NCBI RefSeq assembly: GCF_020886695.1
Contig: NZ_AP024485.1
Location: forward strand, 2,303,001 to 2,367,000
Reading direction: 5' to 3'
Source of the DNA: Pseudodesulfovibrio sediminis
GTDB lineage: Bacteria; Desulfobacterota; Desulfovibrionia; Desulfovibrionales; Desulfovibrionaceae
DNA length: 64,000 nucleotides
Below the pieces are notes generated by a model. It worked only from the letters and a program-made list of their open reading frames with translations, was not told where the DNA came from and ran no database searches. Below are positions 1 through 64,000 of the stretch, piece after piece (positions within the stretch are counted from its first letter, which is position 1; every line of letters starts with the position of its first letter). The position numbers and the translations under genes are program-made.

Positions 1-6
1 GTAATA

Positions 7-213
7 TCAAATGCAGTGGAGCGTGACAGCCGGGTGGTCATCTACCTGATCCCCCTGAGCGCCATGGCACGCCTTACCCGCGTAAGAGAAAGCGGCATGG
101 GCCTGGGCGATCATATCGGCATTGGGGGAGGATCGAACGAAAATGACCCTGACCAGGGTGAGCCCTGCCAGAAGTAGCACGAGCAGTACGCTGACAATGA
201 TTGTGGGTACCAT
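7..213 (-). CDS. small single-span membrane protein, unknown function
   Basis: Encodes 68 residues. A strong hydrophobic segment covers about residues 4-22 (VSVLLVLLLAGL), followed by a polar tail with two cysteines. An AAGGAG ribosome site lies seven bases before the ATG, which is the main reason to accept so short a gene. It sits 83 bases upstream of the TPM-domain gene on the opposite side of its terminus, on the same strand. I do not recognise the family. The single N-terminal span suggests an inner-membrane anchor with the tail facing one compartment, but topology cannot be decided. Confidence 0.5.
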   Translation of the reverse strand: MVPTIIVSVLLVLLLAGLTLVRVIFVRSSPNADMIAQAHAAFSYAGKACHGAQGDQVDDHPAVTLHCI

Positions 214-296
214 GGGGGATCTCCTTGAGCATAGGAGACCACACCCACGTTACGGAAGTATGGAGAAAGGGTTACCCTTGCGTGAAATCAGGGATG

Positions 297-932
297 TTAT
301 TCCCCGTTGATAATCAGGTTGGGCAACTCATCGGTGTCATCATGCTTGATCGGAAAATGCTCAACCACCAGCTCGGCGCACCGGGTTACCCCCTGGCAGA
401 TGGCATCAGCCGGTTTTCCCGCCTTGATGCCTGCCGTGACCATGGCAACGACCTCTTCCCACACCTTGGGGTCGACCTTGTCGTTGATGCCCTTGTCGGC
501 CAGCACCTGTACGCTGCGCTCATAAACCGAGATATAGATAAGGATACCGGTCAAGTCCCGGGTGTGATGCAGGCCGTGTTGATAAAAGGCCGTGAACGCG
601 GCCTCTTCCACCTCTTCGCGCATCTCATGCTTGGAGATGAACGGCCGTTTCAGCACCGGGATCGCCTCAAACAGATAGGAGAAGAGGAAGTAACAGCCAA
701 GGAACAGGGGGATGAACACCCACATGTCCTCACGTTCCAGCAGCATGCTGCCGCCAATGGCAGTGACCAGGCCGAAGAGCATACCGCCCACCATGCTGGC
801 GCGGGGGTATTCGTAACTCGAGGATGCGATCATGGGCACGATCTCGCCGGAGGTCCGGCTTTCCGCCTCCTGAACACATGCGACGATGGCGTCCTGTTCT
901 TCCTGAGTGAGAAAAGTCTGTGCAGTTTTCAT
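297..932 (-). CDS. TPM-domain membrane protein
   Basis: A 211-residue protein with an N-terminal TPM domain (TLP18.3/Psb32/MOLO-1 family). The opening, with FLTQEEQDAIVACVQEAE and then TSGEIVPMI, is typical of the family. It is interrupted by two adjacent hydrophobic segments (about residues 47-64 and 71-91), and the cytoplasmic-type C-terminal part resumes with VYERSVQVLADKGIN, a TPM hallmark. There is no signal peptide. It is the last gene of a lemA-TPM-TPM run, lying 11 bases after the secreted-type TPM gene. TPM domains have been linked to membrane-complex maintenance and weak phosphatase activity; its exact role here is unknown. Confidence 0.85.
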   Translation of the reverse strand: MKTAQTFLTQEEQDAIVACVQEAESRTSGEIVPMIASSSYEYPRASMVGGMLFGLVTAIGGSMLLEREDMWVFIPLFLGCYFLFSYLFEAIPVLKRPFISKHEMREEVEEAAFTAFYQHGLHHTRDLTGILIYISVYERSVQVLADKGINDKVDPKVWEEVVAMVTAGIKAGKPADAICQGVTRCAELVVEHFPIKHDDTDELPNLIINGE

Positions 933-943
933 TCTATCCTTCC

Positions 944-1735
944 TTACCAGCCGCCGCTTGCGCCGCCACCACCGAATCCACCACCGCCGAATCCGCCAAA
1001 ACCACCGCCGCCGAACCCACTGCCCCCTCCACCGCCACGGCCACCGCCGAGCATGGACAGGAAAAACAAGGTTGAGGCCGTTGATCCGACAGATGAACGA
1101 CGGGTGCCGTCCTCTATCGTGCCGCCGGATGTCAATGGACGCCGCTTTCTGCCGAATTTCTCGGTAAGGAAGATGACGCTGAACATGATCATGATGATTA
1201 CGGGGAGGAACGATGTCCCTCTGCTGCGCTTCTTCTTTTGCAGGGCCTGAAATTCGCCTCTGACCGCTGCGGTTATGGCGGTTACGCCGTCCACAAACCC
1301 TCTGTCAAAATGCCCCGCCTTGAACTGGGGAGTAATGACGTCGTCAATGATCTGGCCGGACAACACGTCGGTGAGCACGCCTTCAAGGCCATAGCCGACT
1401 TCGATGCGGATTTTACGGTCCTCCTTGCTGACCAGAAGGAGCACGCCATTATCCGAGCCTTTCATGCCCGGCTTCCAGGCCTCGGCCACGCGCATGGAGA
1501 ACTCCTCCAGCGAGTCACCTTCAAGGGAAGGAATCGTCAGGATGGCCACCTGGGTGGAGTCGGTCTTTTCAAGCTCGATGAGCGCGATGTCCAACTCGTT
1601 TTCCGTGGTGGAAGCCATCATGTTGGCCATGTCGTTGACCCGCCCCGTATAGGGCGGTACGTCCAGAGCCATGGCAGCGGTAGCCATGGCCAGAACGAGT
1701 ATGAAGCCGAGTACGGCTATACGGTGAATTCGCAT
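944..1735 (-). CDS. YgcG-type TPM-domain protein with glycine-rich tail
   Basis: 263 residues. The N-terminus is a signal peptide ending near AMA/LD. The TPM domain follows (about 28-150), with the characteristic YTGRVNDMANMM opening and the VGYGLEGVLTDVLSG motif. A transmembrane segment covers about residues 176-192. The last 35-40 residues are nearly all glycine with phenylalanine, ending GGASGGW, a low-complexity tail usual for this family. The domain is expected outside the cytoplasmic membrane. It follows lemA by 12 bases, the widespread lemA-ygcG pairing. The family's biochemical role remains poorly defined. The opposite strand of the tail reads as a false proline-rich protein. Confidence 0.9.
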   Translation of the reverse strand: MRIHRIAVLGFILVLAMATAAMALDVPPYTGRVNDMANMMASTTENELDIALIELEKTDSTQVAILTIPSLEGDSLEEFSMRVAEAWKPGMKGSDNGVLLLVSKEDRKIRIEVGYGLEGVLTDVLSGQIIDDVITPQFKAGHFDRGFVDGVTAITAAVRGEFQALQKKKRSRGTSFLPVIIMIMFSVIFLTEKFGRKRRPLTSGGTIEDGTRRSSVGSTASTLFFLSMLGGGRGGGGGSGFGGGGFGGFGGGGFGGGGASGGW

Positions 1736-1747
1736 GGTATTCCCGGA

Positions 1748-2347
1748 TTAGGATTCTTTGCCGAAGTTGACCTTGGGCGCGGCCTTGGCACCAGGATCAG
1801 CCTGGAAGAACTCCTTGCGTTCCAGATGGAGCAACATGGAGTTCGTCAGGGAATTCGGGAAGCTTCTGATGGCAAAATTGAATTTCTTGACCGCGTCATT
1901 GTACCGCTGGCGAGCAACGGTAATACGATTCTCCGTGCCCTCAAGCTGGTGCTGCAGGCCCAGAAAGTTCTGGTTGGCCTTGAGGTCGGGGTACCGCTCC
2001 ACTACTACCATCAGACGGGACAGGGCAGAGGAAAGCTGCCCCTGAGCGGCCTGAAAATTGGCCAGCGCCTGCTTGTCTCCCAGCATATCCGGGGTCAGGA
2101 CTGTCTGCGTTGCCTTGGCACGGGCCTCGACAACAGCGGCAAGGGTGGATTTTTCATGCGCTGCTGCTCCCTGGACGGTTGCCACCAGATTGGGGATGAG
2201 ATCGGAACGGCGCTGCAGTACGGCTTCGAGATTGGCCCATGCGCCGAACACTTCCTCTTCCTGCTGCTGCATGGAGTTGTAGCCGCAACCGGCAAGGGAC
2301 ATGGCCATAAAGACCGTCATGACGATCAAAACAAGACGTTTGAGCAT
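1748..2347 (-). CDS. lemA: LemA family lipoprotein
   Basis: 199 residues. It begins with a lipoprotein signal whose lipobox reads LAGC (cysteine 21), so it is probably anchored in the membrane by a lipidated cysteine. The rest matches LemA: a long helical bundle with [26 protein letters not shown] and later [15 protein letters not shown], both family signatures, followed by the [10 protein letters not shown] segment. It is the first gene of a three-gene run with two TPM-domain proteins. LemA proteins are common and helical, and no enzymatic activity is known to me. The product call is firm; the function is not. Confidence 0.92.
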
Positions 2348-2440
2348 GGTATTAGTTCCATAAGGTTGGAGTTGATTTCGTTACCCAATAATGGGGCCTA
2401 CCGCGAAAGAGTCAAGGCAGACCACGGTTATTCGATGAAA

Positions 2441-2884
2441 CTATTTCTTTTTTCTGATTTTTTTCAGTCGCTTGCCCGAGGCCAGGAGCTTGCGCAATTT
2501 GACCGCAGCCTTGACCGGGTCATCGGCGTGGAGCAGAAAGCGCTCCTTGGAAGTCTGGAAATGCCAGCCTGCGGGACGGCTCAGGAGCTTGGCTCCCCGT
2601 GATTCGAGGTACTCTTCGGCTTCAATGGCGGCGGCCACATCCTGCATCTCGGCCAGGACCTCTTCCCGCTTTTGCATGTCACGTAAATATTGAGCAATCT
2701 CGTATGCGGACCGCAAAAAATCTTCTGGCTGAAGGGTGGTTTCTTTCTTACGACCGGAAAGATATCGTTGGAGTTCGTTGAGGTCGGCTTTTAACTCCTT
2801 GACCTCAAAAAGGGCAGCTTCTTTTGAATTTCCAATTTTATCATCGAGTTGTTTATAAATAGCGCGCAAACGTAATGTGGACAT
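2441..2884 (-). CDS. conserved hypothetical helical protein
   Basis: 147 residues, highly charged, without signal peptide or membrane span. The first 60 residues look like a coiled coil (QLDDKIGNSKEAALFEVKELKADL). The middle is glutamate- and alanine-rich, and the C-terminus is a basic run KRLKKIRKKK that could contact nucleic acid or acidic partners. It is upstream of lemA on the same strand with 93 bases between them. I do not recognise a named family. The codon pattern and strand agree with its neighbours, which favours a real gene. Confidence 0.7.
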   Translation of the reverse strand: MSTLRLRAIYKQLDDKIGNSKEAALFEVKELKADLNELQRYLSGRKKETTLQPEDFLRSAYEIAQYLRDMQKREEVLAEMQDVAAAIEAEEYLESRGAKLLSRPAGWHFQTSKERFLLHADDPVKAAVKLRKLLASGKRLKKIRKKK

Positions 2885-2977
2885 GGACCCTGCTTTCGAC
2901 CTTGTAGTTACCCCGAAATTGCTTATTTAAAGACCAAACTAGCTCATTTTGGTGGGGAAGTGCAACCGGTGCAAGTG

Positions 2978-3589
2978 TCATTTTTTACACAATATAGCCT
3001 GCCCGTCCGTCAACTCGGTGACCCGTTCGTCAAATTCGGCCAGATGTTCAGCTGGCAACTCCAACGTAAATCCCGCCACATCGCTAAAGGATTCCTCTCT
3101 GACTTCAGCTTCAAACTCCGGCAACAACCGCTTGAACAGGGTGATCGCCGGATACGGCATGGTCACGTCCAGCATGATGGTCTCCACCATTTCCTTGACG
3201 GGGAGGGACTCCAGACCGAGCTTGACCATGCCGGAGTAGGCTCGAACCAACCCACCCGTGCCGAGTTTGGTGCCCCCATAGTACCGGGTGACCACCACGG
3301 CGATCTCACCGACACCACCGTGCAGCAGCATGTTCAGCATGGGTTTCCCGGCTGTTCCGCCCGGTTCGCCGTCATCGGACAACCCCACCTTGGCCGTGTC
3401 GCCGGGGGGACCGGCTGCATACGCCCAACAGTTGTGCGTGGCATCAGGAAATTCCTCCTTGATACGGGCGACAAACTCTCGGGCCGAATCGAGGTCCGGC
3501 GCATGGTCCATGGAGGTGATGAAGCGGCTTTTCTTGATGGAGTCTTCCACACGATGAAAGCAACTGGGGATGGGATATCTGTCCGACAT
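2978..3589 (-). CDS. YigZ/IMPACT family protein
   Basis: 203 residues, the usual length for YigZ. The N-terminal UPF0029 (Impact) domain has the signatures KKSRFITSM, GLSDDGEPGGTAGKPML and VVVTRYYGGTKLGTGGLVRAY. The C-terminal part (about 135-203) is the ferredoxin-fold DUF1949-type domain. The protein is cytoplasmic. Eukaryotic IMPACT regulates the eIF2-alpha kinase GCN2; the bacterial role is not settled, although ribosome or nucleic-acid association has been proposed. It stands alone, with a 93-base gap to the helical hypothetical gene upstream of lemA. Confidence 0.93.
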   Translation of the reverse strand: MSDRYPIPSCFHRVEDSIKKSRFITSMDHAPDLDSAREFVARIKEEFPDATHNCWAYAAGPPGDTAKVGLSDDGEPGGTAGKPMLNMLLHGGVGEIAVVVTRYYGGTKLGTGGLVRAYSGMVKLGLESLPVKEMVETIMLDVTMPYPAITLFKRLLPEFEAEVREESFSDVAGFTLELPAEHLAEFDERVTELTDGQAILCKK

Positions 3590-3717
3590 GTGCCGAATGT
3601 ATCCCGGTTACTCGAACAGGGTCAAGAGAACGAACGCCCTGCCTGCAATTGACAGGCAACGCCAACTATGATGCATTATTGTAGAATTGGTAAAGGTAAC
3701 CAGAGGACCACATCGAA

Positions 3718-4860
3718 GTGTTGTCAGTTTCGGACACAGGGCGCATTGCGGCGCTGCTCATCGCACTCTTGGTGCTGCCTGTTGTCACGTCTGCCGAAGA
3801 ACCGGGCGGCGAACCGGTTCCCGTTGATATACTTGACCTTGAAGCCCCTGAACCCGGTACCCTCGACCAGACACAGCAGGACTTTTCCGAAATGGTGGTG
3901 TCTACCGCCACCTGGATGGACGCCTTCTTTGATGACGATCTGTACAGGACCACTTCCAACAAGACCTATCTCCGGCTCAAGGTTTCCCCCAATGTGGACT
4001 CGGACGGGTTCCGGCTGAACAATTCCGTGGACCTGCGCCTTCAGCTGCCCAACACCGAGCGGTGGCTCTTCACCCTTGGCGGCGACCCGGACGAAGGCGG
4101 AGAAAGCGAGGGCAGCTCGCTTGAGGAGGCTGAACAGGAAAACGCCGGAGATGACACGAAAAACGTGTATATGGGGGTTTCCACTTTTTTCAAGCGGACC
4201 CGGACCAGAAACGTAAACACCGGGGCCGGCGTCAAGTGGAAATTCGACGGAAGTGCTGTCTATGGTTCATTCAACTGGGTGGAATTATGGGAGTTCGACA
4301 AATGGGACCTACGCGCCGCCCAGCGGTTTCGGCTCTACTCGGATGAAGGGCTTGAGTACAAATCAACATTAAGCGCAGACTGGCCCATGCTCCATAAATG
4401 GCTATACCGAACCAGTGCGTCAGGCCTGTTCAAACTGAACAACCCCACCCAATACTATGATCTGAAATTATCCCTGTACCACTTTCTCACAACCCGTCAG
4501 GCCCTGCACTTCTCGGTACGCAACGGCTACCGCTCCTCCCCACACCGTTCAATGTATCTAAACAGAATCATTACAGAAGTTGAATATCGCAAACAGTGGA
4601 AGGAGTGGTTCTACACAAGCCTGATCCCTTTCGTACAATTCAACGACTCAAATGACTGGGAAAAGAATCCGGGGCTCCGCCTCGACTTCAGCCTACGCTT
4701 CGGCCATGTACCCAAAACGGAATTCCAATCCGCCTTTGATCGCAAACAACGGGCCAATACAATCCGATATCGAGAAGAAAGAGACAAGGCCCTCAGGGAG
4801 AGTCGGGAAAAATTCCAACAAAATCTCCAGAAAGCAAGAAAAGCCACTCCTGACGAATAG
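3718..4860 (+). CDS. predicted exported, outer-membrane beta-barrel-like protein
   Basis: 380 residues from a GTG start preceded by AGAGGA at about ten bases. A signal peptide (LLIALLVLPVVTSAEE) is clear. After a proline- and acid-rich linker, the body has alternating hydrophobic and aromatic strands (KTYLRLKVSPNV, NSVDLRLQLP, YDLKLSLYHFL, LRLDFSLRFG), typical of an outer-membrane barrel. An acidic loop lies near residues 120-145. The last 40 residues are a charged helix (REERDKALRESREKFQQNL), which is odd because most barrels end in an aromatic residue. No family was recognised. The barrel assignment rests only on the residue pattern. Confidence 0.7.
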   Translation: MLSVSDTGRIAALLIALLVLPVVTSAEEPGGEPVPVDILDLEAPEPGTLDQTQQDFSEMVVSTATWMDAFFDDDLYRTTSNKTYLRLKVSPNVDSDGFRLNNSVDLRLQLPNTERWLFTLGGDPDEGGESEGSSLEEAEQENAGDDTKNVYMGVSTFFKRTRTRNVNTGAGVKWKFDGSAVYGSFNWVELWEFDKWDLRAAQRFRLYSDEGLEYKSTLSADWPMLHKWLYRTSASGLFKLNNPTQYYDLKLSLYHFLTTRQALHFSVRNGYRSSPHRSMYLNRIITEVEYRKQWKEWFYTSLIPFVQFNDSNDWEKNPGLRLDFSLRFGHVPKTEFQSAFDRKQRANTIRYREERDKALRESREKFQQNLQKARKATPDE

Positions 4861-4869
4861 GCACTGCGC

Positions 4870-5313
4870 TTACGAGGAGCGATCCTCATCCTCTTCCATG
4901 AGCATATTCAACAGCAGCCCGTAAAACCCATCATCCTTCCCGGTAAACTTCCAGCCGAGCTGACTGCCGCAGGTGCTACAGACCACGACCTGCCAGGCAT
5001 AGCCGGGAAACCAGGTGAACTCCTCGGTTCTGACGCCGTGGACCGAGAGATGTCTAGCCGACGCGAAGCACCCCAGCTCGAACAGGTGGCCCATGGGATT
5101 GAAATACACGTGACGGTGAGACCCGTTCACGGTCATGGCCAGGTCTTTGCGGGTAATCTTGTTGCGGCACTGACGACAGACAAGTGCGCGCCCTCCATCC
5201 CCGGCCTCAAGTTCGGGCGTGGATTTCGACTCGGATGCGTCCTTCAACACCACCCCCATGTCCGGGGGTGCATCACGAAGCAGGTGTGTGGGTTGCCAGT
5301 TACCATTGATCAT
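4870..5313 (-). CDS. CULT-domain (cereblon-like) protein
   Basis: 147 residues from an ATG with GGAGG six bases upstream; the longer frame to 5685 has no comparable site and runs through a coding region on the other strand. The protein carries a CULT fold (about residues 43-130): CRQC and CSTCG zinc-binding pairs, the SHRHVYFNPMGHLFELGCF segment, and the aromatic stretch EEFTWFPGYAWQVVVCSTC followed by LGWKF. In cereblon, three tryptophans of this domain form the pocket for uracil/glutarimide ligands and thalidomide. Here WFPGYAW and GWKF supply the equivalent tryptophans. There is no signal peptide from the chosen start. Bacterial CULT proteins of unknown role are known; the natural ligand is not. 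Confidence 0.85.
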   Translation of the reverse strand: MINGNWQPTHLLRDAPPDMGVVLKDASESKSTPELEAGDGGRALVCRQCRNKITRKDLAMTVNGSHRHVYFNPMGHLFELGCFASARHLSVHGVRTEEFTWFPGYAWQVVVCSTCGSQLGWKFTGKDDGFYGLLLNMLMEEDEDRSS

Positions 5314-5400
5314 GATCGGCCTCCGTTCTCCATCATACTCCACCGCAGCAATAAAATGAAGAGGGTTGACCGGTTTCATCACGGATCGTACAGCTTGACC

Positions 5401-5691
5401 ATGACCGAAATACACGACCCCGGATATCTCCGACTCTGCGACACCTGTTGCGATAACTCCGGCACCCTCAAGGAAATGATCAAGACCGGTGGGTGTACCT
5501 GCGATATCTGCGGATGGGCCTGCAAATGTTGCGGCGACAGCAGCAAGCAGTTCGTGAACAGGATCCTGGTCCGCACCATCCCGGAAGAGGGCTGGGCATA
5601 TCTGCAATGGAAGAACCGGCAGAACCTCATGCCCCTCAATTGGGAGCGTCTTTTCATGCACGGAAGAGCTGGCGAGAACGGGCAAGATTGA
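5401..5691 (+). CDS. cysteine-rich small protein, possible zinc ribbon
   Basis: 96 residues. Nine cysteines fall in residues 13-46 as a dense cluster (CDTCC, then CTCDIC, then CKCC), suggesting two zinc sites or an iron-sulfur cluster. The C-terminal half is aromatic and basic (WAYLQWKNRQNLMPLNWERLF). Codons favour G or C at the third position as in neighbouring genes, which argues it is real rather than a shadow of the CULT frame. No good ribosome site precedes the ATG; another in-frame ATG exists at 5356. It is divergent from the CULT gene by 87 bases, so they may share a control region. The family is unknown. Confidence 0.55.
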   Translation: MTEIHDPGYLRLCDTCCDNSGTLKEMIKTGGCTCDICGWACKCCGDSSKQFVNRILVRTIPEEGWAYLQWKNRQNLMPLNWERLFMHGRAGENGQD

Positions 5692-5776
5692 TTTGGTTTT
5701 TATGCTATATTATCAACATAATAGGTATATAGATAGCATGCTATTTATAACGCATAATTAGAAACATAGCCAACTA

Positions 5777-6385
5777 TCAACCAAGCGTCGAGCGCAGGAG
5801 CGAAAAGGCGATCCCCCACATGGTCAGACAGACCAGTGAATCGAGAATCCGCCAGGTGATATCACGGGTGAACAGCGGGGCGAGCAACTGCCCGCCGAGG
5901 CTCAGACACAGGAACCAGCAGCAGGATGCCGTGGCCGCTCCCATGCCGAAGACATATCGCTCCGAGGTGGGATATTGACCGCTGATGGAACCCATGAGCA
6001 CGATGGTGTCGAGATAGACATGGGGGTTGAGCAGGGTCACGGCCAACGTCAGCATGAGGGTATGTTTCAACCCTTTGGTCGATTCACTCTGCGCATCAAG
6101 AGAACCGCCCTGCACCGCAGACCTCAGGGCCGCAAAACCATACCAGCCAAGAAAACACGCCCCACCCCAGGCGGCCACCTGCCCCAGCGTGGGATTGGAC
6201 GCGATCACCGTCCCCACGCCGGTGACGCCCAGGGAAATAAGAACGACATCACACAGGATACACAGGGCCGCCACAGCCAGATGATGGTTGCGGCGCACTC
6301 CCTGTGTCAGCACAAAGGCGTTCTGGGCTCCAATGGCGACGATCAGACCGCCTCCCATGCCAAAACCCTGAATAAATGATGTCAT
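5777..6385 (-). CDS. argO: LysE/ArgO family amino-acid exporter
   Basis: 202 residues from an ATG with GGAGG seven bases upstream. Six hydrophobic segments and the family motifs FGMGGGLIVAIGAQNAFVLTQG near the start and TLLNPHVYLDT in the second half mark an ArgO/LysE exporter, which moves basic amino acids (arginine or lysine) outward across the inner membrane. It is divergently transcribed from an ArgP-like LysR regulator, the standard arrangement for lysE-lysG and argO-argP. Induction by basic amino acids or their analogues through that regulator is expected. The exact substrate is inferred from family and neighbour only. Confidence 0.9.
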   Translation of the reverse strand: MTSFIQGFGMGGGLIVAIGAQNAFVLTQGVRRNHHLAVAALCILCDVVLISLGVTGVGTVIASNPTLGQVAAWGGACFLGWYGFAALRSAVQGGSLDAQSESTKGLKHTLMLTLAVTLLNPHVYLDTIVLMGSISGQYPTSERYVFGMGAATASCCWFLCLSLGGQLLAPLFTRDITWRILDSLVCLTMWGIAFSLLRSTLG

Positions 6386-6494
6386 ATGTACGCCTCCGTC
6401 CCTCTCGTTCCAACTGATCATGGTTCTATTTCACTGCGTGAGCGGTGTTCTTTCTGTTGGTGAGGATATAGCGCCAAGCGGGAATCGGTGTAAA

Positions 6495-6529
6495 ACTAAT
6501 TGTTTTCATGTTGAATTAGTAATGCTAAT
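6495..6529. promoter_or_regulatory. LysR-type operator in the argO-argP intergenic region
   Basis: ATTAG-N5-CTAAT at 6515-6529 has the T-N11-A form of LysR-family sites. It overlaps a wider inverted pair, ACTAATT at 6495-6501 and AATTAGT at 6514-6520. The site ends nine bases before the regulator's start codon, consistent with autoregulation and control of the divergent exporter. The binding protein is inferred from position. Confidence 0.6.
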
Positions 6530-6537
6530 ACTCAGCC

Positions 6538-7431
6538 ATGATGGACTACAAACTGGTGGAAGCATTTGCCGCAGTGGTCAGTGAGGGCGGGTTTGAAAAG
6601 GCCGCTCAATCCTTACATTTGACGCAAGGGGCTGTCTCCCAGCGGGTGAAACTGCTTGAGGAGCAGACCGGGTGCGTGCTGCTGGTGCGCTCTTCTCCCC
6701 CGGCTCCGACGGCTGCCGGACGCGAAATGCTCAAACATTTCAGAAAAGTAAAACAGCTTGAGGAAGATCTAGGCCCCGGTCTGGGACAGGAGCGCGAAGG
6801 GTTCACGACCCTGCCCGTGGGAATCAATGCCGACTCCCTGGCAACATGGTTCTTCCCGGCCCTCAACGGATATCTGGATACTGAACCGGTGTTGCTTGAC
6901 CTCCGGGTCGATGATCAGGCGGCAACCCTTGAACTGCTCCGTGACGGCGACGTGCTCGGCTGTATCAGCGACAGGGCACAACCTCTCCAGGGGTGCCGCG
7001 TGGAATATCTCGGTGATATGGACTATCGCCTGTACTGCACTCCGTCATACAAAACGAAATGGTTCAAGAATATCATAACAATAGAAGGTATGGAGCAAGC
7101 GCCCATTCTGATCTTCAACCGCAAGGACCGCATGCATGGGATCTTGCTGGAGCAGAAACTGGGGCAGAAACCACACCATCAGGCCGCCTTCTACCTTCCC
7201 TCAAGCGAACAGTTCGCCCCGGCCATTGCCTCGGGACGGGTGAGCGGCATGTTACCGGACCAGCAGGCAGAAGCATATGTGGAACGCGGCGAACTCGTCG
7301 ATCTTCTACCCGGTCACGTCTTCACGGTTCGTCTGCACTGGCAGTGCTGGAATCTGGAATCAAACCGATTGGCCGAATTCACCGAAGCGCTGGTGACCGG
7401 TGCCAGCCAGGAACTTGTTCAGCGTCCATGA
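6538..7431 (+). CDS. argP: ArgP/LysG-like LysR transcription regulator
   Basis: 297 residues. The N-terminal winged HTH (about 1-60) has the LysR pattern VEAFAAVVSEGGFEKAAQSLHLTQGAVSQRVKLLEEQTGCVLLVR. A linker helix follows, then a periplasmic-binding-type effector domain. The sequence RSSPPAPTAAGREML is typical of the ArgP/LysG branch, whose members sense arginine or lysine and activate the divergent exporter. The start is the first of two adjacent ATG codons; the ribosome site is weak. Nothing appears missing. Assignment to ArgP rather than another LysR rests on both sequence and the argO neighbour. Confidence 0.88.
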   Translation: MMDYKLVEAFAAVVSEGGFEKAAQSLHLTQGAVSQRVKLLEEQTGCVLLVRSSPPAPTAAGREMLKHFRKVKQLEEDLGPGLGQEREGFTTLPVGINADSLATWFFPALNGYLDTEPVLLDLRVDDQAATLELLRDGDVLGCISDRAQPLQGCRVEYLGDMDYRLYCTPSYKTKWFKNIITIEGMEQAPILIFNRKDRMHGILLEQKLGQKPHHQAAFYLPSSEQFAPAIASGRVSGMLPDQQAEAYVERGELVDLLPGHVFTVRLHWQCWNLESNRLAEFTEALVTGASQELVQRP

Positions 7432-7498
7432 CGTTTGCCAGCCAGTGCTGATTGATGTATCTCCAAACAAATTCCGCTATCTTTTCAAGGAGTCATAT

Positions 7499-8140
7499 AT
7501 GAAACGTGCCGCGCTTGCCCTGACCCTGTTCACCCTGTTTTTCAGCTACGGCTGTCAAAAGGCGTACTATTCCACCATGGAATCCATGGGCTATGACAAA
7601 CGCGAAATACTGACGGATCGGGTAGGTGACGCGCGTGAATCCCAGGAAGACGCCAAGCAGCAGTTCGCCTCCGCTCTGGAGCAGTTCAAGGCTGCCGTGG
7701 CCTTTGATGGCGGCAATCTGGAAGCGACATACGAAAAGCTCAACGATCAATACGAAGACTGCGAGGACCGGGCCGAAGACGTGGGCAAGCGTATCGACAA
7801 GGTGGAAGATGTGGCTGACGCCCTGTTCACCGAGTGGGGCGAGGAAATCAAACAGTACACCAGCGATAGCCTGCGCACCTCCAGCCGAAACAAACTCAAC
7901 GCCACCAAACGCAAATATTCCGGGCTGATCAAGGCCATGCGCAAAGCCGAGTCCAAGATGACCCCGGTATTGAACGCCTTCAAGGATCAGGTCCTCTATC
8001 TCAAGCACAACCTCAATGCCAAGGCCATCGCGTCCCTCGAAGGCGAGCTTTCCTCCATCCGCACGGATGTTGATACGCTCATCAAGGAGATGGACAAGTC
8101 CATTGCAGAGGCTGACGAATTCATCAAGACACTGGAATAA
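7499..8140 (+). CDS. DUF2959 family lipoprotein
   Basis: 213 residues from the ATG that has AAGGAG six bases upstream; the longer frame overlaps argP and is rejected. A lipoprotein signal ends at FFSYGC (cysteine 19). The mature part is almost wholly helical and charged (ESQEDAKQQFASALEQFKAAVAF, then repeated heptad-like segments to the end), matching the DUF2959 family, whose function is unknown. It is followed by a strong terminator, so it is probably a single-gene transcript. Confidence 0.85.
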   Translation: MKRAALALTLFTLFFSYGCQKAYYSTMESMGYDKREILTDRVGDARESQEDAKQQFASALEQFKAAVAFDGGNLEATYEKLNDQYEDCEDRAEDVGKRIDKVEDVADALFTEWGEEIKQYTSDSLRTSSRNKLNATKRKYSGLIKAMRKAESKMTPVLNAFKDQVLYLKHNLNAKAIASLEGELSSIRTDVDTLIKEMDKSIAEADEFIKTLE

Positions 8141-8160
8141 CACCAATTCCATAGAATAAT

Positions 8161-8194
8161 AAAAGGTGCGTACTCAACAGTACGCGCCTTTTTT
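8161..8194 (+). terminator. rho-independent terminator after the DUF2959 gene
   Basis: AAAAGG-GCGTACT pairs with AGTACGC-CCTTTT around a CAAC loop and is followed by a T run (CCTTTTTT). The inverted symmetry and flanking A run mean it may also serve the convergent MocR-like gene. Confidence 0.85.
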
Positions 8195-8221
8195 CGTCAC
8201 TATATAACGACACCGGCCCTG

Positions 8222-9589
8222 TCAGACTGGCGGATTTCCCAACAGGATATCCCGGAGTATAACCAAACCGCGTTCCAAATCATCCAGATCATCCGTCCCT
8301 GTCAGTGAGACACGGGCGGCAGCCGGAGCGATCGTTCCCACAGCAAACTTCTCCGCCCCAAAGACATTGACCCCCTTTGCTGCGGCAGCCTGCTCCAGCG
8401 CCTGTCCTGTCCACCCCTCCGGGAGATCGAGCCAAATGAAGAAGCCGGTTGGCTTGCCTCTGAAACGGAACCCTTCCAACACGTCACAGGCGAGCATATA
8501 GCGACGAGCCGCAGCCCGCCGTTTGTTTTCCACCACCTGATCTGCCGTGCCGTCATTGATCCACATGGCGGCCAGTTCCGCGTTCAGGGGCGGGGCCATC
8601 CAGATGGTATTGAGGACAGCCTGGGCAATGGGTTTGAGAAACTGCTTCGGCGTGACGATGAAGGAAATACGCAACCCTGCGGCCAGTGATTTGGACATGC
8701 CAGCCACATACACACTCCGATGCCGCGCCCGATTACCCACCGGCGTATACTCCCCAGGATCAGTCAGATCATAGGCATCGTCTTCGATGATGATGAGGTC
8801 ATGCCGGTCCGCAATATGGGCAATCTCGGTTCGCCGTCCTTCGCTCAGGGTGGCGGTGGTGGGATTATGCACTCCGGGCATGAGATAGATCGCCTTGATT
8901 TCATCGCGGCGGCAGGCCGTGTCCAGGCTCTCCGGGATCATGCCGTGTTCATCCATTTCTATGGACACCAACCGCATGCCGAGCATATTGGTCAATGTTT
9001 TCATGCCGGGATAGGTCAACGCCTCCGTGGCGATACGATCTCCGGCCTGAAGCAACCCGCTCAGACAGCAGGTCAGGGCGTGCTGTGCGCCTGCGCAGAC
9101 AATGACATCCTCGGGCTCGGCGTCCACGCCGTATCGACTGGCCCAGTCCGCACCCGCCCGACGGTGTTCAGGCAGCCCGAGCGGGTCTGTATATCGCATG
9201 AAATATGTGGGATTTTTCCGGCGGGCAATACGCTTGAACCCTTCGGAAATATCCGGGTCCATGTGATGAAGCGGCGCCACGAGCCCCAGCTCCAGCATGC
9301 CGGGACAGGACGGTTCGAAAGAGACCAGAGACGTGGATGTAGCCGCATCAGACGCCACAAACGTCCCGCGCCCCACAGTGCCGGTGACCAAACCCCGCTT
9401 CTCGGCTTCACGATAGCCGCGCGTGACCGTGGAGACATTGATGCCCAATTCGTCGGCAAGATCCCGGTGCGTGGGCAGCTTTGCCCCCGGGACCAGAACT
9501 CCGGCCACAATATCACGTTGTATGGTATCGGCCAGCCGACTATACAGCGGCCCCTCTGCCTCAACCAGGAAAGGTGAATATATTGTCAT
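8222..9589 (-). CDS. MocR/PdxR-type GntR regulator with aminotransferase domain
   Basis: 455 residues from the ATG at 9589. The N-terminal GntR winged HTH reads LADTIQRDIVAGVLVPGAKLPTHRDLADELGI and ends GRGTFV. The C-terminal two thirds is a fold-type I aminotransferase domain with the PLP lysine in GMSKSLAAGLR, the substrate/PLP aspartate-tyrosine region IIEDDAYDL, and CAGAQHALT. Such proteins bind DNA and sense PLP, amino acids or adducts. It is divergent from a LysE-family exporter, so it probably regulates it. No ribosome site precedes the ATG, which sits inside a perfect palindrome; leaderless translation or an upstream start at 9652 is possible. Confidence 0.88.
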   Translation of the reverse strand: MTIYSPFLVEAEGPLYSRLADTIQRDIVAGVLVPGAKLPTHRDLADELGINVSTVTRGYREAEKRGLVTGTVGRGTFVASDAATSTSLVSFEPSCPGMLELGLVAPLHHMDPDISEGFKRIARRKNPTYFMRYTDPLGLPEHRRAGADWASRYGVDAEPEDVIVCAGAQHALTCCLSGLLQAGDRIATEALTYPGMKTLTNMLGMRLVSIEMDEHGMIPESLDTACRRDEIKAIYLMPGVHNPTTATLSEGRRTEIAHIADRHDLIIIEDDAYDLTDPGEYTPVGNRARHRSVYVAGMSKSLAAGLRISFIVTPKQFLKPIAQAVLNTIWMAPPLNAELAAMWINDGTADQVVENKRRAAARRYMLACDVLEGFRFRGKPTGFFIWLDLPEGWTGQALEQAAAAKGVNVFGAEKFAVGTIAPAAARVSLTGTDDLDDLERGLVILRDILLGNPPV

Positions 9590-9605
9590 GCAGACAATAT
9601 ATTCA
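9575..9605. promoter_or_regulatory. 31-bp palindromic operator over the MocR-like start codon
   Basis: TGAATATATTGTC (9575-9587) and GACAATATATTCA (9593-9605) are perfect inverted repeats around a five-base centre. The start codon of the MocR-like gene (9587-9589) lies at the edge of one arm. It is the only long dyad in the space before the divergent exporter, so autoregulation together with control of that gene is likely. Confidence 0.75.
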
Positions 9606-9673
9606 TTGACGCCACACAATGTCAATCGTAGGTGTCTCACATGAAAAATCACTAAAAATTTCGGAGCTGAACC

Positions 9674-10276
9674 ATGAATATGGAAACCTACACCGCCTTT
9701 TTGCTGTTCGCCATTGTCATGACCGCAACGCCCGGTGCGGGCAATCTGACCATGATGGGCATCGGGCAGAACACGGGATTCAAGTCCTCGCTACCCTTTC
9801 TGGCCGGAGCCGTGATCGGTGCGCTGGGCCTGAACACCATGGTCAGCCTCGGCCTTGGCGGGCTGTTCATGGCGTCGCCCCGACTTGCATGGGTCATGAA
9901 GATCGGCGGCATGGGGTATATCTGTTATCTCGGCTGGAAGCTGCTCTCCATGCGCCTGACAACCGGAGCGGCTGTAAAACGCTTCACCTTCATGGAAGGC
10001 GTCATCCTGCATCCGCTCAACCCGAAAAGCTGGGCCATGTCCGTGGTAGGATTCAGCCAGATCGCCAATAATTCCAGGCCATTCATACAACAATTAATCA
10101 TATTTGTTCTGACCTTCATGGCCTGTCAGATCACCTTCCATTCCAGCTGGGGGCTGGCCGGGGTCGCCATCATGCGCACGCTCAAATCCAACTCCGTGCT
10201 CATGGGCGTCAACACCGTGCTGGTGGCCGTCATGATCGGCGCGACCGCCTACGCCCTCTTCCTGAGCCCCACCTAG
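9674..10276 (+). CDS. LysE/RhtB family exporter
   Basis: 200 residues with six hydrophobic segments and the family N-terminus [20 protein letters not shown], including the TPGPxN-like turn (here TPGAGN). The mid-protein [10 protein letters not shown] element is the RhtB/LysE equivalent of NPK. It exports an amino acid or related small metabolite across the inner membrane; the substrate is unknown. GGAG lies eight bases before the ATG. It is divergent from the MocR-like gene, which probably controls it through the palindrome at 9575-9605. Its stop codon overlaps the fumC stop on the other strand by a few bases. Confidence 0.87.
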
Positions 10277-11667
10277 TCGTGGGGTCGGGTCATCTTCTCC
10301 GGCACCATGATCTGATCAAATTCCTTTTCGGTTACGAGACCGAGTTCCAGGGCGGACTCCTTGAGAGTCTGGCCTGTTTCATGAGCGTGGTGCGCGATGC
10401 TCGCCGCGCTCTCGTACCCGATAGCCGGAGCCAGGGCGGTCACCAGCATGAGGGATCGGTTGAGGTGGTCGCTGATCCGCTCCCGGTTGGGTTCCAGGCC
10501 ATCCACCAGATTGATGCGGAAAGAGTCCATGGCATCCACCAGAAGACCGATGGAATGCAGGAGATTGCGGATCATGAGCGGTTTGTACGCATTCATCTCC
10601 AGTGCGCCGGACGTGCCGCCCAGGCTGACCGCCTGGTCGTTGACGATGACCTGCAGGGAAACCATGGTCAGGGCCTCCACCTGCGTGGGGTTGACCTTGC
10701 CGGGCATGATGGATGAACCCGGTTCGTTGGCGGGCAGGATGAGTTCGCCAATACCTGCACGCGGCCCGCAGGCCAGCAACCGGATATCGGACGCGATCTT
10801 GTTCAGGGACACGGCCAGCGTCTTGAGCAGACCGGAAAAATGGACCAGCGCGTCATGACTGCCCTGGGCGGCGAAGATGTTGCGCACCGGGACAAAAGGC
10901 AGACCGGTCAACTCGGCGATGTTCGCTATGGCGTCCTCGCCAAATCCGGGGGAGGTGTTTATGCCGGTGCCCACAGCCGTCCCGCCCAGGGGCAGGGCAT
11001 AGACTTCTCCCAGCCCCGCATCCAGTCGATACAGCGACTCCTCAAGCATGGCGGCATACCCGGAGAACTCCTGCCCAAGCGTCAACGGCGTGGCGTCCTG
11101 CATGTGCGTGCGACCGATCTTGACAATATCCATCCACGCCTTTGCCTTGGTGGAAAGATGGTCTTTCAGCATGCGTAGAGAGGGCAGAAGCCTTCTGAAA
11201 GTTTCAATTACGACAGACATATGCATGACTGACGGAAAGTTATCGTTAGTTGACTGACTCTTGTTGACATGGTCATTGGGATGCACCGGCTTCTTGGAGC
11301 CGAGCGACTCTCCGGCAAGCTGGGAACACCGGTTGGCAATGACCTCGTTGACGTTCATGTTGAACTGGGTGCCGGACCCTGAAATCCAGACCGGCAGGGG
11401 AAACATGTCGCGGTGCCGACCATCGATGATTTCATCACAGACGCGGACAATGAGCTCCATGATCTCGGTCGGGAGTGTGCCTGCCGCATGGTTGGCCTGG
11501 GCGCATCCTTTCTTGAGAATGGCATAGGGGGTGATCATCTCCCGGGGCATGCGCTCATGCCCGATGGTAAACAGATTCAATGCCCGCTGGGTCTGGGCAC
11601 CCCACAGCATATCGGACGGCACCCTTACAACGCCGAGGCTGTCTGATTCATTTCTGAACTCCGTCAT
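10273..11667 (-). CDS. fumC: class II fumarate hydratase
   Basis: 464 residues, the normal length for FumC, which interconverts fumarate and malate in the citric acid cycle without an iron-sulfur cluster. The superfamily signature [11 protein letters not shown] (flexible loop with catalytic serine) is present, as are [18 protein letters not shown], the [11 protein letters not shown] motif and [16 protein letters not shown], which form the active site with residues from three subunits. AAGGAG lies about eight bases before the ATG. It stands as a single gene, tail to tail with the LysE-family exporter. In sulfate reducers it would serve fumarate/malate turnover. Confidence 0.96.
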
Positions 11668-11956
11668 CTCCCGCTCCTTTCTTTATCACCGACAGTAGCC
11701 CATGTTCGGGTTTGCCTCAACCGGAATGAAAAGCCTGAAGAAGGTAGCGACTATGCCTGCAAGCCTTGTAAACCAAGCGTTATGACAAAAAGTAATTCAA
11801 GAAGTAATACAGCTATCCCCTGCTGGCAGCCGGTACGATCCTGAATCTGAACAAACCAGGAGACCTATCCGGGTGGAAATCCAGTACGACGAGGACCGCA
11901 TCGGTCTGCGGTCCTCGTCTGAACGGAAGGGATGGACGAAAAGAGGTGAAACGAAA
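11668..11956. other. fumC-fmdE intergenic region with strong hairpin
   Basis: Noncoding, 289 bases. GACGAGGACCGCA (11888-11900) pairs perfectly with TGCGGTCCTCGTC (11907-11919) around TCGGTC. There is no T run on either side, but its place just after fmdE suggests transcript-end formation or protection. The stretch CCAGGAGACCTA (about 11858-11869) resembles the 3' end of a cobalamin riboswitch on the plus strand, but I find no core. Confidence 0.6.
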
Positions 11957-12568
11957 TTAGATTTTTTGTTCCATGGTGGCAAAACAGGGGATACACACGG
12001 TCTTCCCTCCAAAGCGCCGGGTGCGCGATTCCATGACTGACTCGCCACAGCAATCACAAGTCAGGCTTTCCAGTATCTTCGCTCCCCTGGGCGGATCGGT
12101 CGTAAGCGGGGTGACATGAAACATCTCTTCAAGTCCAATCGTCATGAAACGATCCTGCAGCAAGGCCCGCAACTCCTTGACCCTGGACTTGTCCTCTTGC
12201 GTGGCAGAGCCATCTGACTGTTTCCCCATGAGGGCGGCGAGCTCTTCGTCCATGCCTGCCCGGACTGCCGGATTAAGCAGAGCCCGGAATCCTTTGCCGG
12301 ATTTTCTGTCGTAAAAGGAAAAGGCTATCTTCCCGTAATCGCGGTGCAGGAAATTCCCTTTGCCATACGTACACCCTGTAAGAAATTGAATGGCGTCGAC
12401 GCCGCACATGTCGGTCTCGGATACAGCCACCATTTCAATGGCCTCAGGCGACCCCAGTTCATTGATGGCCAGCTCCGACGCACGGATGCCGATGGCCAGC
12501 CCCGGGCAGCTGTGGCCATGGAACGCAATGGTATCTTCGATGGTCTCAGCGGAAAACGTACAGGTCAT
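11957..12568 (-). CDS. FmdE family metal-binding protein
   Basis: 203 residues from an ATG with AAGGAG upstream. The FmdE domain (1-150) has its hallmark FHGHSCPGLAIGIRASE and, later, DMCGVDAIQFLTGCTYGKGN; histidine and cysteines of these motifs bind metal in solved family members. A C-terminal zinc ribbon follows (CDCCGE and CIPC, about 170-195). The family was named after a formylmethanofuran dehydrogenase operon, but this organism need not have that enzyme. It follows an iron-complex-type ABC importer by 23 bases, suggesting a cytoplasmic metal or cofactor handler for the imported ligand. Confidence 0.88.
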   Translation of the reverse strand: MTCTFSAETIEDTIAFHGHSCPGLAIGIRASELAINELGSPEAIEMVAVSETDMCGVDAIQFLTGCTYGKGNFLHRDYGKIAFSFYDRKSGKGFRALLNPAVRAGMDEELAALMGKQSDGSATQEDKSRVKELRALLQDRFMTIGLEEMFHVTPLTTDPPRGAKILESLTCDCCGESVMESRTRRFGGKTVCIPCFATMEQKI

Positions 12569-12591
12569 TGCTCTCTCCTTTCTCTGTATAC

Positions 12592-13347
12592 TCATTGGGC
12601 GGGGACTATCATCGGATAGCCCTGCACGGTATGAATGTGTACCGGCAAACCATACACCTCTTCGACAATATCCGTTGTCACTTCACAGGTAGGGCCGGTT
12701 GAATGGATGTGTCCGTTCTTGAGAAACAGGACCTTGTCCGCATAGCGCAAGGCGGTGTTCAGGTCGTGCATGGTCATGACTGCGGCAATTACGTGCTCGT
12801 CAACAACGCGCCTGAGCATGGTCATGATATCGACCTGACTCTTGAGGTCCAGCGAGCTGGTCGGCTCGTCCAGCAGCATGAGCCGTGGCTCCTGAACCAT
12901 GGCGCGGGCAATGGAGACCTTTTGCAACTCGCCGCCACTCAGTTGATCGATATACCGCAACGACAGTGCCTCCAGATGGAGCCGTTTTATGGCTGAATCA
13001 ACAATCTTGAGATCCTCGTCGCCGACCTTCCACCGGATATGCGGCTTGCGTCCCATGAGTATGGCGTCAAAAACAGTCATGCGGGCGGTGCCGTTCTTTT
13101 GCGCCACATAGCCGATACCCAGCGCGATTTCGTTGGGCTTCATCCTGAGTACGTCACGGCCCTCGACCATGACAATGCCCGCCGAGGGGCGATGAATGGC
13201 GTTGATACATTTGAGCAACGTTGTCTTGCCCACCCCGTTAGGGCCAAGAATCGCTAACAGTTCTCCGCCCTTGAGGTTGAAATCAACCCCGGAGAGCACA
13301 GGCTGACCACCATAGGTGAAATCAATGTCGGCAACGGAAAGGATCAT
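12592..13347 (-). CDS. ABC importer ATPase, FecE/BtuD type
   Basis: 251 residues. Walker A is GPNGVGKTTLL, the signature is LSGGELQKVSIARA, Walker B is LMLLDEPTSSLD and the switch histidine sits in MTMHDLNTAL. It powers the adjacent permease and overlaps its reading frame by four bases. The FecE/BtuD/FhuC branch serves siderophores, heme, cobalamin and other metal chelates. With the permease, binding protein and fmdE it forms a four-gene minus-strand operon. Confidence 0.93.
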   Translation of the reverse strand: MILSVADIDFTYGGQPVLSGVDFNLKGGELLAILGPNGVGKTTLLKCINAIHRPSAGIVMVEGRDVLRMKPNEIALGIGYVAQKNGTARMTVFDAILMGRKPHIRWKVGDEDLKIVDSAIKRLHLEALSLRYIDQLSGGELQKVSIARAMVQEPRLMLLDEPTSSLDLKSQVDIMTMLRRVVDEHVIAAVMTMHDLNTALRYADKVLFLKNGHIHSTGPTCEVTTDIVEEVYGLPVHIHTVQGYPMIVPAQ

Positions 13348-14414
13348 CTTCGCTGTCCCCTTATGATGAGGTAAATGAAAATCGGCGCGCCCATGAAGGC
13401 CGTGAGCACGGAAACCGGCAAAACATGAGGAGCCAAAACCAGACGGGCCGCCGTGTCCGATACGATCAGCAGCAAGCCGCCGCCCAGGATCGAGGCGGGC
13501 AACAGGAACCGGTGGTCAGAGCCGATAACCCGGCGGGCCATGTGCGGCACCACCAGACCGACAAAGCCGATGATACCCAGAAAGGCGATGATCACGGCTG
13601 TTACCAGCGTGGCCAGCAGCATACCGACCATGCGCACACGCTCCACGCGAACGCCCAGCCCTCTGGCTGTTTCGTCCCCCGCGTCAATGGCGTTGTAGTT
13701 CCAACTGTTGCCAAGGAAAAAGACCGATGCGCCGACCGTGACCGCAGTAATAACGCCCAGTTCGGACCATGACGCGCGGGCCGTGTCGCCAAAGCTCCAA
13801 AAGACGATGGCGGCAAGCTGCACGTCATCGGCAAAGTATTGCAGAAACATGGTTCCGGCCGTGAAAAGCGCACCCAGGGCCACACCGGTGAGCACCATGA
13901 CTTCAGGAGTCGCCCCGCGCAGCCGGGACACCCCGATAATTACGCCCGCCGCAGCCAGACTGAAGGAAAAGGCCACAACCGTGGTGATGAACGGCGAGGT
14001 AATGTTGATCGTGTCCGCGTTGGCGGAGGTCATGATCCCACCACCCAGAATCATGACGGAAAAAGCCGCGCCAAAGGCCGCCGCATGGGAGATGCCCAAC
14101 GTGAACGGAGACCCCAGAGGGTTGCGCAGAATCGATTGCATGGCGGTGCCTGCCACGGCCAGCCCCGCGCCGCCGACAATGGCCGTCAACGCCTGGGGCA
14201 GCCGAATGTTCCAGATGATGACGTCATGCCGTCTGGACACCGCCCCTCCAAGCAGACTTTTGGCGACCTCATCAAGAGGAATGCCCGCAGCTCCAAGGGA
14301 AACAGCCACCACCAGAGACGTAACAAGCAGCCCGGCCAAAAGAACGACAAGCCCGACCTTCCAGCTTATATACCGCTTGTACTCAACAGGGATTGTACCG
14401 TCAGAAAAATGCAC
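13344..14414 (-). CDS. FecCD/BtuC-family permease
   Basis: 356 residues with about ten transmembrane helices. FecCD landmarks are present: GGAGLAVAGTAMQSILRNPLGSPFTLGIS, and near the end FLGIIGFVGLVVPHMARRVIGSDHRFLLP, the coupling region with the ATPase, then GAPIFIYLIIR. A cytoplasmic N-terminal tail of about 20 residues precedes the first helix. It forms the membrane channel, as a homodimer, for the binding protein encoded one base upstream. The same family member occurs again at 16977-18044, in a different, clearly diverged form. Confidence 0.93.
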   Translation of the reverse strand: MHFSDGTIPVEYKRYISWKVGLVVLLAGLLVTSLVVAVSLGAAGIPLDEVAKSLLGGAVSRRHDVIIWNIRLPQALTAIVGGAGLAVAGTAMQSILRNPLGSPFTLGISHAAAFGAAFSVMILGGGIMTSANADTINITSPFITTVVAFSFSLAAAGVIIGVSRLRGATPEVMVLTGVALGALFTAGTMFLQYFADDVQLAAIVFWSFGDTARASWSELGVITAVTVGASVFFLGNSWNYNAIDAGDETARGLGVRVERVRMVGMLLATLVTAVIIAFLGIIGFVGLVVPHMARRVIGSDHRFLLPASILGGGLLLIVSDTAARLVLAPHVLPVSVLTAFMGAPIFIYLIIRGQRR

Positions 14415-14415
14415 G

Positions 14416-15525
14416 CTAATTCACCGGTACCGGCTTGTATGCCATGCCGCGAAAGATGCCGTTCATGTCTGAATACACCGGCTTGCCCACCAGAAACGTA
14501 TATATCTCGTCAGCCTTGGCAGCCGGGTCCACATCGGTAAAGCGTTCGGGATAGAGCTGCTTGCCGATGAAGAAGGCGTTGGCAAGAATGGAGCCGTAGT
14601 TCTGCGTATACCAGTTGTAGGGAAGCAACCCGTAGACCCTGCCTTCCCTGACCGCGGTCAACGTGCGGTATGCCGGGTCTGTGCGCAGCTCGAAAAGCCC
14701 CCCGGCCTTATCTCCCAATTGCAGGGTAGACAGATCGAGGAACAGGTAATCGGGGTTCCACTCAACGATCTTTTCCTTTGATACGTCGGAATGGCTGAGT
14801 TCCTTTTTCGTGATTCCCTTGGTGTAGGCGAGATTGTGCGCATTGACGAAAGAGAACGGCGGGTAACCGGGTTCCGTTGACTGATACCCGTGTGGCCCCT
14901 TGAAGGCGACGCCCCCCACGAAAACCGAAGGACGTTGCTGTTCCGGTATGTCTGCCGTGCGCTGAACAAGATCGTCGATCTGTTTTTCCATGAAGGCGAT
15001 GACCGCTTCGGCGCGCTGCTGTTTGCCGATCACCTCGCCCATGGTCCGCAGGGATTGATACAGCTGGGGCCGCAGCGCACCCAGATTGCCGTAGTTGAGC
15101 ACCACAACGGGGATGCCGGTCTTGTCCTGCAGCTCCACAGGGTCGTAGCCCATGCTCGAAGCGTATGTCTTGAAGATGACCTGGGGCTGTGGCTCCAGCG
15201 TCAAAATGAGTTCCGGATTATCATGTCCCCGAAATTCGCCGAAGATGGGCAGCGATTTGAACTGCGGATTGGCCAACGCATACGGGCGTGCATCAAACGT
15301 CTTTTTCCGGCTCTCGATGTCGTCGACCGCCACTGCCGTGGACTGGGCCTGAAGATATGTCAGCAGCCGAAGACAACCCGAGCCTGAACAAATGGAACGC
15401 TCAACACGCTCGGGCACATTCACCGTTCGCTTTGAAGCATCAACGATGGCTCGGGTTCCGGCAAAGGCCGGTAAAGCCAAAAGCATGGCCAGGATCAAAA
15501 GACACGACTGAATTGAACGAGACAT
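14416..15525 (-). CDS. metal-chelate ABC substrate-binding protein
   Basis: 369 residues with a signal peptide ending near AFAG. It belongs to the helical-backbone (cluster A-II, BtuF/FhuD) family: VNVPERVERSICSGSGCLRLLTYL, then PELILTLEPQPQVIFKTYAS and the C-terminal lobe beginning RPSVFVGGVAFKGPHGYQSTEPGYPPFSFVN. The last phrase belongs to a distinct subfamily usually annotated as iron ABC transporter binding proteins. Cys46 and Cys50 near the ligand cleft are unusual. It is the first gene of the permease-ATPase-fmdE operon and is divergent from a second importer. The ligand is not known; iron, corrinoid or another metal complex are all possible. Confidence 0.88.
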   Translation of the reverse strand: MSRSIQSCLLILAMLLALPAFAGTRAIVDASKRTVNVPERVERSICSGSGCLRLLTYLQAQSTAVAVDDIESRKKTFDARPYALANPQFKSLPIFGEFRGHDNPELILTLEPQPQVIFKTYASSMGYDPVELQDKTGIPVVVLNYGNLGALRPQLYQSLRTMGEVIGKQQRAEAVIAFMEKQIDDLVQRTADIPEQQRPSVFVGGVAFKGPHGYQSTEPGYPPFSFVNAHNLAYTKGITKKELSHSDVSKEKIVEWNPDYLFLDLSTLQLGDKAGGLFELRTDPAYRTLTAVREGRVYGLLPYNWYTQNYGSILANAFFIGKQLYPERFTDVDPAAKADEIYTFLVGKPVYSDMNGIFRGMAYKPVPVN

Positions 15526-15924
15526 ACGACTTTACTCCACGGGATAAGTACGGGGTTGCGAGTGCCACCAAGTTTATATTTGTAATACTGAACGAGTATG
15601 AAAAAACAAATCATGAGTCAAGGTTCACATAAATTTATGGTTTGTAATTAAGCCCCCGAAAAAGGAATGCCGGACGGGAAGTCAGCCATTGAGCCGAGTG
15701 CCAGAGGAGCGTGTCCCTCATTCGCGAAAACGGCCCTCTACAAACAGAGGCCGGATTCATTCGGTCAACCCGCTGAACAGGCGCATCTTCCCCTTGTGAT
15801 CATTCGTGTCACGGATACATGAAAAGGCGTGACGCAATTGGCAGGGTAGAAAATGTAGATTAAGTGGTCAGTATCAATGAATGCCCCATATACCAATTTA
15901 AGTACAAAACTAAATGATCACATC
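15526..15924. promoter_or_regulatory. shared control region of two divergent importer operons
   Basis: 399 noncoding bases between the two binding-protein genes. The first 100 bases from each gene are AT-rich and the middle (about 15660-15800) is GC-rich with short inverted repeats such as GGCCCTCT and AGAGGCC at 15732-15754. That suggests a structured leader or a regulator site. I found no convincing Fur box, NikR site or known riboswitch core. Confidence 0.45.
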
Positions 15925-16980
15925 ATGAGCAAAAAGACACAACAAATATCAAAATGGAAAAGAAGCATTGCAGTCATTGTGTGCGTATTGTCCATCACTA
16001 TTACAGGACATGCATTCGCCAAAGACATGAAAGACATGACTGGTCGCGTTGTTGCAGTCCCGGACAGGGTGCAGACCGTGTACGCGGTCTCACCGCCCGA
16101 GACCATGCTTGTCTATGCCCTTGACCCAACGCTGCTTGCCGGATTGAACTTCCCGCTACGGGGCTGTGAAAAATACATTGATACGCATACGCTGAACCTT
16201 CCCGTAATCGGGGGGTATTTCGGACAGGGGAAAACACCCAACAAGGAAAAACTTGTCAAACTGAACCCGGATCTGGTGATCGGAAGAAAATCCAATCCCA
16301 TGAGCGAGAAATTCGAACAGTTTCTCGCCAAGTTCAACATCCCCATCGCCACAATCATTATTGATCGGCTGGACCAATACCCCGAGGCCTTTGAACTCAC
16401 CGGAGCCATCCTCAACCGGGAGGCTCGGGCAAGGAAACTGGCCGACTATACCCGGGCGACCTTCTCACAGGTCAGCGAAAAGACGGTTTCGATACCAACA
16501 GCCAAACGGGTGAGGGTCTATTACGCCGAAGGCAATGACGGCCTGTATACGGAGTCCAACGGCTCGATTCATGCCGAACTCATTCCCCTTGCCGGGGGAG
16601 TCAATGTTCACGATCAGGGGACAGTGACCCGGTACGGCAGGGACAAGGTGACCATGGAGACGATCATCGCCTATCAGCCTGAGGTCATCTTTGTCGAACA
16701 GCCTGTCTTTTATGACAAAATATATTCCTCGCCCGGCTGGAAGAGTATTCCGGCGGTCAAGAACAAGCGGGTCTATCTCATACCGAAAAAACCATTCAAC
16801 TGGTTTGATCGTCCCCCGTCGTTCATGCGCATACTGGGGTTAAAATGGGTTGCACAGACGCTCTATCCCGATCTGTTCGGTTTGGACATGCAACAGGAAT
16901 GTCGCGATTTCTTCCACCTGTTCCTGCAAAAGGACATTTCTCCCGAAGACGCGGCCCAACTCATGAGCAGTGCACAATGA
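15925..16980 (+). CDS. second metal-chelate ABC substrate-binding protein
   Basis: 351 residues from the ATG at 15925, where the signal peptide KRSIAVIVCVLSITITGHAFA begins properly; the frame can be extended to 15877. Cluster A-II fold: DMTGRVVAVPDRVQTVYAVSPPETMLVYAL, a first lobe ending NPDLVIGR, and a second lobe (about 193-320) with RVRVYYAEG, VTMETIIAYQPEVIFVE and KRVYLIPKKPFNW. It is exported and delivers its ligand to the permease, whose start overlaps its stop by four bases (ATGA). The second lobe is matched by the C-terminus of the radical SAM protein encoded at the end of the same operon. The ligand is unknown. Confidence 0.88.
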   Translation: MSKKTQQISKWKRSIAVIVCVLSITITGHAFAKDMKDMTGRVVAVPDRVQTVYAVSPPETMLVYALDPTLLAGLNFPLRGCEKYIDTHTLNLPVIGGYFGQGKTPNKEKLVKLNPDLVIGRKSNPMSEKFEQFLAKFNIPIATIIIDRLDQYPEAFELTGAILNREARARKLADYTRATFSQVSEKTVSIPTAKRVRVYYAEGNDGLYTESNGSIHAELIPLAGGVNVHDQGTVTRYGRDKVTMETIIAYQPEVIFVEQPVFYDKIYSSPGWKSIPAVKNKRVYLIPKKPFNWFDRPPSFMRILGLKWVAQTLYPDLFGLDMQQECRDFFHLFLQKDISPEDAAQLMSSAQ

Positions 16981-18044
16981 GCACGGTCAGCACTCTTGTC
17001 CGGACACAGGCGTCTCTTGTCGCGGACAGGGGCGGCTCGTCCGTGCTGCTGCTGGGCCTGACCACACTCCTGATCGTGAGCCTGGTCGTCTCGTTGACCC
17101 TGGGCAATTACCCCTTGTCCCTCCAGGACATAGCAAGCGTCCTGCAACACTCGTTGTTCTCGACCGGGGAGATGCAGCCGGACAGATACCAGTTGGTAAA
17201 GAACATCCTGTTTGACATTCGCGCCCCGCGCCTCATCGCCGCGGCCCTCATCGGGGCTGCGCTGTCCACATCCGGGGCGGCCTTTCAGTCGATGTTCGTC
17301 AATCCGCTGGTCGCACCCGGCATCCTCGGCGTCCTGCCCGGGGCCTCCTTTGGGGCGGCCCTCGGCATGCTGGTCTGCGACTCCTGGATCGAAGTGCAAT
17401 TCCTGAGTTTTGCCGGGGGCATGCTGGCTGTGGGCTTCGCCGTCTTTCTGGCCAAGATATACAAAGGCGACCGGCTGATGATGCTCATCCTCGGCGGTAT
17501 CATCAGCGGGGCCTTCTTCACCTCGCTGCTGTCGGTGGTCAAATACACGGCAGATCCGACAGATCAACTCCCTGCCATTGTATACTGGCTCATGGGCGGC
17601 CTTTCCATGGTTGATACGGAGACCGTCGCCTATACCTCCATCCCCATCCTCATCGGTATCACCTGCATTCTGGGGATGTCCCGCTATCTGAACGCGCTCA
17701 GCATGGGCGACGAAGAAGCCAAGTCCCTTGGTATCAATGTAAAAGTAGTTCGCACCTGCCTGATCATCTTTGCCACGGTGATCAGTGCGCTGACCGTTGC
17801 CATCGGCGGATTGATCGGCTGGGTCGGGCTTGTCATCCCGCACATAGGGCGCATGCTCGTTGGCCCCAACAACGCCATCCTGCTCCCCACAACAGCCCTT
17901 ATCGGAGCAACCTATCTCGTGTTTGTGGACGATGTTTCCCGGCTTCTGCTGGACGTGGAAATCCCGCTGGGCATCATCACCTCTCTGGTGGGAATCCCGT
18001 TCTTTTCCATAATCATGAAAAACGCAAAACAGGGGTGGAAGTGA
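16977..18044 (+). CDS. FecCD-family permease of the second importer
   Basis: 355 residues from an ATG overlapping the binding-protein stop (ATGA), so translation is probably coupled. About ten membrane helices; FecCD landmarks are AALIGAALSTSGAAFQSMFVNPLVAPGILG and IGGLIGWVGLVIPHIGRMLVGPNN. The motif TDQLPAIVYWLMGGLS is conserved in this family. It is the channel for the ligand of the preceding binding protein. Compared with the permease at 13344, the sequence differs almost everywhere outside the family motifs, so the two systems are not recent duplicates. Confidence 0.93.
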   Translation: MSTVSTLVRTQASLVADRGGSSVLLLGLTTLLIVSLVVSLTLGNYPLSLQDIASVLQHSLFSTGEMQPDRYQLVKNILFDIRAPRLIAAALIGAALSTSGAAFQSMFVNPLVAPGILGVLPGASFGAALGMLVCDSWIEVQFLSFAGGMLAVGFAVFLAKIYKGDRLMMLILGGIISGAFFTSLLSVVKYTADPTDQLPAIVYWLMGGLSMVDTETVAYTSIPILIGITCILGMSRYLNALSMGDEEAKSLGINVKVVRTCLIIFATVISALTVAIGGLIGWVGLVIPHIGRMLVGPNNAILLPTTALIGATYLVFVDDVSRLLLDVEIPLGIITSLVGIPFFSIIMKNAKQGWK

Positions 18045-18889
18045 TGTCCTTGCTCCGTGCGAACGCGCTCTCTTTTTCGTATGCGGATACGCCCATACTC
18101 AACGATATTTCCTTCTCCGTTGCCACCGGGGAACTGGTCTCGGTGCTCGGCCCCAACGGATGCGGCAAGACAACGCTGCTGAAAGTACTGCTCGGCATAC
18201 TGCTGCCGGAGAAGGGTCAGGTTCTCCTCAATGAAGTCGACATTCACTCCATCGGCAGGAAAGCTCTCGCCAAGAAGATCGCCTATGTTCCTCAGGTGCA
18301 CACGGCCTCTTTTGCCTACCCGGTCATGGACGTGGTCATGATGGGACGCATGCCGCACAAGGGATTCTTCAGCCTCTTTTCCAACAAGGATGCAGCGCTG
18401 GCTCTCAGGGCCATGGAAAAGACCGGCATCCTGCATCTGAAAGACAAATCATACACCCAGATCAGCGGTGGCGAGCGACAACTGACACTCATAGCCCGAG
18501 CACTGGCGCAGGGGGCACGGACATTCATTCTGGATGAACCCCTCAACGGCCTGGACTATGGCAACCAACTCAAGTTGTTGGAACAACTGCACGAGCTGTG
18601 CGGCGAAGGGTACACCTTCATCAAGTCCACTCATTTCCCGGACCACGCACTGTGGGTTTCAGACCATGTGGTCATGCTCAAGAACGGCGTCGTGCATACC
18701 GACGGACATCCCCGGGATGTCATTACACAGGAAAGCCTGTTCGCGCTCTATGGCGCCCAGGTCAAAGTCCTGCCGTATGCGGAAAATTTCAGGATTTGTA
18801 TTCCAGGGAAGATATACTCCCGACTATGCCCCACCCTGCCCAAGGTGGCCGACCTTCGGAAGCACCCATCCCGCTCCTTCATGTACTGA
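18044..18889 (+). CDS. ABC importer ATPase of the second importer
   Basis: 281 residues from the ATG in TGATG overlapping the permease stop; a GTG at 18035 is a possible alternative. Walker A is GPNGCGKTTLL, signature ISGGERQLTLIARA (a variant of LSGGQ), Walker B TFILDEPLNGLD, and the switch is KSTHFPDHAL, where histidine is kept. It drives the FecCD permease. Near its 3' end starts a 15-bp inverted repeat that closes just before the methyltransferase gene. Confidence 0.92.
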   Translation: MSLLRANALSFSYADTPILNDISFSVATGELVSVLGPNGCGKTTLLKVLLGILLPEKGQVLLNEVDIHSIGRKALAKKIAYVPQVHTASFAYPVMDVVMMGRMPHKGFFSLFSNKDAALALRAMEKTGILHLKDKSYTQISGGERQLTLIARALAQGARTFILDEPLNGLDYGNQLKLLEQLHELCGEGYTFIKSTHFPDHALWVSDHVVMLKNGVVHTDGHPRDVITQESLFALYGAQVKVLPYAENFRICIPGKIYSRLCPTLPKVADLRKHPSRSFMY

Positions 18890-18911
18890 CGTAATCCGGC
18901 CACCTTGGGCA
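18837..18911 (+). promoter_or_regulatory. long-range hairpin between ATPase and methyltransferase genes
   Basis: TGCCCAAGGTGGCCG (18837-18851) and CGGCCACCTTGGGCA (18897-18911) are perfect 15-base inverted repeats separated by 45 bases. One arm is inside the ATPase coding sequence, the other in the gap. No T run follows, so an RNA-processing or expression-ratio element is more likely than a terminator. Confidence 0.65.
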
Positions 18912-18941
18912 ATCTATAGTTACCATTAAAGGAGAACGAAA

Positions 18942-19574
18942 ATGACTATAGCGGAAGATAACAAGCCTTTTTTCAAATACACCAAAGACCATCGCTTTGC
19001 CCCGATGTATCCGCTTCTGGCAAAGGAGATTGTTGATAAATACGGCATCACCGAAGGCGTCTGTCTCGATATAGGCGCAGGCAGCGGCGCCCTGTCCATT
19101 GAGCTGTCAAAGATCACTTCCCTCTCGCTGATCGCACTGGATATAGAACCGGAAGCAATCGAAATGGCTGAAGAAAACTGTGTAATACACAATGTCCCCC
19201 ATAAACGGATTCGATTCGTATTTGGTGCCGTTGAAAAGATGCCGCTGCCTGACGCCAGCGTCGATCTGATCCTCAGCCGCGGCTCCATACCCTTCTGGAC
19301 GGATCATGTGTCTGCCTTTGAAGATATATTTCGGGTACTCGCCCCACAGGGAAAAGCCATGATCGGCTGCGGATTCAGCCGCTACCAGAGCCTGAAAGAG
19401 GTCGAAAAGATGCGTCCGGTCTGGACGCCGGAGGTACTGAAAAAACGGACCCGTTGGAAAAAAGGCAGTTTCCTGGCGGATACCCTGCGTGAAGCCGGCA
19501 TCAATGAATACACGATCACGGATGACAGCTTCGGAACATGGATCGAACTCTATAAATCCCCGGAGACACGGTAA
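18942..19574 (+). CDS. class I SAM-dependent methyltransferase
   Basis: 210 residues with a Rossmann-type methyltransferase fold: motif I LDIGAGSGALSIEL, the acidic ribose-binding LIALDIEPEAIEMA, and motif IV-like VDLILSRGSIPFW. AAAGGAG lies before the ATG. Its stop overlaps the start of the radical SAM gene (TAATG), so the two are translationally coupled and probably act together. The methyl acceptor is unknown. In the operon with a metal-chelate importer, methylation of an imported or newly made ligand is the natural guess. The C-terminus (residues 150-205) looks like a substrate-specific cap. Confidence 0.88.
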   Translation: MTIAEDNKPFFKYTKDHRFAPMYPLLAKEIVDKYGITEGVCLDIGAGSGALSIELSKITSLSLIALDIEPEAIEMAEENCVIHNVPHKRIRFVFGAVEKMPLPDASVDLILSRGSIPFWTDHVSAFEDIFRVLAPQGKAMIGCGFSRYQSLKEVEKMRPVWTPEVLKKRTRWKKGSFLADTLREAGINEYTITDDSFGTWIELYKSPETR

Positions 19575-21409
19575 TGTCCGATACTCAACAGGTCCGGTCC
19601 TGTCATATCTGCGAAAACGCCTGCCCGGTCGCTCCGGGCAGCGTGGGACTGTGCGGACGCTACGGGAACAGGGACGGCGTCATCACGGAGCTGTATCCAA
19701 ACACTTACATCATGGCCTGCCCCATCCGTATCGAAACCATGCCCATGCTCCATTTTCATCCCGGGGCACGGTTCCTTCAGGTGAGCACCGTGGGCTGCAA
19801 TTTCGACTGCCCCGGCTGCATCTCTGCGGTGATCGTTCGTGAAATGCACCCGCAAAGCAAAGCGCTACAGGAGTATTCGCCCGAGCAGATCGTTGAAAAG
19901 GCGATTCTGAGCGGATGCAGGGGAATCACCTTTCTGATGAACGACCCGCTGGCCGCTTTTGAGACCTTTTTGGCTGTCGCCACATTGGCCAAGGCGCGGG
20001 GGCTGCACGTGGGCTGCTCCTCAAACGGATATTTCTCCAAAGAGTCCATACAGCGGATTCTGCCTGTGCTGGATTTCATCAACATCGGGGTAAAAGGCCT
20101 CTCCGATGAAGCCTACCATGTCTGCTCCGGCCTCAAGGGGTTCGCGCCCGTGCTGCGCAACATCAAACTGCTGCACGAGGGTGGGGTACACATCGAAATC
20201 GCCTGCATCCACAGGAAAGGGCATGAAGACGAACTGCTGAGGCTGTGTTCCATCATCAAGGACATATCTCCCGTGATCCCCTTGCAGATGATGCGTTTCA
20301 TCCCGCTGGAAGGCGCAGACCCGGAACAGGAACCGCTGATCAGGGAAAGCGAAACCCTCAGCAAGCAGATGCGGACCATTCTGGACAATGTGTATGTGTT
20401 CAACTCTCCGGGCACCGAGGAATTGAATACCGTATGCCCACACTGCGGCGACACGACCATTGTCAGGGACTTTTACGGCCCCATGGGCGCACGGATGAAA
20501 GGCAGCGCGGTCAGGGAGGCTGAACAGCCGCTCTGCCTTGCCTGCGACAGCCCTGTCCAGATTCAGGGGCGGGTCTTTGATATCGATTTTCGGGAAAAGG
20601 ACTTCCAGGGAGGCTATCCCTTTACCCGCGCCCTGGAAATCGTCGAATCCATCCTGATCGCCATCGGCGTTTCTAGCAAGGCGGAAGTCGTGCATGTCTG
20701 GGAGTACCTGCTGTGCAACAACAAGATGCAGGACCTGCACCACGACATACAACGGGTGGAAAGCTATATCCACATGATCCGTTTCTTCGGCTCACTGGTG
20801 CACCGCGAGGAGTCCGCCGATGTGCTGGCCAATTATCTGGAAGACAAGGTGTCGCTGGTCCGATCAACTTGTCGACAGGACGGCAAACGCCCCAGGGTCT
20901 ATTACGCCATGGGCAAACCACAGTTCTGCATCAAGGGAGAGCGGTTCGAAAACCACCTGGTGGAGCTGTGCAACGGAGTGAGCGTCAACCGGGAGATTGA
21001 AATCTGCGGTCGGCCCGGCATGAGCATCGCACTGGACACCCTGCAACAGTTGAACCCCGAAATCATCTTCATCTCGGCGTTCATATCCAACTCTCCCATA
21101 GACTTCTACAACGAGTGTGTGGACAAAGGGCTGGGCATTGATGCGGTACACAACAAGCGCATCCATACCGCTCCTATCCCCAGCAGTGACTTTGGCGGCC
21201 CCAAATGGATCCTCGGTCTCATGAACATCGCCAACGAAATGCACAGAGGGGTTTGTGCATTCGATATCCCTGGCGAGGCTTCCAAGTTCTACGAGCGCTT
21301 TTATGGCACATCGTTCAACGCACAGGACGTGAACCGATCCTTTGGCAAGCCTGACACCTCCTGGACGTGGGAAGCAGAGGGCGGACAGCCCTCTCCCACT
21401 CTGGCGTGA
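19574..21409 (+). CDS. radical SAM enzyme fused to a binding-protein-like C-terminal lobe
   Basis: 611 residues, no signal peptide. Residues 10-27 hold a CxxCxxxC and C27 cluster as in AMMECR1/Memo-linked radical SAM proteins. The SAM-cluster motif CNFDCPGC (CX3CX2C) is at 75-82. Four cysteines in two pairs (CPHC 288-291, CLAC 321-324) form a zinc ribbon or auxiliary cluster. A helical linker covers about 345-435. Residues 439-585 (RVYYAMGK, GMSIALDTLQQLNPEIIFIS, NKRIHTAPIP, KWILGLMNIA) align in order with residues 195-320 of the operon's binding protein. I infer a cytoplasmic ligand-binding lobe joined to a radical enzyme. The reaction is unknown. It is the last gene of the operon. Confidence 0.85.
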   Translation: MSDTQQVRSCHICENACPVAPGSVGLCGRYGNRDGVITELYPNTYIMACPIRIETMPMLHFHPGARFLQVSTVGCNFDCPGCISAVIVREMHPQSKALQEYSPEQIVEKAILSGCRGITFLMNDPLAAFETFLAVATLAKARGLHVGCSSNGYFSKESIQRILPVLDFINIGVKGLSDEAYHVCSGLKGFAPVLRNIKLLHEGGVHIEIACIHRKGHEDELLRLCSIIKDISPVIPLQMMRFIPLEGADPEQEPLIRESETLSKQMRTILDNVYVFNSPGTEELNTVCPHCGDTTIVRDFYGPMGARMKGSAVREAEQPLCLACDSPVQIQGRVFDIDFREKDFQGGYPFTRALEIVESILIAIGVSSKAEVVHVWEYLLCNNKMQDLHHDIQRVESYIHMIRFFGSLVHREESADVLANYLEDKVSLVRSTCRQDGKRPRVYYAMGKPQFCIKGERFENHLVELCNGVSVNREIEICGRPGMSIALDTLQQLNPEIIFISAFISNSPIDFYNECVDKGLGIDAVHNKRIHTAPIPSSDFGGPKWILGLMNIANEMHRGVCAFDIPGEASKFYERFYGTSFNAQDVNRSFGKPDTSWTWEAEGGQPSPTLA

Positions 21410-21428
21410 TCCACCTCCTAAAAGGCAA

Positions 21429-21469
21429 AGCAATGCGCGCAAGGAAGACGCTTCCTTGCGCGCATTGCT
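21429..21469. terminator. perfect 19-bp hairpin after the radical SAM gene
   Basis: AGCAATGCGCGCAAGGAAG at 21429-21447 pairs without mismatch with 21451-21469 around ACG. It stands 20 bases after the stop codon. It lacks a T run, so it may work with Rho or stabilise the 3' end; it is also between convergent genes. Confidence 0.7.
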
Positions 21470-21538
21470 GTAATCACCAGAGAATATCCCTCTCAGGAAT
21501 CAGAGCGGTCTTCCTGTCACACCAACAGGACGGGCAAG

Positions 21539-22822
21539 TTATCCCGCCCCTTTCCTTATGACATTCATGAACCGTGACCGGAACACATCCGACATCAACC
21601 CCTTTTTCACGGGGGAAAGCTTGAGAAAGCCTCCCAGAACCGCTCGGAAAAAATTCTCGGCAGTGGAGTTGGGATTGTCGAACAGCAGATTCTGAAGCGT
21701 GCCACGCTCCAGTGATTGCAGAATCACCCGCTCAAAGCTGTCTTCCGGGTGAAAGACCTTCTGTGCCCGCTTGCGCAGCTCCAGCGAGTCAAACGAGCAC
21801 TTGAGCGCGCACACACCGCACCCAAGACACAGTTCCCTGTCGATCTCGGCCCACCTGTGCGGCTTGCCGTCAGCGGTCTTCTCACTATGAATGGTGATGG
21901 CGTCGATGGGGCAGGCCCGGGCGCAGGAGCCGCACCCGTTGCAGGTGTCGGTGTTGACCTCGGCAATATACGAGGACGAGACAAGCAGGCCGGGATAGCC
22001 GGAGTACTTGATGCCATGCATCAGGTTACAACAGCAACCGCAGCAATGGCAGACGAACCCCGCACCCTGTTTGACGTTGTCCGTGGACAGGGTGAACCCC
22101 AGATCCCTGGAGCGATCAAAGATGTCGATCATCTCGTCCCGGGACACTTCACGGGCAAAGCCGTTTCGAATCAGAAAGGCCGCGGCCGACCCCATGGAGG
22201 TGCAGGTCTCCAGCGGCACATCGCACTGTCTGGTGCCCAGATGATGCTGCTCATGACGGCACGCGCACAGGCCCACGGCAAACGTGGAGGCCTCCTTGAT
22301 CATGACAGAAGCGCGCTCATAGTCCAGAATCTCCACATGGTCCCGGTCACCGACGGTCTCCTCATGGGGCAGAGCGCGCATGACAGAGATTATCTGATCA
22401 TCGCCAAAGTTGGCATCCCAGAAATCCGTGTTGCCGAACATGTAAGACTGAAAGAGCTCAGCCCATTTCTTCGGCTCCAGATCGCCCTTGGTACGCATCA
22501 TGGTAAACTCGAAAAACCCTATGACAAAGGGAGAGATCATGTAGAGATAGTGATCGCCTTCCCAAATGTCGCACACAAGTCCCTTGTTGCACAGGGAATC
22601 CAGCATCGCAGAAAGCTGCGGCTCGGCCATGCCCACCATGGGGCCGATGCGTTCGGCCGTAGAAGGCCGGTACGGCATCCGCACGATGAACTCCGCTTCC
22701 GCAGGCGTATACAGCGCCGTCAGCATACGCCGCATATTCCCCGACCACGGCATACGGACCGGGGTCCCGTCCACTTTGTCGCCCAGCTGGCGGTAAATAT
22801 CTTTTGCAACAATATGTCCCAT
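21539..22822 (-). CDS. iron-sulfur protein with C-terminal 2x[4Fe-4S] ferredoxin domain
   Basis: 427 residues from the chosen ATG (MGHIVAKDIYRQL); the frame is open to 22972 but the extra part has unlikely composition. The N-terminal 100 residues look like a winged-helix segment (YTPAEAEFIVRMPYRPSTAERIG). The middle carries cysteine and histidine clusters (CACRHEQHH, CDVPLETC, VCHCCGCCCN). The C-terminal ferredoxin module has two CxxCxxC motifs followed by CP or CS (CNGCGSCARACP, CLGCGVCALKCS). It is cytoplasmic and electron-carrying or sensory. Similar proteins are common in sulfate reducers. Its partner is unknown. Confidence 0.8.
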   Translation of the reverse strand: MGHIVAKDIYRQLGDKVDGTPVRMPWSGNMRRMLTALYTPAEAEFIVRMPYRPSTAERIGPMVGMAEPQLSAMLDSLCNKGLVCDIWEGDHYLYMISPFVIGFFEFTMMRTKGDLEPKKWAELFQSYMFGNTDFWDANFGDDQIISVMRALPHEETVGDRDHVEILDYERASVMIKEASTFAVGLCACRHEQHHLGTRQCDVPLETCTSMGSAAAFLIRNGFAREVSRDEMIDIFDRSRDLGFTLSTDNVKQGAGFVCHCCGCCCNLMHGIKYSGYPGLLVSSSYIAEVNTDTCNGCGSCARACPIDAITIHSEKTADGKPHRWAEIDRELCLGCGVCALKCSFDSLELRKRAQKVFHPEDSFERVILQSLERGTLQNLLFDNPNSTAENFFRAVLGGFLKLSPVKKGLMSDVFRSRFMNVIRKGAG

Positions 22823-23342
22823 GCGGCGAACATACCGCGGGGCCAACCGAAGTGCAAATCGAAATGGACGTATTGCAAAATGCCACGGGCATGTATTGTG
22901 CACCATAAGGCATACTTGAGACACAGAGTCCTTTTGGTAGCGTATGGCTACACTGAAACACGCAGATTCCACAAACCCGCTCCCAGATCAAAGAGCTCCT
23001 CGATCAGCACCAAACGCCAATCGAGTAGCAAACCCGGGGAAACATGCCCTTTGCCATGACTTCCCTGCGCTAAAAATCAAAAGGCGCTGTCCTGTTTCCC
23101 GGCTTCATTGCACGCGCCAACGAAACGCACTCAAAAAAGAAGAAGGCCATGTACGGCCACAAAGGCAAGATGTTCCCATTGAGAGCCGAAGGGTACTGAA
23201 GAGGGAATAGAGCCGATCAAGTAAGATTTTCCAGACCGGATCGCCTTTGTTGTAGTATCTTGTAGTTTGCTCTTGCTACGTTGGCAGAAAATGCGTGTTT
23301 TTTGTCATTGCCGCCAAAAAGTATCCCCTCTATCCTGTCTCC
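22823..23342. other. 520-base intergenic region
   Basis: Space upstream of both the iron-sulfur protein and the GlxA-like gene. Reading frames here are short and have the wrong codon pattern. I see no tRNA, riboswitch or strong hairpin. It must hold both promoters; none could be assigned with confidence. Confidence 0.5.
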
Positions 23343-24353
23343 ATGAAGAAGCGCATGGAGTTCTATTTCTATCAGGGTATGGTGGCACTTGATGTCACCG
23401 GTCCTCTCGACGTCTTTAACGCTGCCGATGAGATACTCTCGCGCAATGGAAAAGAACAGGAGGGGTATGAGCTGACTTTTTCTGCCAACACTCCCGGCCC
23501 TATCCCCACTTCTTCCGGCTTGTGTTTTCACGCGGACGTCTGTCCCGGATTGGAAAAGGCCGACACCCTCTTGGTACCAGGTGGCATGATCGCAGAAACG
23601 GCTTCCACAGACTCAGACAATATTAAGGCCATACAAATGGCAGCCCGAAAAGCGAAACGGATCGTTTCGGTTTGCAGCGGGGCTTTTCTCTTGGCTTCCG
23701 CAGGCATCCTCGATGATCGAAGGGCTACCACCCATTGGATGGTAGCTGACCGGCTGGCCGCACTCTATCCCAATGTCCACATGGAGCCAGATTCAATATA
23801 TGTACAGGACGGCACCATCTCTACCAGCGCGGGAGTGACTGCAGGGATTGATCTGGCGCTTGCGCTAGTAGAAGAGGACTACGGCCCTTCATTGGCTATT
23901 GAAGTGGCGAGACTGCTGCTGCTTTACCGTAGGCGGCCAGGAAATCAGAGCCAGTTCAGTACCACGCTTGCCATGCAGACCAAAGTGGGAGAACGTTTCA
24001 AGCCCCTTGTCGATTGGATCGAAACCCATCTTGATCAAAAACTCACAGTGGACCTGTTGGCTGAGAAGGCACACATGAGTTCACGTACTTTTGCACGCAT
24101 TTTTCCGTCGGAAACAGGCATGAGCCCAGGCCGGTTTATTGAGCAGTTGCGAATCGATCGCGCGCGCGAATTGCTCGAATCCGGTGCCGAAGGGCTTGAA
24201 CAAGTAGCGCGCGAATCCGGCTTTGGCCGAGAGGAGCGGTTGCGCCGCGCCTTCCAAAGAAGGCTCGGCATCAGTCCGACTCAATATCGAGCCCATTTTA
24301 TACAAGGAGAACACCATGACCACAGGTCTTACCTACGGGATACTCATTTATGA
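23343..24353 (+). CDS. GlxA-like AraC regulator with DJ-1/PfpI domain
   Basis: 336 residues from the ATG at 23343; the ribosome site is weak and 23358 is a second option. Residues 1-190 form a DJ-1/PfpI amidotransferase-like domain with the nucleophile-elbow VCSGAFLLASAGIL (cysteine present) and RRATTHW. The C-terminal AraC HTH pair (about 225-325) has LTVDLLAEKAHMSSRTFARIF and LEQVARESGFGREERLRRAF. Members (GlxA, FtrA, GbdR) respond to small metabolites. The following gene encodes a second DJ-1/PfpI protein and overlaps this one by 38 bases, so the pair is co-expressed. Confidence 0.88.
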   Translation: MKKRMEFYFYQGMVALDVTGPLDVFNAADEILSRNGKEQEGYELTFSANTPGPIPTSSGLCFHADVCPGLEKADTLLVPGGMIAETASTDSDNIKAIQMAARKAKRIVSVCSGAFLLASAGILDDRRATTHWMVADRLAALYPNVHMEPDSIYVQDGTISTSAGVTAGIDLALALVEEDYGPSLAIEVARLLLLYRRRPGNQSQFSTTLAMQTKVGERFKPLVDWIETHLDQKLTVDLLAEKAHMSSRTFARIFPSETGMSPGRFIEQLRIDRARELLESGAEGLEQVARESGFGREERLRRAFQRRLGISPTQYRAHFIQGEHHDHRSYLRDTHL

Positions 24354-24918
24354 ACAGGTCGCGGAACTCGACTTCGTCGGCCCGCTCCAGGTTTTTGGCA
24401 TATCAAACCACCTGCTGAACAGTGGGAGAGTCGTGACTATCGGCCAGGCCAACAATCCCCTGCGTGGGACTGGGGGACTGCAGATGATACCTGACTACAG
24501 CTTTGATGTTGCGCCGAAACTTGATGTCCTGCTTCTGCCCGGTACAGCCGAGATCAGCGAATACGCCCTTGGCAACGACACGATCATCGACTGGGTGCGA
24601 GGACAGTATGACAAAGTTGATTGGATGACGAGCGTTTGTACGGGAGGCCTTATCCTACAAAAGGCGGGCCTGCTCAAGGGACGCAAGGCAACAACCCACT
24701 GGATGCTGATGGATTCACTGGCCAAAGACCCTGAAGTGACGGCATTGTCGGATCTTCGCTATGTCCGCGATGGCAACATCGTGACCGCTCAAGGCGTTTC
24801 CGCGGGCATTGACATGGCCCTGTGGCTGGTGGGTGAAATTCACTCTCCTGACCACGCCCGAATGGTCAGAAAGATTCTTCAATACGATCCGGCTCCGCCC
24901 TACACGGCGGAAGTCTGA
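24316..24918 (+). CDS. DJ-1/PfpI family protein, isonitrile-hydratase-like
   Basis: 200 residues from an ATG with AAGGAG seven bases upstream, inside the 3' end of the GlxA-like gene. The fold signature is LTYGILIYEQVAELDFVGPLQVFGI, the nucleophile elbow TSVCTGGLILQKAGLL with its cysteine, then GRKATTHWMLMD. This pattern matches the branch that contains Pseudomonas isonitrile hydratase (InhA), which turns isonitriles into N-formamides. The identity of the substrate here is inferred from similarity only. It may instead be a general thiol hydrolase or glyoxalase III-like enzyme. Confidence 0.85.
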   Translation: MTTGLTYGILIYEQVAELDFVGPLQVFGISNHLLNSGRVVTIGQANNPLRGTGGLQMIPDYSFDVAPKLDVLLLPGTAEISEYALGNDTIIDWVRGQYDKVDWMTSVCTGGLILQKAGLLKGRKATTHWMLMDSLAKDPEVTALSDLRYVRDGNIVTAQGVSAGIDMALWLVGEIHSPDHARMVRKILQYDPAPPYTAEV

Positions 24919-25143
24919 TTGGGCAGCCCTCTTCAACTATACCAACGCCGACAAACGGCCTTACGCTGAAGCTCATTTCTCGAACCAGAAACAGGCCCCT
25001 CAAACCAAACAGGCGATCCACAAACAGACTTCTCTCCATGCTTAGCACATCTCGCTAACTGTAGTACGCCCCCCCATAGACAAAACTGAGGAGAGCACAA
25101 ACTATTTGCAGGGATGAAGCTCATGCTTTTGAATTTGAAAAGA

Positions 25144-25207
25144 GGGTGGCGACAATAGATGCTTTTGGGGTTGCTTGGTTTGCGACAAGCGCAAGAATGT
25201 GCCACCC
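25144..25207 (-). ncRNA. possible small structured RNA or hairpin downstream of rtcB
   Basis: On the minus strand the stretch opens with GGGTGGC and closes with GCCACCC, a perfect 7-bp terminal stem. Inside, TTGCG and CGCAA form a short hairpin. The same GGGTGG...CCACCC closure bounds the Y-RNA-like element at 28091-28202. The distance from rtcB (about 145 bases) and a separate strong hairpin between them leave it unclear whether this is in the same transcript. Confidence 0.35.
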
Positions 25208-25282
25208 GGCTGGGGAAGGAAGTTGAATGGACATTAATTTTGATACAGTTGATTGGGCTTTTGCCCAATGTACAGCCGTCTT

Positions 25283-25341
25283 CCTTTATGCCCTTTGGTA
25301 TGACTATCGCCATAAAGGCAGCAAGGGAGGCTGAGCCTCCC
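25283..25341 (-). terminator. hairpin pair following rtcB
   Basis: GGGAGGCT-G-AGCCTCCC at 25325-25341 directly follows the rtcB stop. Next on the minus strand, CCTTTATG (25283-25290) pairs with CATAAAGG (25311-25318). The first is GC-rich and perfect, but the T run after it is poor. Likely the end of the rsr-rtc transcript. Confidence 0.6.
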
Positions 25342-25350
25342 CCGCATAGA

Positions 25351-26784
25351 TTATTTCCTTTTCCTTTGTTGACGTTCTTTTCTGCGCCGACTGGAGACTT
25401 TGCCAGAAGGTGCCATTTTGACCAGTCGGGGTTCAAAGCGGGCGACCTGTTCCACCAAGTCTTCCTGGGCAGCCATGACCGCTTCAATGTCCTTGTAAGC
25501 CATGGGCACCTCATCCAAGCCTCCGGAAACAAGGTGCACCTTTTTCTTTTTCAGAAACTCATTAGCTTCTGCCCAGGTAAACCGTCGCTCGGCTTCTACC
25601 CGGCTCATGGCTCTGCCTGCCCCATGTGAAGCAGAATTGAGCCCCTCTTCGTTCCCTTTGCCTCGGACCACAAAGCCGCTTGTGGCCATAGACCCCGGGA
25701 TGACACCCAAGACGCCATTTGTGGCAGGGGTCGCGCCTTTGCGGTGCACGACCACTTCGCGCCCCTTGTGGGCTTCCTTCCAGGCGAAGTTGTGGTGGTT
25801 CTCCACTCCGGCCAGCACTTCGCAGCCAAGATGATCCACCACGTGCTTGTGAATCAGTTCATGATTGGCAGCGGAATATCGACCCATGAGCTCCATAGCC
25901 TGCCAGTATTCGCGTCCTTCAGGGCTGTCCATGTCGAGCCAGGCCAAGTGGGACAGTTCCTCTGGAAGTTCAGGGTGAAGCTGTCTGGCAAGTGCGCTAT
26001 AGTGTTTTGCGACTTTTTCTCCAGTTCCCCTACTGCCGCTGTGGCTCAGCATAGCAACGTACTTGCCGCGACCGATTCCCAAATCCTCCGAAAGGACCTC
26101 CAGCACGCCGAATTCAACGAAATGGTTTCCGCCACCGCTGGTGCCTAATTGTTTCGCGGCTTTGTTGTGGTGTTTACGCAGAATAGGAATTTCTTCCCAA
26201 GCAGGATCGTCCATCACCTCATGCTGACGTCCGGGTTTGAAGGTACAGCCGGTACCAAAGCGGGTTTCCTTTTCCAACGCTTCGATGAGGTCCTCCTGAT
26301 AAGCGACGATGTCAGGGACGAGCAGGTCCAGCACAGAAAGCTTCATGCGGCAGGCTATATCCACACCAACAGCATACGGAATGACAGCATTGTCGGTCGC
26401 CAGCACTCCGCCGATGGGCAGGCCATACCCAACGTGAGCATCAGGCATGAGTGCTCCGGCCACGGAGATGGGCAGTTTGCAGGCCTGTGCCATTTGGTCG
26501 ATGGCGGCAGGCTCGAAGTTGTCACCCCATTGTTGCCAGGGGGCTGCCTCATCACGTCCGGAAAACCGGGCACGGGCCTCAGTGACCCTAACGATGGTGC
26601 GAGCCAGGTTGCCCCATACTTCATCCTCGGTGAGGAGCTTCGGTGCGTCGACGACGGCCAGTATGGCCTGCTCGACATCTTCGACTGTCTGTCCAGATTT
26701 CATGGCTTGCTTTACTCCACCCAGGGCGGCATCCACGCCGATGCCGGCAGGGACACCCAATTCTTTCAATCGTGCTGCTTTCAT
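25351..26784 (-). CDS. rtcB: RNA-splicing ligase RtcB
   Basis: 477 residues. RtcB joins RNA 2',3'-cyclic-phosphate or 3'-phosphate ends to 5'-OH ends using GTP and manganese. All active-site motifs are visible: PDAHVGYGLPIGGVLAT, GVDIACRM (metal-binding Asp and Cys), GTSGGGNHFVE, SHSGSRGTG, ENHHNFAW, GVIPGSMAT and the guanylylated histidine in SHGAGRAMSR. An extra N-terminal segment of about 90 residues precedes the core and the C-terminal tail is very basic (SSRRRKERQQRKRK), which may hold RNA. It starts three bases after rtcA. Expression should come from the sigma-54 promoter upstream of rsr. Confidence 0.97.
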   Translation of the reverse strand: MKAARLKELGVPAGIGVDAALGGVKQAMKSGQTVEDVEQAILAVVDAPKLLTEDEVWGNLARTIVRVTEARARFSGRDEAAPWQQWGDNFEPAAIDQMAQACKLPISVAGALMPDAHVGYGLPIGGVLATDNAVIPYAVGVDIACRMKLSVLDLLVPDIVAYQEDLIEALEKETRFGTGCTFKPGRQHEVMDDPAWEEIPILRKHHNKAAKQLGTSGGGNHFVEFGVLEVLSEDLGIGRGKYVAMLSHSGSRGTGEKVAKHYSALARQLHPELPEELSHLAWLDMDSPEGREYWQAMELMGRYSAANHELIHKHVVDHLGCEVLAGVENHHNFAWKEAHKGREVVVHRKGATPATNGVLGVIPGSMATSGFVVRGKGNEEGLNSASHGAGRAMSRVEAERRFTWAEANEFLKKKKVHLVSGGLDEVPMAYKDIEAVMAAQEDLVEQVARFEPRLVKMAPSGKVSSRRRKERQQRKRK

Positions 26785-26787
26785 TTT

Positions 26788-27822
26788 TTACTCCTTACCG
26801 AGGTCGATGCGCCAGACGCCTTCGCTCTCTTGCTTTATTTCGATGGGCAGGTCGATGAACTGCCTGATAACTTCAATATTGGTTAATGTGTGCATAGACG
26901 GTTTGGTGGTCCGGAAGCTGCCGCCACCTGCCAATACCATGGGCAGAAGCAGTTGATCCGCCAGTTGTCGTTCTACCACCGCCCCGCTGTCCAAGAACAT
27001 TTTGACATCTTTCACAGCTTTTGCCGCTACCTGTTCGGCGGTGACGCCCTTGCGGCCAAAAGCGGTAAAGCAGGCGGGCAGGGCGTTCTCTGAGTGCACC
27101 TCCACAAAGAGGTAGTTGCCGGGGCCAGGTGAGGGCAGGTCGAACTCCACAGAACAGTCATTTTCAGCCAGCCCCAAGCCTTCCTTGACGATTTCGAGCT
27201 CTCGCTTACAGATGTCCTTGGAAATCCGTGCCACACAGGACCGGGCCAAAATACGCTTGCAATCTGCGGATTCCAGAAACTCCACTCGACGCAGTTGCTC
27301 CACAGGAGTCACGTTCACGGTAAAACGCCCCCCGCCGACAGGGTAAAAACCGTATTGCTTGAGATGCACCTTTAATGAAGGCCCCATGGCCTCCACTGCA
27401 GGCAGGTAACACCGCTCAAGAAAATCAAAAGGCGGTGAGGCCATATTGTGAGTCCCGCCTTCCACGGTGATGGTGGAGGTGTTTTCCGCCAACAAAAGGG
27501 CCGGGAGCACGGTCTGGAGCACCAATCCGGCGCTGCCGGCAGTGCCTACGGCGAAATCGTAGTGACCGCCTTGAATCGGGCCGGGGGAGAACCGTATTTC
27601 TGTTGAACCTACGACATGTCCCTGGACTTCGGCTCCACAGACTTCGGCTGCGGCTTTCAATGCTGTGAGGTGTTGACGCATGAGTCCCGGTTTTGCGCGG
27701 CCGTTACGTATGTTGATGACGTGAACGGGCTTGCCTGTGACCATGGAAAGCGTCAGGGACGAGCGTAAAACTTGACCGCCCCCTTCACCAAAGCTTCCGT
27801 CTATTTTCAAAGAATCAATCAT
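26788..27822 (-). CDS. rtcA: RNA 3'-terminal phosphate cyclase
   Basis: 344 residues, normal for RtcA, which uses ATP to turn an RNA 3'-phosphate into a 2',3'-cyclic phosphate. It begins with the family signature IDGSFGEGGGQVLRSSLTLSMVTGKPV and has RPGLxxQH-like KPGLMRQHLTALKA. The catalytic histidine is the one in SMHTLTNIEV near residue 315. AGGAG lies before the ATG. It follows the two small structured RNAs after rsr and precedes rtcB, an order reversed from the usual rtcBA. Confidence 0.96.
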   Translation of the reverse strand: MIDSLKIDGSFGEGGGQVLRSSLTLSMVTGKPVHVINIRNGRAKPGLMRQHLTALKAAAEVCGAEVQGHVVGSTEIRFSPGPIQGGHYDFAVGTAGSAGLVLQTVLPALLLAENTSTITVEGGTHNMASPPFDFLERCYLPAVEAMGPSLKVHLKQYGFYPVGGGRFTVNVTPVEQLRRVEFLESADCKRILARSCVARISKDICKRELEIVKEGLGLAENDCSVEFDLPSPGPGNYLFVEVHSENALPACFTAFGRKGVTAEQVAAKAVKDVKMFLDSGAVVERQLADQLLLPMVLAGGGSFRTTKPSMHTLTNIEVIRQFIDLPIEIKQESEGVWRIDLGKE

Positions 27823-27983
27823 TCAAATCTCCTGCATGCAGAATCTTTACGCATGGAACAGAGCGGCGGCAAGAGGGGGGAGAAAAGGCCCGGGATAGAG
27901 GCATAGCCGACCTATCTGTCGGGTGTAGGATGTATTTTCTCCGGCATCCGCCGCATGTTCAATTTCCACTTTTTATCCTTTGG

Positions 27984-28077
27984 ACGGCAAGGGATGTCCG
28001 ATGTTCCACTCCCGGACTCGGGAGATCGGCCGGAATTGAACCGGCAGTCCAGATGCAGTCGAGCAGACATTCACCGT
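27984..28077 (-). ncRNA. Y-RNA-like small RNA, second copy (YrlB-like)
   Basis: Minus-strand RNA of about 94 bases. ACGG and ATGTC at the 5' end pair with GACAT and CCGT at the 3' end. It contains a perfect tRNA-type T-arm, GCCGG-TTCAATT-CCGGC (28029-28045), followed by a hairpin CTCCCG/CGGGAG (28009-28024). Its first 24 bases match those of the upstream element closely (GGTGaATGtCTGcTCGA versus GGTGgATGcCTGtTCGA). It is located between rsr and rtcA, where Y RNAs of the YrlA/YrlB class occur in Salmonella. Y RNAs bind the Ro60 homologue Rsr. Exact ends are uncertain. Confidence 0.7.
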
Positions 28078-28090
28078 TTGAATTTCAAGT

Positions 28091-28202
28091 CGGGTGGCAA
28101 AAGGTGTTCGAAGGACCCACTCCTGCCGTGGAGGCTTCCCGGTTGCCGACCGGGCACCGGAATCGAACCGGCTAGACATGTACTCGAACAGGCATCCACC
28201 CG
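28091..28202 (-). ncRNA. Y-RNA-like small RNA, first copy (YrlA-like)
   Basis: Minus-strand RNA of about 112 bases closed by a perfect 7-bp stem, CGGGTGG with CCACCCG. It contains a T-arm, GCCGG-TTCGATT-CCGGT (28156-28172), with a canonical T-loop, then a hairpin CCCGGT/ACCGGG (28138-28154). A standard tRNA search would not accept it, since acceptor and anticodon arms are absent. The T-arm-plus-stem form and the position directly after rsr fit bacterial Y RNAs, whose tRNA-like module is a hallmark of YrlA. The matched start sequence of the second element shows the two are paralogues. Confidence 0.75.
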
Positions 28203-28283
28203 AAAAACTCATTCAGCAGGAACGACAAGGGGTGATACGAGGGGATAACATGTACTCGTATCAGCATTCGTTCCAATCATTTT

Positions 28284-29837
28284 TTACAATTCAACTCCCT
28301 CGATGACTCCGACCCAATGCTCCTCATTCAGGAGCCCACGGGCATAAATGTCGATGAGGTTGAACACCGTATCTGAGAATCCGCCGACGTTCATGATGTC
28401 ATCGCGCTCCGTGGCCTGCGTGGTGTTGTACGGAGCAATGTCCATACAGACCAGTCGGGCCTGTGGGTTGCGTCTCTTGAACAATGACCATTGGCGCATC
28501 AATTCAGTGCCATGGGCGCTGTCAGCGTCAACCCATGATTCGTTGTCCGACACCAGGATGACCATGTCGCCTTTAGCCCTACGACTGTTAAGACTCTCAA
28601 GCGGTGCGCTGATGTTGGTTCCGCCCCCCCAGACAGCTCCGAACTTGCCCGCATTGGTCAACACGCTGTCACGCGCATTAATCTGCAAGGGGACCACGTC
28701 ATAATCGAATGCCAGGATTTCAGCCTCTGGATTCTTACGGAGCACGGCAGCCGCAACAAGTCCGGCCACGTCAACACAAGTAACCGCCGAGGTGGCCCCT
28801 GCCCGGTACCCAGTCACAGGCATGCCCATTGAACCAGAAACGTCGGGGCAGACATAGACTTTACCGCCCAAAGCCGGGACCGCTTCCAGAGAGTACTCCA
28901 GAGCATCCTGTAGAGCCTCTCGGATTTCACCCGGAAGCTCATCTCCGCAGGCCACGCAGGCCGACAAAACCTGATACGGGAAAACACGTGCTTTGCGTAA
29001 CTCGTCCTGGTCGGCCAGTCGTTTGGCTACCATTGCAACCATTTCCGGATTCTCGAATACGCCATGCCGGGCAAAGGTGTTCAGGTTCATACGGGTCATG
29101 GTCCAACCAGCATTGCGGGCAATTTCAGTCCACTCTTCTTTGCCAATATCCAACGAAGCCAGCATCTGAAAAGACACTGCAGGCGGTCTTCCCTGTCCTG
29201 TTTCTTTATAATCCTCATAGTCTCTAACAAGGGCGGGCAGTTTGTCGCGATCCACATCGCGGCCTATAAGCCAGCCGTAAAATGCATCCCTGACCTCGTC
29301 TTCAGGTTTCGGATGCACCATCTTGATGATGTCCGCCAATGAGGGCGAATTGCCCACCGAAGCCCGCAACAGCGTGTCCTCCGAGTGGTCTGCCAGCCAG
29401 TTTCTTACCAGTCGTTTCGGGCGGGAGCCCAGAGACTTCCTTCCGACTACGCCAGAACGCATGATCTGAACGAAATTACGCAGCATCCTGCCGTTATCAA
29501 TGACACGCTCGAAGACCACAGGCAGCAATCCAGGTGCGGTCACAGACAGCCATGCGCACAACAAGGCGGGCATATCCTTCATGAACCCCTTTTCCCGGCT
29601 GTAGATCGCTGCCTTTGCAACGAACTCCGGCTCAACCTCTTTCACCAGTTCAAGCACGGAGTCGAGCTCGTCCCGGGCAGAAGCGTAAAACGTGCCGCCA
29701 AGAGTGCCGGTAGCCACATACTGGGCCAGGGTGTGCTTGGGGTCAAAGGTATAAGCAGCGGCACCAGCGTTGTTGGTGCCGGTGGTCGGGGGAACAAACT
29801 TTCCAGCAATAGTCTTGAACAGTTCAGTATTTGCCAT
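28284..29837 (-). CDS. rsr: Rsr, Ro60-like TROVE-domain RNA-binding protein
   Basis: 517 residues. Residues about 20-330 form the TROVE ring of helical repeats (NLxxF-type repeats, for example MNLNTFARHGVFENPEMVAMVAKRL). The C-terminal von Willebrand A domain has a MIDAS site, DVSGSMGM, and later DNESW. Ro60 proteins hold Y RNAs on the outside and misfolded RNA ends in the central hole; bacterial Rsr works with exoribonucleases and Y RNAs under stress. AAGGAG precedes the ATG. Two Y-RNA-like elements and rtcAB follow on the same strand, and the divergent rtcR gene encodes the expected activator. Confidence 0.95.
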   Translation of the reverse strand: MANTELFKTIAGKFVPPTTGTNNAGAAAYTFDPKHTLAQYVATGTLGGTFYASARDELDSVLELVKEVEPEFVAKAAIYSREKGFMKDMPALLCAWLSVTAPGLLPVVFERVIDNGRMLRNFVQIMRSGVVGRKSLGSRPKRLVRNWLADHSEDTLLRASVGNSPSLADIIKMVHPKPEDEVRDAFYGWLIGRDVDRDKLPALVRDYEDYKETGQGRPPAVSFQMLASLDIGKEEWTEIARNAGWTMTRMNLNTFARHGVFENPEMVAMVAKRLADQDELRKARVFPYQVLSACVACGDELPGEIREALQDALEYSLEAVPALGGKVYVCPDVSGSMGMPVTGYRAGATSAVTCVDVAGLVAAAVLRKNPEAEILAFDYDVVPLQINARDSVLTNAGKFGAVWGGGTNISAPLESLNSRRAKGDMVILVSDNESWVDADSAHGTELMRQWSLFKRRNPQARLVCMDIAPYNTTQATERDDIMNVGGFSDTVFNLIDIYARGLLNEEHWVGVIEGVEL

Positions 29838-29883
29838 ATCTTTTTCTCCTTGCGCATTTTCGTTTCGCGATTTGCATGGCTAA

Positions 29884-29899
29884 AGCACCAGCCGTGCCA
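29884..29899 (-). promoter_or_regulatory. sigma-54 promoter for the rsr-yrl-rtcAB operon
   Basis: Read on the minus strand, TGGCAC-N5-GTGCT keeps the invariant GG (-24) and GC (-12) with exactly ten bases between. It lies about 46 bases upstream of the rsr start codon. The enhancer-binding activator RtcR is encoded divergently. It is the only match to the consensus that I noticed in this intergenic region. Confidence 0.75.
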
Positions 29900-30037
29900 G
29901 ACTTGGAATAAAATCTAAAGAATGTATCCATGCCTTCGAATTTGTTTAGGAAATTTTTTCAACTGACATTTGCTAAACCGTTAAAAGGCAGATATAAAAC
30001 GGGCAATTGCTATACAAATGTATAAGGATTTATAATA

Positions 30038-31645
30038 ATGAAGAGTAAGAGGACGGTAGCATTCAGTTTGCTCGGAACCACCCTGGATGCGGGCAAAGGA
30101 GCCGGACGCTGGAGTCACTGGCGGCCAACAGTCTCAATATGCCAGCATGAAGATCTGCTCATTGACCGGCTAATACTGCTGCACGGTCGTAGCCACAGCA
30201 AGTTAGCCAAGTGCATAAGTGATGATATTCGGCTGGTCTCGCCTGAAACAGAAGTGGTCCCGCAGATTCTGGACTTTACAGATCCGTGGGACTTCGAAGA
30301 AGTCTTCTCGACCCTGTTGGACTTCAGCGAGCAGTTTCCCTTCAATCAAGAAGAGGAGGACTACCTCGTCAACATCACAACAGGCACACATGTCGCCCAG
30401 ATATGCCTTTTCCTGCTTACCGAAGCGCGCCAAATGCCTGGACGTCTGCTTCAGACGGGGCCACCCAAGGGCAAGAAAGGAGGTGTGGGCAGCTACTACA
30501 TAGTCGATTTGGACCTGTCCAAGTACGACTCCATTGCAATGCGCTTTGAAAAGCGCTCCAAGGACGATATTTCATTCCTCAAAGCGGGCATCGAGACGCG
30601 CAATGCGGAATTCAACTCTTTCATTGAACGTTTGGAAAAAGTGGCTAGCCGCTCTGCCGAACCGATTATGCTCACAGGACCGACAGGCGCGGGGAAGTCA
30701 ACACTGGCAAAACGCATATACGAGTTGAAAAGAAACAGGCGCGTCATCTCTGGCAATTTTGTCGAGGTCAACTGTGCCACCATACGTGGCGACGCGGCCA
30801 TGTCTGCCCTGTTTGGCCATAAAAAAGGGGCATTCACCGGAGCCGTCACCGACCGAAAGGGCCTGCTCCGTGCTGCAGACGGGGGGCTTCTGTTTCTTGA
30901 CGAGGTGGGAGAACTTGGCCTGGATGAACAGGCCATGCTCTTGAGAGCCATCGAAGAAAAGACATTCCTCCCAGTTGGCGCAGACAGGGAAGAACAAAGT
31001 GCATTCCAGCTTATTTGCGGTACCAACAGGGACCTGCAATACGAAGTGTCTAAGGGAAATTTTAGAGAGGACCTGCTGTCCAGGATCAACTTGTGGACAT
31101 TCAGAATGCCCGGACTCAAGGATCGACCGGAAGACATCGAGCCAAACGTTCAATACGAGCTGGACAGGTACGCCCGTGATACCGGTAAGCGAATCACCTT
31201 CAACAAGGAGGCCCGTGAGCGGTTTCTTTCTTTCGCAATGTCTCCTGAGGCTGCATGGAAGGCCAATTTTCGCGACCTCGGCGGTGCGTTGACCCGCATG
31301 TCCACCCTATCAAAGGGAGGGAGGATCACCGTTGATGTCTTGATGGAGGAAGTCGAACGCCTGAGGCAGCTCTGGGGGCAGGATTCACGGCTTAATCGAA
31401 GCGACACAGCACATATAGTTGAAGAGGTCCTTGGAAGCGAGAGAACCAGCCAGCTTGATCTGTTCGACAAGGCTCAACTTGGCGAGGTTTTACGTGTTTG
31501 CAAGGAAAGCAAAAGTCTTTCACAGGCAGGCCGCACTCTTTTCGCTGTTTCCAGGTCAAAAAAGAAAAGCGCCAACGATGCTGATCGGCTCACCAAATAC
31601 CTGAAGAAATACGGCCTTTCTTGGGCGGATAGCCAAATTGGCTAA
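30038..31645 (+). CDS. rtcR: RtcR, CARF-domain sigma-54 activator
   Basis: 535 residues. The N-terminal CARF-type sensor (about 1-180) includes FSLLGTTLDAGKGAGRWSHWRPTVSICQ and the VNITTGTHVAQ loop; it senses oligoribonucleotide signals from RNA damage in studied systems. The AAA+ domain has Walker A GPTGAGKSTLAKRIY, the sigma-54-contacting loop GAFTGAVTDRKGLL, and Walker B LLFLDEVGEL with FREDLLSRINLWTFRMPGL. A C-terminal helix-turn-helix segment ends the protein. It activates the divergent rsr-rtc operon from the sigma-54 promoter. AAGG before the ATG is a modest ribosome site. The 3' flank is AT-rich compared with most of the window. Confidence 0.96.
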   Translation: MKSKRTVAFSLLGTTLDAGKGAGRWSHWRPTVSICQHEDLLIDRLILLHGRSHSKLAKCISDDIRLVSPETEVVPQILDFTDPWDFEEVFSTLLDFSEQFPFNQEEEDYLVNITTGTHVAQICLFLLTEARQMPGRLLQTGPPKGKKGGVGSYYIVDLDLSKYDSIAMRFEKRSKDDISFLKAGIETRNAEFNSFIERLEKVASRSAEPIMLTGPTGAGKSTLAKRIYELKRNRRVISGNFVEVNCATIRGDAAMSALFGHKKGAFTGAVTDRKGLLRAADGGLLFLDEVGELGLDEQAMLLRAIEEKTFLPVGADREEQSAFQLICGTNRDLQYEVSKGNFREDLLSRINLWTFRMPGLKDRPEDIEPNVQYELDRYARDTGKRITFNKEARERFLSFAMSPEAAWKANFRDLGGALTRMSTLSKGGRITVDVLMEEVERLRQLWGQDSRLNRSDTAHIVEEVLGSERTSQLDLFDKAQLGEVLRVCKESKSLSQAGRTLFAVSRSKKKSANDADRLTKYLKKYGLSWADSQIG

Positions 31646-32105
31646 AACAGGTCGGGGAGGGGCTGTGGCTATTTCCACCCAAGATAATTCAAAAATCTTT
31701 GGTATTCTGTCTTTGCCCTATTATCAAACATCCTGATGTATTTGATAGGCTCATCAGCGTCTCTAAACTTCAGAGTGACCATGAAATCTGATTTGCGTCG
31801 CCTCCAGTTCCTTGCTTTTAGAGAGGAGAAGCATTTCCCCATTCACCACCAGTAAAATCTTGTTCTCGGTTCGCGATAAGGTAATCATTGCAAAGAACAC
31901 GAGGCTTAAAATAGAAGTCAGGAGCTATCTTGCCCAAAATTAAGGCCCCTTTAAGGAGCATCCAGAAATGGCTTAGGCACGATAACCCTCAACAACTGAG
32001 CGCTACTTGAGAAAATTCGGGTTGGATCTCGACAACCTGCTTGAGGTTGCAGAGGCATCCACTAGGAGCAAGATTGTGAATATTGGTGAAAGGCAATAAA
32101 TGAAC
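31646..32105. pseudogene. noncoding stretch with a decayed reading frame
   Basis: No intact gene in 460 bases. In two plus-strand frames around 31928-32099, peptide-like sequence continues across one frameshift: LPKIKAPLRSIQKWLRHDNP, then QQLSAT and, after a one-base shift, LRKFGLDLDNLLEVAEAS to a stop at 32097. The joined sequence would be a helical C-terminus of an unidentified protein. This could be a relic, possibly left by past insertion near the tRNA genes; or chance. Confidence 0.3.
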
Positions 32106-32138
32106 AATCCCCCCAGAAGTACGAGTTCTGGGGGGATT
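32106..32138. terminator. bidirectional hairpin before the tRNA pair
   Basis: AATCCCCCCAGAA (32106-32118) and TTCTGGGGGGATT (32126-32138) form a perfect 13-bp stem. It lies 67 bases after the 3' end of the minus-strand tRNA pair, so it most likely ends the tRNA transcript. Confidence 0.7.
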
Positions 32139-32205
32139 ATATCCACCTAGTATATCCAGGCTAACTATATCAAAGGTCACTGAAGCGTAACCAGTTGAAA
32201 TTTCA

Positions 32206-32281
32206 TGGCGTCCCCAAGGGGGTTTGAACCCCTGTTGCCGGCGTGAGAGGCCGGAGTCCTAGGCCACTAGACGATGGGGAC
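32206..32281 (-). tRNA. tRNA-Glu (CTC)
   Basis: 76 bases with encoded CCA. The acceptor stem GTCCCC pairs with GGGGAC. The D-arm region reads CGTCTAGTGGCCTAGGAC, as usual for tRNA-Glu. The anticodon stem CCGGC/GCCGG encloses CTCTCAC, giving anticodon CTC (codon GAG). The T-arm AGGGG-TTCAAAC-CCCCT is regular. It is separated by four bases from tRNA-Lys, and both are read on the minus strand. Confidence 0.96.
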
Positions 32282-32285
32282 AGGA

Positions 32286-32361
32286 TGGTGGGTCGTACTG
32301 GGCTCGAACCAGTGACTCTCTGCTTAAAAGGCAGATACTCTACCAACTGAGTTAACGACCC
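32286..32361 (-). tRNA. tRNA-Lys (TTT)
   Basis: 76 bases with encoded CCA. Acceptor GGGTCGT pairs with ACGACCC. The D-arm has AACTCAGTTGGTAGAGT. The anticodon stem TCTGC/GCAGA encloses CTTTTAA, giving anticodon TTT (lysine). The T-arm ACTGG-TTCGAGC-CCAGT is regular. It is upstream of tRNA-Glu in the same transcript. Confidence 0.97.
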
Positions 32362-32482
32362 GTGTTCCAAGGATGGTATCTCTATCTATTTGACCTTTGG
32401 GTGTCAAGCATAAATTCGGAATTAGTTTTTTGGGCTATTGGGTCAATAACCACTTGAGATACCAGAAGAATTAATTTTTTTC

Positions 32483-32510
32483 TTGCAAAATTATTCTGCT
32501 ATGTTATAGT
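32483..32510 (+). promoter_or_regulatory. sigma-70 promoter of the PaaK-like gene
   Basis: TTGCAA (32483-32488) and TATAGT (32505-32510) are separated by 16 bases in an AT-rich tract. The likely start of transcription is about 40 bases before the ATG, ahead of an AAGGAG ribosome site. No other good match is present between the tRNAs and the gene. Confidence 0.5.
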
Positions 32511-32558
32511 CCCGCTCCCTAATAAAAATGCGAAAAAAGCAGTTTAAGGAGAATACAT

Positions 32559-33824
32559 ATGACAAGAAAAGACCGTACTGAGGGAATTTACTCCCGCCGC
32601 GAGGTTCTCGACGAGTCAGAACGCAGGCAATATTATCAGCTTCAACTCAAAGAGCTGCTCGCCTACGCCTACCGTTATTCCGAGGACGTCAAGAAGCGGT
32701 TCGACCGCGCACAGTTCAATGTGGACAAGTTCCGCATGCTGAACGATCTGAAGCATATCCCCATCATCAAGAAAAAGGAACTCATATTCCTGCAGTCCAT
32801 GGGCCCCCGTCTCGGCGGCCTGCTGACCAAGGATCTTGGCGAATTGCAGCGCGTGTTCCTCTCTCCCGGCCCGATTTTCGACCCCGAAGATCGCAGCGAG
32901 GATTACTGGGGATGGACCGAAGGCTTCTATGCCGCTGGTTTCCGTTCCGGCGATCTGTCGCAGATCACCTTCAACTATCACCTGGCCCCGGCCGGTCTGA
33001 TGTTCGAAGAACCCCTGCGCAACCTGGCCTGTGCCGTTGTGCCTGCCGGACCCGGCAACACCAACTCCCAGATCGAGATCATGCAGAAGCTGCGTGTCAC
33101 CGGCTATGTCGGTACGCCGAGCTACCTCATGCACCTGGCCCAGAAAGCCGAGGAAATGGGTCTCTCGCTGCGCAAGGACCTCTTCCTTGAGGTCGCCTTC
33201 GTTACCGGCGAAAAATTCTCCGAGAAGATGCGCTCCACCCTGGAGAAGAAGTTCGACTGCATCATGCGTCAGGGCTACGGCACCGCAGACGTCGGTTGCA
33301 TCGGCTACGAATGCTTCCACAAAAACGGCCTGCACCTTTCCAACCGCGCCTATGTCGAAATCTGCCACCCTGACACCGGCATCACGCTCAAGGACGGCGA
33401 GGTCGGCGAAATCGTTGTTACCGCCTTCAACCGCACCTACCCGCTCATTCGTCTGGCAACCGGCGATCTGGGCTATCTGGACCGCTCACCCTGCGCCTGC
33501 GGCCGTACCAGCCCCCGTCTGGGCGGCATCGTCGGTCGTGTGGACACCACAGCCCGTATCAAGGGCATGTTTGTCTACCCCCATCAGGTCGAGCAGGTCA
33601 TGGCCCGCTTCGAAGAGGTCAAGCGCTGGCAGATCGAAGTCACCAACCCCGGTGGCATCGACGAAATGATCCTGTCCATCGAGGCCGGTCAGTTCCATCA
33701 GGAAGATGAACTGCTCCACCTCTTCCGCGAGAAGATCAAACTGCGTCCGATCCTCAAGGTGCTGGCACCCGGAACCCTGCCCCCGCAGATCCGCCCCATC
33801 GAAGACAAGCGCACCTGGGACTAA
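32559..33824 (+). CDS. phenylacetate-CoA-ligase-like AMP-forming enzyme
   Basis: 421 residues, similar to PaaK (about 430). The ATP-binding loop region is degenerate: LSPGPIFDPEDRSEDYWGW stands where PaaK has the S-S-G-T-T-G type P-loop. The later adenylation motifs are kept: RQGYGTADVGCIGYEC, RLATGDLGYLD with the CACGRTSPRLGGIVGRVD segment, then the C-terminal lysine domain with IKGMFVYPHQVEQV. It should form an acyl- or aryl-CoA through an adenylate, often on products of amino-acid oxidation in sulfate reducers. It has its own promoter and terminator. Substrate is unknown and the altered P-loop makes the activity worth testing. Confidence 0.85.
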   Translation: MTRKDRTEGIYSRREVLDESERRQYYQLQLKELLAYAYRYSEDVKKRFDRAQFNVDKFRMLNDLKHIPIIKKKELIFLQSMGPRLGGLLTKDLGELQRVFLSPGPIFDPEDRSEDYWGWTEGFYAAGFRSGDLSQITFNYHLAPAGLMFEEPLRNLACAVVPAGPGNTNSQIEIMQKLRVTGYVGTPSYLMHLAQKAEEMGLSLRKDLFLEVAFVTGEKFSEKMRSTLEKKFDCIMRQGYGTADVGCIGYECFHKNGLHLSNRAYVEICHPDTGITLKDGEVGEIVVTAFNRTYPLIRLATGDLGYLDRSPCACGRTSPRLGGIVGRVDTTARIKGMFVYPHQVEQVMARFEEVKRWQIEVTNPGGIDEMILSIEAGQFHQEDELLHLFREKIKLRPILKVLAPGTLPPQIRPIEDKRTWD

Positions 33825-33849
33825 CCTCTCAGCAAGCCCGCAATACAAC

Positions 33850-33883
33850 AACACCCGCACCGGTCTGACCGATGCGGGTGTTT
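33850..33883 (+). terminator. terminator after the PaaK-like gene
   Basis: AACACCCGCA pairs with TGCGGGTGTT around a 13-base loop with its own inner CGGTC/GACCG stem, followed by TTTCTTG. It also lies beyond the end of the convergent cyclase-family gene. Confidence 0.8.
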
Positions 33884-33907
33884 CTTGTTGGCAACAACAG
33901 ACACTTT

Positions 33908-34543
33908 TTACAATGTCAGGCCCACTGCGCGGACAGGAGACCCTTCACCGTCCATTATCCTGAGCGGCAGACAGCTGAAGATAAACCCTTCAGCAGGCAG
34001 TTCTGCCAGATTGGTGAGGTTCTCGACGATGACCATGCCATGGTTGAACAACGCGTTGTGCGCAGGCAGATCACGAGAATCCACCGGATCCGGCGACGGC
34101 GTGTCCAGCCCGATGCCCTTGAGGCCGAGACCTCCCAGAAAGCGGCAGGCAGTGGGGGAAAGGACGGGAAAGTCACCATAATAGCGGTCAGTTTTCCAGT
34201 ATTCGTCCCATCCGGTACGGATCAGGACGAAATCGAGCACGTCGATATCAGCAAGCGCGGTAAAATCCGACTGATCCATGGTCTTTTTGCCGAGGCCCGA
34301 AAGGTCCACAACCGCACCCCAGCCCGTAAAATTGTCCGGTCCGAGCCAATCCAGTCCCGGCGCATCCACCATGAGATGCCCGGACGTATCCACATGCGTG
34401 CCCGCATGGGTACTCATGGTCAGGACAGTCTGGGCGAAGCCGTGTTTCTTCACGAAATGCGTCCGCCGCACATTGGGTTCGTCGTCACCGGGGAAGACCG
34501 GCATACCGGTGTGGATCACATGGCTCAGGTCAATGGCGTGCAT
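33908..34543 (-). CDS. cyclase-family (kynurenine formamidase-like) hydrolase
   Basis: 211 residues of the metal-dependent cyclase family (PF04199). The metal motif STHAGTHVDTSGHL and the opening IDLSHVIHTGMPVFPGDD are typical, as is GIGLDTPSPDP in the second half. KynB-type members hydrolyse N-formylkynurenine, others act on different amides or on isatin. No tryptophan-degradation genes are nearby, so the substrate is open. It is the last of a mobA-dus-cyclase run: its start lies 10 bases after the dus stop. Confidence 0.9.
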   Translation of the reverse strand: MHAIDLSHVIHTGMPVFPGDDEPNVRRTHFVKKHGFAQTVLTMSTHAGTHVDTSGHLMVDAPGLDWLGPDNFTGWGAVVDLSGLGKKTMDQSDFTALADIDVLDFVLIRTGWDEYWKTDRYYGDFPVLSPTACRFLGGLGLKGIGLDTPSPDPVDSRDLPAHNALFNHGMVIVENLTNLAELPAEGFIFSCLPLRIMDGEGSPVRAVGLTL

Positions 34544-34553
34544 GAAAACCTCG

Positions 34554-35600
34554 CTAAATGCTGTACATATTCATGTTGGGACGCCTGGTGAGCGGCATGC
34601 CCGGCTTGATATGCTCATCTGCCACGGCACGGATATCGGCCATGGATTTGGCCCCGAGAAATCGGGTCTGCAGACTGTGACCGTATTTGAAATTGGCCGC
34701 AAAATAAATGGTGAAGAGCCGATACCGCTTCAAGGCGCGAATGGGGTCATAGTAATGATCAAGCAGATCGGCCAGCCGCAGGGCGTAGTCACGAAAGGCG
34801 CTTGCAGACGGCTCGAAGCCGGCGGTCCACTCGGCAAACAGCCAGGGCCGGGCCATGGCCATGCGGCCAATGGACACGCCGTCACACCCGGTCTTGTCGA
34901 GCATGGACAGACACTCTTCAGGGAGGACCACATCGCCATTGCCGAAGACCGGAATGGACACGGCTTCCTTGATAACGCGGATATGGTCGATGGCCGGTGG
35001 TCGGGTCCGCTTGTCCGGTGCCACACGGGGATGAAAGACAAGGCAGTCCACACCAGCGGCCTCGAATTGCTGCGCCAGCGCCACGGCAGGCCCGACATCC
35101 GGGGTCCAGCCCGTACGGAACTTGACGAACAGCGGGATGGATACCTCTTTGCGCACCGCCTCGACAGCGGCCAGCGCCGCGACCGGATCCTTGAGCAGGG
35201 CTGCCCCGGAGTTGCGCTTCACAACCCCGGATGCCGAACACCCCATGTTGATATCTATGCCGAAGAATCCCTCGTCCTCCACACGCCGAGCCGCCGGTAT
35301 CAGTTCCTCAGGGGTGGCGCCCACTATCTGGCAGACCAGCCGCGGCAACTCTTCATCGCGCCAACGAAAGACCGGAGAAACGGTTCTGTTCTCCGTGGGC
35401 ACGGCCTTGGCACTGCACATCTCCGTGAACATGAGACCGCATCCGCCATATTCATCGAGCAACCGGCGATAGGCGATATGCCCCAGCCCGGCCATGGGCG
35501 CGAGCCACAGCCGGTTTGCCACGGGCTTGCCGCCAATGGAAAGAGGACGGTTCAGGCGTTCGTCCAAAGAGGGACGTTCAGACATGTGCGAGGCAGTCAT
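34554..35600 (-). CDS. dus: tRNA-dihydrouridine synthase
   Basis: 348 residues from the ATG seven bases after the mobA-like stop; a second ATG at 35585 is also possible. Flavoenzyme of the Dus family reducing uridines of the tRNA D-loop. Visible features are LAPMAGLGHIAYRRLLDEYGG at the start, INMGCSASGVVKRNSGAALL with the catalytic cysteine, VKFRTGW, FGNGDVVLP and the DGVSIGRMAMARPWLF FMN-phosphate region. It differs from DusA/B/C in its spacing and is best left as Dus family. Overlong upstream extension to 35744 would overlap the mobA-like gene and is rejected. Confidence 0.93.
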   Translation of the reverse strand: MTASHMSERPSLDERLNRPLSIGGKPVANRLWLAPMAGLGHIAYRRLLDEYGGCGLMFTEMCSAKAVPTENRTVSPVFRWRDEELPRLVCQIVGATPEELIPAARRVEDEGFFGIDINMGCSASGVVKRNSGAALLKDPVAALAAVEAVRKEVSIPLFVKFRTGWTPDVGPAVALAQQFEAAGVDCLVFHPRVAPDKRTRPPAIDHIRVIKEAVSIPVFGNGDVVLPEECLSMLDKTGCDGVSIGRMAMARPWLFAEWTAGFEPSASAFRDYALRLADLLDHYYDPIRALKRYRLFTIYFAANFKYGHSLQTRFLGAKSMADIRAVADEHIKPGMPLTRRPNMNMYSI

Positions 35601-35607
35601 GGTATGC

Positions 35608-36213
35608 TTACAGGCCGAGGTCCCGGGCCAGTGTCTCGGCCTGCACCAGATCGTCAGGCCCGTTGACATTGAAAAACGAAACATGATGCGGATCACCTGC
35701 GGCCAAACGATCGAGCGGAACCGTCTTGACCTGCACCTGATCAAAAAAGCGGATGATCTTGTAGTCCTCGCGCTTGAGCTGGTCCTCGATAAACGGGAGA
35801 CACCGCTTGGAGTACACCGCGCTAAGCGGCTCCATGTACCCGTCTTCCTTGATGGGGATGATTACGTCCATGTCCGGGGTCGCTTCCGCAAGCAGCAGCG
35901 CTATCAGCCCACCCTGCACGAACGGGGCATCGCACGCCGAAATGAATCCGTGGGAGGCGGTCATGGCGTCCAACCCCGCATGGATGCCTGTCAGGGAACT
36001 GCGGGCTGCAAAGCGATCCTCGGCAACCACATGCCCGTAACCGGCAAAGTCCGCCCTGTCCCGGGCCGAGATGACGATTTCAGAAAACAACGGTACATAC
36101 ACGGCCAGCAGCCTGTCCAGCACGGTCCGACCGCCAATTTCCATGAACGCCTTTTTCACGTACCCCATACGGGAGCCGAGCCCTCCGGCCAAGATGATAC
36201 CTGCGATGTCCAT
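35608..36213 (-). CDS. MobA-like nucleotidyltransferase
   Basis: 201 residues from the ATG at 36213, where the family motif begins (MDIAGIILAGGLGSRMGYVKKAFMEIGG). The NTP-binding loop is ILAGGLGSRMG and the metal site is in FISACDAPFV. MobA links GMP to molybdopterin to give the guanine dinucleotide cofactor used by formate dehydrogenases and related enzymes. The spacing of the loop differs from E. coli MobA, so a related MobA/MocA-type transferase is possible. It heads a short operon with dus and the cyclase-family hydrolase. Confidence 0.85.
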   Translation of the reverse strand: MDIAGIILAGGLGSRMGYVKKAFMEIGGRTVLDRLLAVYVPLFSEIVISARDRADFAGYGHVVAEDRFAARSSLTGIHAGLDAMTASHGFISACDAPFVQGGLIALLLAEATPDMDVIIPIKEDGYMEPLSAVYSKRCLPFIEDQLKREDYKIIRFFDQVQVKTVPLDRLAAGDPHHVSFFNVNGPDDLVQAETLARDLGL

Positions 36214-36286
36214 GACCGCACGGTAGATCAAGCCGTGACAAATTGAAAGGGTCCACAAACGGGATGCAAGCGTGTATGCTCCCTCC

Positions 36287-37120
36287 ATGTGGACGACGCT
36301 CAAACTCATCGGCCTCCTGGCGCTCTGTTATGGCGCCATCATTGTCTGGATGTATTTTTCCCAGCGGGGGATGATCTATTTGCCCCGGCAGGCGCTGGTG
36401 GCCACGCCGGACGAAATTGGACTGCCCTTTGAAGACGTTCGTCTGACCAACCGGCTGGGCACGGAAATACACGGCTGGTGGCTCCCCGTAGAGCATCCCC
36501 GCTTCACCCTGCTTTTTTCCCATGGTAACGGCGGCAACATCTCCCATAGGCTGGAGTCGCTCCGCATTTTTCACGACCTCGGGCTCAACGTGCTCATCTA
36601 TGACTATTCGGGGTATGGCCAGAGCCATGGTGAACCGGGTGAGACCGCCACACAGGCTGATGCGCGGGCCGCCTGGGACTGGCTCGTCGAGAACCGGAAA
36701 GTCTCCCCCGACTCCATCATCCTGTTCGGACGAAGTCTGGGAGGGGCAGTCGCGACAGCACTGACCGCAGAGCTGGCAGAGACCCACGCGACGCTCCCGG
36801 CGGGCTTGATCCTTGAATCCACGTTCACCTCGGTGCCGGACATGGGCGCTTCTCTCTATCCGTGGCTTCCCGTGCGATACCTGGCCCGGTATCAGTATGA
36901 CAGCGAGACCGCGCTGAGCGCACTCGACGTCCCCGCCCTATTCCTGCACAGCCGTGACGATGACGTGGTGCCATACACGTTGGGGCACAGGCTCTTTACA
37001 AGGTACAAGGGCCGAAAATCCTTTGCCGAACTGCAGGGCGACCACAATACCGGGTTTCTTGAAACAGGGCAGTCCTATGCCGGGGCACTGGACAGCTTCC
37101 TGGCGACCTTGGCCCAATAA
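36287..37120 (+). CDS. alpha/beta hydrolase with N-terminal membrane anchor
   Basis: 277 residues. An N-terminal hydrophobic helix (about residues 6-23) anchors it. The hydrolase core has the oxyanion region FSHGNGGNISHR, nucleophile elbow LFGRSLGGAVA (serine), the acid in LHSRDDDVVP and the histidine in LQGDHNTGF. The composition matches the ABHD13/Bem46 group of serine hydrolases. Substrate is unknown. It is divergent from the mobA-like gene with about 70 bases between the starts. Confidence 0.9.
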   Translation: MWTTLKLIGLLALCYGAIIVWMYFSQRGMIYLPRQALVATPDEIGLPFEDVRLTNRLGTEIHGWWLPVEHPRFTLLFSHGNGGNISHRLESLRIFHDLGLNVLIYDYSGYGQSHGEPGETATQADARAAWDWLVENRKVSPDSIILFGRSLGGAVATALTAELAETHATLPAGLILESTFTSVPDMGASLYPWLPVRYLARYQYDSETALSALDVPALFLHSRDDDVVPYTLGHRLFTRYKGRKSFAELQGDHNTGFLETGQSYAGALDSFLATLAQ

Positions 37121-37294
37121 GCGGATGTCCACGACACACACCCGACGATCAAAACCCTGCCCATTTCCCCGAAAGTAGGAAAAAGATGCCGGACCATTCA
37201 CCGTGTCGAAAATTCAACACCCTGAATTAACATCCTATTTTAATTAGCGCATGGCTTTTGCTGTATGTCCTCCAGCCAGCAAGGAGGAACACAT

Positions 37295-37558
37295 ATGACT
37301 GCTATTGAACAGACACAGATGGTGCAGACCAATACGGTCTCCCGCAAACGCATACAGGAACTGAAGGCGCGTGCCGCAGAAGGACTGGACGATGCCATGG
37401 ACGCAGTGGCCAGAAACCTTGGCCGCGAAGAGGCCCGTGAAGCGGAAAACAGCCTTTCCGGCCTGAGTGCCCAATTGGCCACCCAGGAAGGTGCCATACA
37501 CCTGTTGGACGCCGCCAAGGTCGCCGACCTTATCAGCGACCCTTTTGAAGACGATTAA
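37295..37558 (+). CDS. small conserved helical protein
   Basis: 87 residues from an ATG with AAGGAGG upstream, one of the best ribosome sites in the window. The protein is helical and acidic with RKRIQELKARAAEGLDDAMDAV, ending in DLISDPFEDD. It lacks cysteine, signal peptide and membrane segment. The family is not recognised. A strong terminator follows, so it is probably transcribed alone, which hints at an abundant small protein. Confidence 0.7.
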   Translation: MTAIEQTQMVQTNTVSRKRIQELKARAAEGLDDAMDAVARNLGREEAREAENSLSGLSAQLATQEGAIHLLDAAKVADLISDPFEDD

Positions 37559-37586
37559 TCACTGCCGAAACCGTGAATTTTCATTG

Positions 37587-37620
37587 GTCGGACATGCCTG
37601 AGACAGGCATGTCCGACTTT
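37587..37620 (+). terminator. terminator after the small helical protein
   Basis: GTCGGACATGCCTG and CAGGCATGTCCGAC form a perfect 14-bp stem with AGA loop, followed by TTT. Confidence 0.85.
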
Positions 37621-38189
37621 GTGCTTGCCTTTTGTATGGGCAGGTAATAGATTGGCATAATTACATCTTCTCTTTTTCCTGTGTCCCTGCGCGGTGACGT
37701 GACGCCCTCTGAAAAGTATCTTCAGTTTTATCTTCAATAGAGACTGTATGTTGCATGCCCCCGGCCCTTTTTCGGGCCGGAAACGCTTGCGCGCACTTTC
37801 TGCAAAGGGTATAAATGAATCAAAGGCTGGGTACCCGAAAACGGGGTTGGATTGAACTAATAACGGAGGGTGGGAGGAAATAGAAACCGATTTCTTCGAA
37901 AATACATATGGCGAATTGAGTCGCCACACTCCAAGAAAGAGCAACGTGCGCCACAAATAAACGCATCAGGCCGTCATAAAGTGTATAATTTGAAATGTCA
38001 GGCCCTGATACAAAGCCGGAGAATCCGGCCCGGCGCACATTTCTTGTGCGTATCTCTCCTCCCATTCTTCACGATATTTTCATTTACCTTGACACTATTT
38101 AAGCAAACAGTGTTAACAATCCCCCACGGGGATTCTCTTTGCGTACGCAATGACTTGGAGAAAAGACACGCAATTTACAACTTGTTCGG
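37621..38189. other. 569-base intergenic region before the diguanylate cyclase
   Basis: No supported gene. Small hairpins are present: GCCGGA/TCCGGC near 38014-38028 and GCGCACA/TGTGCG near 38034-38050, plus the palindrome TTGCGTACGCAA at 38139-38150, 40 bases upstream of the gene. The last could be an operator. Confidence 0.5.
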
Positions 38190-39260
38190 ATGGACTATAT
38201 CATGACGGAAAACGGCGCATGCATTGATGTTGAACAGATAACGAATATAATAAAAACCAATGGTGTCCAGAACGACGCCGATTGGATGGCCATCATACTT
38301 TTCGTCCGCAACCTACTGACAAAACTAACAGTATATACGGAAGAGAAAAAGGCCGAAATCCAACGCGAAATATGCACGCAGCTCGCTCAGAAGGATTTTT
38401 CCGACACGCACCTTGAAACCATTATCGCGATGCTCGACATGTATATCATGCAGAACATCGGCTCGCTGGAGCTGGAAGAAGCCCTTGCCCAGGAAAAACG
38501 GTCCGCCGCCCTGCTGCTCAACGAGATGAACGATATCGTCGCCTCAATGCAGGGATCCCACGAACGCCACCAGAGCAAGCTCGACAGTTTCAAGGATGAG
38601 ACCGTCAGCGTCATCGAAGAGTGCAACAAAAAATCACTGATCATCTCCAAGGTCCGCGAAATGTTTCAGGGACTCATTGTCGAGTTCCAGGAAGAAGCCC
38701 GCGCGCTCAATGAAAAAGCGCAGCAGTTCGAACAGACCGCCAACTTCGACCCGCTGCTGACCGACCTGCACAACCGCCGCGCTCTGGAGATATTCCTCCA
38801 GGCCGCAGCCATGGAGTACGAAAATACCGGCGAACCGTTGTCCATGATGATGATCGACGTGGACCACTTCAAGACGGTCAATGACACCTGTGGTCATCAG
38901 GCGGGCGACGATGTCCTGCGCGCCCTGGCGCACATCATCACGGCTCATGCCATCCAGTACAGCGGCTTTGCCGCCCGATACGGCGGCGAGGAGCTCGTCA
39001 TCATCATGAAAGGCCTTACCCAGGAGATGGCGAGCATCAAGGCCGAAGCCATCCGAGCCGATGTGGAAAACTATGATTTCCGCATTCGCACCGACGGACA
39101 GCTTGCCGAGCACTCCCTGCGATTCACCGTGTCCATCGGTGTCGCCGAGATGCACAAGGGATGGAACGCGGGTTCACTGGTCGGCGCGGCCGACAAGGCC
39201 ATGTACCAGGCCAAGAACACCGGACGCAATCAGGTCCGCAGAGCCCCTGAAATCAGCTGA
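38190..39260 (+). CDS. diguanylate cyclase (GGDEF domain)
   Basis: 356 residues; an internal ATG at 38202 is a second possible start. The N-terminal half is helical, with a coiled-coil-like segment (residues about 95-180, QEKRSAALLLNEM onwards). The C-terminal GGDEF domain begins NFDPLLTDLHNRRAL, has IDVDHFKTVNDTCGHQAGD and the active-site RYGGEELV, a functional GGEEL variant. I did not see a clear RxxD product-inhibition site. It makes cyclic di-GMP; the N-terminal input is unknown. The next gene, on the same strand 38 bases on, encodes a periplasmic sensor-like protein. Confidence 0.92.
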   Translation: MDYIMTENGACIDVEQITNIIKTNGVQNDADWMAIILFVRNLLTKLTVYTEEKKAEIQREICTQLAQKDFSDTHLETIIAMLDMYIMQNIGSLELEEALAQEKRSAALLLNEMNDIVASMQGSHERHQSKLDSFKDETVSVIEECNKKSLIISKVREMFQGLIVEFQEEARALNEKAQQFEQTANFDPLLTDLHNRRALEIFLQAAAMEYENTGEPLSMMMIDVDHFKTVNDTCGHQAGDDVLRALAHIITAHAIQYSGFAARYGGEELVIIMKGLTQEMASIKAEAIRADVENYDFRIRTDGQLAEHSLRFTVSIGVAEMHKGWNAGSLVGAADKAMYQAKNTGRNQVRRAPEIS

Positions 39261-39298
39261 GACCACAACAGATTTAAGACAGTTATCGAAAACTGACG

Positions 39299-40408
39299 AT
39301 GGAATATCCGCAATATAAAAAGCTGGTTAAATGGTGCCGATTATCCATTCTCTGTTTAGGAATCGGGCTGATACTCCCTGCGGTCTGCCATGCCGCGAAA
39401 CAGGAATTGGTGATCCTGCACAGTGAAGCGTTGCCCACGCAATGGACGCACAATATCGAATCCGGCCTGTCTAACACCCTGGGCAATGAGACCTCCATCC
39501 GACAGGAATTTCTGGGTGGCGACACGCTGGATGAAGACCACTTCGAAGAGGTCTTTGAGCAGTTGGCCCAAAAGCCCCCCTCCTCTCCTCTGGCCGTGGT
39601 TGCCAACGGTGAAACCGCTTTTGCCTTTGCCCGCAAATTCGGCGAAGACCTTTTCCCCGGCGTGCCTGTCATCTTCTGCTCCATGGACTGGCCCGACCCC
39701 ACTGTCCTCAACCAGTGCGGCCCCTGCACCGGTGTGCCGCTTAAACAGGACATCGCCGCCAACCTCGAACTCATCTTCACGCTCAAGCCCGACACCAGAC
39801 TCGTTGTGGTCATCAGTGATGACCAGAGACGGACATTGCGGGCAACCACGGATTCAGCCATGAAACCCTACATGGACAGGGCACAGATCCTGTTCCCCGG
39901 ATATGAACCGGGTGACAATGCGGGCCTGAGCCTCGCCATCATGGGCGACGTCCTTGCCAGTGTGCCGGAAGCCGGCGTGGTGCTGTTTCTCGGATACACC
40001 GAAGACGGGCAGGGGAATATGGTGGAAAATCAACAGATCGTATCACTGATTGAAAGACGATCCGTATCACCTGTCTTCCTGATAACGGATACGTTGCTGG
40101 GTTCGGGCGCAGTGGGCGGCGTCGTGGTGTCAGGCACGGCTGTCGGTCGCAAGGTCGCCGATATCATCCTGGATATCCGATCAGGCCAGGCAGTGAATGA
40201 GATGCTGCCGGAACCTGTCCCAACAGAGGTTGTCCTCGACGGGACAGCCCTGGCCCGGTTTGGCATGACAGCCATCCCCGGTGCGTGTGTTGTCAACGCG
40301 CCAGAACAGGCGCCTGACGAACAGGGGCTTTCGGCGTCATGGATTGCCCTTGCAGCCCTGGCCTTTCTGGGGTGTCTTCTTCTCGCGGGTCGTCGCTACA
40401 TGAAATAG
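39299..40408 (+). CDS. membrane-anchored ABC_sub_bind-type periplasmic sensor protein
   Basis: 369 residues. It has an N-terminal signal or anchor (LSILCLGIGLILPAVCHAA), a periplasmic binding-protein fold of the ABC_sub_bind group (ELVILHSEALPTQWTHNIESGL, then GVPVIFCSMDWPD and VSGTAVGRKVADIILDI), and a C-terminal hydrophobic helix (WIALAALAFLGCLLLAG). This module is usually the sensor part of larger histidine kinases or cyclases. Here it ends after the helix, with only RRYMK inside. It could signal through the diguanylate cyclase encoded just upstream. Confidence 0.75.
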   Translation: MEYPQYKKLVKWCRLSILCLGIGLILPAVCHAAKQELVILHSEALPTQWTHNIESGLSNTLGNETSIRQEFLGGDTLDEDHFEEVFEQLAQKPPSSPLAVVANGETAFAFARKFGEDLFPGVPVIFCSMDWPDPTVLNQCGPCTGVPLKQDIAANLELIFTLKPDTRLVVVISDDQRRTLRATTDSAMKPYMDRAQILFPGYEPGDNAGLSLAIMGDVLASVPEAGVVLFLGYTEDGQGNMVENQQIVSLIERRSVSPVFLITDTLLGSGAVGGVVVSGTAVGRKVADIILDIRSGQAVNEMLPEPVPTEVVLDGTALARFGMTAIPGACVVNAPEQAPDEQGLSASWIALAALAFLGCLLLAGRRYMK

Positions 40409-40560
40409 ATGCTGGAAGCATCGGCCATGATCAGCATCAGGACCGAGATTCCGGCCACCAGAACCATGTTCCATGTGGACTGCTGCACGTTGCGTCTGAT
40501 TTCAGCTATCTTTGCTGCGTAATGATTGTCCGAATACCGTTTTCTTCCTATCCAGATCAT
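40396..40560 (-). CDS. small single-span membrane protein
   Basis: 54 residues from the ATG at 40560 with GGGGGT upstream. A basic cytoplasmic-type N-terminus (GRKRYSDNHYAAKIAEIRRN) precedes one hydrophobic span (MVLVAGISVLMLIM). It overlaps the end of the sensor-like gene on the other strand by 13 bases. Unknown family; possibly related to the chemoreceptor further upstream on the same strand. Evidence is moderate. Confidence 0.45.
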   Translation of the reverse strand: MIWIGRKRYSDNHYAAKIAEIRRNVQQSTWNMVLVAGISVLMLIMADASSIYFM

Positions 40561-40645
40561 GACACGCACCCCCTTTCTAGCATTCAAAGGTACGCGCCCT
40601 TAATGGGGCATTCTCACGCCAACTCCATGACAGTCGAGAAAAGGA

Positions 40646-43213
40646 TCAGGCCTCTTCTGTGTCGCCATGCCGCACATCCACGGCCAGTACTCCCACGACA
40701 CGAGCGGTCTTGTCCTTTATGGGTGCTGCAACAGTCAGACAATAGTCCTGAATGACGTCTGAATGATAAATATTCGAGATGAATGTCTCCCCGGTACGCA
40801 TGGGTTCGGTGAACCAGTCGCTTTGAGACCAGTCCGCCCCTTTGCCGCAATTCGCAGACAGGCAGGCACCATGCGCCAGGGCGGAATCGCTGACCTGCAC
40901 ACCTCGAACATCCATGGCCCGGGCCATTTCAAGACTCGGGTTGAGCTGGACGGTCCTGTCCAGCACCTTCTTGATCTTGCTCGGATTCATGGTCACCAGA
41001 TCCGGGGCCTTGGCCAGAGACGCGACCTTGTCCTGCATGGTGCCGTCACCCAGCAGCATGAACAACCCATACAGCTTGGAGAGGGTCTGAATCTGCTCGG
41101 TCAGCTCGCCGATGGCCACACCTGTCTCGGCAACGGCTTCAGCGGTCTGCGTGGACACCTCGTCCACTTCACTCACGGCGACATTGATTTCCTCGCCAGC
41201 CAGAGACTGCTGGGTGGAGGCAGCCGCGATGGACTGAACCTGCTGTGAGGTCGAATCAAAGAACTCCATGATCTCGTTCAGGGCATCCCCGGACTCGCCC
41301 GCCAGACTGTTGGCGGTTTCCACCCGCTCGGCAGCCAAATCCATTCTCTTGATATTCTCGCGCACATCCGACTGGATGGCGGCAATGGCCCCGCCGACCT
41401 CACGCGTGGCGTCCATGGTCTTCTCAGCCAGCTTGCGGACCTCGTCTGCCACCACGGCGAATCCCCGCCCGGCTTCTCCTGCCCGAGCCGCCTCAATGGC
41501 CGCATTAAGAGCCAGCAGGTTGGTCTGATCGGCAATGTCCGAGATGACATTCATGATCTTTCCGATGGAATCCGCCTTGGTACCGAGACTGGCCACCTGC
41601 TCCTTGAGCCGTTCGGTAATGGTGTGGACGTCGCCGATGGAATGCACGGTCCGGCGGACCACTTCCGACCCTTCGAGAGCGCGCTGGTGGGCGGCTTCCG
41701 TGTCTGCGGAAGCGACCTCGGCATTGCGGGCCACCTCACGAATGGAACAGGCCAACTGCTCCATGGAAGCGGCCGTACGCTCGACTCGACCGCTGAGACT
41801 GTCGGCGCCGTCCCTGATACGTCCGGACTCGCTGTTCACGATGGCGGAGGCTTCCTTCATACCCGAGACCACGACTTCCAGCATGCCTGCGGCCTGGAGC
41901 ATGCCCTCCCGCTGGGCCCTGGCCGCATCTGTGCGGGCCTTGCGTTCACTCTCGGCCTTGGCAAGCGCACTTTCGGCCTCTGCCGCCTGTGTCCTGGCCA
42001 TCTCCGAGGCTGCTTCCGCCTCCTGCATCTTTTCCGCCAGCGTGCGGACCATCTGCTCAATGGCCCCGGTGACCTGTTGCAGTTCACCGGAGAACGCGCC
42101 TTCAGGCGTGGCCTCCAGATCGCCCTCGGCCACCCGGCCCGCATAGCCGCGCAACCGGTTGAGCGGGCTGAGCAGGGCAAAACGAATAAATATGAATGTC
42201 ACAAGTACAATAAGCGCGCATGAGGCCGCACCAGCCACATAAGCCGCGTTCTCAAGCTGACGTACCGGCTCCATGGCCTCGGACGCGTCCACCTTGGCCA
42301 CAAGGGCCCAGACGGTATCCCCCACAGAAACTGGTGCATACGCCGCCAGGACGTCTTTTCCGCGATAATCCGATGTCTCCATGCTGCCGCTCTTCCCGGA
42401 CAGGGCCAGGCGGACGGATTCGGACTGCATGTCACCCTGCCCCGGATCGGCAAAGGAGCTGATCACGGAGTGGTGAACCGGGTCTGAAAAAAGATCGGAC
42501 CGCATGCGTGCATCCGCGCCCACCAGATAGGCCTCTCCAGTCTCCCCCATACCGGCACGGGTACTCATGACGGCGTCCACGGACTCAATGGGGATACGGA
42601 GCATGGCGACTCCCTCAATCTCTTTGCCATACCGCCTGATCGGTGCGGCGATAAACGCGCAGGGAACGCCTTCCAGTGGTGAGTAGGGGTGAAAATCGAC
42701 AATGACGGTCTCTCCGTTGAGAGCCCGCTTCCAGATACTGGCGAGCAGACTGTGCTTGAGCGAACCGCCGACAATGTCCTCACCCAGTTCGTTCCCTTTT
42801 GCTGCGGTAAAGACGATCCGGCCGGTATCATCCAGAACCAGGACGTCCGCATACCCCCGAACCTTGACCCAGGGGCTGAAATCACTGGCCACCCGATTCA
42901 TGGCATGCGCGTAATCCTCATTGTTCACATCCATGCGCTGACCAGGCTTGGCTTCATAAAAAACGATATCTCGCAACCGAACCAATGCGCTGTAGACATA
43001 CTTGGCCTCGGAAAACATGCGAATATCCTTCTTCCATGTTTCCGTCAGCTCCTCCATGTCATGGAGCTTGGCCTCCCTGAGCATGGCGAGCTTGCCGTAG
43101 GCCTGAACTTCAAGACTCCTGGATGCGGTATGCAGACTGTAGCTGGCCATGCCCGCAAGGGGCACGATCCCGATCAACAGACAGAATATGAGTATTTTGA
43201 TGCTGAGTTTCAT
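40646..43213 (-). CDS. methyl-accepting chemotaxis protein with extra C-terminal domain
   Basis: 855 residues. A transmembrane helix covers about 7-27, then a periplasmic double-Cache domain (about 35-315), a second helix (about 328-350), HAMP (about 350-405), a coiled coil and the MCP signalling domain (about 450-715) with the hairpin tip [47 protein letters not shown]. After it come about 135 residues with [33 protein letters not shown] and [18 protein letters not shown], resembling a cytoplasmic Cache/PAS-like sensor. The usual CheR/CheB docking pentapeptide is absent; the protein ends HGDTEEA. Confidence 0.92.
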
Positions 43214-43321
43214 GGGTGTTCTCCTCCACCGTGACCCGGTGTAAACCGCACGAATTTACGGCTGACGGAGAAGAACCCTACTGTCGCAGGGGATTTAAAC
43301 GACCCGATTTGTTACAGGAAG

Positions 43322-43337
43322 GTCACACCTGTGTGAA
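43322..43337. promoter_or_regulatory. inverted repeat upstream of the chemoreceptor gene
   Basis: TCACAC-CT-GTGTGA at 43323-43336 is a perfect dyad about 110 bases before the chemoreceptor start; TTGTGTGACA follows at 43351. It could be an operator. The regulator is unknown. Confidence 0.35.
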
Positions 43338-43400
43338 GATACGCAGTTCTTTGTGTGACAATAAAAGTAGTAACTATTACGGGGTCTTGTTTTTAATTTT

Positions 43401-43622
43401 TCACAAAAAAACCGAGAGGACCGCAAACAACCACAACAAACCGCAGAGAACGGCGGTGGCGGGTATCATCCACCACTTGAGCTGTATGGCCTTGCCTTGG
43501 ATCTTGAAGGCGCCACAACAGCGGAACAGGGACATGATCATCTGGGCAAGCAGGCCGGAAACCGCCAGGGCGGGCATGGCGATACACCAGAAAACAGGGT
43601 CGGCAATCCAGTTGGCAGTCAT
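43401..43622 (-). CDS. small two-span membrane protein
   Basis: 73 residues with two hydrophobic helices (CIAMPALAVSGLLAQMIMSLF and WWMIPATAVLCGLLWLFAVLSVFL). Its ATG lies three bases after the stop of the DAC-domain gene, so the two are probably coupled. Known cyclic-di-AMP synthases of the CdaA class are membrane-bound or work with membrane partners; a partner role is speculative. The longer overlapping frame from 43641 is not hydrophobic in the right pattern and was rejected. Confidence 0.6.
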   Translation of the reverse strand: MTANWIADPVFWCIAMPALAVSGLLAQMIMSLFRCCGAFKIQGKAIQLKWWMIPATAVLCGLLWLFAVLSVFL

Positions 43623-43625
43623 GGC

Positions 43626-45050
43626 CTAGGACATGACCCACTCTTGCAGAAGCGGGGGCCTTTTGAAACCGCCGATCTGGCTAAAATGGCACAGGGCGGT
43701 CAATTCGACGCCATTCTTAATGATGGACACGGGCCTGTCTGCGGAAACGACCACCACCACAATGTCTTCGTGCTCGGCCGTAAAGCGCAGGGCCGAGTTG
43801 AACCGGGCACCGCGCGCCCGGTTTTCGCCGGGAACACTCCGTCCGTCCATGAGGCAGCCGAACCCGTGCAGCTTGAGATCATGGCAGATATGCAATGCGC
43901 CATCCAGCTTGGCCAGCGAGCAGGCGAGCTTGAGCTGGCTGGAGTCCTGCAAGTCCAGCGGTTCCTCAAAATGCTGACCGGACATGACAAAGGAGTCCTC
44001 GCTGGTATCCACCACCAGAGTACACCCATGCTTGCGGTCACGCACCCGGTTCACCATGAGGGAAACGATCTGCAGCAGGGTGTGCTGCGTTTCCATACTC
44101 ATGTCGGTTTCCAGAAGCTGTTCTTCAAGCTGGACCAGATTGGCCTTGAGGTTGGATGAATGAAACCGTCCGTCCGAAAAGGTGCATACGAGTTCGTTTT
44201 TGATCCACAGAAATCCATGGGTACCGGAGAACTGGGCCGCCAGATACGCCCCCGGCATGGGGCCGATGGCGATGCCGAGCATGGTGGAACCATCCGACAC
44301 GAGCACGCGCCCGGAATCCTCCACGGCCTGCAGCAGCTTGCGCACATGCTTGGTGTCCGCCAGCCGTGGCTGCTCATGGATAGGGAACCGGCAGACAAAG
44401 CGCACCTGATCAAGCTGGCTCGGCTCTACCACCACGATACGTCCACGCGGCCACGCGCCCTCCTCCTTGGTACCGGACACCCCGATAATGGCGTCCAGGA
44501 AGGGATAGACACGGATCTGCGTGTCCAGCCAGCCATATCTGGACCGCTCGTCCACGATATAGTCCCTGATGGCGTGATTGGCGCAATGCTGGAGCATGAA
44601 CCCGGCTGTGTCCAGGCTCATGACGTTGCGTGTCTCGAAATTCTGGGAGATAAGCCCGGCGGCATATTCAAGCCAACTCTTGGTCGGTCCCAGCGAGCAC
44701 ATGTTGGGATGCTGTTCCGTAAACCACATCTGGTACTGCATGGACCTCGAACGGGTGCCCAGCGTAATCAGCCCCGACAAATCAAGCGCTGCTTCGTCCT
44801 CATCGATGAGCGGCATGGCGGAACCGGTCACTTCCTGACCACGCCATTTGGAGGAGTATAGATAATAGTCGCGCAATTTGGGCTCATGCCCATCCAGCAA
44901 TCCCTGCGGGTCACATATTCGCGGAGGTGAATCCTGTGTTTCGGCGTACACGACCGCAGCGCGACTTTGCTGGGAAAAATGCGACAACCCGACACGAAGC
45001 CCATCCAAAATATGAAATATGCAAATGCTCTCAAACGATGCTTCAGACAT
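43626..45050 (-). CDS. DAC/DisA_N-domain protein, putative diadenylate cyclase
   Basis: 474 residues with GGAG before the ATG. The last third (about 350-450) has the diadenylate-cyclase pattern: LDGALHICHDLKLHGFGCLM with the DGA motif, then ARGARFNSALRF followed by EDIVVVVVSADRPVSII. In canonical enzymes the second motif is GTRHRAA, so here RHR is replaced by RFN; this may change or abolish catalysis. The long N-terminal part (1-340) is unlike DisA and has no clear family, with an HPNMCSLGPTKSWLEYAAG segment. If active it makes cyclic di-AMP. The next gene is a small membrane protein. Confidence 0.75.
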   Translation of the reverse strand: MSEASFESICIFHILDGLRVGLSHFSQQSRAAVVYAETQDSPPRICDPQGLLDGHEPKLRDYYLYSSKWRGQEVTGSAMPLIDEDEAALDLSGLITLGTRSRSMQYQMWFTEQHPNMCSLGPTKSWLEYAAGLISQNFETRNVMSLDTAGFMLQHCANHAIRDYIVDERSRYGWLDTQIRVYPFLDAIIGVSGTKEEGAWPRGRIVVVEPSQLDQVRFVCRFPIHEQPRLADTKHVRKLLQAVEDSGRVLVSDGSTMLGIAIGPMPGAYLAAQFSGTHGFLWIKNELVCTFSDGRFHSSNLKANLVQLEEQLLETDMSMETQHTLLQIVSLMVNRVRDRKHGCTLVVDTSEDSFVMSGQHFEEPLDLQDSSQLKLACSLAKLDGALHICHDLKLHGFGCLMDGRSVPGENRARGARFNSALRFTAEHEDIVVVVVSADRPVSIIKNGVELTALCHFSQIGGFKRPPLLQEWVMS

Positions 45051-45140
45051 TCCCCGCTCCAGAATGTTGCAGTCAGCCCTGTTCCGGGCACTCTCCCGAA
45101 CCTAGGCCAAAAGTCTTAACAATGTCCAGAGGGAGGGTGG

Positions 45141-45932
45141 TTACTTGCGGGCGGAAATGAGCACGTCAGCCAGTTCCCGAATGACTCCATGACCGCCGGA
45201 GGCAGTGGTTACAAAGTCGGCCAACGCCAGAATAGCTGAGTGGGCGTCATGGGGAGCGACCGTGAATCCTGCCAGGTTCATGGCCTCTAAATCATTGGTA
45301 TCATTGCCCACATAAAGGACATCGCCAATGGCAATATCCCGCCGAGCGGCCAGCTCCTGCAGCGCAGCCCCCTTGTCGCTCACACCATGGAAGGCCTCAA
45401 GGCCAATTTTTTCAGCACGGGCACGGACCACGGGGTTGGTCTCTGTGGAGAGAATGACCTGCTCCACCCCAAGGGTGCGGATCAGGCCCACGCCCAGCCC
45501 GTCACTGCGATTGGCCCGCACGGCCTCATGTCCATCCTGATCCACGGTCACCGTATTGTCGGTCATGACCCCGTCAAAGTCGTAGACGATGAGCTTGACC
45601 CGCTCTGCGCCGGGGATGCCTCGCTCCCTGAGCGCGATGACCTCGCCGTCCAGCCCCAGATACAGCGGCTCGTGGCCTATGAGCTTTTCGGCTCGCCCAC
45701 CACCATGGGAGAGGATTTTATCAACAATTTTAAGCACATTCGACACCTCGAAGGTCAAGATGACACAGCCTCCCGCCACGGTATCGCGGCCCTCCATCAG
45801 GCGCAGGCTCTGGCCGAACGCCCCCAGGAGCAGGCCATCGTTGACATGGGTAAAACCCAAGGCGTTTTCATAAAAAAGGGCGGATGTTTTGACATCGCGA
45901 ACCAACAGGGTCACGGACGGGTAGACGGCCAT
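45141..45932 (-). CDS. VOC-domain / KdsC-type HAD phosphatase fusion
   Basis: 263 residues. Residues 1-105 form a VOC (glyoxalase-fold) domain: YPSVTLLVRDVKTSALFYENALGF and LDGEVIALRER at its end. Residues 110-263 form a HAD phosphatase of the KdsC/CMP-sialic-acid-linked class: VYDFDGVMTDN with the nucleophile aspartate, ILSTETNPVVRARAEKIGL and GNDTNDLEAMNLAG. KdsC-type enzymes dephosphorylate KDO- or ulosonate 8/9-phosphates. The fusion to a VOC domain is unusual. GAGG lies before the ATG. No ulosonic-acid synthase is adjacent, so the substrate is uncertain. Confidence 0.85.
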   Translation of the reverse strand: MAVYPSVTLLVRDVKTSALFYENALGFTHVNDGLLLGAFGQSLRLMEGRDTVAGGCVILTFEVSNVLKIVDKILSHGGGRAEKLIGHEPLYLGLDGEVIALRERGIPGAERVKLIVYDFDGVMTDNTVTVDQDGHEAVRANRSDGLGVGLIRTLGVEQVILSTETNPVVRARAEKIGLEAFHGVSDKGAALQELAARRDIAIGDVLYVGNDTNDLEAMNLAGFTVAPHDAHSAILALADFVTTASGGHGVIRELADVLISARK

Positions 45933-46217
45933 GGCAATTCCTCTTCTGTTCAGGGTTTGAAGGGCAGACTACCCTGACAGGCACAACGGTGCAACCGATT
46001 GCATGCGCGCAATGCCGATTACGGCAAAGGCGTCACAAGCCCTCTACGGTCATCTATCGCTCCATGCAACACAGGCCGGGCACAACCCCAGACCTCTGGA
46101 TCACCCCTTAAGGGGAATGATAATTAAGTGCGTTATTTCAAGGCAGTTCAGATTTTCTAAATTTTCTCTAAAAAAAGTCTAGTGCACAGACAGCCGTAAT
46201 TCTAACGAGTTCAGATA
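45933..46217. other. intergenic region with CCCCTTAAGGGG palindrome
   Basis: 285 bases between the VOC-HAD gene and the end of the RND pump gene. The only strong element is the palindrome CCCCTTAAGGGG (46104-46115), which could be an operator; AT-rich sequence follows. No gene seen. Confidence 0.4.
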
Positions 46218-49200
46218 TTACACGCCCCCATCCTGCTCAAGCACACCGAGCTTTTCCTGTCGCCTGCGCTCTTTGCGTTCCTTGCGCCGCATGAGCAGGT
46301 CCCACTCAAGGGGCATGACGATCAGCGTCAGGGTCGTGGCCACACACAGACCAGTGACAAAGGTGGTGGCCATGGTCCCCCAGACCAAAGAGTAGTAGGG
46401 GATGCCGAGCGCCATGGGCAACAGCCCCAGCGTGGTGGTCAGTGTGGTCATGAGAATGGGTCTGAGGCGAATACGCACACCTTCACGGATAGCCTCTGCC
46501 CGGCTGTAGCCCTGGGCATACAGTCGATTGATGAAGTCGAGCAGCACCAATGAATCGTTGACCACGACACCGGCTACGCCCACGGTCGCGATAAAACTGT
46601 TTACCGTGAACAGGGAGCGGGTGAAAAACGTCCCGAAAACCACGCCGATAAGGGCAAACGCCACGGCAGACAGAATGACCGCCGGCTGCAAATAGGACTG
46701 AAACTGGCAGGCCAGAATCGTATACATGATCATGAGTGCGATGAGAAAGGCATACATGAGCGAGGTGAATGACCGGCCCGTTGACTCGAATTCACCAGCA
46801 AAGCTGATGGTCGCCCCCGGATACTTGCTCTGGATGGACGCGTAATAGGCCTTCACGTCATGGGCGACACTGGTGGCACTAACCGGTCCACCGGCATGGA
46901 TATTGGCCGTCAGGGCGATGGCTCGCTGGCCCTGAAACCGGTTCAACTGCCCGGGCTCCCGATAACTTTCCACCTTTACCAGATCACCCACGCGCACCGG
47001 CCCCTGGGCGTTCTCCAGAATAGGTATGTCCAACGCATCTTCCGGCTGCATCAGAAACCGCTTGTCGATCTTCATGCGCAGGTCGATATCTTCATCCGCA
47101 GCCCGGAATTTACCCACGAACCGCCCGTCCAGAATACCACCGGCCAGAGAGACGACCTGAGCAGGGGTCAGCCCGAACTCCGACACCAGATTCGGCATCG
47201 GACTGAAACGGAATATCCGGTTATCCGACCCGGTGTCCGTATTGAAATCAACAAGATAGGGAGCGATCTCCTTGTTGTTCTTGATCCAGTTGAACACATC
47301 GTCCGACAATCCCTTGACCGCTTCATGGTCCGGCCCGAGCACGCGAATATTCACATCCTTGCCAGCAGGGGGGCCGCCTTTCTCCGCCCAGAGATGCATG
47401 CTCCATCCACCCGCGGTATACGGTTCGAGCTTCTTGCGCACGATATCCAGCAGCAGCAACGGGTCGTTATCCGGGTTATCGATATACTCCTGCTCACCCT
47501 GAGCGGGCAGCTCCACCGTGACCAATGCGCGGTTGGAACCGAAGACGGACTCATAGTCCTCATTGATATCCATGCCACCCAACCCGGAACACGATTTTGT
47601 CGTCCCCGGACCAAACCCTTTGATAACCTCTGAAATCTGCTTTGCCTTTTCAGAAGCCGTGTACACGTCCGTACCCACAGGTCCCTGCAAAGAGACATAG
47701 TAGAGGTGATATTCATCAGGGAAAAACTTGATTCGAATCAAGGGCATGATGCCGGCCACAGACACCCCGAGCATGACAATGGCCATGATAAAAGCCAAGA
47801 ACACGAGTGACACCGATTTCCACTTGTGCCGCAGGGTAACCTGAAGGATGGCATCCGTGAATCGCTTCAGCCACTCCATGAACCGGGGATCTTTGGTATG
47901 CAAATGCTCTGTGGCCTGTGCCCTGAGTTTTTTGGCACCCGGCCAATCCATAAAGTGGGACGGGAGAATGAACAGGCACTCGATCAGCGAGGCGGCGATG
48001 GCGAACGATACCGCCTTGGGTACCAAGGCGAAGAATTCACCCGTTGATCCGGTCATGATGAGCATGGGCAGAAATGCGGCAACCGTAGTGGATGTAGCTG
48101 CAAGAACTGGCAAAAAGACTTCGCTTGTACCGACCACAACCGCCTCTTTCAGCTCCTTGCCGTCCTGTACATGCCGATAGATGTTTTCCAGCACGACAAT
48201 GGCGTCATCAACGATGATACCGGACACCAGAACAAAGGAAAACAGAGTGATTTCATTGATGGAGTTGTTGGTCAACCACATGATGATCATGGTCACGAGG
48301 AACGAGAAGGGCACACCCACGGTGGTCAGCATGGCGTTACGGAAGCCCATGACCAGCCAGATGCAGCCGCAGACCATCACGATACCCACCAGCAGGTTGG
48401 AACCAAGCGTACTGATGTTCTCGTTGATGTTTATCCGCTGATCCTGGGTCAGGACCGCTTCAACCCCCTCTTTCTTCAATATGGGGTCGAAGTCGGCAAC
48501 CACTCGCTCCACGGCAGCCCCGATATCAAGCGCGTTGCCGTCAGGGGTCTTGATGACCTTGATGGACACCGAGTCCTTGCCGTTCACGCTGGAAATAACA
48601 AAGGGATCTCGATACGCCATGCCCGCATGGCTGAGCACATCGCCCACCGTAACGAACGAACCATCCAGATCACGCCGGACAACCGTGGCGGCGATGGCGT
48701 CACGGGAACGGAACTTCTCGTCGACGACAATGACATACTCACCGGATTCACTGATGAAATCTCCAGCCGGAACCGAGACATTGGCCCCTTCGAGTGCCTT
48801 GGCTACCTCATCAAAGGTCACGCCCAGCCGCATCATCTTGCCCGGATCAAGGGAGACATGAAATTCCCGTGTAAATTCGCCGTTGATATCGACTTCTTTT
48901 ACCCCGGGGATACGCTGCAACGGCAGCTTCATTTCTTCGGCCATGAGGGTCAGGGCGCGGTTGGAGCGGGCCCCCACAAGATTGACCGAAATGACCGGCA
49001 GCCACTCCGAAACCCTGATAACCTCGAAACTCGGTGGGTCCATATCGTCAGGCAGGTCCTGTTGTATGGACAGGACCTTAAACCGCAACTCGTCATAGAG
49101 TTTGTCGTAGTCGGTATCATCCAGGAATTTCACCAGTATGGAGGCACGCTGACGGAACGAACGTGACCGGATGAATTCCACGTTCTCGAGATCTTCCAGT

Positions 49201-49430
49201 GAATCCTCGATCTTGCGGGTGACCAGGGTCTCCACCTCGTCAGCGCTGGCACCAGGCAGAAAACCCGAGATGATGACCTTGCCCATGCGTACGTCAGGAT
49301 ACCGTTCAACCGGCAGGTCAAAGGTGCAGAACACACCCACAACCATGAGTATGACAAAGAGCAGGTTGACGAAAACCTTCTGCCCCAGGGTCATCCGAAT
49401 GAGACTCTGAACCGGTGTATCCTTATGCAT
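46218..49430 (-). CDS. RND efflux pump inner-membrane subunit
   Basis: 1070 residues from an ATG with GGAG upstream. It has the AcrB-type layout: one helix after the N-terminus (KVFVNLLFVILMVVGVFCTF), two large periplasmic loops and two six-helix clusters. Landmarks are ERYPDVRMGKVIISGFLPGASADEVETLVTRKIE, the transmembrane region VLVSGIIVDDAIVVLENIYRH with the proton-relay acidic pair, and GVAGVVVNDSLVLLDFINRL. It works as a trimer with the periplasmic adaptor encoded upstream and an outer-membrane channel not present here. Substrates may include drugs or metabolites. It follows the TetR and adaptor genes with a 218-base gap. Confidence 0.95.
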   Translation of the reverse strand: MHKDTPVQSLIRMTLGQKVFVNLLFVILMVVGVFCTFDLPVERYPDVRMGKVIISGFLPGASADEVETLVTRKIEDSLEDLENVEFIRSRSFRQRASILVKFLDDTDYDKLYDELRFKVLSIQQDLPDDMDPPSFEVIRVSEWLPVISVNLVGARSNRALTLMAEEMKLPLQRIPGVKEVDINGEFTREFHVSLDPGKMMRLGVTFDEVAKALEGANVSVPAGDFISESGEYVIVVDEKFRSRDAIAATVVRRDLDGSFVTVGDVLSHAGMAYRDPFVISSVNGKDSVSIKVIKTPDGNALDIGAAVERVVADFDPILKKEGVEAVLTQDQRININENISTLGSNLLVGIVMVCGCIWLVMGFRNAMLTTVGVPFSFLVTMIIMWLTNNSINEITLFSFVLVSGIIVDDAIVVLENIYRHVQDGKELKEAVVVGTSEVFLPVLAATSTTVAAFLPMLIMTGSTGEFFALVPKAVSFAIAASLIECLFILPSHFMDWPGAKKLRAQATEHLHTKDPRFMEWLKRFTDAILQVTLRHKWKSVSLVFLAFIMAIVMLGVSVAGIMPLIRIKFFPDEYHLYYVSLQGPVGTDVYTASEKAKQISEVIKGFGPGTTKSCSGLGGMDINEDYESVFGSNRALVTVELPAQGEQEYIDNPDNDPLLLLDIVRKKLEPYTAGGWSMHLWAEKGGPPAGKDVNIRVLGPDHEAVKGLSDDVFNWIKNNKEIAPYLVDFNTDTGSDNRIFRFSPMPNLVSEFGLTPAQVVSLAGGILDGRFVGKFRAADEDIDLRMKIDKRFLMQPEDALDIPILENAQGPVRVGDLVKVESYREPGQLNRFQGQRAIALTANIHAGGPVSATSVAHDVKAYYASIQSKYPGATISFAGEFESTGRSFTSLMYAFLIALMIMYTILACQFQSYLQPAVILSAVAFALIGVVFGTFFTRSLFTVNSFIATVGVAGVVVNDSLVLLDFINRLYAQGYSRAEAIREGVRIRLRPILMTTLTTTLGLLPMALGIPYYSLVWGTMATTFVTGLCVATTLTLIVMPLEWDLLMRRKERKERRRQEKLGVLEQDGGV

Positions 49431-49648
49431 TATTCGTCTCCATTCAGTCCCACAATATCCTGTTTTATCGTACAATCACAAACAGTTGTGCAGCTCGGAA
49501 GCCCAGGTCACCGGTGCTTGAGCACATCATGCCTGACAACTCGAAGGGTGGTCATACTGGTACACACTTCGCTATCAAAGCAGATTTTTCGCCAGCTCCA
49601 TTGCGGTATCCCTCGGACACACATGGCATTTACCAGCTCTAAAGGATA
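49431..49648. other. 218-base gap within the RND operon
   Basis: Between adaptor stop and pump start. No supported gene; one minus-strand frame reads CHVCPRDTAMELAKNLL before a stop, but there is no start or codon support. Such a gap inside an adaptor-pump pair is unusual and could be a relic of the adaptor 3' end or a leader with its own promoter. Confidence 0.4.
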
Positions 49649-50776
49649 TCACGGATGCGCGAGAAAAATGTCTCCGGGTCGAACATCCGGGCTGGAAACA
49701 CGACGCATGTCGTCATCAGCCGTGCCGAGCAGGACCACACGCACCCGTTCATTGTCCGGCGTCATCAGGAAATATTCCTCATACGCCTTGATGAGTGCTG
49801 TTTTCGGGACAACGACCGCACCGCCCGGATCCGGGAGATCAATGACAAGTTCGGTGCGCAGTCCGCCACGAAACTCGATATCTCCTTCGGTAATTTCGAG
49901 ATCAACGTTGATTTTGCGCGTCTTGGAATCAAACCCGGGCGACACGCGCAACACATGCGCCTGAATGGTTTTACCCAGATCGGTGAGACTGAGCTCGACC
50001 GTTTCCCCCATATCCATGAGGGCGCGGTACTCCGAACTGGTCAGGGCAAACGGCACCAGCAGGACCTTGTAGAGGCCGAGCTCGGCCACGGCTTCCCCCT
50101 TGGTTATCCATTCTCCCGGCTCAACGTACCGCGTGACCACCTTCCAGCCAGCAGGACCCTTGAGCGAGAAACGCTTCGACCGCTCGATGAGCACCAGTTC
50201 TTCGACCTGCTTTGAGCGGAGCTGCTGGAGGGCGGATTGATGTTCCCGTATATTGGAATCCAGTGTGGACTGGGGCGCATTATTGCTCTTAACCAGAGCC
50301 TGATATCGCTCCATTTCCTTCTTGTTGTATTCCAGATCAGACTTCAACCGTTCCTGATCCGTCCGGTTGGAACGGATATCCAGATTGATGAAGGTCGTAT
50401 CAAGCTGGGCGAACACCCCGGACGCATCCAGTGTATCACCCACATCGGCCACGACTTTTTGCACCCGCCCCGACTCCTCGGTCACCAGTGTCATGGAATT
50501 CCTGGCACGAGTGAAACCGGTCAGGGAAGCACGCCGTGCAGCCGATTGAGCGACAAAGGTCTCACCGGGTTGAGCTGGTGGCTCCGGTGGAAGCTCTGCC
50601 GAAGGAGCAGGGGGAATAATCGATTCAACATCATCGCCCGAAACAGACTCAACGCGTACCTGCGCCTCTTCCACCAAAACGCTGCCTGGCAGCGGCTCCT
50701 CAGAAACCTGGTCACTGCCGCACCCGACAAGGAACAGCAGCACCACAACAAAAAACACTCTCAGACCATATTTCAT
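49649..50776 (-). CDS. RND periplasmic adaptor lipoprotein (membrane fusion protein)
   Basis: 375 residues from the ATG at 50776. A lipoprotein signal ends at FLVGC (cysteine). Adaptor features follow: the lipoyl half-motif SGRVQKVVADVGDTLDASGVFAQLD, a coiled-coil hairpin (RSNRTDQERLKSDLEYNKKEMERYQALVK), the second half motif around EPGEWITKGEAVAELGLYKVL and a beta-barrel domain ending DVRPGDIFLAHP. The C-terminus stops soon after the usual RPGD, so the membrane-proximal domain appears shortened. It links the pump to an outer-membrane channel. It follows TetR by 32 bases. Confidence 0.92.
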   Translation of the reverse strand: MKYGLRVFFVVVLLFLVGCGSDQVSEEPLPGSVLVEEAQVRVESVSGDDVESIIPPAPSAELPPEPPAQPGETFVAQSAARRASLTGFTRARNSMTLVTEESGRVQKVVADVGDTLDASGVFAQLDTTFINLDIRSNRTDQERLKSDLEYNKKEMERYQALVKSNNAPQSTLDSNIREHQSALQQLRSKQVEELVLIERSKRFSLKGPAGWKVVTRYVEPGEWITKGEAVAELGLYKVLLVPFALTSSEYRALMDMGETVELSLTDLGKTIQAHVLRVSPGFDSKTRKINVDLEITEGDIEFRGGLRTELVIDLPDPGGAVVVPKTALIKAYEEYFLMTPDNERVRVVLLGTADDDMRRVSSPDVRPGDIFLAHP

Positions 50777-50808
50777 CCTAATCACCGCCTTTACAACCAT
50801 CGAAAACA

Positions 50809-51420
50809 TCACGAACTACCAGGGCGCATCCAAAACGCGATCATGGCGTCCAATAACGTGTCGAAATTCAAACCTCCACTGAGCATATTCGCCTGTCCGG
50901 TAGCTATGAGATGCGCCATACCGTGTACGCCGGACCACAGGGAAAACACCGCTGTATCAAGATCGGCACTACCGAAATGGCCTTTGGCAATGCACTCTTC
51001 CACTGTTGAACGAAATATCGTGTACGTAATGCGCGAACTGACAGCCCACTCGCCATCCAGGTCAACCTGCGTACAGTCCGTGCTGAACATGAGCTGATAA
51101 TAATCCGGTTCCTGATGCGAAAATTCAATGTAGCGCTTACCGCCAATACGCAATCGTTCCACAGGGTCAGGGTACGCTTTCATCCCACGCTCCTGACGCG
51201 CGACATACCGGGCGAAGCCTTCTTCACGGAGCACAGAGAGAATCTCTCGCTTGTTTTTGAAATACCTGTAAATCGCTGCGGGGCTGTATTGAATTTTCCC
51301 CGCGATCCTTCGCAAAGAAACATTCTCGAACCCTTCTTTTACAAAGAGTTGTTTGGCTGCATCCAGAATTCGCTGACGCATCAGCTCCTTATCCTGCTCA
51401 CATCTATTTTTTGTACGCAT
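50809..51420 (-). CDS. TetR-family regulator of the RND operon
   Basis: 203 residues. HTH: RILDAAKQLFVKEGFENVSLRRIAGKIQYSPAAIYRYFKNKREIL, typical TetR/AcrR. The C-terminal ligand domain includes GKRYIEFSHQEPDYYQLMF and VFSLWSGVHGMAHL, as in the WHG subclass. It is the first gene of the operon with the adaptor and pump, so it likely represses its own operon until a pump substrate binds. A palindrome in its promoter (51452-51464) is a probable site. Confidence 0.92.
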   Translation of the reverse strand: MRTKNRCEQDKELMRQRILDAAKQLFVKEGFENVSLRRIAGKIQYSPAAIYRYFKNKREILSVLREEGFARYVARQERGMKAYPDPVERLRIGGKRYIEFSHQEPDYYQLMFSTDCTQVDLDGEWAVSSRITYTIFRSTVEECIAKGHFGSADLDTAVFSLWSGVHGMAHLIATGQANMLSGGLNFDTLLDAMIAFWMRPGSS

Positions 51421-51451
51421 GAATCCGCACTAGCAACACATTTTGGCTTTG

Positions 51452-51464
51452 TAAACAGTGTTTA
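51452..51464. promoter_or_regulatory. TetR operator upstream of the RND operon
   Basis: TAAACA-G-TGTTTA is a perfect 13-base dyad located 31 bases before the TetR start codon, where it would overlap the promoter. Size and sequence resemble TetR-family sites. Confidence 0.55.
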
Positions 51465-51530
51465 GCACTTGTTGCGACACTCATTTGCTTCGTTTGTATC
51501 TATCAGCATGCCAACGCACAGTATATGTCT

Positions 51531-52052
51531 CTATTGTGCATTTTTTGTGAATAATACTGATTTCATTACACAATATACAACAATATGATGAAATGGTTTG
51601 ATCAAAGTAAAATAGACCGGCCCAGCCCAATTTTTATATTTCACCAATGTTACCAAAGAATATCGACGCAACACACTTTCTCCTTCAATTGGTTCGACGA
51701 CGACCCCGATTGTTGCATCCAGGTGGCGATCCTTTCCGGTTGCTATCCAATAGGTCTCCCCATCCGAGTCATCAACAGTGAAAAATGTTGCACTTTCGCC
51801 AGGGTGGATAGGAATTCTCTCCGGTGAAAACTGTACTTTTTCAGAAATTCCCTGCCTGCCTTGGCCCAAGAGTCTAAGCAGCCAGGTCCGAATTCGATAC
51901 AGCATCTGCATCCAGCCGGGCTGATACGACAACACCCCGGCAACAAACTCGCGCAAGGAAATGGAGCCGACATCGGATTTGACCTCAACATAGTCGACAC
52001 CATCATTGAAACCAGCCATTTTTTCCATCCAACCAAGATTCTCGGTATTCAT
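51531..52052 (-). CDS. DUF2867 family protein
   Basis: 173 residues matching DUF2867: VDYVEVKSDVGSISLREFVAGVLSYQPGWMQMLYRIRTWLLRLLG and the second half ATFFTVDDSDGETYWIATGKDRHLDATIGV with the final YFTLIKPFHHIVVYCVMK. The family often occurs as the C-terminus of NAD(P)-binding epimerases but is free-standing here. Function unknown. It begins seven bases after the stop of a TetR gene, so both are in one operon under the tandem operators at 52684-52708. Confidence 0.8.
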   Translation of the reverse strand: MNTENLGWMEKMAGFNDGVDYVEVKSDVGSISLREFVAGVLSYQPGWMQMLYRIRTWLLRLLGQGRQGISEKVQFSPERIPIHPGESATFFTVDDSDGETYWIATGKDRHLDATIGVVVEPIEGESVLRRYSLVTLVKYKNWAGPVYFTLIKPFHHIVVYCVMKSVLFTKNAQ

Positions 52053-52059
52053 ACGAACC

Positions 52060-52668
52060 TCACACTAAAACGCCGTGCAAAACCACATCCAGCAGGGGGC
52101 TCACCTGGGCAACCATGGCTTCAACATCAAACTCCTCGCTGGAAAGCCCGCCGATAAGCGTATTGAGATACAACGCCCAACAGACATGGCCCAGCTCATA
52201 CGGATTCACGTCCTGCCGAACCTCGCCCCGTTCCTTTGCCGCCTCGATGAGTGCCGCCACCAGACCGATCATGGCCTCGATCTGCACCCCGAACTTTTCA
52301 CGCCACTGCCCTTTGGCGAACAATGCTTCCTTTACGACTGACCGCAGAAATATGGTGTGTTCCCCATAATAGGAATAGATCGCGCGGAGCAGATGGAGGA
52401 ACTGTTGCCTGAGGTTCCCGTTTTCCGGAACCGACTCCAACGCCTTGATCGCCACGCCCCCGATCTCGTCGTAGAACGTGGAGAACAACAACGACTTCTT
52501 GTCATTGAAATGCAACCCGATGGTCCCCAACCCTACGCCAGCCTCTTCGGCCAGGGCGCGCATGGTGGTTTTCTTGTACCCGCACCGCGTGATCAGAGAC
52601 CGCGCCGCCTCCTGAATCTGTCGCCGGGTCTCCTGCTTCTGTCTGTCTCTTTTGCCTATCTTCTCCAC
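52060..52668 (-). CDS. TetR-family regulator of the DUF2867 operon
   Basis: 202 residues from a GTG at 52668 with GAGGAG five bases upstream; a longer frame from a TTG at 52683 overlaps the ribosome site. HTH: RRQIQEAARSLITRCGYKKTTMRALAEEAGVGLGTIGLHFNDKKSLL. A C-terminal ligand domain follows. Two palindromes of the TGAAC-N2-GTTCA form lie at once upstream, so it is probably self-repressing and controls the DUF2867 gene. The ligand is unknown. Confidence 0.9.
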   Translation of the reverse strand: MEKIGKRDRQKQETRRQIQEAARSLITRCGYKKTTMRALAEEAGVGLGTIGLHFNDKKSLLFSTFYDEIGGVAIKALESVPENGNLRQQFLHLLRAIYSYYGEHTIFLRSVVKEALFAKGQWREKFGVQIEAMIGLVAALIEAAKERGEVRQDVNPYELGHVCWALYLNTLIGGLSSEEFDVEAMVAQVSPLLDVVLHGVLV

Positions 52669-52683
52669 ACGGTATCTCCTCAA

Positions 52684-52708
52684 TGAACACGTTCACTGAA
52701 CATGTTCA
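52684..52708. promoter_or_regulatory. tandem TetR operators
   Basis: TGAAC-AC-GTTCA (52684-52695) and TGAAC-AT-GTTCA (52697-52708) stand one base apart, giving two dyads with a 13-base centre-to-centre spacing. They begin just upstream of the GAGGAG ribosome site of the regulator gene, ideal for repression. Confidence 0.75.
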
Positions 52709-52877
52709 TTAAGTAGATACCAGCCTCCATGTCAAGTGGATCGATCAACGGGAGTGCTCCTATTCACAAAACAATCAGGCAGTCTTACGCCAAGCAAAGG
52801 CAAAGACATAGCATGCTATAAACTACACATATAGCCCGCTATTGAAATAGCAACAAACTGAAATTGATGGAAATATA

Positions 52878-54101
52878 TTATGACCGGAGAACATCGAGAA
52901 TCTCGATGTTTGCGGCTTGCCAGGCAGGGTATGCCCCTGCCGCCACGCCAAGCACACAGGAACCGAACAGGGTGAAGACCAGACTTGAGGGGTCGATAAT
53001 CAACGGCAATCCCGCCGCAGCGCACCCTATGGCGACAAGAATAACCGTGACCAACACGCCCAGTCCGCCACCAACCGCAGCCATGAGACCAGACTCGAAC
53101 AGGAATTGACGGACAATGTCCCGTCGACGGCCACCCACGGCACGGCGCACCCCGATCTCGACTCGTCGAGCACGGACAACCAGAATCATTATTGAGAGAA
53201 TACCCAGCCCTCCGACACCGAACGAAATGGACGAGGTTATGGCCCCCAGCGTGGTCATGAGGTCCAGGGCCTGCCGCTGGAGCTTGATGGCATCCTTTGG
53301 CGACAGGGCGCTGAAATCATCATCCTGGCCTGCGTCGATGCGATGTCGGTAGCGCATGATGCTTTCTACCGACTCCTCGATCTGTGAAAGGTCGCCTCCC
53401 TCACTCAGTTGAAGGAATACACCGCTGATCCAATCCTGATTACTGGCCCTGCGCATATAGGTAGTCACAGGCAAAAAGACGATCTCATCCTGATTGGCCC
53501 CGGACAGATCAACGCCTTTCTCTTCCATGACGCCAAGGATACGAAAACTGGCCCGGAACACATAGACTTTCTGACCGATGGCCTGCTCGGCAGTCCCGAA
53601 CAAAGCTTCGGCTATGGTTTTACCCAGGACACAGACCATGGCCCGGTCATCCACTTCCTGCCAATTGAAGAAGCGTCCCCTTGCCGGATGAAAACTCCTG
53701 ATCTCCTGATAATTCGGCCAGGTGGCGATAATCTGCGCCGTGACCGTATTTCCTTGGCCGCGCACCGGAAGGGCGGTTGAAACAAACGGCGCCCCTGCCA
53801 GGACAGACGGAGCACCGTCAATCAAGGCCTGCGCGTCTCCAAGGGTGAAGTTTCTGGTTACGCCTGACAATCTGACATTGCCACCTCGGGTAAAACGCAC
53901 CTGTCCGGCCATGACGGCGTAGAGATTGGGGCCGAGCTTCTCGGTCTCCATTTCAGCCTGTCTGACCATAATTTTCGAGACATGCTGGACACCGGTAAAT
54001 GCCAATGCACCGAGAAAGACCCCCAGCATTGCCAGAACCGCACGCAGCTTGTGCGCTGACAGGGAAGAAAGGGCTATGCGAAGGTTAAGGGGCAATAACA
54101 T
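52878..54101 (-). CDS. MacB-like ABC permease
   Basis: 407 residues, with FtsX/MacB architecture: an N-terminal helix (AVLAMLGVFLGALAFTGV), a large periplasmic MacB_PCD domain, and three C-terminal helices (GVGGLGILSIMILVVRARRVEIGVRRAVGGRRRDIVRQFLFES is the coupling region). The cognate ATPase and membrane fusion protein are not adjacent. It is the last gene of a run that begins with a MATE pump and lar genes, 39 bases after the DUF3431 gene. Substrate unknown; MacB relatives move peptides, lipoproteins or macrolides. Confidence 0.88.
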   Translation of the reverse strand: MLLPLNLRIALSSLSAHKLRAVLAMLGVFLGALAFTGVQHVSKIMVRQAEMETEKLGPNLYAVMAGQVRFTRGGNVRLSGVTRNFTLGDAQALIDGAPSVLAGAPFVSTALPVRGQGNTVTAQIIATWPNYQEIRSFHPARGRFFNWQEVDDRAMVCVLGKTIAEALFGTAEQAIGQKVYVFRASFRILGVMEEKGVDLSGANQDEIVFLPVTTYMRRASNQDWISGVFLQLSEGGDLSQIEESVESIMRYRHRIDAGQDDDFSALSPKDAIKLQRQALDLMTTLGAITSSISFGVGGLGILSIMILVVRARRVEIGVRRAVGGRRRDIVRQFLFESGLMAAVGGGLGVLVTVILVAIGCAAAGLPLIIDPSSLVFTLFGSCVLGVAAGAYPAWQAANIEILDVLRS

Positions 54102-54140
54102 TGGGTCAAACTCGTTCTCCGCTGATCGCGGTCGATTCAG

Positions 54141-54806
54141 TTACAGGTACGACTCTCTGTTCCAGGCCGTATTGCCATTGAAAATATGCTGCCATAACCG
54201 CTCAAAGGCATGCCCGGTGTTCATTTCATCGTCCGGGTCGGCCAGAATCAACCGCAGGCAGTACTCATAAAACGCGCGTGGGCGCGTTCTGATGCGTTCG
54301 CCGGTCACACAGAAATTGCCAGTGGGAGCGCGGGACACAATCTGTTCCGGCATGGGTTGGCCAAAGAGTTTTTCAAACAGCGCACCGACCGGTATGTCGC
54401 CCCCCCAGCCTGACCACCGCCCCTTGTTCTCGGGCTTGCGCAGATCATGGGGATTGCCCAACCGATCACATTTAAGCTTGAACCAGGCCAGACCCTTGAA
54501 CGGGACCATTCTCTCCACAACGTCACGGAGCATGTTTTGCAAGATGTCGACAGACGCCCGACCCTGATCATCGATGTGATCAAAAGGGTCTCCCTGCAAA
54601 AACACATTCATATCCGCCAGGCGGTCATAATTGTCGATTATATGGGTAAAATAGGTGTGCGCTTCTCGCCCGATATTTTCTAATTGCACTGCGTTGGAAA
54701 GGGGTGTGTCGCATTTGTCATACACAAGGTAATCATACCCCAGGGCATCGGCCCAGGAGACGTCCTCACGGTATTTGGCTATGATCACAGCGACACGCTT
54801 TTCCAT
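54141..54806 (-). CDS. DUF3431 family protein
   Basis: 221 residues. It matches DUF3431, a family with a glycosyltransferase-like appearance: VAVIIAKYREDVSWADALGYDYLVYDK, the LENIGREAHTYFTHIIDNYDRL region and FLQGDPFDH. The aspartates in YDK and GDPFDH are typical of nucleotide-sugar or metal sites, but I know of no verified activity. It starts three bases after the larC stop, so co-translation is likely, although no link with nickel cofactor synthesis is known. Confidence 0.82.
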   Translation of the reverse strand: MEKRVAVIIAKYREDVSWADALGYDYLVYDKCDTPLSNAVQLENIGREAHTYFTHIIDNYDRLADMNVFLQGDPFDHIDDQGRASVDILQNMLRDVVERMVPFKGLAWFKLKCDRLGNPHDLRKPENKGRWSGWGGDIPVGALFEKLFGQPMPEQIVSRAPTGNFCVTGERIRTRPRAFYEYCLRLILADPDDEMNTGHAFERLWQHIFNGNTAWNRESYL

Positions 54807-54809
54807 ATC

Positions 54810-55574
54810 TCAACCCTGTTCGGGCGTCGTGATAGCAGGCTCCTGCACTACGAAAGCGCGGACATACGTGGGTTGTTCATCCGAGGACCTGCCACCAGAG
54901 CCATAGCCAACGGATTTGACCGACCCCAAGGGCAGTACTCCGTAGTCATCCACAATGGTCTTCAAGATAGCGAGTCCGGTCGGGGTGGCCCGCTCCATGG
55001 CGCAGTCTGAACCAAAGGTGGTCATACCCCGGGCAAGTTCGGCGCAAGCCGGTGCCGGTACAGGCAATCTTCCGTGGGCGCAGTCGACGAAACCAGATCC
55101 CAGATCCACCGGTGAACTGAGCACTTTTTCAACACCCAACGCTTCCAGCAGAACCATGCTTCCACAAATATCAACAATGGTATCCACAGCCCCGATTTCA
55201 TGGAAATGCACGCCTTCGAGATCAACGCCGTGCACTTTGGCTTCTGCTTCACCCAACAACCGGAGTGCCGTTGCGGAGCGTTCCTTGGCTCGCCCGGCAA
55301 TGGAGCTTCCTTCGATGATCTTGATCAGGTCGGTATAATGCCTGAGAGGTTGATCTTCAGTCTGCACGACATCAACATGCCAGGTCCCTATTCCCGAGAC
55401 CTGCTTTTTCGACCATTGCAACTCAAACCCTTTCAAACCCAACGAGTTCAATTCATTGGTCAAATATGCAAAAGCATCATTGCCATGCCATTCTTCCATT
55501 GCATGACTCATGGAAGCCAGCAACATATCGCCACTCACACCGGTCGAACAATCAAGAAACAAGGTCATTTGCAT
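54810..55574 (-). CDS. larC: LarC N-terminal domain, nickel pincer cofactor synthesis
   Basis: 254 residues. LarC inserts nickel into the pincer cofactor of lactate racemase and relatives, using CTP. The N-terminal domain is complete: FLDCSTGVSGDMLLASM, GVHFHEIGAVDTIVDICGS, SSPVDLGSGFVDCAHGRLPVPAPA and GYGSGGRS. The usual second domain (about 150 residues) is absent: the frame ends at a domain boundary and the next gene begins three bases later. In Lactobacillus the two halves are joined by ribosomal frameshifting, but no second half follows here. The gene is preceded by larB at four bases. Confidence 0.9.
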   Translation of the reverse strand: MQMTLFLDCSTGVSGDMLLASMSHAMEEWHGNDAFAYLTNELNSLGLKGFELQWSKKQVSGIGTWHVDVVQTEDQPLRHYTDLIKIIEGSSIAGRAKERSATALRLLGEAEAKVHGVDLEGVHFHEIGAVDTIVDICGSMVLLEALGVEKVLSSPVDLGSGFVDCAHGRLPVPAPACAELARGMTTFGSDCAMERATPTGLAILKTIVDDYGVLPLGSVKSVGYGSGGRSSDEQPTYVRAFVVQEPAITTPEQG

Positions 55575-55578
55575 TATC

Positions 55579-56328
55579 CTATTTTGAGTTTAATACGGCC
55601 ATTTTATTTATTTTATGAGCCAGATATCCTGCCCCGAACCCGTTGTCGATATTCACGACCCCGATCCCTGGAGCGCAGGAGTTCATCATGGTGAGCAGGG
55701 CGGCCAACCCCTGGAAATTGGCACCATATCCAACGCTGGTGGGCAACGCGATGACCGGGGGGACGGCTATCCCGCCCACCACAGACGGCAGTGCCCCTTC
55801 CATACCGGCAACCGCAATGATCGCCGACGCGGAATTTAATTCATCCATTACTGAAAAAAGTCGATGAATGCCAGCGACTCCGCAATCATAATGGCGCTCC
55901 ACATGGCTGCCCAGGAATTCGGCGGTACCAGCGGCCTCTTCGGCAACAGGCTGATCTGAAGTCCCAGCCGAAACCACAACGATTTTGCCTAGGGCAGGAA
56001 CAGCAGGGCTGCCAATGGTGAGCAACAAGGACTTCGGGTCATAGGTGACATCCAGCACCTGAGCCACTGCCTCGGCATGCTCAGGGGCGGCACGTGTACC
56101 CAGCACTCGCCCGTTGTGGGCATGCATGCTTTGAAAAATGGTTGCCACCTGATCCGGGGTCTTGCCCGCACAGTAGACAACTTCCGGCCCGCCTGTCCTG
56201 GCTTCCCGGTTGTGATCGATCTTGGCGCACCCAATATCAACAAACGTCTGCTTTCGCAGCACGCTTTTCATTTCATCACGGGTAATGTTACCCGCCTCAA
56301 AATCATCCAACAGGATATCAAGATTCAT
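55579..56328 (-). CDS. larB: LarB, carboxylase of nickel pincer cofactor synthesis
   Basis: 249 residues from the ATG at 56328; AAGGAG lies eight bases before it and a longer start exists at 56337. LarB carboxylates and hydrolyses nicotinic acid adenine dinucleotide. It has an AIR-carboxylase-like core: VVVSAGTSDQPVAEEAAGTAEFLG, YDCGVAGIHRLFSVM and VAGMEGALPSVVGGIAVPPVIALPTSVGYGANF, with the family end GIGVVNIDNGFGAGYLAHKIN. It overlaps the larE stop (ATGA type) and is followed by larC. Confidence 0.95.
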   Translation of the reverse strand: MNLDILLDDFEAGNITRDEMKSVLRKQTFVDIGCAKIDHNREARTGGPEVVYCAGKTPDQVATIFQSMHAHNGRVLGTRAAPEHAEAVAQVLDVTYDPKSLLLTIGSPAVPALGKIVVVSAGTSDQPVAEEAAGTAEFLGSHVERHYDCGVAGIHRLFSVMDELNSASAIIAVAGMEGALPSVVGGIAVPPVIALPTSVGYGANFQGLAALLTMMNSCAPGIGVVNIDNGFGAGYLAHKINKMAVLNSK

Positions 56329-57080
56329 GGGGACCACTCCTTGAATTCACATGATCGCAAGCCGATCCTCTTGATCAACGCCACGAATTTATCACGATTT
56401 TTTATCATTATTTCAGCATACTGAGGCATGAACTCAACGCTTGCCATCAGGTTATCATGGGAGGCGCGAAGCGTGTCCACGCCACGCTCATGAAAGAACG
56501 TTTCCATGACCTCAACACGATTGAGACCGGTTTCAGTCAGCTCCATACCCAGGGGTAGACGGGTGGCCAGACAACTCTCTGACGGAGTGTTCCAATTCGG
56601 CAACCCGGCATCACAAGCCAGCCTTCTGACCTCGACTTTTGTCAGTCCGACAGCAAGAAGGGGAGAAAACACGGAAAATTCCTTTACGGCACGGAGACCT
56701 GGGCGCTTGGGATCATCATCCGCATTGGTCCCGTCAATGAGCAGGGCCTTGGAATCAAAACCACCCCGCATGACGGAGAAGAGGGTCCGTTTGCAATGGT
56801 AACAGCGGTCGGCTTCATTCGCGCAGACAGCCCTGTCCTGCAGGACATCCACAGGCAGCACGCCATGCCTGATCCCGATATGTTCAGCCACGGCCACAGC
56901 CCGTTGCAGATCCCGTTCGGGCGTCAACGCACTGCGCACTGTGACCGCAATGCACGTATCACCCAGGGCTTTGCGCACGGCATACGCCACCAGACCGCTG
57001 TCAACACCGCCAGACATCGCTATTACCGCCTGCGAATGACCGTCGAATTTCTCTTTAATGCAAGAGATCAATGTATCCAT
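56325..57080 (-). CDS. larE: LarE, sulfur transferase of nickel pincer cofactor synthesis
   Basis: 251 residues from the ATG at 57080. LarE is an ATP pyrophosphatase that adenylates the cofactor precursor and delivers sulfur. The PP-loop is IAMSGGVDSGLVAYA. Three cysteines stand at the expected places: CYHCK (about 95-98) and SESCLATRLPLG (about 173). LarE proteins with three cysteines are thought to carry a [4Fe-4S] cluster supplying sulfur, unlike the single-cysteine sacrificial enzyme of Lactobacillus. An anaerobe would favour this form. larA, the enzyme using the cofactor, is not in the window. Confidence 0.94.
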   Translation of the reverse strand: MDTLISCIKEKFDGHSQAVIAMSGGVDSGLVAYAVRKALGDTCIAVTVRSALTPERDLQRAVAVAEHIGIRHGVLPVDVLQDRAVCANEADRCYHCKRTLFSVMRGGFDSKALLIDGTNADDDPKRPGLRAVKEFSVFSPLLAVGLTKVEVRRLACDAGLPNWNTPSESCLATRLPLGMELTETGLNRVEVMETFFHERGVDTLRASHDNLMASVEFMPQYAEIMIKNRDKFVALIKRIGLRSCEFKEWSP

Positions 57081-57116
57081 GAACAAAGCCTAGCCCAGCA
57101 AAGAGCCCGGTTCAAC

Positions 57117-58511
57117 TCATTTCATCGACGGTGAAAATTCGATGACTTCAATCCTGCGCCAGGGACCTTTCCTGAAACGCCACATGAAAGAAACCGCCAG
57201 AACACTCACATAGAGCATCAGACACATCCAGGGGCCCTGAACGCCCTTCACCCCCACGATATTCAGGATGAGAAGGGGAATAACCATACAGAAGAGCGCA
57301 GCGGAACCCATGATGAGCATGGTAAAACGGGTATCACCAGCTCCTTTTAATCCACCGACATAAATAATCGCCACAGCGTCAATCAACGTGAAGATGGCTG
57401 CATATCGCATTAAAAGTATGCCCATGACGACCACATCATCGAATAGATGCCCGGTTTCTCCTCTTGCCCGAAATAAATTCAAAAGGAATTCAGGAAACAC
57501 AACGAACAGAAGGGCCATTACCGTCATATAGGCGAGAGCTATATGCAGCACAGACTTTGTGGCATACGCCGCTCCATCAGGATTTTTATCACCCATGGCC
57601 TGTCCGACCATGATGCTGGTCGAGATATGCAGCCCAATTGTCGGCAAAAAGGCCAGTGTATAGATGGAAAAGACCGCATTGGTCGAAGCCAGTTCAATCG
57701 GACCAAGACGGCCCACCATGAATACAAAGAATGTTATCGCGAAGATATCAAGAAAGAACTGGACTCCACCTGGCAGGCCGAACCGAAGAAACCGTTTCAT
57801 GAGTGATCCATCGAACCGCCATGCAGAGCGCACGCAATATTCCTCTTCATTGGCGGAAGTGAATATGAGCCATGCATAACAGATGACAGGCACGGTGAAA
57901 CTGAACAATGTGGCTAATCCGGCCCCGACTATTCCCAACTCGGGGAAAGGTCCGATACCGTTGATCAGACAATAATCAAGCGGAATATTGATCAATGTTG
58001 AGGCGATGCTCACGATCATAATCGGCTTGGTGATACCCCGACCGGAAAAGAAACAGGACAGACAGATTCCCAATAGAAAGGGCGCGCTTCCTATGGTCAG
58101 AATCCGAAAATAGACTATTTCCAGTTCCTGAATGGCAGCGGGGTGCCCACCCAAGGCAAACAACGGCTCTGCAATGAACCAGAGGCTAGCAAGAAACAAC
58201 CCAGAGGGGATACTGAACCAGATACCCTGCCACATGGACCGTCCCACCTTCTCAGGCTGCAATGCTCCCGTGTACTGTGCAACAAAGACCCCGAGATACT
58301 CCGCGACACCCATGAAAAATGAAAGGAATAGAAAGGCTGCAATACTTGCAGGCAAAGATGCCCCCAGCGTATCCATGGAATAGTTACCCAAAAAAATGCG
58401 ATCAGTGAATGTCATCACCGTGTTTGAAAGCATACTGACAACCAGTGGTAGTCCTATATCCAACGCTTCTTTGTATCCGCCTTTTGCGCTCCATCGTTTT
58501 ACTATGCTCAT
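57117..58511 (-). CDS. MATE family efflux transporter
   Basis: 464 residues, about 12 membrane helices in two bundles. MATE features: the N-terminal half TDRIFLGNYSMDTLGASLPASIAAFLFLSFFMGVAEYLGVFVAQYTGA and the later GLPGGVQFFLDIFAITFFVFMVGRLG, plus a GQAMGDKNP loop. It is an inner-membrane antiporter for cationic or aromatic compounds, driven by sodium or proton gradients. It is the first gene of a run leading into larEBC, 30 bases upstream of larE. A MarR gene is divergently placed with a palindrome between. Confidence 0.93.
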   Translation of the reverse strand: MSIVKRWSAKGGYKEALDIGLPLVVSMLSNTVMTFTDRIFLGNYSMDTLGASLPASIAAFLFLSFFMGVAEYLGVFVAQYTGALQPEKVGRSMWQGIWFSIPSGLFLASLWFIAEPLFALGGHPAAIQELEIVYFRILTIGSAPFLLGICLSCFFSGRGITKPIMIVSIASTLINIPLDYCLINGIGPFPELGIVGAGLATLFSFTVPVICYAWLIFTSANEEEYCVRSAWRFDGSLMKRFLRFGLPGGVQFFLDIFAITFFVFMVGRLGPIELASTNAVFSIYTLAFLPTIGLHISTSIMVGQAMGDKNPDGAAYATKSVLHIALAYMTVMALLFVVFPEFLLNLFRARGETGHLFDDVVVMGILLMRYAAIFTLIDAVAIIYVGGLKGAGDTRFTMLIMGSAALFCMVIPLLILNIVGVKGVQGPWMCLMLYVSVLAVSFMWRFRKGPWRRIEVIEFSPSMK

Positions 58512-58557
58512 TATCTTTCACTTTTCTTACTATTAATTATCATTGGATACACTTCCG

Positions 58558-58574
58558 TCCATTGCTACAATGGA
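58558..58574. promoter_or_regulatory. MarR operator between MATE and MarR genes
   Basis: TCCATTG-CTA-CAATGGA is a perfect inverted repeat of 7-base arms, located 46 bases upstream of the MATE start and 125 bases upstream of marR. It is the only dyad of that quality in this intergenic stretch. Confidence 0.6.
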
Positions 58575-58699
58575 TTCTCAATCGTTCACCCATGGCACCC
58601 TATACGCAGGTCAACAGATGGTAAAGCTTCAACCGCCTTGATACCTAACTCATAGCGTGCTACTCCGTTTCACATACCACACTGTAATACTAGGAAATT

Positions 58700-59173
58700 A
58701 TGACTGCGCCTCACGATCAATTATTCTTCACTCGACTCGCCAGGATACATCGTCTTTATGCTAAAGCCTTGTCCAAACGTCTCGCTCCCCATGGTGTCAA
58801 TCCAGGGTATCTCGAAATTCTTCACAGTCTTTGGACACGGGACAACGTTACGCAAAAACAACTCCATTCCACACTGGATATCGAGCAGGCAACTCTTTCC
58901 AACACCCTGACACGTATGGAACGCGACGAATTACTGGAACGCACCCGCAACTCCAAGGACCGCCGGGTAACCCAAATACTCCTCACGCATAAGGGGCATT
59001 CTTTGCAGAATGTGGTCAATTCCGCCATTGAAAACCTGCAGTCGATTGTCAACACGGGGTTGACTATTAATGATCGACGCTATTTCAATCGCATTCTTAC
59101 GCAAATGACCGAACATATAGAAGACGATCTGGACGACACTACACTGCTTCTCATAGACGAAATTCAAGATTGA
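58700..59173 (+). CDS. MarR-family regulator
   Basis: 157 residues. Winged HTH of the MarR family: YAKALSKRLAPHGVNPGYLEILHSLWTRDNVTQKQLHSTLDIEQATLSNTLTRMERDELLERTRNSKDRRVTQILLT, with the wing RNSKDRR. Flanking helices serve dimerisation. Divergent from the MATE gene, it probably represses the MATE-lar operon until its ligand (an aromatic or drug-like molecule) binds. No ribosome site stands out before the ATG. Confidence 0.9.
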   Translation: MTAPHDQLFFTRLARIHRLYAKALSKRLAPHGVNPGYLEILHSLWTRDNVTQKQLHSTLDIEQATLSNTLTRMERDELLERTRNSKDRRVTQILLTHKGHSLQNVVNSAIENLQSIVNTGLTINDRRYFNRILTQMTEHIEDDLDDTTLLLIDEIQD

Positions 59174-59625
59174 TCACATATGAGCTGCTTTCTGCTATCT
59201 ACAATGAACCACAAAATATATTTCTTCACAATATCCCCAATTATTCCCACCTGATTAATCCAATCTTATTCCCATCTTTCTTACCACCATCAATGGACCA
59301 CGAATTTTGTCTACAGCAAGTCCATTCCGGGTATACACAGATTTTATAATAGTCATAATCATACGATTTATCGGTATTTTTACTCTTATGCCTCAAGCGG
59401 TGGTCACATTCTTTACCTGATACAGTTTTGAGAAACTGACCCAGCACATTTCGAGAAAAACGGCAAATTTTACATTTTTTTCCATTATTTTTTTTCTATA
59501 AAATCTGCTATACCGTTCCCTAACGGACAACAACTCCCTGTAATTCCATTCCATACTGAAATATCTAGACTTTTTCTAGATCAAGTTGGACAACGTTGTA
59601 CTTTGTTGACAATCTTTGACAGCTT
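59174..59625. promoter_or_regulatory. AT-rich intergenic region with stacked palindromes
   Basis: 452 noncoding bases. Close to the HTH gene are ATCTAGA-N5-TCTAGAT (59563-59581), ACAACGTTGT (59590-59599) and two TTGACA-like elements (near 59604 and 59615). These fit operators and a promoter for the excisionase-like gene. The earlier part is AT-rich with no gene visible. Confidence 0.5.
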
Positions 59626-59916
59626 ATGTCAATGAATGAACATCATAGGTCAGATTGTGACATTATGAATACATCAAATGCGCCAAAACCACCGACACTC
59701 TTCACTGTGCGGGAAGTTGCGGACTTTTTACGGGTCCACCAGCGCACAGCCTACAGGCTGATTACTGGTGGAAGTATCAAGGCTATCAAGATAGGAAGCC
59801 AGTGGCGTGTCCCAGAGGCAGCGCTGATGGAATTTATAGAGAGTGGATGGAAGGCATCGGTTTCCGAAGGCAAAAAGGAAACCAAGCCCGATCAGTTCAA
59901 ACTCCCCTTTGATTAA
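59626..59916 (+). CDS. excisionase-type HTH DNA-binding protein
   Basis: 96 residues; a second start at 59665 (MNTSNAPKPP) is possible. The MerR/excisionase-like HTH_17 domain covers about 25-75: LFTVREVADFLRVHQRTAYRLITGGSIKAIKIGSQWRVPEAALMEFI. Proteins of this form are transcription regulators or phage excisionases; no integrase is nearby, so a regulator is more likely. The next gene begins ten bases later with a strong ribosome site. Confidence 0.82.
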   Translation: MSMNEHHRSDCDIMNTSNAPKPPTLFTVREVADFLRVHQRTAYRLITGGSIKAIKIGSQWRVPEAALMEFIESGWKASVSEGKKETKPDQFKLPFD

Positions 59917-59926
59917 GGAGAAAGGC

Positions 59927-60331
59927 ATGTCGAAAAGAACGGTTGGCGGTCATGACGGTGACAACACGATCCTGAATGTGAATCTGCCCAATGATTTTGG
60001 TCAGGATATGGAGGTCGCTGGTCATCTCATCGGTGAAGAGATGTATTTTGACGACAGCACCGGCATGTTGACCATGGAAAAGCTGTATCGCGACGAGGAC
60101 AACAAACTCGCTTACGGCATCATTTCCGCCATCGGGCATGCCCGTGAACGTCGTGCGTACCGTGTGGAAGAACGAGAGGATTCATGCATTGTCACCAACG
60201 GTAGCCTGAGCCTTGAATTTTCCTATGATGAGTTGTTCGAACTCCTGGCCGTAGCCATTGAATCCGAAAAGGAAAGCTCAAGCCGTCAGGTAAGTGAGCA
60301 GGTTCGCCGCAGGTTGGCAGCCAACGAATAG
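59927..60331 (+). CDS. conserved hypothetical protein
   Basis: 134 residues from an ATG with AAGGAG six bases upstream. A charged, soluble protein with VNLPNDFGQDMEVAGHLIGEEMYFDDSTGMLTMEKLY, then a beta-rich part ending LEFSYDELFELLAVAIESEKESS. No family recognised. Cotranscribed with the HTH gene and closed by a strong terminator. Confidence 0.7.
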   Translation: MSKRTVGGHDGDNTILNVNLPNDFGQDMEVAGHLIGEEMYFDDSTGMLTMEKLYRDEDNKLAYGIISAIGHARERRAYRVEEREDSCIVTNGSLSLEFSYDELFELLAVAIESEKESSSRQVSEQVRRRLAANE

Positions 60332-60350
60332 TTTTTTATATTTCAAGAAT

Positions 60351-60380
60351 AAAAAGGGGACCTCATGGTCCCCTTTTTTT
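60351..60380 (+). terminator. rho-independent terminator
   Basis: AAAAGGGGACC pairs with GGTCCCCTTTT around TCAT and runs into eight T residues. It ends the HTH-hypothetical transcript. Confidence 0.92.
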
Positions 60381-60523
60381 TGATTACATCATGTTTTTCA
60401 ACAGGTTAATCCGACTTTCTTTCGACTCGCCGAGAACCCTACAAACGAGTTACGCAAACAACACAAAGTACAGTGATCGCTCACCAGTTCTCGTTGGATC
60501 GGAGCGAAAGCAGGACGACAGGG

Positions 60524-61825
60524 TTAATCCATATATTGCCGCTGCCCCGTGGCCTCCATGACCGAACTCCAATAATCAGAATGAATATTGATATTGCGCC
60601 TCTTCACGGTCACGAGATCAAGCGGGAGGTGCACCATACTTGATTTGAGTTGCGTGACAACCATCCCGGTCTTGCCAGCCATGGCTGCATGCACGGCATT
60701 CTGTCCCAGAAATCCGCAGTACACGCGATCGCCAGCATTGGCCGGCACAGAGCGGATTATATAACTGGGATCAATGAATTTTATGTTCATTTCCAAATTC
60801 TGAACCTTACAATGCTCCTTCAACCTGTTGACGATCAGACCGCAAATATCACCCAGTTTCGGGTTGCCTGACGAATCGCGCAACAGATCGCCACCGGTGA
60901 GATCCTGTCCGGCGCCTTCGGCACAGACGATGATGGCGTGATTGCGTGCCCGCAACCGCTTCTCAACAGCCTGGAGCAAACCGCCTTCGCCATCGATGGT
61001 AAATTTGTGTTCCGGCACCAGCACAAAATTGACTTCCTGAAGGGCCAAAGAAGCGTGCGCCGCGATAAATCCTGCTTCACGCCCCATGAGTTTGACAATA
61101 CCGATACCGTTGTCCACGCCGGTTGCTTCCACATGCGCGCATTGAATGGCTTCCGTGGCTTTCTCCACCGCGGTGTCGAACCCAAAGGAGCGGGTGATGA
61201 AATTGATATCATTATCAATGGTTTTGGGGATGCCGATGACTGCGATCTTTCTCTTTCGCCTGGACACCTCGTCCACAATGGATTTGGCAGCACGCATGGA
61301 GCCATCGCCACCTATCACAAAAAGGATGTTGATATTCATCCGTTCCAACGAGTCCACGATTGCCTCGGAATCCTGTCTTCCACGCGACGAAGCGAGGATG
61401 GTACCTCCGAACTGGTGGATATGACTTACATTATCAGGATTTAGTTCCCTGACCTCATAGCCGTACTCCGGGATGAACCCGCGCAATCCATTGGTGATGC
61501 CCAGCACGGTCCGTATCCCGTAATGATAGTGGGCCTCCATGACAATGGAACGAATCACATCATTCAGTCCGGGGCAGAGCCCACCACAGGTGACGATGGC
61601 GCACTTGGTCTTGGATGGGTCAAAATACAGTTTTTCCCGAGGACCTGCTTTTTCGAATTTTTTCTTGAGGATATCCGTATCCAACTCAGTCAATTCTTCT
61701 GACGTGAGGATCAAGGGCATGGGAACGGACTCATCGACATAGCGCGGATTCCGCAACGGGGTCTGCACATTCGGCCTACCCAGAACAGGGATCGTGACAT
61801 CGAAATCGAATTTTTTCTTCACCAT
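60524..61825 (-). CDS. ATP-dependent 6-phosphofructokinase, plant-like group III
   Basis: 433 residues from an ATG with GGAG upstream; the frame is open to 62026 but the added part is not protein-like. It phosphorylates fructose 6-phosphate in glycolysis. Motifs: IVTCGGLCPGLNDVIRSIV, GGTILASSRG, VIGGDGSMRAA and GIPKTIDNDI, then MGREAGFIAAHASLA. Glycine in GGDG together with lysine in PKTIDND is the combination of plant and trypanosome ATP-dependent enzymes rather than of pyrophosphate-dependent ones (GGDD). The N-terminal extension (about 70 residues) is also typical of that group. Confidence 0.9.
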   Translation of the reverse strand: MVKKKFDFDVTIPVLGRPNVQTPLRNPRYVDESVPMPLILTSEELTELDTDILKKKFEKAGPREKLYFDPSKTKCAIVTCGGLCPGLNDVIRSIVMEAHYHYGIRTVLGITNGLRGFIPEYGYEVRELNPDNVSHIHQFGGTILASSRGRQDSEAIVDSLERMNINILFVIGGDGSMRAAKSIVDEVSRRKRKIAVIGIPKTIDNDINFITRSFGFDTAVEKATEAIQCAHVEATGVDNGIGIVKLMGREAGFIAAHASLALQEVNFVLVPEHKFTIDGEGGLLQAVEKRLRARNHAIIVCAEGAGQDLTGGDLLRDSSGNPKLGDICGLIVNRLKEHCKVQNLEMNIKFIDPSYIIRSVPANAGDRVYCGFLGQNAVHAAMAGKTGMVVTQLKSSMVHLPLDLVTVKRRNINIHSDYWSSVMEATGQRQYMD

Positions 61826-61865
61826 GGCGTACGCTCCATAAGCACCGTGCTCGAAATCAAAAAAG

Positions 61866-62882
61866 TTACTTTCCCAACCAACGCGACACTTCCGGCTCTG
61901 GCAGCTCATCCACGGTTTCATGAAGATCATCCGGACTGGCTGTGGCTGCACCGACCTGTCCGACCACAACCCCGGCGGCATAGTTGGCCAGAGTACAGGC
62001 CGTAAGCAGATCCATGCCAGCGGCAAGCGCCAAAGCCGTTGTGGCGATCACTGTGTCACCGGCGCCAGTCACATCGAAAACTTTGCGTGCGAATGTCGGA
62101 ATATGCTGAATTGAATCCGTTCCCTCAAAGAGGGCCATGCCGCCAGGTCCCATGGTAATTAATAGATTCTTGCACTGCAATCGGTCAAAGAGGGCGAACC
62201 CGGCCTTCATGACCGAGTCCTTGTCGGACACGGGGAATCCGGCCCCCTCGCTGGCTTCTTTGGTGTTCGGCGTCAACAGGTCCACGCCCTGATACCGGTC
62301 ATAGTGTACTGTCTTCGGGTCCACCAACACCATGGGGCGAGGCTCACAGGTCGCAACCAGCGCCATGAACCGTTCCATGAATTCTTCTGAAATCAGGCCC
62401 TTGCCATAATCGGAAAGGATGATCACCCGATAATCGGGCACGTTCTTTTCAATCGTCTCTAAAAGGGCGGCCAGAGCGACCGCATCCAACGGATCAGCCT
62501 GCTCATGATCAACTCGCACAACCTGTTGATTGCTGGCGATAATGCGCGTTTTCTTTGTGGTCGGACGATCAACAGTCCGTACCAGGCTCGTAGTCAGATT
62601 CGCCTCCAGGCACATCCTGTCCACCTCGGTACCGTCCAGATCATCACCAATAGTGCTGATGAGAAGGGGGGCTCCTCCGATAGAAGCAATATTTCGCGCC
62701 ACGTTTCCGGCACCACCGAGCAGGAAGGACTCGGATTCAACCTTGACCACTGGCACCGGAGCTTCGGGAGAAATCCGCTCAACACCGCCCATGAGGTAAT
62801 GGTCAAGCATAAGGTCACCAATGATCATGACTTTATGCCCTTCAAGACCCGTAATTGCCGCATGTATCGATTCGATTGACAT
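61866..62882 (-). CDS. hldE1: D-beta-D-heptose 7-phosphate kinase (RfaE domain I)
   Basis: 338 residues from the ATG at 62882. PfkB-family kinase of the RfaE1/HldE-N class that makes heptose 1,7-bisphosphate for ADP-heptose of the LPS core. Signatures: IIGDLMLDHYLMGGVERISPEAPVPVV, FLLGGAGNVARNIA, ILSDYGKGLI and the ATP-site FDVTGAGDTVIATTALALA with the catalytic aspartate. The cytidylyl domain (RfaE2) is absent, so a separate gene should exist elsewhere. It follows ParB and precedes phosphofructokinase on the same strand. Confidence 0.92.
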   Translation of the reverse strand: MSIESIHAAITGLEGHKVMIIGDLMLDHYLMGGVERISPEAPVPVVKVESESFLLGGAGNVARNIASIGGAPLLISTIGDDLDGTEVDRMCLEANLTTSLVRTVDRPTTKKTRIIASNQQVVRVDHEQADPLDAVALAALLETIEKNVPDYRVIILSDYGKGLISEEFMERFMALVATCEPRPMVLVDPKTVHYDRYQGVDLLTPNTKEASEGAGFPVSDKDSVMKAGFALFDRLQCKNLLITMGPGGMALFEGTDSIQHIPTFARKVFDVTGAGDTVIATTALALAAGMDLLTACTLANYAAGVVVGQVGAATASPDDLHETVDELPEPEVSRWLGK

Positions 62883-63040
62883 AGTGTAAACAACCAATGT
62901 TTTTCAGATTTTATATGTTCTTTTCACGACGTTATTCAGAGATTCAGCATCGTGTGCTTTCGACTACGACAATATCCATGATCACGACGCTATCTCAATA
63001 GATCATGATCACTACCAGGGGATCATATCGTCCTTTTCAG
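62883..63040. other. parB-hldE1 intergenic region
   Basis: 158 bases. Two copies of ATGATCAC (62979-62986 and 63005-63012) are the only repeat seen. No gene and no parS-like site. Confidence 0.4.
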
Positions 63041-63961
63041 CTATGATGAAAAGTCAGTTCCACATTTTTCCGCAAAAGACTGCAATGCATCTCTATTTCC
63101 ATAACTTACTGTAACTTTGCCTTTTTCCGGCGAACCAGATATTTTAACTTTAAGACCCAACATATCAGACAGGGAAGTCTGAAGGGCCGCAAGTTCTGGA
63201 TCAAGCGGTTTGGGCGGTGTTTTACTCTCTTTGCCGCTTGGAGCAGCGTTGATTTCCTCAGCTCCCGGAAGCCTGCCATTTTGCTTGAAGAAGGTTGCCT
63301 GCGCCTCTGCCTGCCGCACGGTCAACCCGTTTTCCGCGATACGCTTATGGAGCTGCTCCTGCATAGCAGCGTCAGCAATAGCCATTATGGCACGGCCATG
63401 ACCTGCTGAAATGGTACTTTGCTGAATATCGGCTTGGATTGTTTCGGGCAAATTGAGCAGACGGAGGGCATTGGCCACCGCAGACCGGCTTTTCCCGACC
63501 TGTCGAGCCAATTCATCCTGACTCAAACCGAATTCCTGCTGAAGTTGCTGATACCCAAGGGCTTCTTCAACCGCATTCAAATCTTCGCGTTGCAGATTTT
63601 CTATAAGCGCAATGGCCAGGCTCTCCTGGTCGGTCATTTCCCGAACCAGCGTCGGTATTTCGGTCAACCCCGCCTTTTTCGAAGCACGGAGCCGACGTTC
63701 ACCAGCAACCAGTTCAAAAGAACTGCCGCCAAGAGGGCGGATCAGCACTGGCTGAAGCACGCCACGTGTCTTTATGGACGAAGCAAGGTCGTTCAACGCA
63801 TCCTCGGAGAACTCTCTACGGGGCTGGTGCGGGTTTGGCGTAATGGCATCGAGTGGAATCATGCGAACTTTCGATGAATCGGACGTTACTTTCTCATCTT
63901 CACGCACACCGCCGAGCAGGGCATCCAGACCCCGGCCAAGGCCTCTATTGGCAGATGTCAT
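63041..63961 (-). CDS. parB: chromosome-partitioning protein ParB
   Basis: 306 residues from an ATG with AGGAG upstream. It opens GLGRGLDALLGG as in chromosomal ParB. The CTP-binding ParB/Srx domain has the motifs IRPLGGSSFELVAGERRLRASKKAG and ENLQREDLNAVEEA. The HTH (about 130-165) is GLSQDELARQVGKSRSAVANALRLLNLP. The C-terminal dimerisation domain is regular. It loads on parS and slides as a CTP-dependent clamp to bring origins to ParA. parA would be expected just upstream, beyond the window. Confidence 0.96.
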   Translation of the reverse strand: MTSANRGLGRGLDALLGGVREDEKVTSDSSKVRMIPLDAITPNPHQPRREFSEDALNDLASSIKTRGVLQPVLIRPLGGSSFELVAGERRLRASKKAGLTEIPTLVREMTDQESLAIALIENLQREDLNAVEEALGYQQLQQEFGLSQDELARQVGKSRSAVANALRLLNLPETIQADIQQSTISAGHGRAIMAIADAAMQEQLHKRIAENGLTVRQAEAQATFFKQNGRLPGAEEINAAPSGKESKTPPKPLDPELAALQTSLSDMLGLKVKISGSPEKGKVTVSYGNRDALQSFAEKCGTDFSS

Positions 63962-64000
63962 ACAAAATCTCCTCGTGCTAGTAATTACACCCTTGCCCAT

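Follow-up and report, generated by a model that had tools for sequence, protein, structure and literature searches.

Organization of the Locus

The window, which is the whole analysed stretch of 64,000 nucleotides from Pseudodesulfovibrio sediminis, contains a forward-strand operon in which genes for an exported binding protein, a permease, an ABC ATPase and a methyltransferase are followed by a gene for a radical SAM enzyme with a predicted C-terminal binding-protein lobe (Table 1; hereafter the fused gene and the fused protein). The reading frame of the fused gene is uninterrupted, and its ATG shares one base with the stop codon of the methyltransferase gene. The region upstream of this operon (15400-15960) showed short repeats only. 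A second, divergent operon encodes another set of importer proteins together with an FmdE-family protein.

Table 1. Genes and protein features of the two operons in the window.
Feature	Position	Strand	Basis or remark
FmdE-family protein with zinc finger (second operon)	11957..12595	-	PF02663, E 9e-41
ATPase (second operon)	12592..13347	-	similar to the gene at 18035 (cluster 3)
Permease (second operon)	13344..14414	-	similar to the gene at 16977 (cluster 4)
Binding protein (second operon)	14416..15525	-	lowest lobe-profile score of 72 binding proteins, 15.5 bits
Exported BtuF/MolA-like binding protein	15925..16980	+	signal peptide by eye; 4pag E 2e-71, MolA 3psa E 1.2e-16
FecCD/BtuC-type permease	16977..18044	+	start picked inside longer ORF 16845-18044
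BtuD/FecE-type ABC ATPase	18035..18889	+	domain models
Class I SAM-dependent methyltransferase, 210 aa	18942..19574	+	domain models
Fused gene: radical SAM enzyme and C-terminal binding-protein lobe	19574..21409	+	611 aa
Radical SAM part, residues 9-303	19598..20482	+	AmmeMemoSam-like, TIGR04337 110 bits, cut-off 220
CX3CX2C motif, Cys75/79/82	19796..19819	+	77/77 aligned homologues
CPxC...CxxC knuckle, residues 288-324	20435..20545	+	Cys conservation in alignment
Helical segment, residues 345-391	20606..20746	+	place of the N-lobe in a binding protein; sheet not predicted
Predicted C-terminal lobe with its backbone helix, residues 392-590	20747..21343	+	alignment, profiles, fold model

The fused protein belongs to the radical SAM superfamily, as judged by its score with PF04055 (63.5 bits, cut-off 29.5) and its CX3CX2C motif. 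Four N-terminal cysteines (10, 13, 17 and 27) are present in 77/77 aligned homologues. The knuckle is similarly conserved, with Cys288 and Cys291 in 77 of the 77, Cys321 in 76 and Cys324 in 75, and may serve as a metal ligand. The radical SAM part resembles the PFL-activating enzyme (Foldseek, 3c8f, 3.4e-7); scores with TIGR02493 and TIGR02494, models of glycyl-radical activases, were far under cut-off. A crude measure of export signals, a hydrophobic stretch of 14 residues, was found within the first 45 residues in none of 65 fused proteins, and within the first 60 residues in two of the 65 versus 66 of 72 binding proteins. By this measure the 611-aa protein has no clear export signal, which is in line with the cytoplasmic location that an earlier, sequence-only reading of this DNA had proposed for the lobe.

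Residues 392-590 Match a Binding-Protein Lobe in Sequence and Predicted Fold

BLAST aligned residues 392-585 of the fused protein with residues 146-342 of the exported binding protein encoded at the head of the operon (E 2e-14 in a single comparison; 53/203 identical, 26%). The sequence-only reading had placed the lobe at residues 439-585 on the basis of three stretches (RVYYA; NPEIIFIS versus QPEVIFVE; NKRIHTAPIP versus NKRVYLIPKK), all of which lie inside this alignment. The lobe itself was confirmed, and the range was slightly short, since the lobe region also takes in the backbone helix, which starts at about residue 392. In the own genome the fused protein matched the operon's exported binding protein (E 2.6e-10), another exported binding protein (9.9e-9), and an ABC ATPase with an attached binding-protein domain (5.8e-6). 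This attached domain carries no signal peptide, and at E <= 1e-90 the ATPase fusion turned up in its own genome alone among 395 of the phylum; because of this protein a wider theme of cytosolic binding-protein domains was considered.

With the single fused sequence, the Pfam model PF01497 (Peripla_BP_2) reached 13 bits, under its gathering score of 27.5. Comparison of a profile of 71 lobes with a profile of 72 binding proteins gave a match at 99.9% with E 2e-35 over 208 columns, and in the PDB the lobe profile matched 4ovk (6.7e-19), 4pag (1.1e-18), IsdE (1.5e-10), MolA (3.6e-10) and BtuF (7e-4). The structure model of the lobe (pLDDT 94.3, pTM 0.92) agreed with this. Foldseek retrieved 4ovk (1.8e-10), 4pag (4.9e-10) and MolA 3psa (4.3e-9), and VIA aligned 221 residues each with 4hn9 (Z 21.2, rmsd 3.3) and MolA (Z 17.5, rmsd 3.2). 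Taken together, profiles and predicted fold identify residues ~392-590 as part of a BtuF/MolA-type binding protein, namely its backbone helix and its C-terminal lobe; the fold of this lobe is that of class III substrate-binding proteins. A second (N-) lobe was not found in the fused protein, and the sequence profile covers only columns 152-369 of 384. The predicted model has helices without a sheet ahead of the lobe, yet the chain ranges aligned by VIA extend into the N-lobe; the full-length model was built from 7 sequences and has poor stretches.

Distribution and Conservation of the Fusion

The search for relatives gave 103, of which 80 were kept for locus analysis (loci L014-L020 and L023 are outside the analysed set). 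An ORF matching the lobe profile was present in 79/80 related loci, from bacteria as well as archaea, demonstrating that the fusion is a family. It occurs in nine named phyla and in many anaerobic microbes, and in a survey of the phylum it was found in 8/395 genomes, G000 included. Since fused homologues exist elsewhere and the predicted fold is of the BtuF/FhuD type, neither of the two outcomes that the sequence-only reading had named as contrary to it was found. A frame change in L099 and the contig end in L100 leave the lobe only partly within the ORF, and the ORF of L102 is short at its start. The closest relative is L024 (71% identity). Radical SAM relatives without a lobe adjoin lobe-bearing ones in L029 and L088, which we count against the explanation preferred below.

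Of the 80 lobe-bearing ORFs, window included, 71 were used for the lobe alignment (A3) and the tree; the binding-protein profile was built from 72 of 77 ORFs (300-460 aa) and the full-length alignment from 77 of 82 cluster ORFs (560-700 aa). In a quick unrooted tree a branch with SH-aLRT 98 separates the 71 lobes from the 72 binding proteins, with the caveat that one long-branched binding protein, L026, joins there. This placement fits a single old fusion. The claim that the lobe is a copy of the lobe of its own importer was thus not supported, and a recent local duplication of the operon's binding protein as the source was rejected on the same tree.

Conservation also differs between the two groups. 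In the lobes, M446, P449, F451, R457, E459, G479, P481, G482, D539, F540, G541 and P543 are 99-100% conserved, and R457, E459, D539, F540 and G541 are found in 77/77 aligned fused homologues. In the exported proteins, E202, T209, S214, H216, N227, W293, D295, R296 and P297 (numbering of the 15925-16980 protein) are 76-96% conserved. These differences weigh against the explanation preferred below, as does the absence from MolA of the WxDRP stretch of the 15925-16980 protein, and they weaken the proposal that the exported protein and the lobe share a ligand.

Gene Neighbourhood and Moco RNAs

Neighbours were counted within 8 genes of the fused gene in the 80 loci, window included; genes are longest-ORF picks with rough starts, and on short contigs the counts are minimum values. 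A methyltransferase cluster was found in 55 loci (directly adjoining the fused gene in 46/80), the binding protein in 51, the permease in 38 and the ATPase in 48, the last cluster also including ModC-type ATPases. All three importer clusters were present in 36/80 loci. In 14/80 loci, among them L024 and some on short contigs, the binding-protein, permease and methyltransferase clusters were all absent within 8 genes; these loci, with the closest relative among them, weigh against the molybdenum/tungsten (Mo/W) model set out below.

Of the clusters near the fused gene, 20 representatives were annotated, with most singletons left out. FmdE was found in 8/80 loci, an HTH regulator with a PBP_like domain (PF12727) in 6/80 and MoeA in 5/80. 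HMM matches placed modB nearby in 10/40 loci versus 0.55 expected (kinship uncorrected); by ORF clusters modB was present in 11 loci, one of which is not among the HMM matches.

The RNA scan covered 64 of the 80 loci and revealed the Moco riboswitch (RF01055) in ten and Moco-II (RF01713) in one. In 8/64 loci (L025, L031, L039, L059, L060, L063, L065, L087) a Moco RNA lies ahead of a same-strand run containing the fused gene, when small antisense ORF picks overlapping or adjoining the RNAs in L031 and L039 are disregarded. In two of these runs (L039, L087) a TonB-receptor gene is included, which argues for a cargo larger than a bare oxyanion. One SAM riboswitch was detected, in L027. Nine archaeal loci of one scan had no Rfam match, which weighs against the Mo/W model. 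In a 36-genome set that by choice holds every positive, the count was 10 compared with 0.91 expected; in a 30-genome set listed before the RNA scan, which lacks ten archaeal genomes included among the 40 of the modB test, the enrichment was weaker (4/30 vs 0.66 expected, P 0.003). In both tests kinship is uncorrected, and the riboswitch density may be an underestimate, as a fraction of the RNA candidates was scored in each genome. The 13 aligned Moco RNAs form a short (119-120 nt) and a long (132-148 nt) group. Moco RNAs exist in a P3-bearing form (Moco) and a P3-lacking form (tungsten cofactor), and the two metals are taken together here.

As described in an excerpt of Regulski et al. 2008 (PMC2408646), the Moco RNA precedes genes for molybdate transport, Moco synthesis and Moco enzymes, and an operon of Syntrophomonas wolfei also has 'other genes of unknown function'. 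An excerpt of PMC3543383 describes channels of the TonB type close to molybdopterin riboswitches, and also mentions radical SAM genes without a known substrate. Moco RNAs and modB in the relatives point to a Mo/W context. The sequence-only reading, which had proposed that the enzyme modifies or opens its ligand or inserts metal into it, named neither molybdenum nor tungsten. At the window's own locus the Rfam RNA scan found no Moco RNA, and neither ModB nor the PBP_like regulator was found there, only an FmdE gene; this weighs against the Mo/W model.

Proposed Function

We consider a role of this system in Mo/W acquisition probable, and the lobe is rather likely to act as a substrate-binding domain. 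According to our model, a BtuFCD-type importer, joined in several loci by a TonB-dependent outer-membrane receptor, would bring in a Mo/W complex. Inside the cell the lobe would hold this complex, or a ligand derived from it, and present it to the 5'-deoxyadenosyl radical; reactions of the radical SAM enzyme and the SAM methyltransferase might then alter the organic ligand, upon which the metal would enter Moco/Wco synthesis. We infer that a Mo/W complex is the ligand in the window's system as well. The chance that this model of a cytosolic enzyme altering the ligand of a BtuFCD-delivered complex is right as a whole appears to us about even, and processing of an imported ligand is slightly favoured over making one.

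The opposite direction seems unlikely. In it, enzyme and methyltransferase would make a Mo/W metallophore or a modified cofactor ligand, a small molecule that binds metal and is secreted and then re-imported, and the product or an intermediate would be held by the lobe. Such a scheme would account for the presence together of several SAM-using enzymes (methyltransferase clusters in 60/80 loci and, in 5/80, a further radical SAM cluster of BioB/HmdB-like type), TonB receptors and the BtuFCD-type importer would serve re-uptake, and an HlyD-type membrane-fusion gene in 4 loci is a possible part of an exporter. However, no assembly-line enzyme is among the 20 annotated representatives, and their export-type genes are limited to HlyD and to CopA-type ATPases, the latter in 7 loci and in 6 of these within 8 genes.

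We regard as improbable a sensory or structural role of the lobe, in which it would bind the metal species as it comes in and switch or anchor the enzyme, with a protein as the enzyme's substrate as for glycyl-radical activases. The likeness of the radical SAM part to the PFL-activating enzyme and the AmmeMemoSam family, and the occurrence of lobe-less relatives, would agree with such a role, but no gene for a protein substrate is conspicuous among the 20 representatives, and the five residues found in all 77 homologues are expected of a binding site and not of a spacer. It is very improbable that the system serves a corrinoid, heme or an iron siderophore and that its Mo/W neighbours are incidental: by nearest named model, the importer parts are of the BtuC/FecCD and corrinoid/F420-0/FecE types and the receptors TonB-siderophore-like, all under cut-off, but Moco RNAs and modB accompany the fused gene as given above, and corrinoid import was set aside as the leading reading because no cobalamin riboswitch was found in 66 sources at gathering score.

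Returning to import and processing of a Mo/W complex, a bolder version is tentative and, in our estimate, rather unlikely. Anaerobic bacteria and methanogens might import Mo/W as an organic complex, a metallophore not yet described or else the pterin cofactor, via TonB/BtuFCD-type importers under Moco control; the radical SAM barrel would replace the missing N-lobe, close on the complex together with the half binding protein, and break or rebuild the ligand to free the metal. The substrate clamp of barrel and lobe facing each other is a guess. If true, anaerobes would gain Mo/W in organic form by a TonB/BtuFCD-type route, beyond the oxyanions taken up via ModABC/TupABC, and the lobe of a binding protein would have found a second use in the cytosol, as a substrate clamp. 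For many radical SAM enzymes the substrate is not known; here the built-in lobe, the importer neighbours and the Moco RNAs indicate a substrate class, by which a family of nine phyla becomes testable.

Comparison with Known Systems

A literature search over titles and abstract openings found no published description of a fusion of a radical SAM enzyme with a binding-protein lobe, and neither this fusion nor a BtuFCD-type importer is mentioned in the excerpt of the Moco riboswitch regulon paper (PMC2408646). The closest solved relative of the 15925-16980 protein is a binding protein of Sulfurospirillum deleyianum (PDB 4pag), which is also the second best match of the lobe profile and is not fused.

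Residues 9-303 of the fused protein match the model AmmeMemoRadiSam (TIGR04337). The fused protein differs from this family by its score under the 220-bit cut-off, by the lobe that follows, and by its importer and methyltransferase neighbours; going by the family name, partner genes for Memo and AMMECR1 are a feature of AmmeMemoSam_rS. A separate gene of the own genome (L002), not itself scored against TIGR04337, encodes a protein with 31% identity to fused residues 6-306.

MolA of Haemophilus influenzae (HI1472, PDB 3psa/3psh), which binds molybdate, is similar in sequence to the lobe profile and to the exported binding protein, whose WxDRP stretch it does not share, and in the predicted C-lobe fold to the lobe. 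MolA is a separate binding protein, whereas in the fused protein a single lobe is attached to a cytosolic enzyme.

The Fused Enzyme Carries One Lobe of a Binding Protein

The radical SAM gene with the binding-protein lobe closes a run of five genes, and its start codon shares the final base of the methyltransferase stop codon. Residues 9-303 of the fused protein form the radical SAM enzyme, for which AmmeMemoSam_rS is the nearest model (110 bits against a cut-off of 220). Its CX3CX2C motif is made up of Cys75/79/82. A further four cysteines lie at the N-terminus, and there is also a CPxC...CxxC knuckle.

Features of the window, with the gene run of the fused enzyme first
Feature	Position	Strand	Remark
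Exported binding protein	15925-16980	+	first of gene run
FecCD-type permease	16977-18044	+
ABC ATPase	18035-18889	+
Methyltransferase	18942-19574	+
Fused gene	19574-21409	+	611 residues; last of gene run
Second BtuFCD-type operon	11957-15525	-	divergent from fused-gene operon; last gene FmdE with zinc finger
Adjoining ORFs	23295-24353, 24223-24918		both DJ-1/ThiJ-like by eye; first with AraC-like end

The sequence-only reading took the C-terminal part for a binding-protein lobe, which our comparisons bear out. Residues 392-585 of the fused protein can be aligned at 26% identity (E 2e-14) to the exported binding protein of the same run, over its residues 146-342. Profile-profile comparison of 71 lobes with 72 binding proteins gave 99.9% probability over 208 columns, all within the binding protein's C-terminal half. 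The best PDB matches found by Foldseek for an AlphaFold model of the lobe (71-row alignment, pLDDT 94.3, pTM 0.92) were substrate-binding proteins of the same type, namely 4ovk, 4pag, 4hn9 (VIA: Z 21.2, rmsd 3.3, 221 aligned) and MolA 3psa (VIA: Z 17.5, rmsd 3.2, 221 aligned). The N-lobe sheet is absent from the model, and the backbone helix is preceded by three helices. The enzyme carries one lobe, not a complete binding protein.

Under the sequence-only reading, enzyme and exported protein would bind the same ligand. Many scaffold positions are common to the lobes and the exported proteins, but the most conserved residues of the exported proteins and of the lobes are unlike at equivalent positions. 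Since R457, E459, G479, P481, G482, D539, F540, G541 and P543 are invariant in 77/77, the alignment suggests a putative ligand site in the lobe.

A hydrophobic N-terminal stretch was seen in 66/72 binding proteins, and in 0/65 (first 45 residues) or 2/65 (first 60) fused proteins; the fused enzyme is most likely cytosolic.

Elsewhere in the same genome, a 611-aa ORF (L021:5156-6991 (-), G000:C1:3350158-3351990) encodes an ABC ATPase (PF00005) fused with a Peripla_BP_2 domain that lacks a signal. Its neighbours are hydF and the genes of a permease and an NMT1-type binding protein, and of 395 genomes of the phylum only its own has it at E <= 1e-90.

The Fusion Is Widespread and Probably Old

Full-length homologues of the fused protein occur in 8/395 genomes of the phylum, the own genome counted. 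A contig scan yielded 103 relatives, of which 80 were kept: 26 from Bacillota, 22 from Methanobacteriota (archaea), 18 from Thermodesulfobacteriota, 4 from Campylobacterota, 3 each from Myxococcota and Deferribacterota, and one each from Chlorobiota, Pseudomonadota and Synergistota, with one unplaced. The fusion recurs in other genomes, an ORF matching the lobe profile being present at 79/80 kept loci. A frame change in L099 and the contig end in L100 leave only part of the lobe inside the ORF; at the 80th locus, L076, the lobe is encoded. The latter is one record with L012:1501-3330 (-), where an in-frame TAG interrupts the fused gene and the remaining frame is open; the TAG may be an error, the mark of a broken gene or a case of recoding. 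In L099:8899-10740 the frame change falls within the lobe.

Radical SAM relatives lacking the lobe stand next to lobe-bearing copies (L029:12966-13967, L088:3135-4157), and the lobe is therefore modular. In L088 each copy follows a separate binding protein, permease and ATPase.

The sequence-only reading also held that the lobe was copied from its own operon's importer. This does not fit a quick, unrooted tree built from 71 lobes and 72 binding proteins together with one ABC-fused domain. In it a branch with SH-aLRT 98 sets the lobes apart on one side, and the tool gave a warning that L026, a binding protein with a long branch, joins at this point. The tree fits a single old fusion.

Several Relatives Stand in a Molybdenum/Tungsten Context

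Within eight genes of the fused gene (80 loci, the window among them), we found clusters of methyltransferase (55/80; adjoining in 46), binding protein (51/80), permease (38/80) and ATPase (48/80, taking in ModC-type). Further neighbours were ModA and ModB (12/80 each), MoeA (5/80), DUF364 (13/80), FmdE (8/80), CopA (6/80), two TonB-receptor clusters (7/80 each) and an HTH + PBP_like regulator (6/80). A BioB/HmdB-like radical SAM gene occurs in 5/80 (L027, L029, L031, L039, L065), the L029 copy scoring 140 bits with TIGR03957 against a cut-off of 320.9. Binding-protein, permease and methyltransferase clusters were all absent from this range in 14/80 loci.

A sister uptake locus of the own genome without the fused enzyme (L022:3048-11033; TonB receptor, FmdE, methyltransferase, binding protein, permease, ATPase) has an HTH + PBP_like regulator divergent from it.

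An Rfam scan of 64/80 loci, the window and L022 revealed no cobalamin riboswitch. The Moco riboswitch RF01055 was found in L029, L040 and L042 and, ahead of a same-strand gene run with the fused gene, in L031, L039, L059, L060, L063, L065 and L087; RF01713 (Moco-II) occurs in L025 alone, likewise ahead of such a run. These eight RNA-led loci come from four lineages: Syntrophomonadaceae, Desulfosporosinus, Geobacter and Pelobacter. Measured against genome riboswitch density, 10/36 loci carried a Moco RNA versus 0.91 expected, in a set that includes every positive by choice. For loci listed ahead of the RNA scan the count was 4/30 versus 0.66 (P 0.003); the RNA search behind the genome density scored part of its candidates, and both riboswitch counts ignore kinship. 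ModB (TIGR02141, E <= 1e-30; 93 matches in 40 genomes) was near the fused gene in 10/40 loci versus 0.55 expected, kinship ignored, or in 11 with one ORF outside the HMM matches. Moco RNA, ModB and the PBP_like regulator are all absent from the window, and the link to molybdenum or tungsten in this species would be by homology only.

Proposed Function and Comparison with Known Systems

The combination of receptor, binding protein and importer suggests that the imported species is larger than an oxyanion. Half of a predicted binding site is carried by the enzyme itself, beside a methyltransferase gene. Most likely, the lobe holds an imported molybdenum or tungsten complex, or the ligand of that complex, during radical reactions and methyl transfer, which would free the metal for use.

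A literature search of titles and abstract openings retrieved no description of a radical SAM/binding-protein-lobe fusion. The Moco RNA regulon was described by Regulski et al. 2008 (PMC2408646), together with an operon of Syntrophomonas wolfei that contains unknown genes, and the Pelobacter genome paper (PMC3543383) reports molybdopterin riboswitches with TonB-type channels nearby. By the curated AmmeMemoSam cut-off (110 versus 220 bits), the radical SAM part of the fused enzyme is a relative of that family, not a member.
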